A DNA stretch of 64,000 nucleotides from Plumapathes pennacea (lineage: Eukaryota > Cnidaria > Anthozoa > Antipatharia > Myriopathidae): the NCBI GenBank assembly GCA_964036295.1, contig OZ038468.1:19560683-19624682 (forward strand), written 5' to 3'. The first letter of the stretch is position 1. Every line of letters starts with the position of its first letter. Under the pieces are notes generated by a model that was not told the origin of the DNA, did no database searches, and saw only the letters and a program-made list of their open reading frames with translations. Shown in pieces: positions 1 to 64,000 of the stretch. The position numbers were made by a program, and so were the translations under genes.

Positions 1-290
1 TTGCCACTTATGCATCATCATCTGCTAACTACTGACTACTGCTAAGTTGTCTTTGCGATTTGAGGAATCCTTTTGGTACTCTTGTTCATTCTGTTCTTAT
101 TTGCGTACAAAACATTATAAAGGTACCACATGTAAAGGGAAGTGCGCAATTTTCTCTGTTCGACTTTTTTGGTAAAGTCGCAAATGGGAAATAAAATGGA
201 ATTAAAAGTGAAGTCACCCTACCACATGTTTCCCGACGTAAAATCTACTACTACTACTTCTGTACTAATAACAACAGGAGGGCTACTTAC

Positions 291-1737
291 TTTTCATATA
301 AGACGATATCTGGTAGCCAGACTTTCTGTGGAGCCACGTTAATGGATTTTAAATTACCAAATTCGCTTGCATTCCAAGCAAGGAGTGGATTATGCCATAT
401 CTATTGAGAAAAAAGATTACAAGGTATAAATGATATATAAGTCATGATTTATAAGACTACTATGCACGGAGATTCTTTGACCGCCTACTGAAGAATCCTT
501 GTCACACTTACTTGTCGTACCCATGCGCTTGTGGTCAGAATCTGGTTTTTCTCGTCCTGTGGAAAAAATAAACACATTCACTCACAGCCTTCGTTTGAGG
601 GTGGGTCTGAATTTGAGAAGTTAGCAAACCCGCATACCACATCAACAATCTGGTTGAGAGTCAATCCAAATATCACCACCACTGCATCCCCGTCGTTCAC
701 CACCGGCCGTTCGTTTTTGTCATATCCGGTATAGAAGAGTTTGTTCAACAACCTCCGTTCGTTTTCACTTGCGAACGATCCTGTATATTATAAAGTACCA
801 GAAGGATATTATGCTAAAACATATAAAGCGCACTTTAATTTAGGAGTTCAAGCAATGTGACGCGACAACTGGCTTACTATTAGCTGTCCGTGTGAAGAAG
901 AACTGAACCAGATGGCGCAGTCAATGCAGCCGGAATCTCTAAGGACGGGCAAACCCGACATCACGTGATCAAAGCAGACTGACGTGAACAACGTTAGAAC
1001 TGAAAGGGTGTAACACGTCATTAACACCAAACTGCATACACCGCAATCAAGCAGACAAAAGATGTGGCAGCTGGCAAGCATCGACCAAGCAAGGGCTTTT
1101 GTAAAGTAAACGTTTGAAAAACCGCGTTTCAAATGTGTTCTCGGGAAAACCAGTTCAATGTTTTAGACTTACCCAGAGCCTCTGTTATCAGAAAAATAAC
1201 AGAAAAAAGTTATTTAGAAATAACTTTAGACATATTTTTTAGACTATAGTCTCAAGTGCACCCTACAAGCTTTTACCAGCAGTGGGCCATTTAAAAGTTT
1301 TAATAAAGTGCTATGTATTCATACAACGAACGCCTTCAAATGTTATGGCAATTTAAAGTGGCCACTACATGCACTTGTTCGTAATAAGGGTAGTGCCGCC
1401 GGACACCACACGGAAGCAATTAAAAAAATACGAAGCAGTATGTCAGTAGTCAAAGTCCACTCTTGCGAATAACCAAAAAAATATTTTACAATTTGGTACA
1501 AAATCGCACAGCAAACTTAATTAAACCCCAGGCGTCCCCATGCAATCGGATTTTTTTTTTCTGCCTCCTTCTCACATCAGTAATATTAATTTTGTGATGC
1601 GCGTTAAGAGTAAATTAACCAAGAAGTGATATGATCTGTTAATAACCCACTTGAATATCAGGCTGTACACTGAACTTACCTGTCAGCATTAGAGACATGG
1701 AAACTAGGGTTGCAGTGACGAACATGTGTTTCTTCAT
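291..1737 (-). CDS. nicotinic acetylcholine receptor subunit, 5' exons only (runs off left edge)
   Basis: Ligand-gated cation channel subunit of the Cys-loop family. Four exons join in phase: 1680-1737 (ATG at 1737, signal peptide ending near LMLTG), 638-780, 512-556 and 291-400. Exon 2 ends in FGLTLNQIVDV, exon 3 encodes DEKNQILTTSAWVRQ, and exon 4 ends in KVWLPDIVLYE; these are hallmark blocks of the nAChR extracellular domain. Exon lengths of 45 and 110 nt match the classical vertebrate exons 3 and 4. Donors are GTAAGT, GTATGC, GTAAGT and GTAAGT. The Cys-loop, loop C and membrane segments would lie left of position 1, so alpha versus non-alpha type cannot be told. A TATA-like TTTTATATGG lies about 35 bp upstream of the ATG on the minus strand. 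Confidence 0.9.
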
Positions 1738-4329
1738 CTTGAACAGCTCACTCGTCTTTCCTTCCATATAAAAGCAAAATAATGACAAAGCATTAATGAT
1801 AAACCCGCACAGTGCGCATGTGCGATTCTATTCAGTTTTTCTCACTTTGGTTGTACAGTAAAAACACATCGGCATACAAGTTAAGAAAACCTTAGAAACG
1901 TACGTTGGTGAGTTTGTGTAATCTTTTTGTCTCTTTTTTTTTTTTTTTTTTTTCTAATTTTATAATGAAATGAAGGTAAACATAAATGATATGATTGGTC
2001 AGTTTCCTCCTGGGCAGTTGGTGTTTCCGGGTCTGCGAGGTAATTAGGCATTCGTATGCATTGCTTCAGTTAAATATTTAAATTCGGGACCACAATCTGA
2101 ATTAGATTTTTAAAGGCATTTATTTTTAATTTGTGATCAAAACTGCCACAGAGGCATAAGTCTTCATCTATATAATGCAGGTTTTGTCTAAGAAAATCTG
2201 GGAAATCGTTTATGGCGTTGTATGGCGGAATCGATTGCTTGAGATTTCAACGAAAGCTGCAACTGGTAGACTTGGGGCAAAGAAATAGATAGACTACAAA
2301 ATCTTTATCGTAAAGCGTGCAAAGTTAGTGCCCGTAGAGTTGCCAACCCAGTAGATCACTGATGGCCTGAGAAACCCAGAGAATCCGGCCAATGAACTCC
2401 GACAGCAAACTACAAACTACAAACTCTCAACATTACTCTGTGTGAGGTGGGTCTCCTGGGAAATCTATTTTATTTATATGAATATGTTTTTTTTGTAGAC
2501 TCTTGGGTCGAATTCTCTTTAAGGGATCAAGACTCAAACTGATAAAGCAACTTCACCAACAATCAAAACAAGACAACTATATTGGCTAATATACACTTTA
2601 TCCGTTATGCTTTGTCCTGCTTTGAAATACGTACATTCGTATATTAACGGATTAGGGTTTAGCTTTGCTTAATTTGTGTCGGATTCAGATATCTTGTGCT
2701 TCAAATCCATTTATTGTTGCGAGAACAACAGATAAATCGCGCCTTTCTCTCTTTTTGTCGTTCCTATTGGATGACCCGCATGCTACCCCCTGCTGTGTTA
2801 CAGGACAATCATACCTAGCAGATAACTCGGCACTTGTTCCTATACTTGAATGTCCTAAAAGACCTAACTGTCGTCGTATTGCATGTAAACTAGAGCTTTC
2901 TTTTTTATTCAAACGAATAGTTAATCGAAGTCCATCGCCTGGACTAGACAACCATAACATGTCACTCAGTAACCTTTGATCACCCCTAACGAAATTTGGC
3001 AAACTATGTAGGTAATCGCTGAGCAAAAGTGTCATTAAAACACAATTTATGTCGATAAATCATCTCTTCCTGTGCCATGACCTTTCAACAAATCAGCTCA
3101 CGGAATTCTGATATGCGCTTTTATGTCCGTGGTGTTAATTTGTCATCGACCATCACATGAAAGTTTTTTTAGGGGTACGGACCGACACTATAGAAACGTG
3201 ACAAGTTTGGGTGTCTTCCAAGTGAATTGTCTTGATTGCTTGTACTTGAACAACGAATTAATGTAACAAGTTCGAGTGCCACTCGTCAGCCGTCGAACAC
3301 TTTGTTACTTCTGGACTCAAATTTTACCAGGCTAAACCTGTTCAGCGTCATTAACACATAAAGGTTGATATGTTTCAGATAAGAGGCACACTATTAGATA
3401 GATACAGACTGGACAACTTACCCAACCGTCACCGATGGCGCTGCCAGCAATCACAGTACAGCGGTGTAACCTGGACAAGTCTTCTGGTCTTTTCCGAGTC
3501 GTGTTTTTCTTGTCTTTTGTGTCGCATGAAGTATATGGTCTTCAAGTTGAGTATAAAGTAACCCTCTCCCCTTCTACTGAAGTTGGTCCATGTAAGAGGG
3601 GCTGTGAATAAATTACTGTACACGACAGCACGGATATGTCTGGTAGTTTCACGTCAACGATGACAAGTTGTGAGAGACCTCAGGCTTGTCTCGGATAACG
3701 TCTCTCTTTTCTTTAAGAAAACCCGCGGTCATGCGCTGAATTTGCGGACATGTCGCGATCGTTAGTTGTTTAAACACGATCCAGCTCATAGATTTGCAAA
3801 GAACGTTGAACGTCATTTAAATTGTTCATATCCCGGGGGACTCAGCATTAACATAAAACGAGTTTTCTGTTACGCTGATAAATTAGCCCGACCGGCTCAT
3901 GAGGGCTTTTCAAGCAGGACTTTTTGCCTCTGTTTAGTTTGCGATCAATCAGCAGTGGCCTGAAAACTTTGACAGTTTAATTCACACTCCATGCTTCAAT
4001 TAAACGTCTTTTGTTCTCTTCTGAACCGCGCTGGCGGTACAGCGACAGGCCGTACATTGTAATAAATCTCTTGTCAAAGATGAATACACGATCATCACGA
4101 CACAAGATATAGTACTCATTAATGTATGTTTGGCACTGAAATAAATTGTCCGCTTTTTTTTTCCTTTTCCATTTTGTTGTTTTGCCCGGCCTTGGTTGTC
4201 TAGGCAACAGTCACCTGTTGTTATTAGGTTGTTGAAACCCACAACATTTGCTGGGCTATTCTATGCTCTCACGGTTTGGGATACAAGGGGAGGAAGTACT
4301 GGGACCTTTCTACCAGGGTTGGTTGGGGG

Positions 4330-4560
4330 AGGAGTGGGGGTTATATTATTTTTGGTGGGGGGAGGGGTGGGGGTGTGCTGCGTGGCAAAACCTTAACTTT
4401 GCTCAAGACAAGACCAATACCCCGGGGGGGGGGGGGGGTACTCCCATATATTTCCTATATAGGTATGTTCCGCCCGATAGGGTATCATTTTCAGGGTCTT
4501 CTGTCTTAAACAGGGTATCAAATTTTACATTTTCGTGTCTTAAACAGGGTTATTTTCTCA
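4330..4560 (+). repeat. G-headed dispersed repeat, copies A1 and A2
   Basis: Two adjacent copies of a family seen elsewhere in the window. The first (about 4330-4400) is G-rich with TTTTGGTGGGG and GGGTGTGCTGC. The second starts with a G-run at 4424-4438, then GTACTCCC, GGTATGTTCCGCCC and degenerate repeats of TGTCTTAAACAGGGTAT. The long ORFs here are only the product of low-complexity G-tracts. Confidence 0.75.
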
Positions 4561-5069
4561 AGATCCTCTCCTCTTCCCCTCCCCCCCTCAACCACATTTT
4601 TTTGCACTCGCCATTTTTTCGTGCGATTTCTTCGTATGCTCCAGTGGTAACGCGTGCAACGCAAGCTGACTGGAGTATAATTAAAAAAGACTAACCGCAA
4701 ACAATTTCCGGTGAACGGACTTTTGTTGACTTGGCCAAAGATAGAATGAGAAAAATACAATAGTGCGGCCTGATCAATTACAAGAAAATCAGTCAACTTC
4801 CGTTGTGTCATGAGAAACAAACCACGCCACGCACTGTGTTTTTCTTTTTAATTTTTATCTAAAACAGCTTTAAAGTATTACCAAAGATATAATGTGAAGA
4901 GGTGCGCGGTCAATTACAAGAGAATACAGTCCAAAACCCGCAATGTGCTTTACACAATGTGTTTACCTAGACCGCGTATTTGTTACAAGGAGTTTTGTGC
5001 TTGATGCTGCAGACAGCTTTTTTTTGCCTCAATAAAGGAAAATTATTACATATAATAGATTGTTTACGT

Positions 5070-5260
5070 TGTCTTGAATAGGGTAATTTTTTTGGTCCAG
5101 TCTTGAACAGGGTATCCAATTAGAGCACTTTGTCTTAGACAGGGTAGCAAAATTTCCATTTTTGTCTTGAATAGGGTCAGGGTTTTATAGAGTCGGCGGA
5201 ACACCCCTACCCAAATTCCTATTGAGTACCCCCCCCCTCCTCCCCCCCCCCCGGGACCAA
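5070..5260 (-). repeat. G-headed dispersed repeat, inverted copy B
   Basis: Opposite-orientation copy of the same family: four degenerate units of GTCTTGAATAGGGTA, then GGCGGAACACCCC, GAGTACCCCCCC and a C-run ending near 5255. With copy A it makes an inverted pair about 0.8 kb apart. Confidence 0.75.
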
Positions 5261-5369
5261 TACACGATTTTTTAGACACATGTGCAGAGCCAGTCCCTCA
5301 AAATTCGTAGTAATATATTTGTCGTCTCATATAAATTCACATCATATCCACATCAAAACCAGCACATAC

Positions 5370-5465
5370 CTGATGTGGCGTACGACGTGGGATTGCAGTA
5401 CCGCGTTCCCTGAGCTTTGCTCCCACCAACAGGGTTAGTCCATAAACAGCTCGATCAGCAGCCAT
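5370..5465 (-). CDS. candidate first exon of an unidentified gene
   Basis: An ATG at 5465 opens 32 codons beginning MAADRAVYGLTLLVGAKLRE and ending in a good 5' splice site, CAG|GTATGTG at 5369. The frame is also open upstream of the ATG, so this could be an internal exon. It lies 268 bp upstream of TRMT13 in divergent orientation. I do not recognise the protein and found no certain partner exon to the left, where repeats dominate. The minus-strand stretch 3977-4140, ending NKRRLIEAWSVN-stop, could be a terminal exon of the same gene, but this is a guess. Confidence 0.3.
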
Positions 5466-5732
5466 GTCACGTTTGCCAGCATCACGCAAGTTCAGGAGAA
5501 CTTGATAAACCCATGGCCATCAAATGATTTGGAAGACTGTACAATAGTCGGTAAGAACACTGCAAGGCGCCACGGAAAATGAAATATGCTTGTTTCTTTG
5601 CTTTCACTAGGTTTAGCGATTGAAATATTGCACGTATTCTTGCAGCAACTGTCACACTTTGGAACTCTATGAGCCCGCGTTCAACAGACTGCCAGTCTCG
5701 TACCCAGGTCAGCTCGCGCGTACTATTTCAAA

Positions 5733-8700
5733 ATGGCGGATGAAGCAAAAACAACTTGCGCATTCTTTGTAAAAAGAAAAAATCGTTTCTGTAAAATGAG
5801 GACGACAAAAGGAACAAAGTACTGCGGAGAACACCTCAATACTGAAGGAGCAGACGAAGTGAGTGACATTTAAACAGTAGCTGGTTTGCGAAGTTCCATG
5901 TTTACTGACATTATTATGTGGTCGAACTTGTTCACAGAAAGCTGGTCGTAAGAGGATCGCGTGTCCTTTGGATCCCAAACAGTAAGTAGTTTAGAATCAA
6001 TGATCACGTAATAATTGAATAAAAATTGATCCTCAAATATACTGTTCTGTACTAAAGCGACTTGTTTCTATCTCAGTACAGTGTATGAAGATCTACTTGC
6101 CAAACATATTAAGAAATGCAACGTAAAGAAGAAAACTGAAGTGGTATGTAAGATGCCAAATCCCTGTTTAGCAAAATAATGATATATAAATTTGAAATGG
6201 AATCAAATTTAATGAAGGGTACAAGAATGTCATCACATGAGTGAAGAGTGAATGTATTGTATAAGTATCTAGACATCAATTCTTGACTGTGTGTTTCTTC
6301 CTCTCATCAGGTTTATTATGCAGCTAATATAAACTCTGGGATAAAAAATTATGAGTTCTCATCACAGGAAAAGGTAAATAAACAACTTGCATTATCTGCC
6401 TTTTATCATAATGTCTATGATGCATCTCTTTAGTATAGTCATGGGCTTATTTTAAGATATGTTGTAACACTGGCAATCCTAACAATTTAATTTGAGTAAT
6501 ATTAATTTCCCAGCACTGCTCAGCTTTTATTCGTTTTAATGTAATTTCCTTAGTTTTTTCCCAAGCAGATTCTTGCCTAATATTTTACATGAAAGTAAGT
6601 GACCCCATTGCTCTCCTGTGTTCAGGTGCCACTAAACCATGTGCCTCAAGATACACTACAGCAATTTCTAGACAAAGTCAATGTCTGGTATAATGAACAC
6701 TGCCCCAAAATTGAGGAGAAAATCCTAGTTCATACTGCATTTGAAGAAGAATTATCTTTACCAGAATACGGCCCTTCAGTTCTGAAGCATCTCAAGCAGC
6801 AGGTAAGGACATAACAGGATGTGCTGATGCAAGTTGACATACAAACAAAACATACTGTAAAGCAAACAGAATAACAGGCCAATGTACAAAGAGTCAATTT
6901 ATTGACACAAGTTGATGCTATACTACAAACAAAACAATAAACTGTAAAGCAAACAGAATAACAGGCCAATGTACAAAGAGTCAACTTAGTTGCTTCACAA
7001 CTGTTCAGAACACTTTGTTCTTGGGTAAGGAAGGTGGACATTCACCAAAACACTACCTACAAAATTTGTACACCTTGGGGTTTGAGCAGTGAGACCATCT
7101 GCCAAAAGATGTGTATAAAGCAAATTGTCTGAGACAATTGCAAATTATAAAAACACTAATATCTATATCTGATGTACAGTTATCACAAAGAAAATGCAAA
7201 CCAGATAGGATATTGATGAGTGAAGAGTGAATGCTGTTGTGTTGACAGGCCTCTCTGATTGGCCACTTGGCAGAAGAAGATCTCCTTCAGTCGGATACCA
7301 TTTACGTGGAGTTTGGAGCTGGAAGAGGTGAGGGAACTTCAGGGAACGTTTTTTGTTCAGGAACACTGCATGTTGATCACGTGATACTCTGCTGCCTGTT
7401 TGTTCCAGGAAAGTTGTCACACTGGTTACAAAAGGCCCTGGGAAGCTCTGCCAATAACGTGGACTTTGTTCTTATTGACAGAGCAAGTAACAGATACAAG
7501 GTAATGAAACAAGTCTCGAACAAGGCATAAAGACATGGCCAGTAGATTTCTTGTCGTGTTTTCTTATTAAAACATTAACATGATCCTTATTTGACATGCA
7601 ATCCTCATTTGACATGCAATTCAGTCTGACAGCTACCACAAGGGTGAAGACCAAGGGCCCAGTTTCCAGAGAGTTCTTTTAGATATCGAACACCTCAACC
7701 TCGGTAAGAATACACACGGTCTGTTTTCATTAGTGTAATGTAAAGGAGCGATCGTTGGTTCTAAGGTATCTCCGGGCTTTACTAAATTTCCCCTACCTCA
7801 TAACTAAGTTACTAAAGGTTTTACTGTAGTTGTATTGTTTCGGCAACGTTATGGAGACCTAAAACAAATCATTAATCACGTTTCGCTCTGACGAAGGGCT
7901 AGCGCTCGAAACGTCAGCTATTGTCTCTTTCACGGCGTTCCATTACCCTCATCAACACACAGTTGATACACCATTAATCACGTTGTTGAGACTTAAAGAC
8001 ACTTTTAGACAAAGGCAAGACCCACGTGTTTGTATTAAGCACTTGTATATCGGTCCGTTTGTTAAGCCTGGTCTTTATATGATCGCCCACTATCGCTGGA
8101 GTAGGCGCCTCACAAGCCATCATATGGAAACCAGGCTGTAACCCTTTAACATCACATGTATGTACCATGTGTCTTTTTAACCCTTAAACAACACATGTAT
8201 GTACCATGTAAGTACTCGTATATCTCTTGCATGACGAGCGCAGGAAGAGTTCCATGTATGGAACAAGACACACGGCGGGTGACGGCGATCAGCAAACATC
8301 TGTGTGGAGCAGCCACAGGTGCGGTTCATTTCACGTGCACGATTGTCGGCTTGAGTGCGCAACTTTTTGTGAGTTCTGTTACATTTTCGTGGATGTACAA
8401 GATGTTTCATTTGGTGCGTACTTGAACAATGTGTATATTAAAGTGTTAAAGTGTTGTTTGGTTATCAGATCTTAGCCTGAGATGCTTTATGGACACACTC
8501 AACACTACAGCGGACGGAGAAACAAGCGATAGTCATTATGAAGACGGAGAAACAACACAAGAAAGGTTCGCATTACGTTCATCAGTCAGCGTCTGTCACT
8601 TTGCTGCGACGAAGGGTTACCGTTTAAAACGTCAGTCGAAAAAATTCGGCCTTACGCTGTTCATGTCCACGGCGATCAAGTTTAAAAGGCCAAGGGATTA

Positions 8701-9567
8701 GTAAGGCTCTCGGCAATCTGGAAGGGTTTTTATGCAGTGAGCAGGAACAATTTCCCTAAAAATACGGTTTTTTTGGCTTCTCCTGTGAAACGTTCTGGTA
8801 TCATGCTTTATCTTGTAGTGAAACAACTAATTATAAATCACTTGCAGGAAACTGTTTCGTTTGCATTCTAATTTTGTGTGTGTGTGTAAACTGCCAGGCC
8901 AAGCAAGAGGATGAAATGCCCAGAGAAGGAATGTGGGCAGCGTGCGCATGCGTTGATGTTCGCCTTGTGTTGTCATCACCGGTGTACCTGGCCTCATTAC
9001 GTCGGCAGATCATTCATGCAACAGCTCGGCTGCTCTCCGGCTCAGTTTCATCTCCTGTGTTGTGTCAGCAGCTGGGCGGTTTGTGCCCTGCGCCAGAGAA
9101 AGACTGACGTGCGTGTAGACCCGGATGAGCATGGTGCGGGTAAGATGGCAGGTTTACATACTTCGAGTGCACACTGATTGAATTGATAACATGTGATTTG
9201 TCTTTCAAGGAGAGGAGACTGGAATCCAGCAACATCTTACTGAGGGCAGGTAATGACAAATAAAACAAAATCAACTTACCAATCAAGCTTGAAGAAATTT
9301 TAAGTTGTCCGTTCGGATCGTGTTTTTTGTTTTTGTTTTTGTTTTTGTTTTTGTTTTTTTTTGTTCTAAAATTCGCTTCGTTTCCCCAGGTTATCAAGCC
9401 TGACGATAGCTGACCGAGAGGAACTGGGGCGGAAGTGTAAGCGCTTGCTGGATGTGGGTCGCCTGTTGTATTTACAAAGCCGGGGCTTTGACGCCAAGCT
9501 AGCGTACTATGTCGACTCTTCGGTATCAAAAGAAAACGTTGTGCTGGTAGCTAAACATAAAATCTGA
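5733..9567 (+). CDS. TRMT13: tRNA (nucleoside-4 2'-O)-methyltransferase TRM13 homologue
   Basis: Transfers a methyl group from SAM to the ribose 2'-OH of tRNA position 4. Thirteen exons join in phase: 5733-5858, 5938-5981, 6077-6143, 6311-6373, 6626-6802, 7249-7327, 7409-7500, 7625-7703, 8244-8318, 8469-8565, 8898-9133, 9210-9249, 9390-9567, giving 450 residues (human 481). An N-terminal CCCH zinc finger (FVKRKNRFCK...YCGEH) is followed by a CHHC finger (CPLDPKHTVYEDLLAKH...KKC). The SAM-binding segment is VEFGAGRGKLSHW, and the family blocks SKHLCGAATDLSLRC and ALCCHHRC are present. The C-terminus ends VGRLLYLQSRGFDAKLAYYV. The start ATG immediately precedes the first finger. Intron 8 contains an 89-bp retro-insert. 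The gene converges on EXOC5, with 384 bp between the stop codons. Confidence 0.95.
7870..7984 (+). mobile_element. 89-bp retro-insert with 13-bp target duplication and hammerhead-like core
   Basis: The 13-mer CATTAATCACGTT occurs at 7870-7882 and 7972-7984, flanking an 89-bp insert (7883-7971). The insert starts TCGCTCTGACGAAGGGCTAG and contains CTGACGA at 7888-7894 and GAAAC followed by GTC at 7908-7915, in the order of a hammerhead ribozyme core. A GCT/AGC helix can form around it. A degenerate relative is at 8603-8645. It is probably the tail of a Penelope-like or other retroelement; the family is inferred. Confidence 0.6.
8603..8680 (+). repeat. old, degenerate copy of the hammerhead-like retro-repeat
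   Basis: Reads GCGACGAAGGGTTACCG followed by AAAACGTCAGTCG and later CACGGCG, paralleling the insert at 7883-7971 with several changes. It lies in TRMT13 intron 10. Confidence 0.4.
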
Positions 9568-9951
9568 CGGTTTATGCGTCTGTAGTCGTTGGGAAGGAAT
9601 TGGCCGTAGCAGATGAAGCCATGTCTAGAAATGACCATTGCGTTTTGATTAAAACTAGCAAAAACTGTCTTGAAGGTGTTAAAAGAGGTTTAAAGACCCC
9701 GTAACAGCGCTCCCGTAATCTCTGAACATGTAATAGTCTGACAATTTTTTGAACATTTGTTTCATGTGACATTAACGGTACCATGGTACGATAAACTTAA
9801 GCAGTTTCTAGGAGCTCTTCTCTCCCACAAGCCACTGATAGTTCGTTTCAAAAACGAATTGATATATGATGATTGTACATAATAATTTGCCAGGCCGAAC
9901 GAGAAATATTTCAACGAGCAATAATCAAACGACCAACCAAAATCCAAGGCG

Positions 9952-12900
9952 CTAAACGAACAGTCTGGCCAGTTTGGAGGTCTTGTAATCCACGCGAAGC
10001 TGAACGAACTGCTGGAGTACTGCCTTGTCCAACATGGCCTGCGGAAAGAAGAACACAACGCGTCGGATAAATGTCGTGCCAAGACTATCTTTACATTTGG
10101 GCTGGCTTGTCAGTCTATTTATAGTCTATTTATATATATAAGGTCTTGTTGAACAATTTGAATTGAGGTGGTTTGGAAACATTGTACAGCGGTCATTCTG
10201 TTAATGTCTGTCCATTTTCTATCACTGTCTGTCCAATTCTATTAATGTCTGTCCACTATTTTCTCACCAGTTGCTCTCCACTGTACACTTGCTTCAGGTT
10301 ATCCGGCGCCACAACCAGCAAGTTAGTCAGTGAGTAAAGCGCTTCAAAAAGAGACATCACTAGAGGAATCTGAAACAACAACCAACACACGAACTTTAGG
10401 AAAAAGAACTGCTACCCCAAGTCGCCTTGACCCCCCACCCCTCCAGGGTCAAAACCAGCCATGAACTTATATAATTTTCACGCGTGGTGACCATGATGAC
10501 ACGTGACCGGCCTCTACTTTGTATCGTGGTGGATATCGGTAGAGTTCTTATACGTGAATCCTCCTCCCCCCCTCCCCTCGAATTTGATGTTGACGTTTTA
10601 AGGGGCCACACACCTTGAACTGTTTAACGCATCGTCGATATTCGCTGATGTCACAGATCGCCACCATTCCCCCTACAACAACAACAACAACGATAACAAG
10701 CGGTTAAGATGTATGAGAATCACATAACAACAACAACGATAACAACAAGCGGTTAGGATGTATGAGAATCACATAACAGTTACTCCACGTAACTGCCGGG
10801 TATAACTTCTGATATTAAATAACACGCGATAACTGACCTGCGTGACTCATTAAATAACACGCGATAACTGACCTGCGTGACTCATTAAATAACACGCGAT
10901 AACTGACTCGCGTAACTCATTAAATAACACGTGATAACTGACCCGCGTAGCTGTAGGTGAACTGCTGAAGATGTTCAAACAACACTCGGTGGAACTGGGT
11001 ACCAAACTCGGTTAACACGGCCTCCAGATTTTTGCCATCAAGAGATTCTTGAATCACGTGGAGCTGTGAAGAAACGCTCTCACAAGTCCTTGCACAAGCC
11101 TGTTGATAAAACAAACAAGTCACGGTCCACACTACTATTGGCTAGTATTACAATACGGCATCATGTGACACAAGAGCATGACATCAGAGCTTACCTGGGT
11201 CCGTTCCATTCCCCCGCCACTCTCCTCTGGCCGGAAGTCGGTTTTCTTCTGTTCTGTCGACAACAGGAACTTGGTCCAACCCACGAGGGATGTTAATATT
11301 CTAAACAAAGGGCAACGCACAGTTATTCCATGACTCGGGTAGAGATTTGTAGAGTTGACTCGCAGAACACGTTCAGCAGCAGGAATGATCTTTTCCCATA
11401 AGGCACATGCACTGAGCCTCACACCCTGCCCCACCCCACTCTGGACAAATGTCCGATTCGAAGCAAAACACCTCGCCCACATGAATCGTTTTCGTTGCGC
11501 TTGCATCTTCAGTCCATACAAAGAAGATGTGTCGGATTCACTGAAAACGCAAACTTTTGGAAACACGGAAAGATTTCACAACGCAACCTTGTCTCAGTTT
11601 CCGTGTCGACGAACAAAACGCAAACTCCTTAACGCGATCGGTCAGTTTCAGTCTAGTTACACGACCAAGATGGAAGAAGGGAGCCGAGGCCGAATGGTAG
11701 CTCGCCATTACACACTTAAAGAAAATGTAACATTATTTGTGGACATACGCTGGGCAAGATATGACAATGATTTTAGTATCGTAATCGTGTGGAGGGGCAA
11801 AAATCTGAAAACAATCGTGTGGACCAATATTTTGGTTCCGTTAACACTACAGCACACGTTTACCTCTCTAGACCCTGCTCCAGTTTACTCTCCATCACCT
11901 CCATCACGTCTTTTTTCTTTCGCACGCACTCAGAGTAGACAGGTGATGAACTGCAACAAACGGCGCAGAAAATGGAGTTCAATCAAAATACACACAAATG
12001 AACATCAAACATCACCGAATACTTGGCCACAAGCTCTCCTCACCCCTACAAGGCATAGAATTGATGCAATTGTTAACGTCATACCCGACAAGGCATAGAA
12101 TTGGTGCAGTTGTTAACGTCATACCCGACAAGGCATAGAATTGGTGCATTTGTAAACGTCATACCCGACAAGGCATAGAATTGGTGCATTTGTAAACGTC
12201 ATACCCGACAAGGCCGATAATACAGTCAGTAAAATGCTTCTCCAGCAAATGGAAGATGGCGTTGGCCTGATTCACCACATCAAAGAACATCATCTCTGGG
12301 GAAGATCTGGGTTCCGCTGGAGGTAGACCTGGCAACAAAGAAACGACAACAACTGAATCAATAGGCAAAACAGGAAATCGCGTTATGGAGATATACATTA
12401 ATTGCCATTATTATTGATTATTATTATTATTTACCAATCCGATCAGGAAGTCTCACCTTGCATGGCCATGCTGAGAGCATGATCAATGTGTTCGGTACAG
12501 AGGTGTTGTAGCAGATTCTGGTAAATGCTATAAGCATTGCAAGCCAAGTCTGAGCGACTGGACAGCTGAAAGAGAGAAAATGATATCACTTGTCAATCAC
12601 ATTATGGTCTATAGAGTACAGTATTTTAAGTGGATTAATAACAGTTGTGTTGCTCACACATACCAGTTCACATCTCTTGAGTGCATTCTTGTTTTCTTGT
12701 AGAAGGCTGACAGCGACATCTTGAGAGAGCCAAGCTTCCGTGCTACCAGTCTCGGCTGTTGTACCCAATTGTTGTTGTATGATCCTCATAGGAATGCGTT
12801 CCTGAATTTTCTGTGTAAGCAGCCTGAACATAAACAGCAAGAAAAATATCAGGACCAAACGATATGAACGAAAAACACGTGAGCACGAACGACAAGAAAA

Positions 12901-15900
12901 GTGTGAACAACAAAGCACATCACGAAAAACCATATTCTGCTGTCAAACACCGCCGGGCGGACGTGGGTGAAACTCACACCTCGTAAACTTACTTGAAATC
13001 TTAGAAAAGCATCTTACAAATTCTACAACAATTTCCCTATAAAACGAATAACTTTAAAGCTTGTTTGATATGGTCCATTTTTTGATTACGGTATTATGGT
13101 GTGAACAACTTTAGCATGACGTCTTACACTGTTCCTGCAGGGCGCTCTCTTCTCTGCCGTTCAATAGATCGGTTGTGCTTTTCAAGAATAATCGTGGATT
13201 TCTCAGTTAGAAATTCGAGTTCTGTCCTGCAAAACAGGGAAGAGATATTCATGTGCATGTCTTATACTCATTACAGGTAGCTGGATTAGTTAAGTCTGCA
13301 ATAACTCTATTTCAGGGTGTTAGAAAAGGTTAAATTGAAAATCGAATGTTTCGGAAACGGGAAACAAAATTGTTGTCGGTTTCATCCAAAATCCTAAAAT
13401 AGCTATTTTCCGATACTCAATTAAAAGAACTAAAATACCGTGTCAGCAATTTTAGATATCTTTTATGTTCCTTTTTTACTGAGCAGTTTGTATAGAAAAT
13501 GGGTCCCGAAACGCTCCATCGACTATGCAATGGATTACACTCCTCAAAACGAAATGGATTAATGACCTTTTTTCGAGAGGCATGCGCGAACCTTCATTGA
13601 ATTGGTTCAATTATGCTGCTCCGAGTTTCACTTAAATAACACTCAAAGCATTCATTTAAAGATGACAATGTTTATATTTGTGTTGGTCTTATTAAGATTT
13701 TGTCTTACTTGATGTATTGTGAGAGGTACTCATTAAAAAGATTCTTCCGTAATCTCTCCAGGAAGCTGGAGTCTGATCCAAGTTTGAACACAGAGAGTTT
13801 GTCACTAAGTCCTTTGGACCTGCAGCAAGAAAGTGAATCACAGTTAACTTCATTTGAAACATCATCTGAACGTCACAATTCACCTCCCACTACCCATTTA
13901 CTGTGTTCATTGAAAGCAAACCTTCCTTTCTGAAACATATTTTACGTGCCAGCTAGATGTTTAGTGTCATAATGATGTGCACACAACTAGATGGCATTGC
14001 TCAATCTGTTAATGAAAACTTTTGGTCTGAGTTAACTGTCTCTACAAAGCGAACCTGTGAAAATAATGCTGAGGAGGGGTGGGTGAGGACAATAGCTAAT
14101 AATAAATATTTAACACGACTATTGTAAGCCTTGGATACATTACCTGCCATAGAGTTTGAAAAGATTAGTTAGTGACTGCTCCTTGTCTCCCCCAAAATCT
14201 GGGAGTTGTGATTGTACATGTTCCTGTTAAGTAAACAAAAAGTTGGACTATCTTGGCGGACTCAGAGGTGCACTCCTTGTGTTTCAATTTATTATGTGCT
14301 ACTATGAAAATTTCTCATTAAAACCAATATAAAAGGAAAAGAAACAAAATCACAGCAAATGAGTTTCAGCTGACATCTCTTGAGTGTATTACAAAGGACT
14401 TTACACGTCAGCTAACATGTTTAGGACAGTACATTTCTGAACATTAGTTTAATTTAAGTTACCTTCAACACACCCTCATGGATGTTCTGTACCAATCTAC
14501 CCATGACCATTTCGGCATTGTTTCCAAATACATTTTTCACCATCATATGAACCACCTCACAGAGTGGCATCACATCTTGAAAAATGTTGCTGGAGTTAAA
14601 TTGTCCCTTCAAGAACAAAGGAATGTCAGGTTACAATATACAGGCCAACCCCGCTATTTCGAAGTCGCACAGGACATAAAAAAAAGTTCGAAATAGCGGG
14701 GTTTTGAAATAGCCAATAGTAAATGACTGAAAAAATAAATCCAAGGGGATTTGGCTTGACTTTGAAATAACGAGGACTTCAAATTAAATAGCAAGGTTCA
14801 ACTGTATTACTAAAACGTACTAAATGTAGCTAAATCAGCACTGCACACATGCCACTCCTATGGGTTCTATATAAAGTGTTAAAAAAGGTGAGGGGTGGGG
14901 GAGGGGGGAGGTGTTTTCTCTTTTCCAGGAGGTAATTAAATGCATCAGGTCACAAGTAGTTCCAGTCTATCTATCAGTTCTGTAGCTACTGTGTTATAAA
15001 CTACCTCGTGTGTTGTTCTACATGATAATGTCTCTGTTATTTACAGGCACATACATTTTATATTGAAGATGTACAGTTTGGACATTGATAGACTTACACT
15101 CAAATTTGAAAACCTGTCAAAGCTTCTTACCTTTTGGCTTTGTTCAATGAAAGAGTCAATACACTGGGAGTACCCCTGAAGACAAGATAGAAAGACAACA
15201 ATTTGGCCAACATTTTTTGTTTGAAAGCCCATCCAGTGGCATCAACTATCCCACACGAAACCTGTGTTTCTCAAAGCACAATGGCCACATAAGTTATTAC
15301 AAACAATAATTTACAATAATTTGCATTGAGACAATAAATTTATTGTACTCCAAGGGGCCTGTGCTATGTCAAAACAAAGACAACCCCTTCATAAAAGTCA
15401 GTCAGATAACCTGAATGAGGGCATCATAGAAAGAAGCCAACTGAAGATCAAAACAACATCTCAACAGACCTGTTTACTAACCTTAAAAGGTAAAAGTGTG
15501 GTAGCACAAGCCTTCATCTTCACAACATTGCCTTGATGGTAAGCTTCCTTGAATTCCTCAATCAGATCTGTTTCTACCAGATCATGGTGCTCTAAAAACA
15601 CACAAGGCAAAGTATTAACAAATATCTGCACAGGTAGTCTGATGTATTGTGGGGAAAAATCTAGTGGAAAACCACATCACTTTCACACACATGTTCTTTT
15701 CACTCCATACAATCAATATTGGCATTTTTAGTGAAGAAACCTGGGGACAGAAGGAACAGTTCATGCATTTAATAAATGGACCTTTTTCCCCTTTTTGTTT
15801 GTGTAATATAATTATTATATTGTGTGACTTTGTTATCTACTTCAGAATTATAATTGGACAAAAAAAAAAAAAAGGGGGATTTGGAAGGTAGTCTGAATTG

Positions 15901-17681
15901 CAGCTGCTCCCCACAGGCTCTTGGTTTTTTCAGGGGAAATTGAATTGAAGAAAAAAAAGTAATTGAACTATTTTTTTTTATTCACCTGTTATCTTATTCC
16001 TGATTCCCTCAAACCTGCATTGATTGACAGCAAAACAGAATGAATTAAGCGCAAAACCTGTTTTTAAGCACACAACTGCATGTACCTGCAACAATGAACT
16101 GTTTGTCTTTTATTTATTTTCTGTATGTTACACTCAGTGTGTCTGCTGGCTTTTTTGTACACCTGTTTCTCTGTATGTTACAGCCACAAGCTGCATTATT
16201 TGCCAATAAAATTATTTGTCATTCATAGAAATACTTACTTTTCAACAGGAAGTTCTTGGGCAATCAGTGACAGTTTTTGAAGAATGCTTGCTCTTTCATG
16301 GATCTGTGATGTGTAGAGATGTGGAACAAACAAGTTACATGATTGTCATTCACAATAGAACCAAGAACAGAAGCCTTCATCTAACTGCATGAACTTGTGC
16401 TCACTCTACAGCATTTCAAATAATCAAAATTCCATTCTCTTCACCTGGCAATCAATGAATTGACCCATGACCATGTTTCCTCTGAGGTCAGTGTACTTCC
16501 ACCCTTTATAAACCCTCTCCTAACCCATACTTACTCAGGCAATGAAGGGCTAAGGCTTGAAATAGTTAGCTTAAACCAGCTCAACTGGTATTAACACTGG
16601 TATTAGGTCATACCTGTAGACGAGTTATAAACAACATTGATGTAGGCTCTCTCATAGATGCAAACTCTTGAAAATACTTCATCAACTCTTGTGCTTCAAT
16701 AGCCCTGGACCGAGGAGTATTAATGCCTTCTAACTGGTCCCCCAAGTGGACTACTTTCGTGGCCACATAATTTATCCTATCGTCCAGTTCTTGAAAGAGA
16801 CCTGATGCAGCCTGATCAATAAAGCACACAGATAAATAACAGCAAATAAGAGCATTACATGATGGTAGATCAGCTAAAAAACTGAGCACAGACAGATAAT
16901 AATAATTATATATAATAAATTATTATGAAAGCTGGTGGACCTTGTAAGTTGTCTCCATTTGCTGTGCCCTCTTCTTGTGTTCCTCTTGTTCTGTTATACA
17001 AAGTTCTTCCAGTTTATTAATTCTTCCCTGCATCTGTTCATCTAGAGCCCTCAGCTCACATATTGTTCTTTCAAACACTTTGGACAGTTTCTTGGGATCA
17101 AATGCTTTAGCTCCTCCTTTAATCCCACCACCATCAACAGTGCTGGCAAGTCTCTCCACATATTCATCAGCGTCAAATTCACCCTGGTAATATATTATGA
17201 CACTGAGAAACCAAGAATATTGGACAATCTACATATATTGTACTTCTTTGCATTGTTGCGCATTGCAGATCGGCTACAAGACAAGGCTCTGCCTGTATAA
17301 AGTGGTATTTTTAATTCTCAAGTATAAATAAAGGAAACGGAAAAGGACGCTTTCTGGACTGAGCAAAAATCGTAGTAACTGATCCTGCCTCCGAGGTCTT
17401 CCCAACTATAAATCACTAAAAAGTTGGCGTAACTACTTCTATCTGACATTTTTTATAGATCTTTACATTTTTACAGAAGAAGATAGTCAAAAGGTCACTA
17501 TTTCGACCACAGGATAAGGGTACGCATTGAAGTTCTGGGCAAAGTCTTCCGTTCAAAATTAGATGGTATCCATTTCGACGCTTAGCCTGTAATTTATATG
17601 AAGTTGACATATCCTTGTGGGATATATTCTTCTGTGTAGCAAGTATGTCCTCCTTACCTCGAAGTCCTGAAACGAAGCCAT
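9952..17681 (-). CDS. EXOC5: exocyst complex component 5 (Sec10)
   Basis: Subunit of the octameric exocyst that tethers secretory vesicles to the plasma membrane. Twenty exons join in phase to 712 residues (human 708): 17658-17681, 16941-17183, 16614-16811, 16239-16303, 15986-16014, 15482-15591, 15131-15175, 14463-14606, 14144-14223, 13709-13819, 13128-13226, 12664-12823, 12457-12565, 12205-12328, 11864-11950, 11195-11300, 10943-11099, 10614-10672, 10268-10369, 9952-10038. Diagnostic blocks are YVATKVVHLGDQLEGINTPR, KLSLIAQELP, FFDVVNQANAIFHLLEKHF, LLSTEQKKTDFRPE, LLVVAPDNLKQVYSGEQL and the C-terminal DYKTSKLARLF. The start MASFQDFE precedes the conserved DADEYVERL. Three introns begin with minisatellites that copy or abut the exon boundary. 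The gene is divergent from HVCN1. Confidence 0.95.
10194..10262. repeat. minisatellite beside an EXOC5 5' splice site
   Basis: Three degenerate units containing TGTCTGTCCA with about 25-bp spacing. They start a few bases inside the intron after the donor of exon 10268-10369. Confidence 0.6.
10672..10778. repeat. two-copy tandem repeat, about 50 bp
   Basis: ACAACAACGATAACA followed by AAGCGGTTA and GATGTATGAGAATCACATAA is repeated twice, next to the 3' splice site of the EXOC5 exon 10614-10672. Confidence 0.7.
10815..10945. repeat. 35-bp minisatellite copying an EXOC5 splice donor
   Basis: GATAACTGAC recurs at 10828, 10863, 10898 and 10933, an exact 35-bp period. On the minus strand each unit carries GTCAGTTATC preceded by a CACGC/TACGC-like exon end. 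The copy at 10933-10943 holds the real donor of exon 10943-11099. Confidence 0.8.
12050..12215. repeat. 40-bp minisatellite copying an EXOC5 exon end and donor
   Basis: Units start at 12050, 12090, 12130 and 12170, with a partial one at 12210. Each contains, on the minus strand, CTTGTCGGGTATGACG, the same bases as the real exon/intron junction at 12205/12204. Period 40 bp; the last two units are identical. Confidence 0.85.
14639..14806. mobile_element. pogo/Tigger-like MITE in EXOC5 intron
   Basis: A 164-bp element (14641-14804) between TA dinucleotides. The left end is CAGGCCAACCCCGCTATTTC and the right end, inverted, is CAGTTGAACCTTGCTATTTA. Internal copies of the CGCTATTTCGAA motif form a further hairpin. 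No transposase. Confidence 0.65.
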
Positions 17682-17905
17682 GGCAGCTTTTGTCAGCAGC
17701 ACAGTTTCCTCGTACTTCTGCCTTTTACATTTCACTTTCCGTCCGCCATCTTTGTTTGGGTGGAACTCTCGCCCCTGTTTCCCGACCCAAGCCTCGCTCC
17801 CGACTTTACGTCGACAGGTAGGAACGCCTTCTTGTATTCGTTGCGTGCCTGGTATCGGATGGCATAAGAGCGACTCTAGATGAACTTTAAAACTTTGAAA
17901 CGTTT
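17682..17905. promoter_or_regulatory. bidirectional promoter EXOC5 / HVCN1
   Basis: Only 224 bp separate the two start codons on opposite strands. No TATA box is evident. Transcription start positions cannot be read from the sequence. Confidence 0.55.
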
Positions 17906-20699
17906 ATGGAGCCGGACGATCAGAGATTGGTGGTAGATGGCCGCCTTTCTTTTGCTGACCTCACACATATGGAAGACATTCAAAGTGAAAACCCAGAGAC
18001 AGTGAACTCGACACAGTCAGCGAACAGGTAAAGGCGGGCGCATATATTAACTACAGAACTATTCGTAGAACTTAACGACGAAAAGGACACAATCAGTTTA
18101 AAACAAGATGCGGAGTATTGTGTAGTTTTGCTAACAGCTGGGTGTTTTCATTAAGTGCACTTCTCATGTATAACTGGCAGTACAACTTTTCAAGCTTTAA
18201 CATGAAACGATCTACTATTCGCGTTCAAGTACAGATACGTATTGTCCGTGCGCATGTGCGTGCAAATATTGTTTTACAAAAATTATCGTGATGGTGTGAA
18301 TTATGATAGAAAAAGAAAATGTACGGTGATTCATCATTTATTTCATCATTTATTCATTAGATGACACACAAAGATTTACATAAAGAAGTAAGGCCAAAGC
18401 CAGTGGCTTAAATGGCTTGGGGTCAACAGAGAATTAAGTGTCTCATCGCAGAGGTGACGCACTCAGCAAATACAATGTTACAATAACAAATAGCAAATTA
18501 AATTAAATTAAATTAAATTAAATATAAACCTAACAGCAACAACAACAGAACTAACATTCCTATAAAGAGTAGGTTGAACTAAGCATATTGTAAACTATTG
18601 TGAAATTCCCTTGATCGCAGGAAGTCCCATATACAAGCCATATACCAATTTGTGTGTTTTTTCTCCATAGTCCAAACATCAGGCAAAGACTTAATGAACT
18701 TCTGCACAGCCAGAAGGCACAATATGGTATTGTTGCTTTGGTTGTGTTGGATTGTATTATTGTCGTAGTGGAACTGCTGCTTGACTTGAAAGCTATTGAA
18801 GGTATGAGATTTTTTTTTTTTTTTTTTTCATGTTCATGAATCTTGGAGCAAATAGTGTTTTGACCCATTTCTGAAGTAGCATTTTTGTACTTATTGTGGA
18901 TTTGTTTGTTTTGCTTACTATGGGGATCCCTGGATAAGAAGTTTTTCTTGCAAGTTATAGTTTTGGTGTGAGTTATATTATGCCTGCATGACAGACTTGT
19001 ATCTCTCTATCTCTCTATGTGTATTACTACATGATCATAAAATACTGCACAACCAAATACTTACATCCATGATAGGAAGGTATAAAGTTCTTTTAGGCTT
19101 TGAAGTAATTTGCCCCAGTGACCTCTGTTTCTCCATGTGTACAGCTCTTCTTTATCTACATTTTGATTGATTAATTTTTATATTGTCCACTGTACAGTTC
19201 ACCATGAAAGCCCAGCCCCACATGTGCTACATTACATTAGCATTGCCATTTTGTCTATTTTTCTTATTGAGGTAAGTGTTTGAATTAAAAGCAAATGACT
19301 GACACACTGCAGTAAAGCATTGTGGAGACACATTACTTAAAAATACTGTATAGAGAAAAAGCTGCTGCTTTTCAAAGCAGCTTCCTCATATTTCTCAATC
19401 AATATTTCTTATATTTCAGTAGAAGATAATATTGTTTTTGAAATATTAATTTCTGGTATATTTCATACTCAGCTTATTCTCAAGATCTTTGCTATGGGTT
19501 TGTCATTTTTTAAACATAAAATGGAGGTATTGTATTATTTGTTTATACTTTGTAATACAGACCCAGGTTAATTCTGTTTTGCATAAACATTTTAATAATA
19601 AAATGTTAATTTGAGACTGCATGAACATGACATTATTTTGAACTCTTTTCTATTCACAGGTCTTTGATGGGTTTGTTGTGGTTGTATCATTTGCACTGGA
19701 TGTTGCATTCAGGTTTGGTATTGTTTGTAGTGTCTGCATTAGTGTGATGTCTATATCTATAGACTGTCCAGGTGCTAATGTGGCATCTATCTTTCAGTGT
19801 TGTTTATGTTAGGATGTGGTATTTGTGTTAACCAGACTTGAATTAGAGATAAACATATATCAACTAACTGTAAATCTGTTTTAGTGGGAATGGCCAGGAG
19901 GGTGCTATAGATGGCCTGGGACTATTAGTCATTCTTCGTCTGTGGCGGGTTACAAGAATTGTCAATGGTATGCAGCTGGTATATGACTATTCAATAATCA
20001 ACACATGAAATAGATGGAATGTGATCCAAGCTAATAATATGCTTCTTTTTTCAATCAAGGCATAGTGTTATCTGTAAAAATGCAAGCAGAAAGGAAAGTG
20101 GCAGTCTTAGAAAAAGAAAACAGTGAACTTAAAGAGGAACTGGATCAGATAAAGATCAAATGCACAGAGCTGGAGGTGAGGCATTGTGTATAGTTTAGTG
20201 GTGTTCATTATACATTTGGTATAAGGTAACATGTACTGTAAATGTAACTGAAAGTACCACGTGTCAATAAAATGGTTTGTTTCATTTTGATTTTTTAGAA
20301 GGAGCTGCAGACCATCAAAGGATCAGCAGGGGAAAGCAGTGCAAATATTTCATGTAAGTTTGCAGCTCATTCTCAAGTTCTGCATTAATTTATTTAATGT
20401 CAAATGCCAACTTTGCACTTACTAGTGAATAATACTACAGCCAAACCCCTATGCAGCCACCTATTAAGTGGCCACCTCAAAGTGGCCCCCTGTTAAAGTA
20501 CTGAAACTATTGTCAGTATATACTATTATTGTAAATGAAACCCTTTTTAAGTGGCCACTTCCCATTTTCCTGAGCGTGGCTGCTTGAAAGGGGTTCAACT
20601 GTAGAGATAAATTATGCTGACTTTTTCAAAAAAGAGCAAATGATTGGGACATCATCTACAAGTTTCTGAGATTTGTTCTTTTCTTTCTCTTAAGGTTAA
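17906..20699 (+). CDS. HVCN1: voltage-gated proton channel Hv1
   Basis: Membrane voltage-sensor protein that conducts protons outward. Exons: 17906-18027, 18671-18801, 19198-19271, 19473-19526, 19660-19712, 19885-19967, 20060-20175, 20299-20353, 20695-20699, giving 230 residues. S1 holds the selectivity aspartate (VVLDCII, D68, human D112). S4 reads LRLWRVTRIVN with gating arginines R163, R166 and R169. A heptad-type coiled coil (LEKENSELKEELDQIKIKC) follows for dimer formation. The first zinc-binding histidine is kept (HYIS, H96, human H140). The S3-S4 loop GNGQEGAIDG has no histidine at the human H193 position. The last exon supplies only a Cys codon remainder and the stop. It is convergent with TIPIN, 322 bp apart. 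Confidence 0.95.
20436..20603. mobile_element. pogo/Tigger-like MITE in HVCN1 last intron
   Basis: A 164-bp element (20438-20601) flanked by TA. The left end is CAGCCAAACCCCTATGCAGC and the inverted right end is CAGTTGAACCCCTTTCAAGC. Inside are repeats of AAGTGGCCAC. No coding capacity. Confidence 0.65.
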
Positions 20700-21021
20700 C
20701 AGACAAGATGTACAAGCTCTGACTCACCACTAAGTCCATGAGCTCAGTTCAAACTTTTCAAATAGATATTTCAACTCATTGTAAAATGAAGTACTATCCC
20801 ACAACTTTCATTATTGTGTCCGAAATTTATTTTAATTGGTTAAGCACAAACGAAGTGTGAATTGCTTTGTGAAGAGATGTGACTTATTTTTAAATGTATA
20901 TAAGAGTCATAAAATACTACATGCTGCACATTGTAGACAATATTGAATATTTTATTATACTTGATGATTAATAAAACAAGAGAGTGAATTGATCCTTATC
21001 AGAACTTGGCTTGTATATGGT

Positions 21022-23160
<2,139 letters not shown>

Positions 23161-24459
23161 CTCTGACAACTGCCGGAGCAACACGACTTTCCCGCCAAAT
23201 AGATGGTAGAAGCCGCTGACCACCTTGACCGCAAACAGACAGACAGAGCGGGTACAACAATCCAGGTTAAGTGACAGCAACCCTCTTTTCTCAGTGCAAT
23301 ATTCGTTCCAGATAAATATAGCTGCACCATCCAATACCAGCTATTAGTGAACCTCAATATATTAGAGAAAGAGGTGGGGGGGGGGGGGGGGGGGGGAGGT
23401 GTGGGAGTCGTGAAAGTGCGCACAGCCCTTCATAATATTGAAGCTCTTTTTTTGTTACGAGAATATGATTCAGTGGCAATCCCAACTGAGAAGAATAAAC
23501 CGCCAAACTGGCACCGAATCAAGGCAGAGTCGAGCTAAGAGACTGAAGCAAATATCGCGAGACTATAATTTTTATTTTATTTCTTTAGATTTTAATTAAA
23601 TATAAACTATAAATATTTTACACCTTCAAAACAGTTTAAGAGAAGCACAAACACTGGAGCAAATAAAGGTTATTCCATGCTCTCAACGGGGGCTAAAATA
23701 AAGCGGTCAACGACCCCAAGCCCACAAAATAATATAACAATAACAAACATCAACGTATGCATCCCAACACAACCTGCTATTTCAAGCAAATTTAAAATTA
23801 ATCTTACACCTGTTTTACAAATAGTTACCAAACACAACCCTCCCGGAAGACAAAGCGGTCACCGTAACATAGTCAATCATCCCCTTCATGCAAGTCTAGA
23901 TTGAAAACTGTTTGGACAAGAAAATAAAATTTTTAAATATGCTATCATGCAACTACGTACTCAAGAAAAGTTCTAAACCTAAACTTGACCAGACTTAAAA
24001 GGTTCAAAAACTACGTCGTTGTTTAGGCAGTCTAAATGCGAGACCAAAATGGAAGTTTTTCTAGGCGGGGTTAAAGAACTGGACTCATTTGACGAATTTG
24101 TTTTGTCGCCGTATTTTCATGATCACGATTATTAGTCTGGTTAATTTAGTAGTAATTGGTTAATTTAGTATTGATAGGTTAATTTAGTAAGAATAGGTTA
24201 GTATTAATAGGTTAGTTAGTAAGAATAATTTTACACGTTGAAAGGTGACGTTTGTCAAAAAGACGATTCAAAGTTTGGTTTGAAAGTTAAGTTATTTGTG
24301 AACTAGCACTGAAACAAAACAACAGGGAAGTTCATTTAATTTATCTCAGGGAGGACATGAATTATCGAAAAGTGAAAAAAAAAAAAAAAAAAAAAATACC
24401 CCTAAAAGGTTTCCAATTTTCGGTCCCCAAGCTCATCCCCAACCCCCTCCTGCTGCTAC
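23161..24459. other. TIPIN upstream region and CCPG1-like 3' flank
   Basis: Contains a G-run at 23379-23396 (possible G-headed repeat remnant), minus-strand AATAAA-type signals near 23570-23585 that could serve the CCPG1-like gene, and imperfect 20-bp repeats of GGTTAATTTAGTA at 24135-24230. A poly-A tract is at 24368-24395. No gene seen. Confidence 0.5.
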
Positions 24460-27400
24460 TCATATCCCCCAGTAACCTCTCCTTTTGGTGGGTCCACTGG
24501 AGCCTAGGTTCTCGCGCCAGCCTGATAGGAACCTCCTTATCTTCCGGTAATAGCCTCGTTCCAGGAACCAAGTGTCTTGGTTTTCAGCACGCCACTCGTC
24601 TCGTCCCTTGGCTCGGCGCTCGTACCAGGGCTCCCAGTTGGACCGCTGTTCAGCCCGATTGATGGCGCGTTCAAACAGCCAGGAACTGGGCTTACGCTTT
24701 CTTGCGTTGTAACTGCTGGACTTTCTCATTGTCTCCCTTTCTTTTGCGCGGCCCATGCACCAAGACTCATCATCATGACGCCACGGTCCATCTTCCCGTT
24801 GACCACGAGGTTCGGGTTGAACTCGGAGACCGTCGGGAGGTTTCGAGTTGCAAGAGTAACAGGACTCTTGTTTAATTGCATAATTTAACCAACGATTACG
24901 GAAGTTCTGGTCGAACTGCTGTCCCTGCTCCAAATTTACGTCGCCAGCTCGTTTATGCTCAGCTCGCAGTTTGTCGGGCGGAATCGGTCCATTTGGACCC
25001 AGTCCTCCATATATTGGATTCGGGTTGACTTCCGGACATTTCGGCTTCGACTCGTTTTGCTCCGACGCCTCGCCTGTGCTGTCCGGCTTCGCCGAGACTT
25101 TGTTTCTTCGGATTGAGCCGTTGTGTTTCACTAGAGTATCGTGAGTCTTTTTGGATGAAACACCAAAACTCAAAGCGAAATCAGCAAACGTCGCCATTGC
25201 TTTGCTCTTTTCTGGCTGAACAGAAGTTTTCTTTAGTTTGTTGCTCCACTGCTCTGCTTTCTTCGAGTGCTTTTCGACAGTTCTAAATGTTTTTCTGTGA
25301 TCTTTCTGCAGCTGCTCTTGATCTAGTTTCTGTTCTTCAATCTGCAACATCCATTGTCTTAGTTTCTCCAGCTGTTTTCTGTAATCATAGTGATGTCCTT
25401 CCTGAGTCAGTTCGTGTTGTTCATTATCAGATACTGCTGCCCTCTCTCTTCTCTTGTTGTTCTCTACACTACGTTCGCTCTTGTCACCCACCACGTATTT
25501 CTTCGTCTTCTTTTTGTTTTTCTTGGTTTTACACGGCGTTGTATTCTGCACAAACTTGGGCCCATATCTTCTTTCCTTATCAGCTTTTATGTCCTCTAAC
25601 TTCTTGGCTTTGTTGCTTGCTTTTCTCTTGTCCCTTTCTTTCCGCCTATTTCCCTCATATTCGTGTCCCGTTTTGTCTTTCTTTACGCCCTTGTCTGGTT
25701 TGTTTTTATCGCGAGACTTCTTGTCGTTCTTATGTACTTTCCGTAACTCTCTCAGCCACTTTTTGTACTCTTTCCTCACAGCCTTCTTCAGTGACCTCAG
25801 TTCTTTGTAATCACTCTTGAGTTTTCGTTTTTCGGTCACCAGCTTGGTCTTAATATGTCTCAATTCAATTTCTTTCTCTTTCTCGAACTTCTGTCTGTCC
25901 CGTTCCAACTTCCTGATTTCCACTGCGAGATACCGTTTAAATTTTTTCTCCTCCTTTTTGCGCCACTTCTCCAAGAGTTCCTTCTCTGTCTTCAGCTGAA
26001 CTATTAACGTTTTTACATCGTTTGTGTTCTGCTCGTGCTGTTTTCTTTCGTCATCAAATTTAGTCTTTGCTTTCTTTAGAGAGCGCCTTTCATGTCGAAG
26101 TTGTACTTTATGCCTTATGATTCGTCGTCTTTCACTGTACAGTGCCTGCAGGATCTTTCCGGCTTTCGTCACGTGCCTTCTCAGATCTGTTTCTCTTTGT
26201 TTCAGCTGCCTTCGCGCCAACTTTTCGTTACGAATTTTCTCCTTTCTTGCCAGCCGTCTGTTTCTCTTCACCTCTTTAACCATCATTCCCATATCCCCGT
26301 GAATATCTGGGATAGTTTCATTTACTACCAGAAACTCTTCTTTCGTCTTCAATTCTAGTTGTCCTTTTTCTTCGCTTGATTTCGCAGGTTCCTCAAAGCA
26401 AGGCTTCCGCACGCTGCGCTGTTTTGGTTTGCAAGTTCTGTCTCCTTTTTTCTCAGTGTTACTCGTATCAGTGTTCTTTTTCATGTGAAATAAAGCGCGC
26501 AAGTCCAGCTGTTGTGAATCACGAACCTGACCACTCTTTGCAGCTGGAGACACGCCGGCTCCATGGATCACGTGTTCGCTCGTGTCGGCCTCTTTGTACG
26601 AAGGCACTGAATGTTCAGATTGCATCCCGGTGTTAACATCGTTGTCAATCTGCGTTCTCTCTCCGTCGATAGGAGGGCGGTCGTCTTCTTTGGAGTTGTC
26701 AAGATTGGAAGAGATGTCTTTAACTGAGCCATCTTCAAGAACTAGCCGTAAAAAGAGCGGGAAATCTTCACGCTGTTTCTCTTTGTTTGGGTTCAGGATG
26801 ATGTCCTTGACAAGACTGCCTGGGTGATCAATGACCAGGAGGTTGAGAGGAGCTTCACTATCTGCTGGATTTTCTGTCTCTCGTACCGCTTTCATCATTG
26901 TCTGATCCCACTTGAAAACTCGCGTCTCTTGCCCATTGGATATGGCGATTCTGTGCCGGTGATGGGCGTGGCCCGTAGCACGTGCGTCTCGAGTCCAACG
27001 GCGCTTGAAATCAGCAGGGAATTTAGAGTTGCAAACACCAACTTCCGGACTTGCTGTACTCTTTTCCAACTTATAAATTGGGTCGCTAGTTTTGGACCAA
27101 CGATGATGAAGTGTCTTCCAATACTTGTGTAACTTGTCCTTTGCCTCCTTCTTCTTCCCATCGCGCCACAGGTCTGCCAGTCGCTTTTCGTGGGTATACA
27201 GGACCTGCAGCCGCTCAACTTGTTTCTCAAGTGCTCTATTCCACGTCAGGTTTTCATTCTCGACTTTATCGTGTTCGAACTTCCAGCGCCAGTACCATCC
27301 CATCAATTTACTGACATGCAAGCGATTTTTCATGTTATCGTACGCCTTCAAAAGGCTAAAATGTTCCTTCTGTAGCTTGCTGTGAAGCTCTCTAAGATCA

Positions 27401-29595
27401 AACATCAAAGCAATCGAAGCCTCCTTCTCCTCCCACAGATACACTTGCTCTTCATTAACGTTGTCCTCTGGGAATTTCAAGCCGAGGTGCTGGTTTTGAA
27501 CCGAGGCTGTGTCAGGCCCAGGTCTCAAGGAATTACCGGCAGCGCTGGAACTGAGGTAAACGTTCAGTCCTGAAGACAAAAAGGTAGCACATTAATATTT
27601 ACGTAACAATCGATGAAATTAGATGTAAATATTTATTTAGAACACTCAATATCAAGAGGCACTAATGCATGAGTCAACTTTAGTCCGCTTACGAGAATGT
27701 GTAAATAGAGAGTTTAAGTGAGAGTTTAAACAGGGTTTCATGAAGGCGTTTGTAAGTAGAGCTGTCCGCTCTGAGAGCTTTGAGAGTACTATGCTGTACT
27801 TCCACCCTGTACTAAGAAAATACACACAAAAAGGCAAATATCTATCATGTGAACATGCTTATAATGAGGGGTACAAGATTATGACTTACCATGGCCAATG
27901 CTGAATCCAAGAGCTGTAGTGAGGCACAGTAGGAGAACCAGTGTTGGAGCATCAACAGTTATCAAGGTACTTGATTCCCCCTCCTCTTGTTCTCCCTCAT
28001 CATCACTACTGCTATCATCACCATCACTGACATTAGCCTTGTCTTCATCATAGTTTTGGTGTTCTGGGTGAGTGTCTACTCTGAGGCTCTCATTCAGATC
28101 CAAAACCTCAATTTCTTCACTGACATCAAAGAGATCACTGTCAAACAAAAAGGAACTTGAATCTGAATGTTCTGACATACTGCCTTCCTCTCCAGGTCCT
28201 TGGTGTTCCCCAAGATGAACAAAGTCCATCCCTTGGTCTTCAACTTCATCTGAAATTGTAACAATTCCAGTCTCATCATCAGAGATGCTTATTTCATCAT
28301 TCAAGGAGTATGCAGTGCTGCTTTCTGTGAGTTGTGGAAGTTCTTGCCAGTTATGAAAAGATGAGGACATTATCGAACTGCCCTGCACATTTTCATGGTT
28401 CTCCTTCAAACTGGGGCTAAAGTGATTTGAAATTATCATGATTCCATCATCCACACAGTGAGGGATTTCAGGGCTGACATCTGAACTGGCTGAAGTCAAA
28501 TCCACATTTTCCACAGCAAGTTCATCCTGCTCAGTGCAATCATTGACATCCACAGAACCACTGATTTCACTCTTATCTTCACTGCTGCTGTCTGAAGGAG
28601 TCCGAGCTGTGAAATGAGCTAGAACCTCAAATTCTGCTTCACTTCCACTGCCTTCTGCTGTTGCCATGGCAACATCAGAGGCTCCATCTGAACTTTGGGA
28701 TGCCGTCCGTTTGGAGTAGTAAACTGACCCTTGTCTGGTCTGTGAAAGGAATTGAATACATTGTAATTCTGAGTAAAACATTGTATTGATCTAAAAATAT
28801 CAGTGTTAGGGTAGGACAGGGTACCCTATTTCAGACTAAAACATATGATTTTTCAATCCTATTTCAGACTAAAATATACGATTTTTCAACCCTATTTCAA
28901 ACTAAAATATATATGGTTTTCAACCCTATTTCAGGCCTGTGTACCATACTTTGCACTAGTTATTTCAGACCAATATTAAAATCTACTGCCCTAATCAGAC
29001 AAAAATAATACCTTTGGGGTGGCATACGCCTACTCCCTCCCCTCCAGGACAACAGGATCTGTAACTGGTTCATACTTGCATGCTTGTATACCCAGTGCTC
29101 AGATATACAGACAATGCTTTACCTTCGCCAGGAGATCTACTCTTTGAAGCTTTTGAATATTTTATAACTGATCACATGACATTTGTTTACAAACAGAACA
29201 CCGGTCCATTGCACCTTCCCAATTTTTTTTTTTTTTGTGCTGTCAACGCTTTAACCATAAAAAAAGTCCATAGATATAAAGGAAATATATTAAGCTAACT
29301 GTACAACAGATAAATGTTTTTTTTTTTTAGGTCTTTTCACCATTCTAAATGTGTCTAGCGCTTTGTAAAAATATTGTTCCCAAGTTCTGCCAAAAGGCGG
29401 TTTATAGATCGCTCAGCACTCTACGTATCATGAAGCTAAAAATAGCGTAGCTGAAAATGCGACCGAAGCTTTGCAGACAATCAGATCCCGAAGAACTGAC
29501 CACGTTTATATACGCACCTCAACACTCTCGATCGTTCCATGATCCACGAAGGTCCAGTCGCTTTCTAAGTCACTTCCTTCGTCCCGTGCAGCCAT
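24460..29595 (-). CDS. CCPG1: CCPG1-like ER-phagy receptor, single-pass ER membrane protein
   Basis: Exons 29518-29595, 27890-28739 and 24460-27569 join in phase to 1,345 residues. The N-terminus reads SDLESDWTFVDHG; WTFV (residues 14-17) is an acidic-flanked LC3-interacting motif at the same place as the CCPG1 WTVI. The acidic cytosolic part includes SISDDETGIVTISDEV, resembling the FIP200-binding region of CCPG1. One membrane segment follows (TLVLLLCLTTALGFSIGHG, near 27893-27949), comparable with the GFGHFYG end of the human segment. The rest, about 1,037 residues in one exon, is Lys/Arg-rich coiled coil with a tryptophan-rich C-terminus and is much longer than in human CCPG1 (about 757 total). 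Position next to PIGBOS1 and PIGB supports the call. PBXIP1 is the alternative paralogue. The luminal coiled coil itself I would not recognise. Confidence 0.8.
28806..29045 (-). repeat. G-headed dispersed repeat, copy C
   Basis: Lies in CCPG1-like intron 1. Four units of CCCTATTTCAGACTAAAA at about 34-bp period are followed by GGGGTGGCATACGCC and TACTCCCTCCCCTCC. Confidence 0.75.
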
Positions 29596-31458
29596 TATCC
29601 TTGCGTGTACCTTTCACATATCGAAATCGCGTCTTCTGTTCTGCAGTTCAACCAGCTTTAACGCTTGTGACGTTATTCCAAAACGCGGGAATAAAATCCG
29701 GCAACTGACGAGCAGCTGAGCGAAACAAACACCTCAACCTAAATACCACGTGATCATCCTGTCCAATAGGAAGCGGGTACAGAACCCTTATTGTCTTTCT
29801 GACCAATGCGATATATCGTTCCGCGCGCGGTTAATATTGAGATGATGCAAGAAATTATATTTTGCTGAGTGATATACTTTTGTAAGAAATGTATCTGACA
29901 CGCCACGTAATCGTTTTCCACTCGGGAAGTTGGAGCGATTATTTTTATTTTATGGTACAGCCGCTGGAGTTGTTTTGTTTACACCCTAAATCAATTTAGC
30001 GGTGTTGTAAGAATTTTAATAAGCGTCATATCGAGTAAGGCCAAAACTTCATTGAAAAAAAAAAGCCATGGACTTATGAACATTAATTTAACTGTTTAAA
30101 TGTTTTACTAAGACGTTGTTTGACAATATTGGGAATATCTGCTCCAAATGCGCAGCCATTTTCCGTTCAACTTTTCCTATGAATATTCTGTATGGCTGTG
30201 GATTATTTTCATGCAAATCCACCCAAGGTGTGTTACATATTTCATGTTATGTATAACTAAACAGAAATAAATAAGCTGGAGGACCTAATTTGCAGGTTGA
30301 GAAGAAAACAACCAATCAACATGCTCCTTGCTTGGCTCCTCTATATTTACATTTAAAGTTGCAAGTGACTGGTAGAATATTTCTTGGTTTAAATGCTATG
30401 CCTATGAGTTGTCAAATATGCTAATGACATGACAAACCTTCGTAACTCATTGGCCAAACATTCAAACCAAGAAATATTCTACTAGTCAGTTAATACCTGA
30501 CATAGTATCAGTTTTACCAATAATATTTTTGCCATTATAGGCACTTTAATGTGCAGTGAACTGTAGGCAATAAAACACACTAAAACTGCCAACATATTGT
30601 GGAACTGACAGTCCTCTCAGAATATACCGATAAGTTTGTGCATACATTCCACATCATGGGGGTGAATACCCACATTCTTCGGAGCAGCAAAAGATGTACA
30701 AACAATATATTGACAGAAAATAAATGCAATCAATTTCTGAGGTTTCTTAATGTAAGTATATCATGTTTGATAATATAATAAGACTCTTTCCTGTGCTCCA
30801 AAATTGTCTCAAAACAAGGGAAATGCAATTAAAGAGACCTAAGATTTAAAAATTTACTGGGGGAGCATGCCCTCGGGATCCCCTAATAGCTTGCGCCTTC
30901 AGCAATCAACCATACTCTATCCCAGCCACACCCTACCCCCCTGCAAAATATCCTGGATCCACACTTGCGTATATGGATAGTTGCATGGAGTTCATATATG
31001 ATTGTAGGGTAATTGTTTGGTGGTTTAGTGATTGTGGTTGCATGTCATAAAACTCAAAACAAATGTACCATATATAGTGTTTTATGTTGAAAACATTTGC
31101 CATCCATTACAGTATTATCAAGACAATGCAAAAACATAGTCAATTTGCATACATACAGTTCATTTGAGATATTACGTCATGAAAAATAATAATACAGTGC
31201 ATACACACACACACGTGTTTAATACATATGCACATTATATATTCCACCTGAGTATCCATGACTTGCCAGCATGATTGTGTCAAGAAACATGCCTGCTGAC
31301 TTCATATGCCTAAAGATCTTCAAGTCATCTTTTGCAGCCTTTCGTTCAGGTCGCTCAGCTTCTAACTTTCTGGATGTACAGACACGTCACAGTGACAGAC
31401 GACCTCTTTGGTTTGCCCACAGTTCTGATCCTGTCGGATATGTCGTCCCTTCGCAGCG
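29596..31458. other. intergenic stretch between CCPG1-like gene and PIGBOS1
   Basis: No gene seen. It contains a foldback at 30365-30491, an AC run at 31201-31214 and AT-rich sequence. The CCPG1-like promoter should lie at its left end; a CCAAT box is near 29763 (plus strand). Confidence 0.5.
30365..30491. mobile_element. foldback / MITE-like palindrome
   Basis: Arms 30365-30396 and 30459-30491 are near-perfect inverted repeats containing GTAGAATATTTCTTGGTTT, with a 62-bp spacer. No clear target duplication or coding sequence. Confidence 0.6.
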
Positions 31459-31620
31459 TCAATTTTTCTCTCCTTCTTTCACGTCTTGCTTCTGCGCCTC
31501 CTTTCTTTTGCTATTATATTCCTCTAGAAGAGGTCTGTAGATATACACTCCACTGGATATTCCCACCAACGTGACAATAAACAGCTGATGAAGAGGAAGT
31601 TTCTCCAAGAACCCAAACAT
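31459..31620 (-). CDS. PIGBOS1: PIGBOS1 microprotein (PIGB opposite strand 1)
   Basis: Single-exon gene of 53 codons plus stop (human 54 residues). The protein starts MFGFLEKLPLHQLFIVTLVG, continues with SSGVYIYRPLLEEYNSK and ends in a charged tail KRKEAQKQ...EGEKN. The human protein has the same plan: a short N-terminus, one membrane segment ending GGVYIFQP, then FEQY and a charged tail. The start is 124 bp from the PIGB start on the opposite strand, the arrangement that names the human gene. In mammals the protein sits in the mitochondrial outer membrane and contacts ER CLCC1 to tune the unfolded protein response. It overlaps no other coding exon. Confidence 0.88.
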   Translation of the reverse strand: MFGFLEKLPLHQLFIVTLVGISSGVYIYRPLLEEYNSKRKEAQKQDVKEGEKN

Positions 31621-31744
31621 CTCGCATTTCTTGAGAGCGCACGCTTGCTGTCAGCGGATTACCGTCAACTCGTACCCAGGGCCACTCTATAATCTGATGG
31701 TACCTTATCCCTTATCCCATTGTAAAGAGTTTTTTAAGTTTAAA
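31621..31744. promoter_or_regulatory. bidirectional promoter PIGBOS1 / PIGB
   Basis: The 124 bp between the two start codons must hold both 5' UTRs or overlapping transcription starts. No TATA box is evident. Confidence 0.55.
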
Positions 31745-34333
31745 ATGGTTATGGATGTTCCTGAAAACACTGGTGTTCGAAGAAGAAATAAAGCAGCAGT
31801 GGAAGCAGTCGTCCCTTCAAGTCTGCCTGCATTTGACATGAAACGGGCGTCGCACGAACATAAACTGTTCTTGGCTTGTCTGATATTCAGACTTTTCAAC
31901 GCATTGATTATCTGCACTTCATTCGTTCCTGATGAGTTCTGGCAAGGGCCTGAAGTTGCACATAACATGGTGTTCGGGTATGGATATCTGACGTGGGAAT
32001 GGACTAGCGGATTAAGGGGCTGGACTTATCCAATGCTCTTTGCCATTCCCTATAAACTCCTGCATTTACTGTGGTTAGATAGCGCAGAGGCCCTAGTGGT
32101 TACACCTCGTCTGGTGCAAGCAGTTTTTGCGGCTTTTGGAGATCTGTATTTGTACAAACTTGCAGGTAAACTGTTTGGCCAAGAAGCTTCATTCTTGTCC
32201 CTTGCTTGCAATGTGCTCTCATGGTTCACATTTTACTGTGTAACCAGAAGCATTACCAACTCTGCAGAGACGGTGTTTACCACTATAGGGCTTTATTACT
32301 GGCCATGGAAGTCACTACAGTCACCTGATATACAGTTCAGGGAACAGACAAGTATTGTTACATCACTTTCATTGGCAGCCTTTACCTGTGTTATTAGGCC
32401 AACAGCTGCCATAATCTGGCTCCCTCTCTGCATCTTAAACCTTACATTTGAACCTTCCGGGGCTTGCTTTATTTTTAAGCAGCTGTTGCCTTCTGGAGTT
32501 ATTGCACTGTTGTGGTCTGTTTTGATTGACAGTTTCTTTTATGGGAAGTGGACTCTTGTCCAGTTGAACTTTGTCAAGTTCAATGTCCTGAAGAACATGG
32601 GTACATTCTATGGCAGCCACCCATGGTATTGGTAAGGAGGTGGAATTTTAATTAGATAAATCTGACTCACAACTCAATTATTGATAAGGATCAGAAACAC
32701 CCAGAAGTGCTGGCTGTAACTGGGTTGAAAACGGCGGTGATTGACCTACAACAACAGAGATATACACTTTCTAGGCTTACAAAATTTGCAGATTAAAAGT
32801 ATGATGGTCAGGAAAAAAGTAAATTCACTGGGAAACTTGGTATGAACAAATGGCTGATTGTGTGTGTGTTTCTGTACTCTGCAGGTATTTTACACAAGGA
32901 TATCCTGTTGTTCTATTCACTCATATGATTCCTTTTACTCTTGGTGTCCTGAAAGCTCGGCCAATTCAGAGAATTCCAGCAGCCCTTATTCTTTGGGTTA
33001 TTATTGTGTACAGGTAACATTTTATTTTAATGTACGGTGATGCTGGAACCATGTTTTGTACATGTATGTCCCAGCTGGTCTCCATACACTCATACTTCAA
33101 TATTTTTTTGCTTTTTTATTTAATCTGTAGCTTCCTTGGTCACAAGGAGTTCCGGTTCATTTTTCCTGTTGTTCCTTTGGCAATGTGCTACTGTGGGTTC
33201 TTCTTGAGTCATCAGCCTCATGACAAGAACAGTCAAAAGGCATCTTCAACAAACTCTGGCCCCAAAAGTGAAGTGAAGAAAAAAGTAGTATGTTTACTTC
33301 TTCTAGCAGCAACTAATGTTCCAATTGCACTATACTTCAGTGTTGTGCATCAAAGAGGCACTATTGATGTCATGGGATTTTTACGAGAAGAGACTAGAGG
33401 GACTAAAGAGCAGTTGTCAATGTTGTTTTTGATGCCATGTCACTCAACACCCTATTACAGGTCAGTTATTATATTACAATTATTGCAATTATTACAATAT
33501 GATTTGTGGTACTTTGTCTTCATGATAACATTAGAGGATGAAGGTAGGAAATGAACTGATCTTGTACTGATCATATGTTTTCTACCTGTGGCTAAGTATC
33601 CAGTTCCTTTGTCAGTAATTTCTTTCACTTTTCATCATGCAATGATGTCTTTTCATTATTTTGTAGTCATCTCCATAAACAATTGAACATGAGGTTTCTC
33701 CAGTGCCCACCAAGTGACAAGCCAGGATATACTGATGAAGCTGAGCAGTTTTATGCAAACCCCTTGCAGTGGCTGGGAAAGGAATTTCAGCATAATAATT
33801 CAAATTCTTCAAGTCAACACTTGCCAAGTCACTTGGTGCTCTTTAACAGACTTGTACCAGTAAGTGCCTGTATTTAAGTGTCATGAAAGAAGTGTTTTGG
33901 TGGAAAACTTGTACATCACTGGCATACACTCCAACTTAGGTCATGCCCACTTTCCAAATTCAGTAACTATAAGCACAGACAAAATATTTGAGCTCCATGT
34001 TTTTTCATTCTAGGATATTACAGCTTTTCTAGACCAGCATCATTACAAAGAGGTAAGCAGTCGAGAAAGGTGTCCTAGCTATGTGTTGTGTTTGCAGACT
34101 ACAAATCTCTCTGGGCGGACACTCGTAATATTGGACAGCTCTACCAATGAATGCCTGTCAGGGTTTTTTTGTGGTCCCGGTATCATGGTCATATTTTTTT
34201 ACTATTTCCTTTTCTGTTGCAGTGTGCCAGATTTTTTCACACTCATGTCCCTGAGGGGCGAGTTGGATCAGAGGTTGTTGCGTACTGCCGGACAAGGTTT
34301 TGGGAAAGATTATCATCCAACTCACAAACTTGA
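31745..34333 (+). CDS. PIGB: GPI mannosyltransferase 3 (third mannose)
   Basis: ER multipass enzyme that adds the third mannose of the GPI anchor from dolichol-phosphate-mannose (GT22 family). Exons: 31745-32631, 32885-33013, 33131-33460, 33667-33859, 34014-34052, 34223-34333; 562 residues (human 554). The signature SFVPDEFWQGPEVAHNMVFG lies early, followed by YLTWEW. FLGHKEFRFIFPVVPL, LMPCHSTPYYSHLH and MRFLQCPPSDKPGYTDEAEQ are strongly conserved, and the last exon gives FFHTHVPEGRVGS. The ATG at 31745 follows stops in frame more closely than the upstream ATG at 31631, whose extra peptide shows no conservation. Last residues SSNSQT are not conserved. Confidence 0.95.
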
Positions 34334-35016
34334 GCATTCTTTGAATGAAGTTGCACATTTTGTAGAGAATTACACAACATGCCCTGATCATGTGCTACTA
34401 GTTATCTTTAGATGAAGGGAGGGGGGAGGGGTTAAGCCTGGTTTTCAAAAGCACAAGAATACTAAGTAGGAACATGGATTCAACAAATGCAAGGAGAAGG
34501 ATAAAAAAATTTCCACTGGCTGCATCACCCAATTTCACTGATGCATATTTGTTTTTGCTTATTGCTTGTGTTGCTCGTGAAAAAATAATGCTTAAATCAT
34601 GGAACAACTTCAGCTGAAGGGACCCGGCCTACCCAAACAAGATTACACGACTGTCTTTATGTACATGACATGTGCAACAATTCTGCTCACTAAAATTGCA
34701 CAAGAGACCAAAGGAGTTCAGAAAATGACTGTATTATTTCACAACAAAAGTGAAATGCATTTTACTCTATCTTTTTACAAACATTCTGAATACAAACAAA
34801 AAATTGCCAACAAAACAGTACTATGTACATGTGAATTTTTCTGTCAAGTTTGTTGGCTTTTACAATGTCATGGGTCAAAGCAAAAAAAATAAAATAAAAA
34901 TAACTGCAACTTGTTGAGAAGAAACGTATTTATAGCATCTGAGGAACAATCTTCTTAGTGTTTAATAAAATAACCAAATGGCTGGTGCCAGCACATGCAG
35001 TCAAATTTAAATATCG
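34334..35016. other. intergenic, PIGB and CKS 3' flanks
   Basis: Convergent 3' ends. AATAAA-type signals occur on the plus strand near 34888-34895 and 34965. No gene seen. Confidence 0.5.
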
Positions 35017-35617
35017 CTACTTCGCCGTTGCAGGCCTTTTGAATAGAAGAACATGGGGCTCTGAAACAAAGTTAAAAAGGAATATTAGAGCTGCATGATG
35101 GTTTAGTACCACTACACAAACAAAATAAGTTGAAACGTTTGATCAAGAACTCACCAGGCTTGTGAAGCATATAGTGGACCCATCCGACCGACTGTTGAAC
35201 GCCTATTTTTCTCCATTCGGACTCTGACATTAATCGACCTCTCGGAGCTAACTTTGCGATGTCTCTCGGTAAGATAACGTGCCTGTAAATAGACAAACAT
35301 AGTTATAATATTTTCGTTTATAAGAAGGATTTATGCAAGGGACTTCCCTCGAACATCTTCGAGTAGGTAAATCCATTTCTCGAACACTTGCTCCATCATA
35401 AAATGACCTTTTATAGAAATAAAATGTAGCCCAAATCTCTTACTATGCTCAGTAGCCTTTGGTACAAAGTAGTTCGACATATGATAGTGTAACGTGCGTT
35501 CGCTTCTAAATAGAACGACGTGCGAAAGTACCCTAGTTTCGCCCAATGGCTTTACCTGTATTCATTTCCTTGGTCGTCGGTGTATCTGGTTGAATAGTAG
35601 ATATCATTCACAGACAT
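35017..35617 (-). CDS. CKS1: cyclin-dependent kinase regulatory subunit, paralogue A
   Basis: Small CDK-binding protein needed for cell-cycle progression. Three exons, 35556-35617, 35155-35282 and 35017-35060, give 77 residues. The protein opens [20 protein letters not shown]; the core is [29 protein letters not shown] and [20 protein letters not shown]. The hinge HxPEPH and the phosphate-binding residues of the family are present. Introns are in the same places as in paralogue B. The donor of intron 2 is a normal GTGAG. It lies 570 bp downstream of paralogue B on the same strand. Confidence 0.95.
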
Positions 35618-36189
35618 TGTGAGACCGATGTAGGTACAATTCCTAAAGGTGTGGAGCCTTTCTCGCCTGATCCTCGTGGTTTCTTCGTCGCTGCTGCAAA
35701 CGGTTGATTAATTGTGTAAAACAGTTTTGAAGCAGCCCACCGCTTCTGATTGGTGCCCGCTCAACCAATCACGTTTTGTTATCAGAGAAAAGAGCCTGGG
35801 AATGAGGACGACAGAACTGTCGAAATGTCCCAAAGGGGGTAGGGGAAGGGATAATCTGCTGCCCAGCCGTTTTTCTTCAGATTTTTTTTCTAATGAACTG
35901 AAACTACCACATGATAGCAAAGTTTATTTCATTTTGTCCTTGGAGTCACTTATAAATTCTTCAAAATATCTGATAATTTATAAATATCTAAATAATATAA
36001 TAAGGCTCACGAAAAAATATCTGAAGTAAGCTTTGCCAAAATTAATAACGCTTGCCTAGCCTCTCATTTGTATTTCAGAATTGTCACACTCAATCGAAAT
36101 TCTTTAGCAGTCAAACTTGGAAGCAAGCAAATGTAGTCAGCCATATGCAATATATTTCCAGTGGCGCCGGTGTTTTCGTTCTTCATCTG

Positions 36190-36642
36190 TTAGCCAGATC
36201 TCAATGGTCTTCTGAAAAGCAGGATGTGTGGCTCTGCAACAAATATTGAACAGGAAAGTTTTATACAACGAAGTGAAGAGGAAAATAGGTACAAGGCGTA
36301 CTATCCGGTACAAGGAACGCTTCTCTTGCCTGGCTCATGTTTTAAGTAGTGCTGCCATCCCTGTGATTGCTGCACTCCAATGCTTCGCCATTCTGTCTCT
36401 GACATCAGACGACTCTTTGGAACAAGCTTTGTGATTTCTTGTGGAAGCATTACATGCCTGTAAAAAGCAACTTGGCTGTATTTACAATTTTCTTCGATAC
36501 TCCGAGAAGACAAAACAAAATATTCTCGAACTTTTAACACCAGCGGCCGCAATATTTAGAGCTACGAAAGAGAAGTATCATACCTGTATTCAAAGTGACC
36601 GTCCTCGTACTTTTCAGAGTAATAAATTTGCTTTACCGACAT
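36190..36642 (-). CDS. CKS2: cyclin-dependent kinase regulatory subunit, paralogue B
   Basis: Exons 36584-36642, 36330-36457 and 36190-36233 give 76 residues. The start is [20 protein letters not shown], the core [31 protein letters not shown], and the end [14 protein letters not shown]. Joining exon 2 to exon 3 requires a GC-AG intron: the donor is CCAG|GCAAGA at 36329-36328 and the acceptor is TTGCAG at 36234. Without it the frame runs on to KRSVPCTG and loses the essential [10 protein letters not shown] strand. The protein is closer to vertebrate CKS than paralogue A. The 1-versus-2 label is only by resemblance. It is divergent from PARP16 by 243 bp. Confidence 0.93.
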
Positions 36643-36885
36643 TCCTGCCGACCGAAAAGCTTCAAGACACCCGAACTGCAAAGCTGCAGGCTTGCAAACA
36701 TTTCTTAAAGATGGCGCCGAATTGTCTGATTGGTCGGTTTACATCTTCGGATTCAATAACGAGGAACTTCGTCACTGCCCTTCGGTTAAATTCGTAACTA
36801 GTTACCAAGTCTCTGAACGGTATCGTACAACATGGCAGGAGTTTACATAACAATGTTGAGTGTCAAGAAAATGGCTATTTAAATC

Positions 36886-37426
36886 ATGACGAGCGATTCT
36901 TCACAGGAAAGAGTGCTGCAGATAATTGAGAACGACTGCCTTGGGGCAGATCTTCAACTGAGTTTGTTTTTCTCTGGCCTTGAAAGCTACAGACATGATA
37001 GCATAGTGAGGCCTTTTCCACCATCTTATTTGAAGGAGGGAGGGGAAAAGGACTTTACAGAACTGGCAAGTGATAAACTAATCATCTGACAACCTTATGT
37101 GTTATCTTCTCATCTTTCTCAGTTACCAGCCAATCAGAAAGATGAAATGGAGCATCAAATTTAAGGGCTTTTAAATTTCTCATTTATACAAACTATTAAT
37201 TTCAAAACTTTCAATATATTGTATCAGTTAAAAACAGTACTGCAACTGGGGAATCCTGACCTTAACCCACTCCCTCTCTGCCTTTTGTCCTTATCCCATT
37301 CCCTTCACATTGCAGTCGCACTCCCAGGGGTTGTCAGAGAGAGAGAGAGTGGTACTCCTGGTAAATCTCGTATATTTTTGTGTGGGAATATAATCTGTTT
37401 GGGCATTCTGATGTTATATAGCTAGA

Positions 37427-37465
<39 letters not shown>

Positions 37466-39270
37466 TTTTTGGTGTGCTCAAATCTTGTTTTGTATCAACA
37501 GATTAAACTGTGCAAGACATTTCCTTGTCTGAAGTCAATGGTGAAAGGAAAACATGTATTGAGCCAAGATGGATGGGAGTTGCTGGATTGGATATTAAGC
37601 AAGTCATTTAGTATCACAACAGTGAATAAATCAAAGGTACATTATTTTATAGTGGGTAAGACATCAGCTTTCTGAGTGGGAGGTACCAACCTAAAAATAA
37701 ACCAAACCTAAAGGCCATTTAATAATACAATAATTGTTTTAGTATATACCACACAAGTTTAATAGCCAACTCCCAAATAGCTATTTTATTTCCAACAAAA
37801 ATGAGCAAAAATTGGGCTCGTGCGCCATTTTGTTTTACCGGAAGCCGCCGGGAGGTGAATAGTACTTGATATTCCAAGATTGAGGAGCCAATCAGAGTGT
37901 GCAAAAGGCACTATTCACTTGTGTGGTATATACTAATATTAGTTATTAGAGTGGTTTTCAGATGACTGTCGAAAGTAATTGTGTGATTGCTTTGGTTCAC
38001 ACAAGTTTGTCAGCATGCTCAGCCAATCAGGAACAAAACCAATGTGACTACTCTGTCACAAGCATGCAGTTACTTTGCCATAATAAATCTCAGACAACAG
38101 GAGAAATAGTCAAACATTTGTTCCTATTTTTCAGTTCGTGGAAATAGAAAAAAGAACAGGCCAAGCAAGCTACAGTTCCACTCATCCAGACTTTATATTT
38201 GAGGTGACATACAACAGGTCCAGCACATTGAGTGCAAGGTTTGATGAATTGTCTCAGCAGTACACAACACTCTATGCCTACCATGGAAGCCGTCTGGAAA
38301 ACTTTCACTCCATTCTACACAATGGACTCCATGCACATTTGAACAAGGTCAGTTAGATGCTTAATGAATATGTTAGTTTCATGCACAGGAGATAGTAATA
38401 GTGGAGGTTGGGCTTGTATCAGTAAAAAAACTTCCCATCTTTTTGCCTTGTGATGGGAATACAAGGAGGGTGGGGATGAAAGGGGAAGAGGGTTATGCAG
38501 TACTTATAATATTATTTAAGGCTAGTATCACACATCTTACACAAACACTGTTAATTTTTCAGAATTCCCTTTTTGGTGAAGGAACATACTTGTCCAGTGA
38601 CCTGAATGTATGCATGCCATACAGCAAGTTTGGCCAGGGCTGGGATAACAGTGCTATTGGGAAGATATTAAGTTGCATAGCAGTGTGTGAAGTTCTTGAT
38701 CATACAGATGTGAAGTGTACAGTTGAACAAACCTCGACAGAGAGACACAATCGGAATAGAGCAAGAGCAAGGAACAGTGAAGGTGGAGATGTGCCGGAGA
38801 GATACTATGTGGTCACAAACAATGAACTTGTCAGAGTTAAATATGTTCTGGTGTATACCAAGAGGAAGAACTCAAGGTAGGTACACACAAGATGTGTTCA
38901 GTTCCGTGAATGGAATAGGTGAGTGGCTTATACTTTGATTCAAATCCCAAAGAATTGTGTGTGTACACATTAGTGGTACCTGCAAGTGTTGACCTTATTG
39001 CTTATGGCCACCCATGCTTGCAAGTCGAACAAACTTTGTGCCACTTCACCGTTGAGTTGATTGTCACCAGTATTCTTAGACAGTGGATCAATTTAATATT
39101 GACAACGGTAAATATTGTGCTTTCTTTCTATCTTCAGAGTTCAACGTCAAGATTGGCTGGTACTTCGGTACCCTATAGCTACCATGCTGGTTCTTTACGT
39201 TCTCTGCCTTGTTCTTATTGGTCTGTCCAGAACAAGACCCTTCCAGAAAATGTTTGGTGCAGACAGCTAG
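36886..39270 (+). CDS. PARP16: mono-ADP-ribosyltransferase PARP16, ER tail-anchored
   Basis: ER-membrane mono-ADP-ribosyltransferase that in mammals modifies PERK and IRE1. Exons 36886-37065, 37502-37636, 38135-38347, 38563-38876, 39138-39270; 324 residues (human 322). The N-terminal helical part has LGADLQLSLFFSGLESYRHD. The catalytic residues are H155 (YHGSRLENFHSILHNGLH), Y185 (GEGTYLSSDL) and Y257 (RYYVVTNNEL), the H-Y-Y set of this enzyme. A C-terminal membrane anchor follows (YPIATMLVLYVLCLVLIGLS). Intron 1 starts with GC: CTG|GCAAGT at 37066-37067; the nearby GT would bring a stop. Intron 2 carries a MITE at 37739-37936. Confidence 0.95.
37431..37462. repeat. TG dinucleotide microsatellite
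   Basis: About 15 TG units in PARP16 intron 1. Confidence 0.95.
37739..37936. mobile_element. 198-bp MITE in PARP16 intron 2
   Basis: Terminal inverted repeats TTAGTATATACCACACAAG at 37739 and its complement ending at 37936. The interior is non-coding. The target duplication is unclear because of AT-rich flanks. Confidence 0.7.
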
Positions 39271-40122
39271 GAGTTTCAAAACCATTTGAGAAATGAGTTC
39301 ATTATTTTTAGAACAACCTAACAAGCTCTATACCAATCTTGATGTTGACAGTAGAGAAATACCAGAACAAGAAAAGATGTGAGCAAGTATTGAGCCTTCA
39401 TTTCAGCCTGCACAGTATTTAAAGCTTATAACATTCTAGTTCTTTTGACCTGGATCCTTTTATTTCAATGTAAATCTAAAGAGATTCTGTTACATTATTA
39501 TGTAGAATAATGCAAATACTGAAGAGAATTTATGATACAAGACTGCTGTTATATAAGCTGTACTTGGGTCTACAAATAATGAAAAAAGTAGTGCATGACT
39601 GGTTGGGAATGAAATTGCACTTCTGAAAAACACTGACACTGAATAGAATGTAGAAAGTAAAATGCTTACAACAATAACATTCTGTTGTTAAGAATATCAC
39701 CCTTCAAATCCTTCCTCTCACATGTGATTGTGACATGTGACCCAAGAATGTCTACTCGCAAGCAGACTTTATGAGCCAATAATTCCTGGCGAAAATCATA
39801 CATACACAAGAGGAAATATTTGAAGGATAATAAAGGCAATAAACTACATGTCTTTGAAAATATGCACAGATATTGTCCTTGGATATTATCTGTTCCTAGA
39901 AGCTCACATTTGCCAATCACTTCTCACAACAGATGATATCTTCAAATAAACTCCATGCAAATTTCTTCACCAAATATAGTTTTTTATTTACATGTTCATA
40001 ACATCAAACATGCAACAAATAAAAAATCACACTACTTGTTCAAACAGGTTATGTAATAAATATTTTTGCAAACTGTTTGACTGTTGCCATTTCTGAATGA
40101 CAAGTGACTGTAGAACCCGGGT
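39271..40122. other. intergenic, PARP16 and ARMC6 3' flanks
   Basis: Convergent 3' ends; no conserved ORF recognised. Confidence 0.5.
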
Positions 40123-43100
40123 TTATCTTGCTACCCTTGTATGACCAGTGCCTGTCCACAGCTCCTGCAGTTCCACATCACATCCTAGGTCACGCAAAGC
40201 ACCTTTAGCTAAATCTGCACAATCTACAAACCTCTGCTGTGCTCTTTGTATTAGAATTTCAGCTCCAAGCTCCAGGACAACTTCTCTGTGTTCAGGATTT
40301 CTTCCCACAAGATTACGAATTGCAAGGCAGGCTTGTTTCTGAAATAATGTGTGACCAAGCCAATTAAGCTCAAGCAGATTGCGAATTGCAAAGCAGCTTG
40401 TTTCTGAAATACAGTATGACTCTGGAGTCATTGCATACAGTCAAGCCTCTTTAGTATACACACCAAGGAGCCAGCAGAAGTATCTATATCGTAGAGGATA
40501 TTTATATGTCATACTAATCATAACAAGGTTTTGACTGATTCAAAATCACCTAATGCAGCTTTTACTATATGAAGAATAGAGAATGGCTTACATTTTCATG
40601 GTCTCTTATTACTCCCACATTTGCCGGCATACAATTTTCCATAATGAAGATATAAGAGTATGTGTGAATTTTGCCTGGTGTGGCCAAATTTTACTGTTCA
40701 TAGTCCCAACTGGTGTGAAGGGTCCAGGGAATCTGAACATAGTGTAATATTATCAACCTGCCCTTATTGTACAATTTACCTGAACTCCAACAGCATCGGG
40801 GTGAACTTGCATGGCCTTCACAATAACATCAGCACCTCCAGCTGTCACTATAGCAACAGAATTTGATGGGCTCCTCAGAGCAATAGTGCCCAGGGCCCCA
40901 CAGCCCTGTTCAGCCACAGTGGAATGTTTGGCATGTGTTGTCATGGCAGCAACAATAAGTTCCAGTCCCCCAGCTTTTACAATGGATGTCTTAACTTCGT
41001 CGCTCCCTGCTATGGCCTTGAGAACTGTGCAAACCTGTCTGGCAATGATCTTGAAACAGTAAAGAAACAAAATATATTATTTAATGTATTATTTACATTA
41101 AGTGTCACACAATGCTGTTATAACAGAGTGTTTACCCTATCAGAGATGGGTAGAATGATACAAAGATATTGTCTAGTTAAGGCACCTTCATTGTCAGCCA
41201 AGCACCAAGTTGGACGACAGCAAGTGACCCAAACCTACCTGGTGAGTAAGATTGTCTTGGAGCATCTCCATAATGACCTTCAAACCCCCAAGATCAACAA
41301 TTTCTTTACAGAACTCCTCTCTTACAGGTAATCTTCCCAGTGTGGCAAGTAACTCACTTGCAACCTCAGCATGCTGCTGGTGAAAAACAAGCATGTCCAA
41401 GAGAACAGCAATAGCACTTTCTGCTACAATCAACTTAGCATGCTCATGTGCCTTACCAAAGGGGACACTCATGTCATCATCAAATGTAAGAACTCGCAAA
41501 GCAAAGCAAGCCTCCTTTATAACACCATGTGACTGTGAATGTGTCTTCAAAATGTCTATCAAAGTTGGAATGATGTCACCCTTTACAAAGGCTTGGCGGT
41601 TAGCTTCACGTTTTATGCATGACAAGCGTATAGCCTTCACAAGCAATTCACTGAGTTTGTCTTTCTCCTTGAAATCATTTAGGCATTGCAACAGGAACTG
41701 GATTGTTTCGTTGTTCACCACATTTCCTTGTCCTTGTACAAAAGAACAAAATGCATCTATACTTGCAGTGAACAGCCCTTCTCCATGCTCTTTGCATTGT
41801 CTGCAGGCCGATAAAAGAATAATCCCTGCACCAAGGCTTTCAGCAAGTGTTCTGTTCCTTTCATCCTTGTTCAATTCTAGACGGAGCTTCTTCAAGCTAT
41901 CCAAGAAATTCCCACCTGATAAATCATCCTTTGCCAATAGATCTTGGATACTGTCCAAGGCATCTGCATAAACAGTGAGACAAAGTTCAATATTCCAATG
42001 TAACTAGAGTTGTTCCATGCAAGCTATTTTATACTAAGAATTGTAATTATAAAATATTGAAAAGGGATGTTGACAGAATTGATAATGTATGTAGCTGAAA
42101 AGTCAGTCCCATGGAGGAGGGGGAGGGGGGGGGGGGGGGGGGGAACATTTACATCTATAAAAAAGGTCTGAAACATTTTAGTCTGAATTAAGGTTGATGA
42201 AGGATGTGGGACCACAAGAGGAACAGGTCTGAAGAAGGGAATGGAAATACTACCTTATGGACTAAAACAGAGTCAAGGTTCAGAGAGTGCATTGCAGACC
42301 CAGACAAAACCCCCACCCCAGACAAGGATCAAAAAGTGTGAGAGTTGTGAATTTTCTGCTGTGAAAATTAATGGTATTGGAAAACAAAGCTGATCTGGGA
42401 GTTTAGTTAGTTCTTGGACAATGCAAAAATATTCTAACAGTTTATCACGATGCAATCTGAAGGCCAGGACACCTGAGGGGGTTACTCATCATAATTTTGG
42501 GTGGGGGTGTACTGCCCAGACCTAAAAACCCTTACCCTATTTCAGACCAAAATACATGATTTTCTATACCCTATTTCAGACCAAAATACCTGATTTTCTA
42601 TACCCTATTTCAGACCTAACTACAACATGTTGTTAGAGAGTTGTTATGCTGACTTATATTCTATCACGAATAAAGTGAATAATTCGTATTGAATAGTGTA
42701 AACGTGTGCTTTCTGACTTGCTTGTAATTGCTCTGTGAGATAGCTGCTAGTTCCGGTTTGGCACGCCAGGATTTATTGAGCGTTTCAATTAATTATTGTA
42801 CAGTCATGTGACTGTGATGCCCCAAACAATGCACTCAAACGTGATTAACTGACGATGTTGATATCATGCTGTTCTGCTTGCTGTTCATTGTCATCAGCTA
42901 TGCGCTGGCTGTCTTTTTTTTTCTTTTGTTTTTCTGTTGTTACAATTTCTGCATGGTGTTTTCTTCCATTTGCCATGCAATGTCCACGGTCATGCACTTC
43001 TGTTAAGATCGTACAGTGTCCCAGACCAAAAAGACAAAATCAATACCCTATTTCAAACCAAAAAGGCAAAATCAATACCCTATTTCAGACTAAAAATGAT

Positions 43101-43994
43101 TGAAGACGATACCCTATGGGGCGGTACATTACCTATATGGCTTACATAATAGCAGTACCCCCACCCATGGCCAGGACACACGGTGTAACATTGCATGCAT
43201 TTGAATTTTGATCGGTAGACACATGCTGCAACATTTCGCACAACATGATGTGCAATGGTAGACAACAGCCATTTTGACCCTGGACATTGGCGAAATTTGA
43301 TTAGCTTATTTTAGTTTGTTTTAGTTTGTTGTCATGCAACTGCCTGCAATGTGGCAGGAGGCCAGTGGACACATGGTACAATTGTTGCATGAAATGTTGC
43401 TAAAGTAGAACTTACCTCTACTTCTGCAGCATTGCACTCAACTCTTTTGAGGGAGGACATATGGTGCAATTTGGTTGTTGTGTGCAATTGTTAAACCGTG
43501 TGTCCGCACCCTGAGACTACTTGAGTTGCAGCTGCCATGTTGCATGACGGGGGAAAACCAAACCAAAAAAATACCGAGACATTTGAAAACTAGCCTTGCC
43601 CAGTGGCAATGTCAATAGGGATTCAAATCGATTAGTTTCGGCAACTTTTATAATGAAACTTTTGAGAGCACTGCAGCGAAACAGTTGTGACTTTTGCCAA
43701 CATCATCATCTCGGACTGAAAAACTAGCCGAAGTACGTGGATGGCCTGTGTGTCACAACTGCATTCAGAATCTTTTGATAACAACGTCTTACCTTTTACC
43801 GGTTGACTCAGGGTCAAGCCTCCATCTTCCGCGATATAATAACTGGTCACGATGTTTGATAAATCTACCCCTTGAGACCCAAATTGCTGTTTCGCATCCG
43901 AAACTGCTTCTTCCAGCTCCATGTCAAATTCTTCGATGTTCTCCCGAACTACAGTATCAAATGTTTCTTGAACAATCTTCTTCGGCTGGGCCAT
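40123..43994 (-). CDS. ARMC6: armadillo repeat-containing protein 6
   Basis: Armadillo-repeat protein of unknown function, conserved across animals. Exons 43793-43994, 41239-41963, 40780-41049 and 40123-40338 give 470 residues (human 501). The first exon matches the family start: [20 protein letters not shown] and [10 protein letters not shown]. Later blocks are [62 protein letters not shown] and [16 protein letters not shown]. Intron 1 (1.8 kb) contains two G-headed repeat copies and a G-run at 42121-42143. A frameshifted copy of the exon 4 acceptor and start lies at 40370-40415. Confidence 0.95.
40370..40415 (-). pseudogene. duplicated start of ARMC6 exon 4
   Basis: On the minus strand this repeats the acceptor TATTTCAG and the first about 35 exon bases (AAACAAGCTGCTTTGCAATT against AAACAAGCCTGCCTTGCAAT), 66 bp upstream of the real exon. 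One base is missing, so splicing to it would shift the frame. Confidence 0.65.
42110..42145. repeat. G-run, about 20 G
   Basis: Poly-G with GGAGGGGGA lead in ARMC6 intron 1; may be a truncated G-headed repeat. Confidence 0.8.
42474..42625 (+). repeat. G-headed dispersed repeat, copy D
   Basis: GGGGGTTACTCATC, TTTTGGGTGGGGGTGTACTG, then units of CTATTTCAGACCAAAATAC at 34-bp period. In ARMC6 intron 1. Confidence 0.8.
43015..43170 (-). repeat. G-headed dispersed repeat, copy E
   Basis: Three CAGACCAAAAAGGCAAAAT-type units, then GGGGCGGTACATTACC and GCAGTACCCCCACCC. In ARMC6 intron 1. Confidence 0.7.
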
Positions 43995-44140
43995 GTTGTT
44001 TCGCCGGATTCTTCTGTTTCTCCTACGGAAAAAGCCGATAATGATCCGGAGGGCAATCGGAACTCTGTCGCTTGTCTGCGCAATCTTGCGTCTGCGCACA
44101 TAGTACATTGCATACATTATTCATTTTCAGTTCTGTAAAC
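43995..44140. promoter_or_regulatory. bidirectional promoter ARMC6 / PTTG1IP-like
   Basis: The start codons are 146 bp apart on opposite strands. TTGTCTGCGCAATC and TCTGCGCACAT are GC-rich sites in the middle. Confidence 0.5.
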
Positions 44141-44886
44141 ATGACTGTCACTGTCAGAAAATTGGCGCTAACTTTAGTGCTTTCTTGCGGGCTGTCCTGC
44201 ACCGTATGGTCCGCTTCATCTGGTAACGGTACCTCTACATCTAATCCAACAAGTACTCCGAGAAAAACCTCTCCTGCCTCTGCGTCCACCGTTCCTAGTG
44301 GCGACTCTTGTAGGGACAGAAACTCCTGCAGTGAATGCACCAAGAATGTTAAATGCTACTGGTGTGGTGCAAACGACACATGCAAAGAGTATCCGAGCGG
44401 CAAAATTGTCCCCAGTGATTGCTCAGGGAACAAGTGGTACTGGAAGCAATGTGTTGTGCCTGGTAAGACCACGACATGTTTATGATGGATCTATAGTCTA
44501 TATCAAATTAACTTTGAGAAAATTAACTTACTTTGTACACTGTGATGTCGCCTATTAGGTGCTTGTATGTGTCTAAATATTATTTCTAGTGAAAACAGCA
44601 ATATCCAAACTAAGTTAATACCATTGCAGGATATGTGTTGATTATTGTGGTGCCAGTGGTGTGTGGTGTTCTCCTTTTGTCTATTGGCTGCTGTATCTAC
44701 TGCTGCTGTTGCCGCAGCCGCAACTCACAGAATTACAGGAAGGAGGACAGCAAGTTTAGACGGAAGAAAGAAGAGATGCGGCAGAGGAATGCAGAGAGGA
44801 GGGCTGAAAGGAAGCTGAAGACAGATGCAATCAGAAAGAAATATGGATTGCTGAAGAGTGATGATGATGATGATGTTGTGGCCTGA
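44141..44886 (+). CDS. PTTG1IP: PTTG1IP-like PSI-domain membrane protein
   Basis: Type I membrane protein of the pituitary tumor-transforming gene 1 interacting protein family. Exons 44141-44462 and 44630-44886 give 192 residues. A signal peptide (LALTLVLSCGLSCTVWS) and Ser/Thr-rich linker precede a cysteine-rich PSI-type module (CRDRNSCSECTKNVKCYWCG...CKEYP). One membrane segment (VLIIVVPVVCGVLLLSIGC) is followed by CIYCCCC and a basic-acidic coil ending AERRAERKLKTDAIRKKYGL, matching the human RRAEMKTRHDEIRKKYGLF. The last residues are an Asp run and VVA. The end of the gene is duplicated just downstream. Confidence 0.88.
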
Positions 44887-44959
44887 CGCAGGTTATCAGA
44901 AAGAATATGGATTGCTGAAAAGTGATGAGGATGACAATGTTGTGGCCTGACACAGGTTA
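44829..44959 (+). repeat. tandem duplication of the PTTG1IP-like 3' coding end
   Basis: About 65 bp containing GAAAGAAATATGGATTGCTG through GTTGTGGCCTGACGCAGGTT is repeated once (second copy from about 44895). The second copy lies after the stop codon. Confidence 0.85.
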
Positions 44960-45146
44960 CTTTTTCCTATAAAATTGTGGTACAGTTGTGGGTTTTCCAG
45001 AACTGTTGATTGTGATCATCCCTATGAGAGTACCAGTAGCCTCCAGAGACAAATTATACCATCATCTGAAGAAACCTCTTCACTTGAATCTGAAGATGAT
45101 TTCCACTCAGGTAGTCGAAACATCATTGACCAACAACAGTCTTCCT

Positions 45147-45381
45147 GGGCCCGGTTTCTCAAAGCACGATCAGGCTAATCCCGGATTAGTTCTAAAGTTT
45201 GTTGTCATTTGTAAGCTTCAAAATGTGAAGGTTTTGTCCTACAACGACTTCCTTGATACATCTGGAACAAGCTTTTTAATCCATCTTCGCACAAAACCCT
45301 GCAATTTATTGGCAGAGAGGTCAAGAGAAAGAATTCCGTTAATCCTGGATTAGCTTAATCGGCTATCGAACAACTGGGCCC
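45147..45381. mobile_element. GGGCCC-ended MITE, copy 1
   Basis: Ends are GGGCCCGGTTTCTCAAAGCA and, inverted, GGGCCCAGTTGTTCGATAGC. Subterminal palindromes GGATTAG/CTAATCC lie at both ends. A second copy of the same family is at 50781-51010 in the opposite orientation. Confidence 0.75.
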
Positions 45382-45649
45382 TGAAGTATACTCTTAGATC
45401 ACAAGCGACATACTGTTCAAATTCCTGGGTTCAAACCATTTAGCAGTGAGAATATTCTTTTTACTTTGCTAGTCTTTAGTCATTACATAAAAAGCCAGCA
45501 AATTTAAGTACTGCTTTATTCTTTCATATCATAAAACACTTAGAATTTCTTGGACATCTCTCTAAGATGGACACCTCGGTCCCTGCGGTTTCTGCAGTCA
45601 TCACTCTAATAGACAGTTGGAGCTGGTCCTGAAGGTGTGTCTTAGCCTC

Positions 45650-45835
45650 GCAGGGGGTTACTCCCCTATATTTGCTATACTGGGATGTGCTACTGGATAG
45701 GGTAGGGTTTTCAGGGTCCTCTGTCTAAAACAGGGTATACAGTTTACACTTTAGCATCTTGAACAGGGTCATTATCCCCTGGCTTCTGGACAAGTCATCT
45801 TGAATAGGGTGCCCTTTTAGGCGATTAATCATTGT
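45650..45835 (+). repeat. G-headed dispersed repeat, copy F
   Basis: CAGGGGGTTACTCCCCTATA, GGGATGTGCTACTGG, then TCTAAAACAGGGTATACAG and TTGAACAGGGTCA units. Confidence 0.75.
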
Positions 45836-46887
45836 TTCTGGCACTGGCTTAAAAATTTTCAAACTGCATATTTGCCCACTGTCATAGAAATAAACCATAA
45901 TATTGTGATGCTTGCTGTTTCTGTCAAATTCTATTGTCTAATAGAGCAGACTGTAAAACTTGTAATTCACAACATCTGGACTAACTGTCGTAACTTCCAC
46001 TTGGATTCCGTTACAATTTTGCGATAATAGGATCCAATATTTTGGGATCCAGTCTTGAATATGGGCACAAATTAAAGTGAATACTTTTACATAGGGTATT
46101 ATAATTTACTTATTTTTACTTTATGATTTAGAAATATAAAGTAACGGAAGTTCTGGTCTAAATTCTGACAGGATCCCTGGTCCACTGCTGAGAAAATCAA
46201 TTTACACTTTGAGAGTTGATTCCCACTGGGAGTGCCAAATTTTAGGGCAATATTTTATTATTTTGCTAGCTTCTCTTGCAGATGCAGTTGAGCAGGGATT
46301 GTGAAAATTTCTACTTTTAGGATTTACCGTAGACTCTTTCCACACTTCAAGTATACTTTTGATAAATATTATGTTACTGTCAGTATCAAAACGACTGGGT
46401 ACCCTGTATTCTAAATGTGAGACTGCCAAGTATTGCTGACACAAATGCATGTTGTGACACTGTAATGACACTCCATTTTTCATTTTAAAAAAGTATTTAT
46501 TTATTCATTCAAGAATGCTGCTGTTTATGAGAAATAAATACTGACCTTATTGCTAATAGAGCAGCTAAGATAATTTTTGTAATAATATGCCACTGTGGTA
46601 TCATATAGGTTTTCAAACCACAGTAACAAGTAAGTTTTGGTGTGAAGTCAGATACGATAAATAAAATTGTCAAACCATGTGCAGCCCTTGATTGAAGGTC
46701 ACTGAACAGTTGCTAAATGAGAAAGATACTGTAGTCTGTTACATTAAATGTTGTTGTTGTTGTTGTTACTCTGGTTTAGTGCATGAATGCAGAATAGACC
46801 AAGTTAGAGTTAACTAACTGTAACCATTTCTCACGACAATTAGTTTTACTTGGAGACAAAATGCTCAAAACACAAGCTACAGTACTG

Positions 46888-49704
46888 CTATTGAATATAT
46901 CCTTTGGACAGGAGTGCTTTCACCATGGACAGTTGAGAAGCAAGACCAGAAGACTTGGAGCCTTGACACATGGTGTATTGTCGATCTACAAGATCAGGGT
47001 CACAAATCACAGGATGGTAAACATGCACAAGACCTGGGTCAGCTGCACGAAAGACACGGATGTCATCGTGCTTGATGAACTTCTCATACAAATCAACATC
47101 CTCTAAACCCCAGCCTTGGATTGTTGTATCAAAGCCTCCTACAGCTTTTAGATCATTGTTGTAAGCACAAACAATCCCAAAGGCATAGGCTCTCCAAAAT
47201 CCAGCATCTTTGTTGAAGAGAAATTGGGAATTAGGTTTTGTTCGATTTGCATACGTTAAGTTTGAATCAAACTGGCTAAAAACCATGGGATAATAGACTT
47301 TCTGGCCCAGAGCTGTGTTGGCACGGCAACGGTGCAGGAATTCTGAATTAAACACCAAGTCCACGTCACAGAAAAACAAAAGGGATTTTCTGTCAAACTG
47401 GTTGGCACCAAGAGACAAAGCGAACCCCCTAGAGAAGTCACCCATGGCATCAATCCACAGCAAGTCTGAATTGGGATACTTCTCTTGGTATTTATGCAAA
47501 ACAAGTTTGTGTTGATCAGGTGGTGAAACTGACGGAAAGTACACCACTAATAATTTGACGCTTTCATGTCTCTTGAGGCAAGCTTCCTCAAATGTTGCCA
47601 TGAAACGGCGAAAAGTCTCTATACGACCAGCTAGAGGTAAGATGAAGTGAACAGTCGGGGACTTTTTTGGTTTCGGCTCAGCATGGTAGATCAAATTCCC
47701 AAACGGTTGTTGTAGAAAAGCGTGATGGCGTACATGTACATCCATACGGCGGCGGTGGTGTCCAATATGTCTATGGTACTTCATCAGCAAATCCATGGTG
47801 TACTGTGCTCCATACAAAGGATGAATCCTAATGTAGCCATGGTTAAGCTTTTTAAATTCCAGGCTTCGATGAAGTACCTTCCTTGCTTCATCATTGATGA
47901 GCCCCATAGTTTGGCCTAGAACATGGTTGAGACCATCCTTCAAAGGATCACGCATGCCTGTCTCGGGTGGCTGCAGTGTGAGGTCTGAATAAAACTTTTG
48001 GGCTGTAAACATGTCCCACATTTCAATATAATTGTTGTCAACTTGGTGATGGAAATCTTTTGGATTTTGTAAAGAAGTTTTTACTTCAGTTGGAAGGGAA
48101 CTAACATTTGAGTTGAGTAGTTTATCCATGTTTTTCAAAGTGCGCTGAAGTTTCACTGCCTTGTGCTGCAACTCCTGCACCTTGATGGTCATGAAGTGAG
48201 AGTGCAAACGGTACATGTAACTTGGCTGCTTCACAGGATGCAGTGTTATGGCTTTACGAACTGACTTGGTGTCTAGGTTTCCATGGAATGCTTGTGACTT
48301 GCTCTGGTTATGATAAAACAATGCTTGCATCTGAAATTTGTGAAAACAGCAAGCAACCATCAACTACATGTAGCTGTTTGACAACCATAAATCAGAAATA
48401 ATCATAGAAATACTGAAGCCAATTGGATAATAGGCAAAACCCTCAACAAATTCCCATCTATGACCCCTCCCTTGTCGACTTCTTGAGGGTTTCAAACATT
48501 TTCTTCTTTAAAATACCTGAGTTTGGCTAGTGCAGTAATAAACAAAATAAGTTATCTCTGGTTTCATTTGGATCATAAAAAATTCAGCCTCTGAAACGGA
48601 AAGTGGGGGACACTTGAAGAATTTATATACAGGGAGTATCCGTCAAGGCTTTCAACCCCTTACCTTTAAAATACCATTGTGGTCAAAATAGTGACCCTTT
48701 TATATACCTCTAGTAAAAGTTTGCCCCTTTTTAATGCCTTTGAACAGCAAGAAAACCAGTGTAACTGACTTAGCAATGTGACATGTGTGAACTTTTAAAA
48801 AATTTTGAGGGGTTATTTTTATAACCCCTATGAAATGTTCCTTTGGCTAGCTGTTCTTCCTGGCCATTTAAAATACCAAAAAGTTTTTTCTAATACCTGA
48901 GGCTTGAAAAAAAGACCCCTGTTGGGTAGAGCCTCCCTCCCTGGGGATTATTACTGTACTTGCCTCAAATGACCAAGTGCATGAAATTCCAACAAATCGC
49001 TTAACACAACGGCCAACTTCCACATCTTCATGAGAAGTCACTAAATGTTGGAGGCAGTAGTCCACATGGGGTATCATCTTCTTTAGCACACTGCGGCTCA
49101 TAACCATGCCGGGTCCACCCATGCAAAAGTTGTCTCCCTCACCGAGCCCAAGAAGACCCTTCTCATCCTTTGCTCCCATTCCCGCCTGTCCCAGATAAAT
49201 GTCTTGCGAGCTGTTTAGCGTGTGAAGAAAGCTTGCAAGCTTCTCGGTTCTTATGTACACATCGTCATCTGAACGCATAAACCAGTCGAATTGGTCAATG
49301 TAATTATCGTGCATGTACTTTAACATCATCATGGACTTCCTTTGAGGTGGATAAGAGTCATCGACACCTTGTAAACTTACTACTGGCAACTCCAGCTGTG
49401 AATGAGAACTGCTGCTTGAGAAAAACTCCAGTTTTCCGGGAACTGTTTTGCCCCACGTCTCGTACACCGCTTTGGCTCGCGTGTTCAGGAACTTCTCTGC
49501 CGTCATTACTCCAATAAAAATACGTTGCCGAGTTCCCAGTTCCTTAGCAACTGTCCTTGGTCGTATGTCCCTCCTAAAGTTCATATGGCACCGTGACGGT
49601 ACAGGAAGAATGTTCTGGCGCAACAGAAGCGCCACGCTGAAGCCGAAAATCAAACCCCCAAACATCGTCACAACTCCGCGAATGCTCATGTGGCGAGTTT
49701 TCAT
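46888..49704 (-). CDS. CHSY1: chondroitin sulfate synthase (bifunctional Golgi glycosyltransferase)
   Basis: Golgi type II enzyme that polymerises chondroitin by adding GlcA and GalNAc alternately. Two exons, 48964-49704 and 46888-48330, give 727 residues (human CHSY1 802). After a signal anchor (residues about 9-29) the beta-1,3-GlcA transferase domain has GVMTAEKFLNTRAKAVYETW, GVDDSYPPQRKS and the metal motif SDDDVY (146-148). The beta-1,4-GalNAc transferase domain in exon 2 has FFCDVDLVFNSEFLHRCRAN and GGFDTTIQGWGLEDVDLYEK. The intron uses a GC donor, TTTGAG|GCAAGT at 48963-48962, with acceptor TTTCAG at 48331; reading on would destroy WSFE-MQALFYHNQ continuity. An in-frame ATG at 49812 is possible but less like the family. 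CHSY1 versus CHSY3 cannot be decided. Confidence 0.93.
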
Positions 49705-50564
49705 GTTTTGGTCACTTTTAGATGACCCCACGGCACGAAAAAATGCCTTAATGTCTTTGGGAACAAGAAGTTGATTAAGGGATCCGAAAATCACAGGCGC
49801 AATCAGAAACAAGAGAACATTCTACGTCAGCCATGTTTGAACAGGAGCGCCAACACATCGCGTGAACACGTGCCTGGTCGCACAGGGAGTTACCGGGGAA
49901 ACCGGAAATCAGTGCAGACCGGGAAAGAAATCTGTCTTCATATCTAAGCTTTTTCCTTTTCCAATTTAACTCTTCCTTTAAGCGATTACGGCTTTCTGAC
50001 ACTTTGCGGCTGGTTAGATTCGTTCCTTTCAAAAGACATCAATAAATAATCCTCCAGTTCTGATTGGTTCTGCGTGAATTGTTTACCAGCAGGCAGAACA
50101 AAGAGACCGAGTACATGGTGTCGCTTAACAAGGAAGTACCCGAAGAGAGAGAGAGAGAGAGAGAGAGGCTGAGAAGTATAGACGAAAAACAAAAGGAATC
50201 AGAACTACACGAAACAATAAAATTCCCTGCCATAAAAGTTTGGTTTTCGGGTCAGAACCGCTGATCAAATAAACATATCACGTGTACCGCGCGTGGGTCG
50301 GGTCTCAAAAATACTCTCTCCGCGAGGCAGAGCTAATCCCTGTTTTTATGTCACGAGTAAATATTTGCGCGGACTTTGGTCTGTCCTGAAATGTCCTGTG
50401 TTTTTGGCGTAATTGACTTCTAGTCAATGACTGACATGTTTGTGACGAAACACATGCGGGGGAAAGAAAACCGTTTCGACCTGTAAAACCCATTGGTCAT
50501 CTTGAAAATCTGCTGAAGTGTGGAGGAGGCTGAATTGCTGACATGCACGAACTCATACATTTCT

Positions 50565-50770
50565 GTGGGAGGAGGAGGAGGAGAGGAGGAGGCGGGGAGA
50601 TGGGGAGGGGAAGGGGGGGGGGGGGGGGGGGGGGGAGGGGCGGTACCCAGCTGGTACTCTTCATAATCAGTTTGGGTGGAGTATGCCTCCAATTTTCAAA
50701 CTACTCTACTTCCGACCAAAACATGCACTTATTCCATACTCTCTTTTAGACCTTAATATTCCAAAAGTTT
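50565..50770 (+). repeat. G-headed dispersed repeat, copy G
   Basis: G-rich lead and G-run (50610-50636), then GGGGCGGTACCCAG, GGTACTCTTC, TTTGGGTGGAGTATGCC and CTACTTCCGACCAAAACATG. Confidence 0.7.
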
Positions 50771-50780
50771 GCACCTCTGA

Positions 50781-51010
50781 GCCCGGTTTTTCGAAAGTCG
50801 ATTAAGCTAATCCATGATTAAAAAATTCTTTCTCTCGACCAATAAACTGCTTGGTTTTGTTCGAAGATGGATTAGAAAGCTTGTTCCAGCTTAAAATGTT
50901 ATCAAGAAAGTCGTTGTGTACGAAACTTTTACGTATTCAGGCTAAAAAATGACAAGAAAGTTTAGACCTAATCCGGGATTAGCCTAATCGTGCTTTGGAA
51001 AACCGGGCCC
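50781..51010. mobile_element. GGGCCC-ended MITE, copy 2, at the AMACR promoter
   Basis: Opposite orientation to copy 1. The right end, inverted, is GGGCCCGGTTTTCCAAAGCA followed by CGATTAGGCTAATCCCGGAT, closely matching copy 1. It ends 53 bp before the AMACR ATG, so it probably contributes promoter or 5' UTR sequence. Confidence 0.75.
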
Positions 51011-51063
51011 TGGGGTTGCACTGGTTCCAAGTCGTGCCCAGGCTCTACGAGTGGACTGCAAAG

Positions 51064-53246
51064 ATGGCGGCTCTGGCTGGAATTCGTGTCGTCGAGCTTG
51101 CGGGCCTTGCTCCAGCGCCATTTGCAGGACTGATTCTCGCAGATTTTGGGGCATCAGTAACAAGAATCGATAGGATCAAGCCTTTGATGTCAATGGATAG
51201 GTTGGCCAGAGGAAAACGGTCAATTGCCGTGGATCTGCAGTGCCCCCAGGGAACACAGGTCGCGCGGAAACTTTGCCTACAAGCTGATGTGCTTATTGAA
51301 CCATTTAGACCCGGAGTCATGGAAAAGCTTGGATTGGGTCCAGAGAAACTCATGAAGGAAAATCCAAGCCTTATATACGCCCGACTAACAGGTTAAAGAA
51401 TGTGTTGCTTGAACAGTAATATTTGACTTCCTGGTAGGGGGGTTAGTAACTCGGGGGGGGGGGGGGGGGGGGGGGAGGGGGGGTTGGGGGGATTAGGGTT
51501 AGTGAAGGTCATGGAGGTATGGGGGAACTTTACAGTCTCTCCTGACATGCAAATTCCCTCTTAATAAGACAACAAGGCAATAGTCTATTGACAATGACAA
51601 GAACGAAAACTGTTGAAAATGTCAAAATGTGTGTTTTTAGGTTATGGTCAGTCAGGACCCATGGCTAGAAGTGCAGGACACGACATCAATTACATTGCCC
51701 TCACTGGCCTGTTGTCGAGAATAAAGCGGAAGGATGGAGACATTGTGCCTCCGCTCAACCTGCTGGCAGACTTTGCTGGAGGTGGTCTGATATGTACACT
51801 GGGTATTTTACTGGCTTTGTTTGAAAGGACAAAGTCTGGTAAAGGTCAAGTGATAGATGCTGCAATGGTAAGTGCAGTGATCAACTTCAATTTTCTCCTT
51901 TAGATTCCCACCAGAAATATATCAAACTCAAACAGTGCAGAGAACTTTATTTTTGATACCTTTCAAATAGAGGTAATAATTACCCATCAATTCTCACTAC
52001 ATCACTCATACATGGATGGCCACTCTACATTGTTTAACGAGACCATTTTGTGGTGTGCATTGAAGAGACTGAAACGTTCCCCATTCATTTAAGTGTCCAG
52101 TAAGTGAATACTTACCTGTAGCAAAGTGAATGGCTCACTTGATCAGCTGAATATAAAGGTTTGTGGAGATGAGGGTAACAGAGTTAGCAAGATGGATCAT
52201 TTCTCTTGTGATACAGGTGGATGGTGCCTCATACATTGGAACATTTGTACACAAGACTATGGAACTAGGAATGTGGTCAGGGGAACCAGGAACCAACCTC
52301 CTTGACACTGGTGCACCATTTTACAACACCTACAAAACTGCAGATAATAAGTATGTTGCAGTAGGAGCTCTAGAGGACAAGTTTTATCAACAGTTTATTA
52401 GAGGTAGGAACCTTAGTTGCACCAGTGTTTTGATGCATGCACCCACGCAGTACACTGGTGGAAGAGAAAATTAAATAGCATGTAAAAATCATGTGGAAAA
52501 CCTGTTCAGTACTCTTGCTGTGCGAACCACATGTGAAATAAGTATACTCTTTTGCTAAAGTTCCCCTCTACCATGTGAATAAGGCAGGCCTGCTTCACCA
52601 TAAACCCCATGTCACCATGTGAAACTGGGTAAATTTGAACAGGTTATCCACATGCTGGATCTAGTCATGGTGAGCTCACTGATCTAAATGACAATAATGG
52701 TTCAACAGGGTTATGGTGATGTGAATCATTATCCACAACATGTGACTTACTGAAAAGTTACTTAGAAGACCAAATGTGTCTGTTGCTGTGGTTACAGCAT
52801 CATGCCAACATATTTTTTATGGTTTTGAAAATCTGATTTTAATACTAGTTCTCAGCCTTGATGGTACCTTACCACCACAAATGAACACAGAAGACTGGCC
52901 CTTGGTGAAGGAAAGGATTGCTGCAGTGTTTGCAACCAAGTCACAATCAGAGTGGTGCAAAATGTTTGAGAACACAGATGCATGTGTCACACCAGTACTA
53001 AGCCTGGATGAAGCTCCAACATTTCACCACAACCAGGAAAGGAACACATTTATCCACAATGAAAATAGCTTTGAGCCTGTACCAGCACCCAAACTGTCTC
53101 GCACTCCAGGAGATTGCAGTCCCAAGCATCAGCCAAAGATTGGTGAGCACACAGTGGATATCTTGATGGAGGTTGGATATTCAGAAGCACAGATCCAGCA
53201 GCTTGTGAAAGATGGAGTTGTTGTATTATCAAAGTCTTCTCTTTGA
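51064..53246 (+). CDS. AMACR: alpha-methylacyl-CoA racemase
   Basis: Racemises 2-methyl-branched acyl-CoAs such as pristanoyl-CoA for peroxisomal and mitochondrial beta-oxidation. Exons 51064-51391, 51641-51867, 52217-52403, 52849-53246; 379 residues (human 382). The CoA-transferase family III start is [20 protein letters not shown]. Catalytic pair H123 (AGHDINYIA) and D153 ([12 protein letters not shown]) plus E238 (VGALEDKFY) are present. C-terminal blocks include [14 protein letters not shown] and [14 protein letters not shown]. The final KSSL is a plausible peroxisomal targeting signal, comparable to human KASL. A G-run lies in intron 1 (51454-51482). Confidence 0.95.
51450..51500. repeat. 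G-run in AMACR intron 1
   Basis: About 22 consecutive G, then AGGGGGGGTTGGGGGG. Confidence 0.9.
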
Positions 53247-54877
53247 CTTGAGTGAAAACATGGTAACATCTTTATGACAGTGTCATCACCGAGTCTTAGG
53301 ATCAGCCAGACACCACTTCTTATGTTCCAATGCAATGTATTGTAACAAACACTCTGTATGTTGACTTCTTTTTATTTCATTAAACTAATCAGTATTTACA
53401 GCTTGGGACCTATTTTACAGTATTATGTATCAGTTATCAATATTCCAAGTTCCCTTGGTACACAGAGCATTTTGTTTCAAAGACATAAAAATGCCAAAGG
53501 TACAACAGTGTACAGTTTCATCTCAGTTACACAGAATGCTCTCCTGTTTGTGATGTGACATGCCTTGTTAGAGTACTGTCAAATCTTTCTTGAGACTTTA
53601 AAACTACTCTGCAAGAACTACTTTGCTTTAAAATGTTGATTATGAAGTAGAGCAGTCTTACAAAAGCATTCTGTAAATCAACTCATGAGCCAAAAACCAC
53701 TTGGTTAAAACCTATGGCTTAATCTCATTACAAATTTGGAATTTCATAACATGGTTTACCTTGACTAAACATTTTTTTTATAGGTAGCATATTATGTAGT
53801 TTATTAGAAATTATACTCTGCAAAAATGTATATGATCAGTTTTCACAACAAACAGTGTTGTAACAGAGAGTTATCTTAGGGTTTTCTCAACGATTTCCTT
53901 TTGAACCATAAATGGGCAATAATATCATTGCTCTAGCAAACTTATATTGACAAATCACTGGTAGAAAAATATTTTTCAATGCAAGGGTCTACTTCAATAT
54001 TTATGTATCAAAAGTCTGGTATTTGTTACGTGTAGCTAAACCACTCTGATAAATCCAGAAGTATATAACCTTAGTTTTCAGACTGGGGCTTTAAATATTC
54101 TTGGGGTTTCTTGCCCCATATTCATAAGCTATTAAAACATGTACCATATGAATTGCATATTTGGCAATCTTAAGTGAAAGACAGGAGTTTGCTAAGCTAA
54201 CTTGGAAGCTACACAAAGCTATAAATATGAGAATATTCAAGCAACCAAGCACTGGTGAAATGTACTAAGTTGTAAAATTTTAGTTCATAAGTATGTTATG
54301 TCCTTGTGACATGCCTCATAAATATTCCTTTGGATTTACTGTACATTATATACATATATGGGGTCTAACCTTTTGCTCAGACTTAACTTGATCCTCTAAC
54401 AGGATAAGATAAACCAATTAATAATTACAGCATATGTACAATGCTGAAGAAAGCTGATAACCAGCACGTCATACAACTGGGAAATTTTTTCCCCAAATTA
54501 TTATAAAACTGTGCAATTACTGCAACCAAGAGAAAGTGAATACACTGTTGACCAGCTCAGTGCCACTAGTTGTACTATCATCCACCAGAACAGTTACTGA
54601 GGAAATTCCAAAGCAATTGACAACAATATGTTTTGTCTGTTACTTCTTTGAAATCTGGATAGCCCCATGTTCCATACAAATAACATTTCATACATAAGTA
54701 AACCAGCTATAAAGTTTGTAAAGAATTAAAAAATATATAACAGAAAAACAAAATCAAGTGGCTCAATAAACCGGCAACCAGTGCAGAGAAGATACCCTGA
54801 TTATTGCAACTGCACAGAATTAATCAATACAACATAGCTGAGTCAACAGCATATGAATTTACTATCAACAGTGTTCA
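53247..54877. other. intergenic, AMACR and RYK 3' flanks
   Basis: AT-rich convergent 3' region of 1.6 kb; probably both 3' UTRs. No conserved ORF recognised. Confidence 0.5.
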
Positions 54878-57800
54878 TCAGCATATGGACTCTGTCAATA
54901 GTGGCTCAAACTGCAAGCCTCCTGGGACCAGTGTTTGCTCTGACACTTCTAACTCCTTCAGCAAGCAACTGAATGTTGGTCTCTCTGCAGGAATAGGTGA
55001 CCAGCACGTCTTCATCAAGGAGTACCTGCAACAGAGATGTTACATCACAATTAACATTTCATTTTTTGGTTGCCTAACAGTACAGGAATTTTTGTTATGT
55101 TTTATGGTCGGTCATGGATCAGAAGAAGCAATACAAGATGGAAACAAGAGAACTACTGCATTGGGGCAGAAATAAAGTAAACTTACAGTTGATCTGGAGA
55201 GTTCTTTGGCTGGGTGAGTCTGTATCCTGCATGCAGTTGTCTCTCCATTTGGTGTTCTTCAACACCTTGGTAAGGCTGTTTCCCCAGAGAAACCAGCTCC
55301 CACAAAACAACACCAAAAGACCACTGCACAAAATAATAAAAACACACATTCTCATTTTCTCTGTGTAACCAAGTGGACTACGGGACATTAGAAGGCCGGT
55401 GGGAAGGAGCGTTCAAAACACAAACTGCTCAAAGCAAACTCGGGGACAACTGATTTATTGACGTCAATTACACGTGATAAAAGCTGACGCAAACGACTCC
55501 GTGATCAGTTACCATATTTGGTAATCACACTCGCAAGTCCAACCTGACCACGGAACAACTGAAGCTATGTGAACTTCCTTGTGTTTCCTTTCTGAACTAA
55601 GCCTACAATAGTTACATCTGTATTACTGTACAGTCCAACAATAGCATTACAGATTGAAGTACAAGATGATGTTGTGACAAAATAGAATAGATCAATAAAT
55701 CATAAAGGGAAGTTCAATATACCCACCACATCCGACTTCTCTGAGAACAGTCCATCTTTGAGGCTTTCTGGAGCTGACCATTTTTTCTGTATTCTGGACT
55801 TTATTTCAACATCAGGCTTGATCGAGGAAACACAAAGCTGTGCTAAACTGAAATCTGCAATCTTGACAGTTAAGTCTTCCTCAACCCTAAAGAAGATAAA
55901 AAAATAAGGAAAAATATTTCAGAAAAACCACTACCCTATGTACATGCTCATCATCAAAACATCAATACAAGGTGCCCCATAATAAGATTAAAACATTCCA
56001 ATTTATTTTTTACCATCTGACTGCCTGCTACAAAACATAAATCTGCATTATTTAATTGCATAGACACTGTATAATAGGAAACTTCACACCATAAGGTACT
56101 GGATAAATCAGAAGAAATAGCTTCAACATCCCTCTGGCACTTACACACAGGTTTTTGATGACAGATTTCTGTGAACAATCTGTTTATGAACAATATACTC
56201 CATGCCACTTGCAACCTGAACTCCAAAGCTGACAAGTTGACGAGATGTGAGAGTCTGAAACAATAGGATAAACAACTACGATAAGTTAAGTGAGAGTGCT
56301 TTGAAATAGGAAATAGAAGATGTCCATAAACAATGGGTAGCAGCAGCTCAGTTGTGAGGTTCTTGGTCCCTCTTTCTAACCCAAGCTCCTGCTGCAGGTT
56401 CTAGAAGAACTTACTTGTGGCCTTGCTGCAGTGGCTCTAGACAACTTCAACAAATGACACAGATCTCCCCTCTTTGCAAGTGGCATAACAAGGTAGGGTG
56501 GTGCTGTGCGTTGCAGTGCCACGCCCAGGAGGGGCGATACATTGGGATGGAGAAGGTCCTTCATGATAATAGCCTCATGCACAAATGATTTGACAATGTC
56601 CATGCTTGCCTCATCTACAAGTAACAGCTCACTTGTTAGTGTGAGAAATATAAAGACATTTACAGTAAACTATCTAAAACATTGCCTATCTGAAGAGATC
56701 ATGGTGTTGGTGCAAGGCTGTTGTTTGTCATCCTACATCTACTGTTGCCGATGCTAAGTCAGGACCTGATGTCAGCATCTGCTTCTGCCCAATCAGAAAT
56801 GAGAACCTCTTCTTTCAACAGCGCAATGCACTTGGCAATGAACCAACTCCTACCTTGTAAGACTTTTACAGAAACCTCTCGTTTATGCCTTGGATTTCCT
56901 CTGTCAAGCCCTCTCACTCTGCCCTTATAAACACACCCAAAGGTACCTGAAAATAATATATAATTATGTCAGTGCAGTGCAGGTGGATCTTCACCTCAAA
57001 TAATGCATTCACAACAGTAAACAGATCCCCTCAACTTCATGCCAAATCTACTTTGATTTTTCAACATATTATTATTCTATTTTCATGTGGACCGACAGGC
57101 TCACCTCTCTTGATTGGTTCCAACAAATTCACTTGCCCCCGATGAATAAGTACATCAGACAACTCTGTTGCCCAGTTCTCATTTAGCAATGAGAACACAT
57201 GTTCAGCACTTGATGAACCATCTAAGGCTAAAACAGAACAAATCATCAAAAGTGATAATGAAAATCCAGAATCTTCCTCAAATGGTAAATCACATATTTC
57301 TAATCGGTAATTGTGAACAAGTTGAACTGTCGGTATGTGGTCGGTAAACGTGGTCGGTATGTGGTCGGTAAGTGGTCGGTATGTGGTCGGTATGTGGTCG
57401 GTATGTGGTCGGTATGTGGTCGGTATGTGGTCGGTAACGTGGTCGGTAGCGTGGTCGGTAACATGGTCGGTAAGTGGTTGGTATGTGGTCGGTAAGATTT
57501 ATGATGTGGTCGGTAAGTGGTCGGTAAAGTGAAAGGTTTGGTCGGTAAGTGGTCGGTAGCGTTTTTCATTTCGGATAACGTTCATTTGAAGCGCTAGATG
57601 AATCATTCACTTTTATTAACGTGGTGGCTCTTAAAAGAGCCGTTGTTATGAGTTGCAAGCCATTAGTAGCCTGCGGCGATGTCTTCAATGATTGAAAGGA
57701 ACCGGTCAGCTTGATTGAATTGCCGTTTCCACATGAACTCGTCAAGGTATTCTGGGATGCGATCGTAGCGAGTGCCGTTCATCCGCTTCAGCTTTCGCTT

Positions 57801-60800
57801 CACAGCACTCCAGAGGCCTTCGACAGTGTTGGTATGCACACCTGTGAAAGGGTCAACGAAGTTCTCGGAGTGGTTCACCGTCAGGTGAAGGTATCCATGG
57901 TTGTGCAGCGTCTGGTACGGAGTGAACTCATCCGAGTGTATAGTTGTTCCCGGCAAAATGTGGCGCTGTATTATCGGCAGTAGGGTTTGACGTTTGCGAT
58001 TTGGGACTCTGAAGACTATGGCCTGTTTTGTATCTCGGTCGAAAAATCTTGAAAGAGATTCGACTAGAAACATGAGCTAAAAATATAAAATTCGCGCGAC
58101 ACTGATCGGAAGGGATAAGAATCCTCTGGGCGAAACACAAAACACAAACACATTTGCAAACACTAGAATTATTAAATCTTGAAAGAGAGCACAAAGAAGC
58201 ACAAGCACAAATAATCTGTTTCAATAGACGTTTATAGTGCTAATGAGCCAAAGGAGGCGTTCAGGCGTTGACGTGTTGAGGTGTCAAATCGCGTAAACAA
58301 TGAATCCTTTTAAAAGCTTTTCTAAACGCTGGTATATTTCGGTGTATTTTTATCCATGAATAGAACAAACAAGATTCTTTAGACCAATAAAAGTTAGTGC
58401 ATTTCGATCCGCCAAGTTTATTGTGAATGTATAAATACGAGTAAATTTTTGGCTCACGTCCATACGTACGCGCGTCCAGTCAGTCACGAGCTTGGACGAG
58501 CAATTTTCAATTTTCAACTTCTTTGAGTGAGATTCGCCTCGAAAACAACGGCTCCTTTAGGAGCCACCAAGTTCAATAAAAGTCAATGACAACTTCACTT
58601 CGACAACCAGACTGATTTCGCTCACGCACATCGATTACAGCATACGTGCAAATCACATCGCAAATAAATCAAACGGTCTTTCTTGCTTTCAATTCTTAAA
58701 AAAGAAAATAGAACGGAAAAAAATACGTAGCAAAAAGTGTGGTCAGTAAGTGGTCGGTAAAAGTTTTTGAGTGGTCGGTATGTGGTCGGTAAAGTCAATC
58801 GCGTGGTCGGTATGTGGTCGGTAAATCGTATACCGACCACTTACCGACAGTTCAACTTGTTCACAATTACCTTTCTAATCTGTTGCCTTGCTGCAAAAAT
58901 AAATAATGGACAATAAGACTTACCACTTGGGTATTCCAGCAAGGCTTCAGTTTCATAACATGAAGGAGAATTATCAGGTGGGCTCCAAGAGTAATTTGAC
59001 TTAATCCCTAAAAGAAGACCACATAAATGTAAGAAGGGAAAGAGAAGGTTTAATTAACAGACACCATTACAAACATACCCAAGCCAACAGGTTCCCTGGG
59101 CAATGCTGGAAGCTTAGACCATTTACTACATATCTTCTGTTCCTTGTATTCAGGTGGAGACAGCACCACTTGCAGTTCCTCGTCATTTTCCAGAATTAGC
59201 TCAGTGAGTGATGTGTCACTGTCATTTGTGTTTACACGTGTCCGTCTCGCTGCTCCTTGACTCTTTGGACGGGGAGGTGAATATATTGGGGTGATTGTGG
59301 AACCCTCCTTGTTTTCCTGTCCTGTTGACTTCTTGAATACTGTTTCTTTCCTGTTAAATAATGGCAAGTGTCTTAGTGCTCAGGGTTCTCAAAATAATAG
59401 AATAAAATGCAGTTTGTAAAATGTTGAACTCAACAAATATTGTTCTACTTGGCACTGTTTTTAGTACCCAAATTCAATAGTACAGTCCCATATGGGTATG
59501 GAATAGTGGGGCCCCAAGTGCCATTAGGCACAAGGTTACTAGGGGGGACGGGGGCATGCACCCCCAAGAATTTTTGAAATCTATAACTCCCAAAGCAGTG
59601 GATTTCCTGCATTTTTAGACCATTGACTCATTGACCAGCACTGCCCCCCATGCACCCTGTAAAAAACCTTCAGTGACATGGCAGTGCTCCCTCAAGTGCC
59701 CTGAACATAAGGTGCTGTTTAATTGGCCACAAGTCGTGACAGTAACATTCCTGGATGAAGCATGATTCATTAGCATAATCCATGCAATGCAAGCTTAAGA
59801 GATTACAACTTAGCTCACTATAGCTCCTGTAAGATTTTCAATCAATTAGCAACTCTTAAAGGACTCTTCCTCTCGCACCTTTGGCCTTTGGATTCCATGT
59901 CATCTTCAAACTCCATCTTGAGCTTCCTTTGTTTCAATATGTGTCTACATAACAGAACGGTCCCAACAGCCAAGCAAACCAGGACAGTGACTCCAGCACA
60001 AAGCCCCACTACCACACTGCGTGACAGAGGAGAGGGTTTACTTGATTCCTCTGCAAAATAATAAATACATTATCCACAACAGCCACTCCAATATGAAATT
60101 ATGACATCACACTGTACTTTTTAAACTCAAAACCCAGTGACACAATTAAAAATTATGAGACAACTCAGGATACATAAGCAACTCCTGTATTTATCCAACA
60201 ACTAATCGTATATTGCTCCAAAATTAACTTGTTAGTGTGATTAACATTGTTTTGTGCACTTTACATTCAACTGACCTGTTTTCTCACAGACTTTATTCAC
60301 CATCAGTTTAAATGACTTTGTTGTGTCTGGCCTGACAGATGATCCTTGAATCTGGGTGTAGTTCAACAGGAACGACAACTCAACTGTACCACTCACATTC
60401 CCAGTACAATGAAAAGAGACAACTAAATCTGGAAACAGTAAATATACAAAAAAGGTCAAGCAAGACCAAAATCAATGACATGAACTCTGAACTGAGACAC
60501 TAACTCGGTGAGTTGTGTACCTGTTATTGATTGAGGCACAATTCCTTGCAAAGGCAATGAAGAAACTGGAACTGGGACTGCCTTTTTGTTGCTAGACTCA
60601 AACTGCATGCTGTACTTAGACATCTGCAAAACAAGAACGAGGCAGTCAAAATATGGAACCTTCAACTCACTATGCTACTTTATGATCATATTCACCACCT
60701 TGAAGTTTCAACAAGAACAATAAATTATCATAATAATAATCATAATTATTATGACTGACTTCTGGTGGATGATTTCTACATATACATCTCACAGCAATGA

Positions 60801-62685
60801 ACTGATCAGTGTGCACAAGAAATCTCTATTAATACATTAATATCTGCATGCAGCAAGTATACTGCACAATTATGCCTAGTCATTCTAGCCCCAAACATTC
60901 TCTTATCCAAAAAATAGTGTGCACTGCAAAATGAACTAAGAACGCTTGTTCAAATGTACTCAAGTGGAACAGCCATATCACTTCAAAAATTAATGTTAGG
61001 TCTTGGGTGGTTTACTCCCAAATTTTAAATCATATTAATACTGGAAATTTGTGCAATAATATTGGTAAAGTGCTATGTGACCCAGATTAGAGCAGTGCAG
61101 GACCAAGTAACCATCAAGATGCCAATACCACATCAAAACAATCAGTACATTGCCACAAGGATATCATAAACTACAAAACAGGATGTATTAAAATCAAAAC
61201 AGGATTTGATTGGGACGTATGATTGACATGTCAGAAAGTTGACTGTGGGATCATAAGGTTGCTTTAATACCAAACGTCTTTGGGTATACAGACATAAAGC
61301 ACATTAAACAGGATAAGAGTTTGTACCCAAAATTGTCCGGTTCAACTAGCTGGCTACATTAAACTGTTAATGTGTAATACACATTGTACCAACCACACAA
61401 TCACAAAAGGTCGAGATCGACTTCTAAAAGTAAACGAGTTCTCTTCAAACGCGCGGCTGGGCCAGTATATAGATCCAAATCTTTCAGTGGTATATATAGG
61501 ACTATTTTATCGAACTCAAAAACAAAAGTGATCGCAAGGCAGAAACTTCTGACAACAAGGCGTTTTCCTTTGTCAGTTTTCGTAAAGTCTAACTTCCTTT
61601 CAGGAAGAAGGAACATCACGTATGTTCGAAATGACTAATAAACTGTGGGTTTGGCCAGATCTACTGCTGTTGTTCTTCATCCCTGCGATGACTAGAGTTT
61701 ATGTAACAGCACTTATACACGCACACGACCGAACACCATTGAACGAAGTGGGAATAGAATTATTTGCCATTGCGCCTCTTAGCCTTGTTACGCTTCCAAC
61801 AAGGCGATTTAAAAACATCAGTAAGACTCTTTCACAATCAGTTCTTGTGATCAGAAATGATATTGCTTAGCAAACAAAAGCGAAGGGAAATATGCATAGT
61901 TTGCGGCAGCCTAGCGATCAGAAATCACGAGGTCCACGGGCGCTAAATATTTTGTAAAAAAAACCCACTGCCAACAAGAAAAGATAATTAGCGCTCATGT
62001 ACAATTCGGGATGAATCAGAAACTGATCCTTGCACTGCAACTTGGAAAATGTTGTGGCGTAGTTTGTATTGTGGCAGAATTTATAATGAGGAATGAATCG
62101 ACCGTCATTTCTGTAAGTCAGCCAAGCTACAAGCAAAACAACACCGAGATGAGTGATTTTCTGATTATAACAATTTCAAACTATCGAAGTAACATGGTAT
62201 ACCATTTATCGAATTGTTAGGATACCCTAGAAAACATGTGAGTCGACAAGAAGCAACAAACACGTCGCACAACCGAATGAAACACGAGGATGAACCCTCT
62301 CTGTGTATTTATATGGTCACGTTTCTCACCTCAGGACTCGAAGACCACTGGAACTTCACTGATCCTACGGAAGCTGGCAAGGGTGCCATAAACTTAGCAA
62401 AAGCTCTTGGGTTCTTTAGAAGAGTAGCCGGTTCTCCATCGCGAATTATGTAAAGATCAGATTCGAAGTTCCACTCTACAAAGGAACACAACACCACGAA
62501 TTAAATATGCAAGCCCAAACAAAGTCAAAAGTCTGCACTTTGGACATGAATACCAAGTTCTTCAACTTACCTAATTCATTATTGGCAAACTCCTTCGATA
62601 TATACAAGTTCAGGCTGGCACTTGAACTATAAAACAGGGCAAAAAGCACAACCACAAGCAACCACGTTGTTCGTGCAGTCCGCAT
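54878..62685 (-). CDS. RYK: RYK-type Wnt receptor with WIF domain and pseudokinase
   Basis: Single-pass Wnt co-receptor. Fourteen exons join in phase to 671 residues: 62571-62685, 62330-62475, 60521-60623, 60276-60428, 59879-60050, 59079-59350, 58924-59007, 57105-57227, 56854-56946, 56415-56614, 56145-56254, 55727-55886, 55187-55323, 54878-55025. A signal peptide (WLLVVVLFALFYSSSAS) precedes the WIF domain (SDLYIIRDGE...KFQWSSSPE, FHCTGNVSGTVELSFLLN). The membrane segment is VVVGLCAGVTVLVCLAVGTV. The kinase-like domain has KRGTFGCVYKG (388-398), lysine in VSVKVL, HRN (515-517) in place of HRD, Thr522 in place of the catalytic-loop Asn, and DFS (535-537) in place of DFG, so catalysis is unlikely. 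SAPES and WSFGVVLWELVSLGKQPY are kept. A Merlin-type transposon sits in intron 7. Confidence 0.93.
57335..57560. repeat. subterminal GTGGTCGGTA array, left
   Basis: About fifteen copies of a 10-12-bp unit, GTGGTCGGTA with AT/A spacers, just inside the left terminal inverted repeat. A shorter array in the same orientation lies at 58740-58830. Candidate transposase-binding sites. Confidence 0.85.
57626..57641 (-). promoter_or_regulatory. histone-mRNA-type 3' stem-loop (minus strand)
   Basis: Minus strand reads GGCTCT TTTA AGAGCC: a 6-bp stem with a UUUA tetraloop, preceded by AACAAC and followed by ACCA, as in replication-dependent histone mRNAs. It starts 21 nt after the transposase stop codon. 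Downstream AATAAAAGTGAATGA matches the sequence after the plus-strand stem-loop and may be a U7-type downstream element. Confidence 0.8.
57663..58073 (-). pseudogene. truncated Merlin/ISXO2-like transposase
   Basis: An ORF of 136 codons from ATG 58073 to TAA 57663. It contains VPNRKRQTLLPIIQRHILPG, TIHSDEFTPY (second catalytic Asp), HLTVNHSENFVDPFTGVHTN followed by TVEGLWSAVKRKLKR (catalytic Glu) and YLDEFMWKRQF, all typical of the IS1595-like DDE fold. The N-terminal zinc-binding part and the segment with the first catalytic Asp are missing; a stop lies just upstream of the ATG. The product could not catalyse transposition alone. Confidence 0.82.
58384..58437 (+). promoter_or_regulatory. CCAAT and TATA promoter inside the transposon
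   Basis: CCAAT at 58384-58388 and TATAAATA at 58430-58437 on the plus strand, with the stem-loop 113 bp beyond. Spacing resembles histone gene promoters. No ORF of note follows. Confidence 0.45.
58550..58565 (+). promoter_or_regulatory. histone-mRNA-type 3' stem-loop (plus strand)
   Basis: GGCTCC TTTA GGAGCC, a 6-bp stem and UUUA loop, preceded by AAAACAAC and followed by ACCA. The downstream GTTCAATAAAAGTCAATGAC matches the region after the minus-strand loop almost base for base, so the two 3' ends are related by inverted duplication. Confidence 0.8.
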
Positions 62686-63114
62686 GTTTTCGCGAACGGC
62701 GAAACGCTGTTTTCCACATTCAAAATCCTCAGTCCGTACTTAATACGTCATACACCAAGCTTCCGAACACTGATACACATGTTTTAAATCAAAGTTGACG
62801 TAACTTCTGCAGGAATTCTGAGTAAAGTGCTTACTTGGTTTCAAAACATTATAACGCCTCCACACTCACAACTTTGGTGGGGCCCTTCTACGTCACGCTG
62901 GATAACCAATCAGGTGGTGGACGACTCATTATCGACTACAAATCAACAAGCAAACAAAAGACGACGACTAGAAATCGACTGCACTGCCGCTGAGCAAATA
63001 CTACAAAACCGGTCAAACCTGTCTGAAGTTGGCGCTTTTTGTGCAAATCGTGGAGCCGAACGTAAACAGCAGTAAACAGGATATTCAAGAAAACATTGTT
63101 ACTGAAACATATCA

Positions 63115-63119
63115 AATAT

Positions 63120-63150
<31 letters not shown>
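63115..63150. repeat. AC dinucleotide microsatellite
   Basis: About 13 AC units. Confidence 0.95.
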
Positions 63151-63152
<2 letters not shown>

Positions 63153-63637
63153 AAAAGGAGACTTTTAACGAAACATTTGTACAGTTTGTGACAAAAATGC
63201 GATCCTACAGCAAAGTTTCCGGAGTAGTTTTTATGAAGCACCACAAAACTAAAAGCAACAACAACAACAACAAAATTTAGCAGGGTATATTTCTTTTTTT
63301 CTTTTTTTCCCTTTCTTTTTTTTCTTTTTTCTTTTTAGAGGGGGGAGGGGTGGGGTGGCTTATGACTTTCGCTTTCTGTTATGTGCCGGGAGTTTTTCAC
63401 ACCGCCGTAAGTAAAATACTCGCCGACTTATGTCACGTCTGGTCTTCATCTGTCATCTTCTTTCGGTTCCGACAGATCTTGCGTCACCGGCTTCTCTCAC
63501 ACTCTGATATGCGCTAAATGTGTTCAGTTGGATAAGAGTTGCAGAAGCGTGCTTTGTAATTGCCTATCTCTTTTTTGGTAGCCTGCATTCCGGCTAACCG
63601 CTTCGGTTTTGGGTTTTTCTTTGGTGCGAACAACCTG

Positions 63638-63860
63638 GGAGGGGGGGGAGGGGGGGGGGGGTGGTGAGAGTAAAGGATAGGGTTTGTGTTACCAAGATTG
63701 CTTAGATTAGTAATATTCATTGAAAACAACATAATTTCTCTCAGAAATTGAGGAAAAAACTCCAAGGGAGGGGGAGGGTACTCCTAAAAATTTTGGGTGG
63801 GAGTGTGCCGCCCTGGACAAAAAACCCCTACCCTTCTTCAGACCAAAATTTAAACGTCGA
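63638..63860 (+). repeat. G-headed dispersed repeat, copies H1 and H2
   Basis: A G-run with GGTGGTGAGAG at 63640-63668, then a clear copy from about 63760: GGAGGGTACTCCTAAA, TTTTGGGTGGGAGTGTGCCG and CTTCTTCAGACCAAAATTT. Confidence 0.75.
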
Positions 63861-64000
63861 AAAAATAACGTTGAAAAGACGTTGTATTCTGGTTGTCTGA
63901 CGTCGCGACCACGTTTCAACGAAATATCGACGTTGCGACAACGTCGAATGCCTGCTGGGTTATAGAAAGACTGCACACAAGAAACTTCTTAAACAATACC

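Follow-up and report, generated by a model that had tools for sequence, protein, structure and literature searches.

A Merlin transposon group whose transposase gene appears to be built like a replication-dependent histone gene

The transposase gene of one group of Merlin transposons is probably (at a rough probability of 0.6) built like a replication-dependent histone gene, with an S-phase-type promoter and an SLBP-type 3′ end. This reading is drawn from sequence. The gene order is an H2A/H2B-type promoter, the ORF, 19-21 nt leading to a consensus loop, ACCA and a purine-rich element resembling that of the host. At locus L034, the transposase ORF between the promoter and the loop is uninterrupted and has no evident intron.

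The element in the window

The window is the whole stretch of DNA analysed (64 kb). It contains a 1,566-bp Merlin-type element with an IS1595-type transposase fragment; together with its target duplications it spans 57297..58880. Its features are the following.

57297..57305, no strand: left target-site duplication, TTTCTAATC (read in the sequence)
57306..57350, plus: left terminal inverted repeat, starting with GGTAATTGTG (45 nt, 96% complementary)
57329..57558, no strand: left subterminal tandem repeats, TGGTCGGTA(T/A)
57603..57619, minus: histone-like downstream element TTAATAAAAGTGAATGA, past the minus-strand loop
57626..57641, minus: histone 3′ stem-loop GGCTCTTTTAAGAGCC followed by ACCA; the transposase stop lies 21 nt before
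57663..58073, minus: 136-aa 3′ part of a Merlin/IS1595 transposase, lacking the N-terminal part and the first catalytic motif
58181..58416, plus: 5′ portion of a transposase gene of the L034 type (about 83% identity to the upstream sequence of the L034 transposase)
58384..58388, plus: CCAAT box of the histone-type promoter
58401..58412, plus: ATTTCGATCCGC, motif from the promoters of dispersed host H2A/H2B genes
58430..58437, plus: TATAAATA box
58487..58510, plus: 24 nt left from the beginning of a transposase coding sequence of the L034 type; the remainder is deleted
58550..58565, plus: histone 3′ stem-loop GGCTCCTTTAGGAGCC followed by ACCA
58574..58589, plus: histone-like downstream element CAATAAAAGTCAATGA
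58739..58825, no strand: right subterminal tandem repeats
58827..58871, minus: right terminal inverted repeat (45 nt, 96% complementary with the left one)
58872..58880, no strand: right target-site duplication, TTTCTAATC (read in the sequence)

The initial annotation had described a 9-bp target duplication and an ISXO2/IS1595-like transposase fragment. The duplication is perfect, and the fragment matches PF12762 (DDE_Tnp_IS1595; E 3.3e-24), its ORF spanning profile positions 48-152 of 153; the corresponding E-values are 4.7e-27 for L010 and 4.1e-21 for L034. The inverted termini were also found, at a measured 45 nt instead of about 41 bp. The window copy does not encode a complete DDE-triad transposase, which bears on its autonomy and not on its kinship. 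It is non-autonomous: the minus strand carries the transposase 3′ fragment, and the plus strand carries a promoter and a loop whose coding sequence is gone. This plus-strand half, previously overlooked, carries a histone-type promoter and is what remains of a second transposase gene after the deletion of its coding sequence. A histone gene carried as cargo is rejected: no histone coding sequence was found in the element, and what its plus-strand half resembles is the 5′ part of the transposase gene of a Merlin element.

Histone-type signals at both ends of the gene

Both histone stem-loops reported earlier exceed the gathering score of RF00032 (34): 37.1 bits for the minus-strand loop (57601-57646; E 3.4e-7) and 34.5 bits for the plus-strand loop (58545-58588; E 3.2e-6). 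Nothing else in the window reaches an Rfam gathering threshold. Their folding is good (z -2.8 and -3.4), and they differ by one compensatory pair (C-G versus U-A). In the genome, GGCTCYTTTNRGAGCCACCA occurs 282 times, versus 0 for the backward control and about 0.003 expected from base composition. A chance origin of the signals is rejected by the backward controls for the loop and for the promoter motif given below.

Measurement places the minus-strand loop 21 nt past the transposase stop, as had been claimed. The position is histone-like, the distance being 25-34 nt in 10 host histone 3′ ends (L039, L040, L043, L044), which are units of one array repeat and hence represent fewer independent cases. 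The plus-strand loop at 58550 is not preceded by a coding sequence in the window copy. The matching downstream elements announced after both loops were recovered as histone-downstream-element-like sequences at 57603-57619 (minus) and 58574-58589 (plus), and they resemble those of the host histone genes. Outside the loop and ACCA, the flanks of the plus-strand loop are 0.74 identical to those of a host H2A 3′ end, versus 0.76 between host H2A and H2B. This likeness makes the proposed capture of histone 3′ ends plausible, without proving it.

An SLBP domain (PF15247; 50.0 and 39.9 bits) is found in the host genome, at C12:715899-716345. The RF00066 search for U7 snRNA gave 0 matches in this genome and also 0 in the control genomes. 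A U7 candidate at C12:3046682 was rejected: it is the sole match to the pattern, versus 1 in the backward control, and its fold (z 0.17) is no better than that of shuffled sequences.

Judged by its motifs, the promoter of the Merlin transposase gene is histone-like as well as the 3′ end, a point absent from the initial annotation. This evidence is drawn from L034, L033 and the plus-strand half of the window element; the promoter of the window family's own transposase gene was not seen. The order CCAAT / ATTTCGATCCGC / TATAAATA at 58384-58437 matches that of the dispersed host H2A/H2B genes, and the same CCAAT / ATTTCGATCCGC / TATA-type arrangement is found upstream of the L034 and L033 transposase genes. 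Exact stretches are shared with host H2A over 21 nt in L033 (ATTGGTGCATTTCGATCCGCT), 16 nt in the window and 13 nt in L034, and with a host H2B promoter over 12 nt. All have the same orientation and lie ahead of the TATA-type box. The 14-mer GNATTTCGATCCGC has 91 matches in the genome, versus 0 for the backward control and about 5 expected from base composition. Twenty-two of the 91 precede a same-strand histone domain by at most 500 nt, 54 are in or adjoin Merlin elements and 15 are elsewhere; three of four places read among these 15 are also Merlin, which brings the Merlin total to at least 57. The 12-mer ATTTCGATCCGC is present in all 20 fetched copies, in 0 of 7 loop-less Merlin loci (one mismatch allowed) and in 0 of 27 loci of the main, large histone array on C7. 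The motif therefore marks only a part of the host histone promoters.

Separately, on the mitochondrial contig C24, cox1 is in two parts, and the 855-bp gap holds a LAGLIDADG-like reading frame. TGA is read as Trp on this contig, and cox3 adjoins cox1. These traits suggest that the host is a hexacoral, either a sea anemone or a coral.

Distribution among Merlin elements

Among 100 perfect loops listed (genome total 282), 53 belong to Merlin elements and 42 to histone genes or clusters. The transposase-side loop is perfect in 17 of the 20 best-matching copies fetched; the other-end loop is pairable in 19 of these 20. Twenty-three copies were examined for target duplication, window included: 19 of the 22 with both ends have a perfect 9-bp duplication (exceptions: mismatches in L069 and L071, 8/9 in L011), and one end of L085 is missing.

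Loops were expected to persist in intact family members. The loop after the transposase stop is retained in the longer members L009 and L011, and a loop is kept in L034, but in L010, also a longer member, it was cut by a deletion. The same holds for the transposase-side loop of L081 and L083. These three copies nevertheless moved, so the loop is dispensable for non-autonomous copies. No complete and clearly functional transposase was found among the copies examined.

L034 and L033 represent a second Merlin lineage, with a 301-aa ORF, a perfect loop 19 nt past the stop and a transposase 43-47% identical to that of the window family. The L034 transposase is probably dead, since the first acidic residue of the triad is not conserved. 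In L093 and L096, which also belong to this lineage, a loop follows the C-terminus at 22 and 19 nt, respectively. The spacing between loop and domain is fixed: the genome portion covered by the loop list contains 34 PF12762 matches, and 12 of them are followed by a loop on the same strand (nine at 82-83 nt; three partial ones at 46 nt). As longer members and a divergent lineage carry them, the loops are a family trait. A secondary insertion of histone DNA confined to a single copy is rejected, the loops being present in most fetched copies and in the second lineage.

In the protein tree, L038, which has no loop, clusters with L034 (81% UFBoot). Loop and tree thus disagree, which implies that the loop was gained twice, lost or exchanged. 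A test of selection on the loop has no power within the family because its copies are too similar (97-99% alike); copies retrieved by the perfect-loop pattern are biased toward perfect loops. A Pfam search assigned no family to the ORF preceding the loop at L123, and the N-terminal part of L034 has no Pfam match above a cut-off.

Interpretation and comparison with known systems

The transposase gene would be switched on alongside the histone genes in S phase. Host SLBP would bind the loop of its mRNA, and the pre-mRNA would be cut a few bases past the loop, in histone fashion. The mRNA would have no poly(A) tail and would be lost once replication ends. Expression of the transposase in S phase would raise the net copy gain of the element, since cut-and-paste copies are gained by moves from replicated to unreplicated DNA. 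The window copy would be mobilised in trans, and any RNA made from it would at best be short, about 110 nt long and loop-ended. The broader reading, that a Merlin lineage took over the whole histone programme, with a non-polyadenylated S-phase transposase mRNA, is given odds only slightly above even. Two divergent lineages would then have retained or acquired the cassette because an element that transposes during replication gains copies.

A Merlin ancestor could instead have taken a histone promoter and 3′ end that have been unused since, the transposase RNA being made and ended otherwise. Non-autonomous copies bearing the signals without coding sequence, and broken-loop copies that still moved, are consistent with such a passive relic, and the likeness to H2A at both ends fits capture from one gene. 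In two lineages, however, the signals are placed where they would work (promoter before the ORF, loop 19-21 nt after it), a compensatory pair distinguishes the two loops, and random capture would seldom give the right order and strand at both ends. This account is considered rather unlikely.

Ordinary polyadenylation is possible because each downstream element in the window includes AATAAA, beside the loop; this signal could direct a poly(A) tail, leaving the loop a side role at most. In L034, AAATAAAG is present and AATAAAA occurs further on, and AATAAA is also found past the stop of L032, L035 and L037, Merlin loci that have no loop. However, the aligned host 3′ ends have purine-rich downstream elements at the same place (e.g. 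CATAAAAGAAATGA), so the simpler reading of AATAAAAGT..ATGA is that of a downstream element. Moreover, polyadenylation would make a strong loop with ACCA superfluous, and this explanation is judged improbable. That the cassette serves short loop-ended RNAs of coding-less copies (e.g. decoys for SLBP or histone transcription factors) and not the transposase is very improbable: many copies do retain promoter and loop without coding sequence, but deletion derivatives that keep the surroundings of the deletion are common in any DNA transposon.

If the histone-like construction is correct, these elements would be the first transposons known to use the histone regulatory package, as far as literature searches reach. 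A histone 3′ end could then serve a non-histone gene, the old idea of a replication-timed benefit of cut-and-paste transposition would become testable through transposase expression, and active transposases may escape poly(A)-based transcriptomes.

Merlin elements (IS1016/IS1595 kin) are defined by inverted repeats of 24-462 bp beginning with GG and a target duplication of 8 or 9 bp (PMC8101967). The window element conforms in its DDE_Tnp_IS1595 domain, ends starting with GG and 9-bp duplication. Its group differs from the superfamily in that a histone-type promoter and a histone 3′ stem-loop enclose the transposase gene; the main text of PMC8101967 does not use the word "histone". Other Merlin lineages of the same genome have neither the promoter motif nor the loop. 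Host H2A/H2B genes share with the Merlin unit CCAAT / ATTTCGATCCGC / TATA-type box and, soon past the stop, loop, ACCA and purine-rich element. Unlike them, the Merlin unit encodes a transposase, is mobile and repeated, and was found to hold no histone coding sequence. Pack-MULEs are an example of transposons that capture pieces of host genes. They also include host-like sequence within a DNA transposon, whereas the host-like parts of this Merlin group are regulatory, flank the transposon's own gene and are common to two lineages. Ac/Ds of maize, another cut-and-paste transposon, has a link to DNA replication, which it reportedly senses through methylation of its ends (PMC5371812). In this Merlin group, by contrast, the proposed link to replication would be the expression of the transposase gene.

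Anatomy of the window copy

Features of the window copy
57306-58871: element body, 1,566 bp, flanked on both sides by perfect 9-bp duplications
57626-57641, minus strand: histone 3' stem-loop on the transposase side
58401-58412, plus strand: 12-mer, promoter motif of the host's dispersed H2A/H2B genes
58550-58565, plus strand: second histone 3' stem-loop

The perfect duplications agree with the initial annotation, which had also given inverted ends of about 41 bp; these are present and measure 45 nt each. Arrays of a TGGTCGGTA-type unit lie inward of them. The minus strand encodes the C-terminal 136 residues only of a Merlin/IS1595 transposase. Its stop is followed by 21 nt (the spacing first annotated), the stem-loop, ACCA and a downstream AATAAAAGTGAATGA. 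A second unit, on the plus strand, is directed towards the opposite end and terminates in the second stem-loop. Both stem-loops exceed the RF00032 cut-off (Rfam) and are the sole Rfam matches at that level within the 64-kb window. Elsewhere in the window, a related unit (TACCCTATTTCAGACCAAAATA...) forms short tandem arrays (28823-28934, 42533-42624, 43025-43096).

Merlin lineages with and without the loop

The genome (290 Mb, 24 contigs) contains at least 206 stretches matching the window element; 40 of 757 candidates were scored, so family counts are lower bounds. At least 16 rows among the matches listed, window included, correspond to a near-whole element at 97-100% identity. The 20 copies fetched are the best matches, a sample that therefore favours intact copies. 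The transposase-side loop is unchanged in 17 of them; a short deletion runs through it in L081 and L083, and L084 is without it. The other-end loop is likewise unchanged in 17/20 and is absent from L085; in L081 and L083 a C to T substitution leaves it able to pair as U-G. Both ends could be located in 22 of 23 copies (the window copy, L010 and L011 among them), and 19 of these 22 have perfect 9-bp duplications; L069 and L071 do not. In L074 (C3:22217126-22220698), two window-family elements are joined or nested, each end occurs twice and the outer 9-bp duplication is perfect.

A whole DDE domain is present in three longer members (L009, L010, L011). Whether such relatives keep a loop past the stop had been asked at first annotation: L009 and L011 do; in L010 the deletion cuts through it.

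Element of the second lineage
C3:8668073-8669883 (L034 418-2228): L034 element; inverted end different from that of the window family

The L034 transposase (301 aa; first acidic residue of the catalytic triad not conserved) is 43-47% identical to the window-family protein. Its stop is followed by 19 nt, GGCTCCTTTAGGAGCC, ACCA and TTTCTAAATAAAGTTATGATC. L033, 98% identical to L034 in the 3' part, has the same loop-bearing 3' end, as do partial copies L096 (loop 19 nt past the stop) and L093 (22 nt). Older copies on C12 and C3 are broken off ahead of the loop position. The flanking sequence is repeated further down in the L034 locus and resembles an empty site; comparison by eye with this putative site points to a duplication some 8 bp long (AACTTTTG vs AACTTTTT).

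Window positions 58181-58416 are about 83% identical to the sequence upstream of the L034 transposase, 58487-58510 match the first part of its coding sequence, and the loop comes next. The plus-strand half is thus an L034-kind transposase gene with nearly the whole coding sequence deleted. Copies sharing this plan (promoter side and loop, coding sequence gone) are scattered across the genome. In L103 (C1:9874300-9875300), a Merlin derivative, the 5' region is tandemly repeated ahead of its promoter and loop.

No loop follows the stop in seven loci of other Merlin lineages (L013, L014, L030, L032, L035, L037, L038). In the region covered by the loop listing (C1, C2 and part of C3), 12 of 34 transposase-domain matches have a same-strand loop no more than 400 nt away; the distance is 82-83 nt in nine and 46 nt in three, whose domains are shortened. 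The 22 loop-less matches were sorted by us into three damaged window-family copies (L010, L083, L084), one old L034-type copy and 18 of other lineages. In a maximum-likelihood protein tree (8 sequences, 197 columns), loop-less L038 joins L034/L033 (81%), apart from the window family; the loop trait is thus out of step with the protein tree.

Histone promoter block and histone loops in the genome

Host histone promoters and the elements compared below share a single block.

Promoter blocks compared
L033: CCAATAAAAATTGGTGCATTTCGATCCGCTAAGATGGTATAAATA
Host H2A (L039, L040): CCAATGTTCTGATTGGTGCATTTCGATCCGCT, then TACAAATA
Host H2B: CCAATCATTTGACGGGGATTTCGATCCGC, then TATAAATA
Window: CCAATAAAAGTTAGTGCATTTCGATCCGCC, then TATAAATA

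The exact match with the host H2A promoter is 21 nt in L033, 16 nt in the window and 13 nt in L034; with that of H2B it is 12 nt. GNATTTCGATCCGC has 91 matches in the genome, against 0 for the backward control and about 5 predicted by composition. Of these, 22 lie at most 500 nt upstream of a same-strand histone domain (counted against 23 non-H3 histone rows), 54 in or beside Merlin elements and 15 in neither class; four of the 15 were inspected (three window-family copies and one different promoter-like stretch, C1:8852036). The 12-mer is found in 20/20 fetched window-family copies and, among the longer members, in L011, not in L009 or L010. It is absent from the seven loop-less Merlin loci (one mismatch allowed). 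A simple reading is complicated by its absence from all 27 loci inspected in the main C7 histone array, so that it marks dispersed H2A/H2B genes, not all histone genes. Away from the known histone rows, five GGATTTCGATCCGC sites cluster in a span of less than 0.4 Mb (C1:8852076, 8888247, 8916055, 9206730, 9236991); the member inspected (L126) has a TATA-type box downstream.

GGCTCYTTTNRGAGCCACCA has 282 genome matches. The first 100, from C1 to C3, were sorted, a set that does not take in the C7 array and its many additional histone loops. By position, 41 fall within Merlin elements or next to them; 27 immediately follow a histone domain, another 15 occur at other places in histone clusters, and 17 fit neither class. 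All 17 were inspected (12 window-family sequence, 5 something else), giving a final sorting of 53 Merlin, 42 histone and 5 other.

Further loop-bearing and host loci were recorded. The window's contig carries a tandem histone array (C7:10180700-10293303) of about 30 units, mostly 3,665 bp long. L123 (C2:19655305) has a perfect histone stem-loop (loop 877, reverse complement) about 43 nt past a 156-aa lysine-rich reading frame without Pfam match, which raises the possibility of a histone 3' end on a non-histone gene. In L120 (C2:28740683) and L121 (C3:8541894), repeat blocks common to both (91-96% identity) flank a perfect, ACCA-bearing loop, GGCTCTTTTAAGAGCC; kinship with Merlin elements was not seen in either. 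A 70-nt stretch that includes a histone loop occurs in both L122 (C3:6469879) and L099 (C8:7644216), at 97% identity and in otherwise unlike surroundings; the C8 copy adjoins an L034-like element. On mitochondrial contig C24 (L125), about 855 bp containing a LAGLIDADG-like reading frame splits cox1, TGA is read as Trp and cox3 lies alongside, a layout we take to be a hexacoral trait.

Proposed working and known systems

An SLBP RNA-binding domain is encoded in the host genome; U7 was not found there. The literature searched, judged from listings and without Repbase and subscription papers, yielded no account of a transposon that carries histone 3' ends or has a histone promoter; the main text of a Merlin survey (PMC8101967) has no occurrence of the word "histone".

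Promoter, transposase, loop, ACCA and downstream element follow histone-gene order, with another coding sequence in place. The likeliest working is that histone gene factors would activate the transposase in S phase and that SLBP and the histone cleavage machinery would form the end of its mRNA. In Hydractinia embryos, the first transcription wave is dominated by histone genes, and transposon-related RNAs rise alongside (PMC10368294). Cut-and-paste elements can gain copies by moving from a replicated chromatid to unreplicated DNA, according to a review that gives Ac/Ds as its example (PMC5371812); S-phase expression of the transposase would favour such moves.
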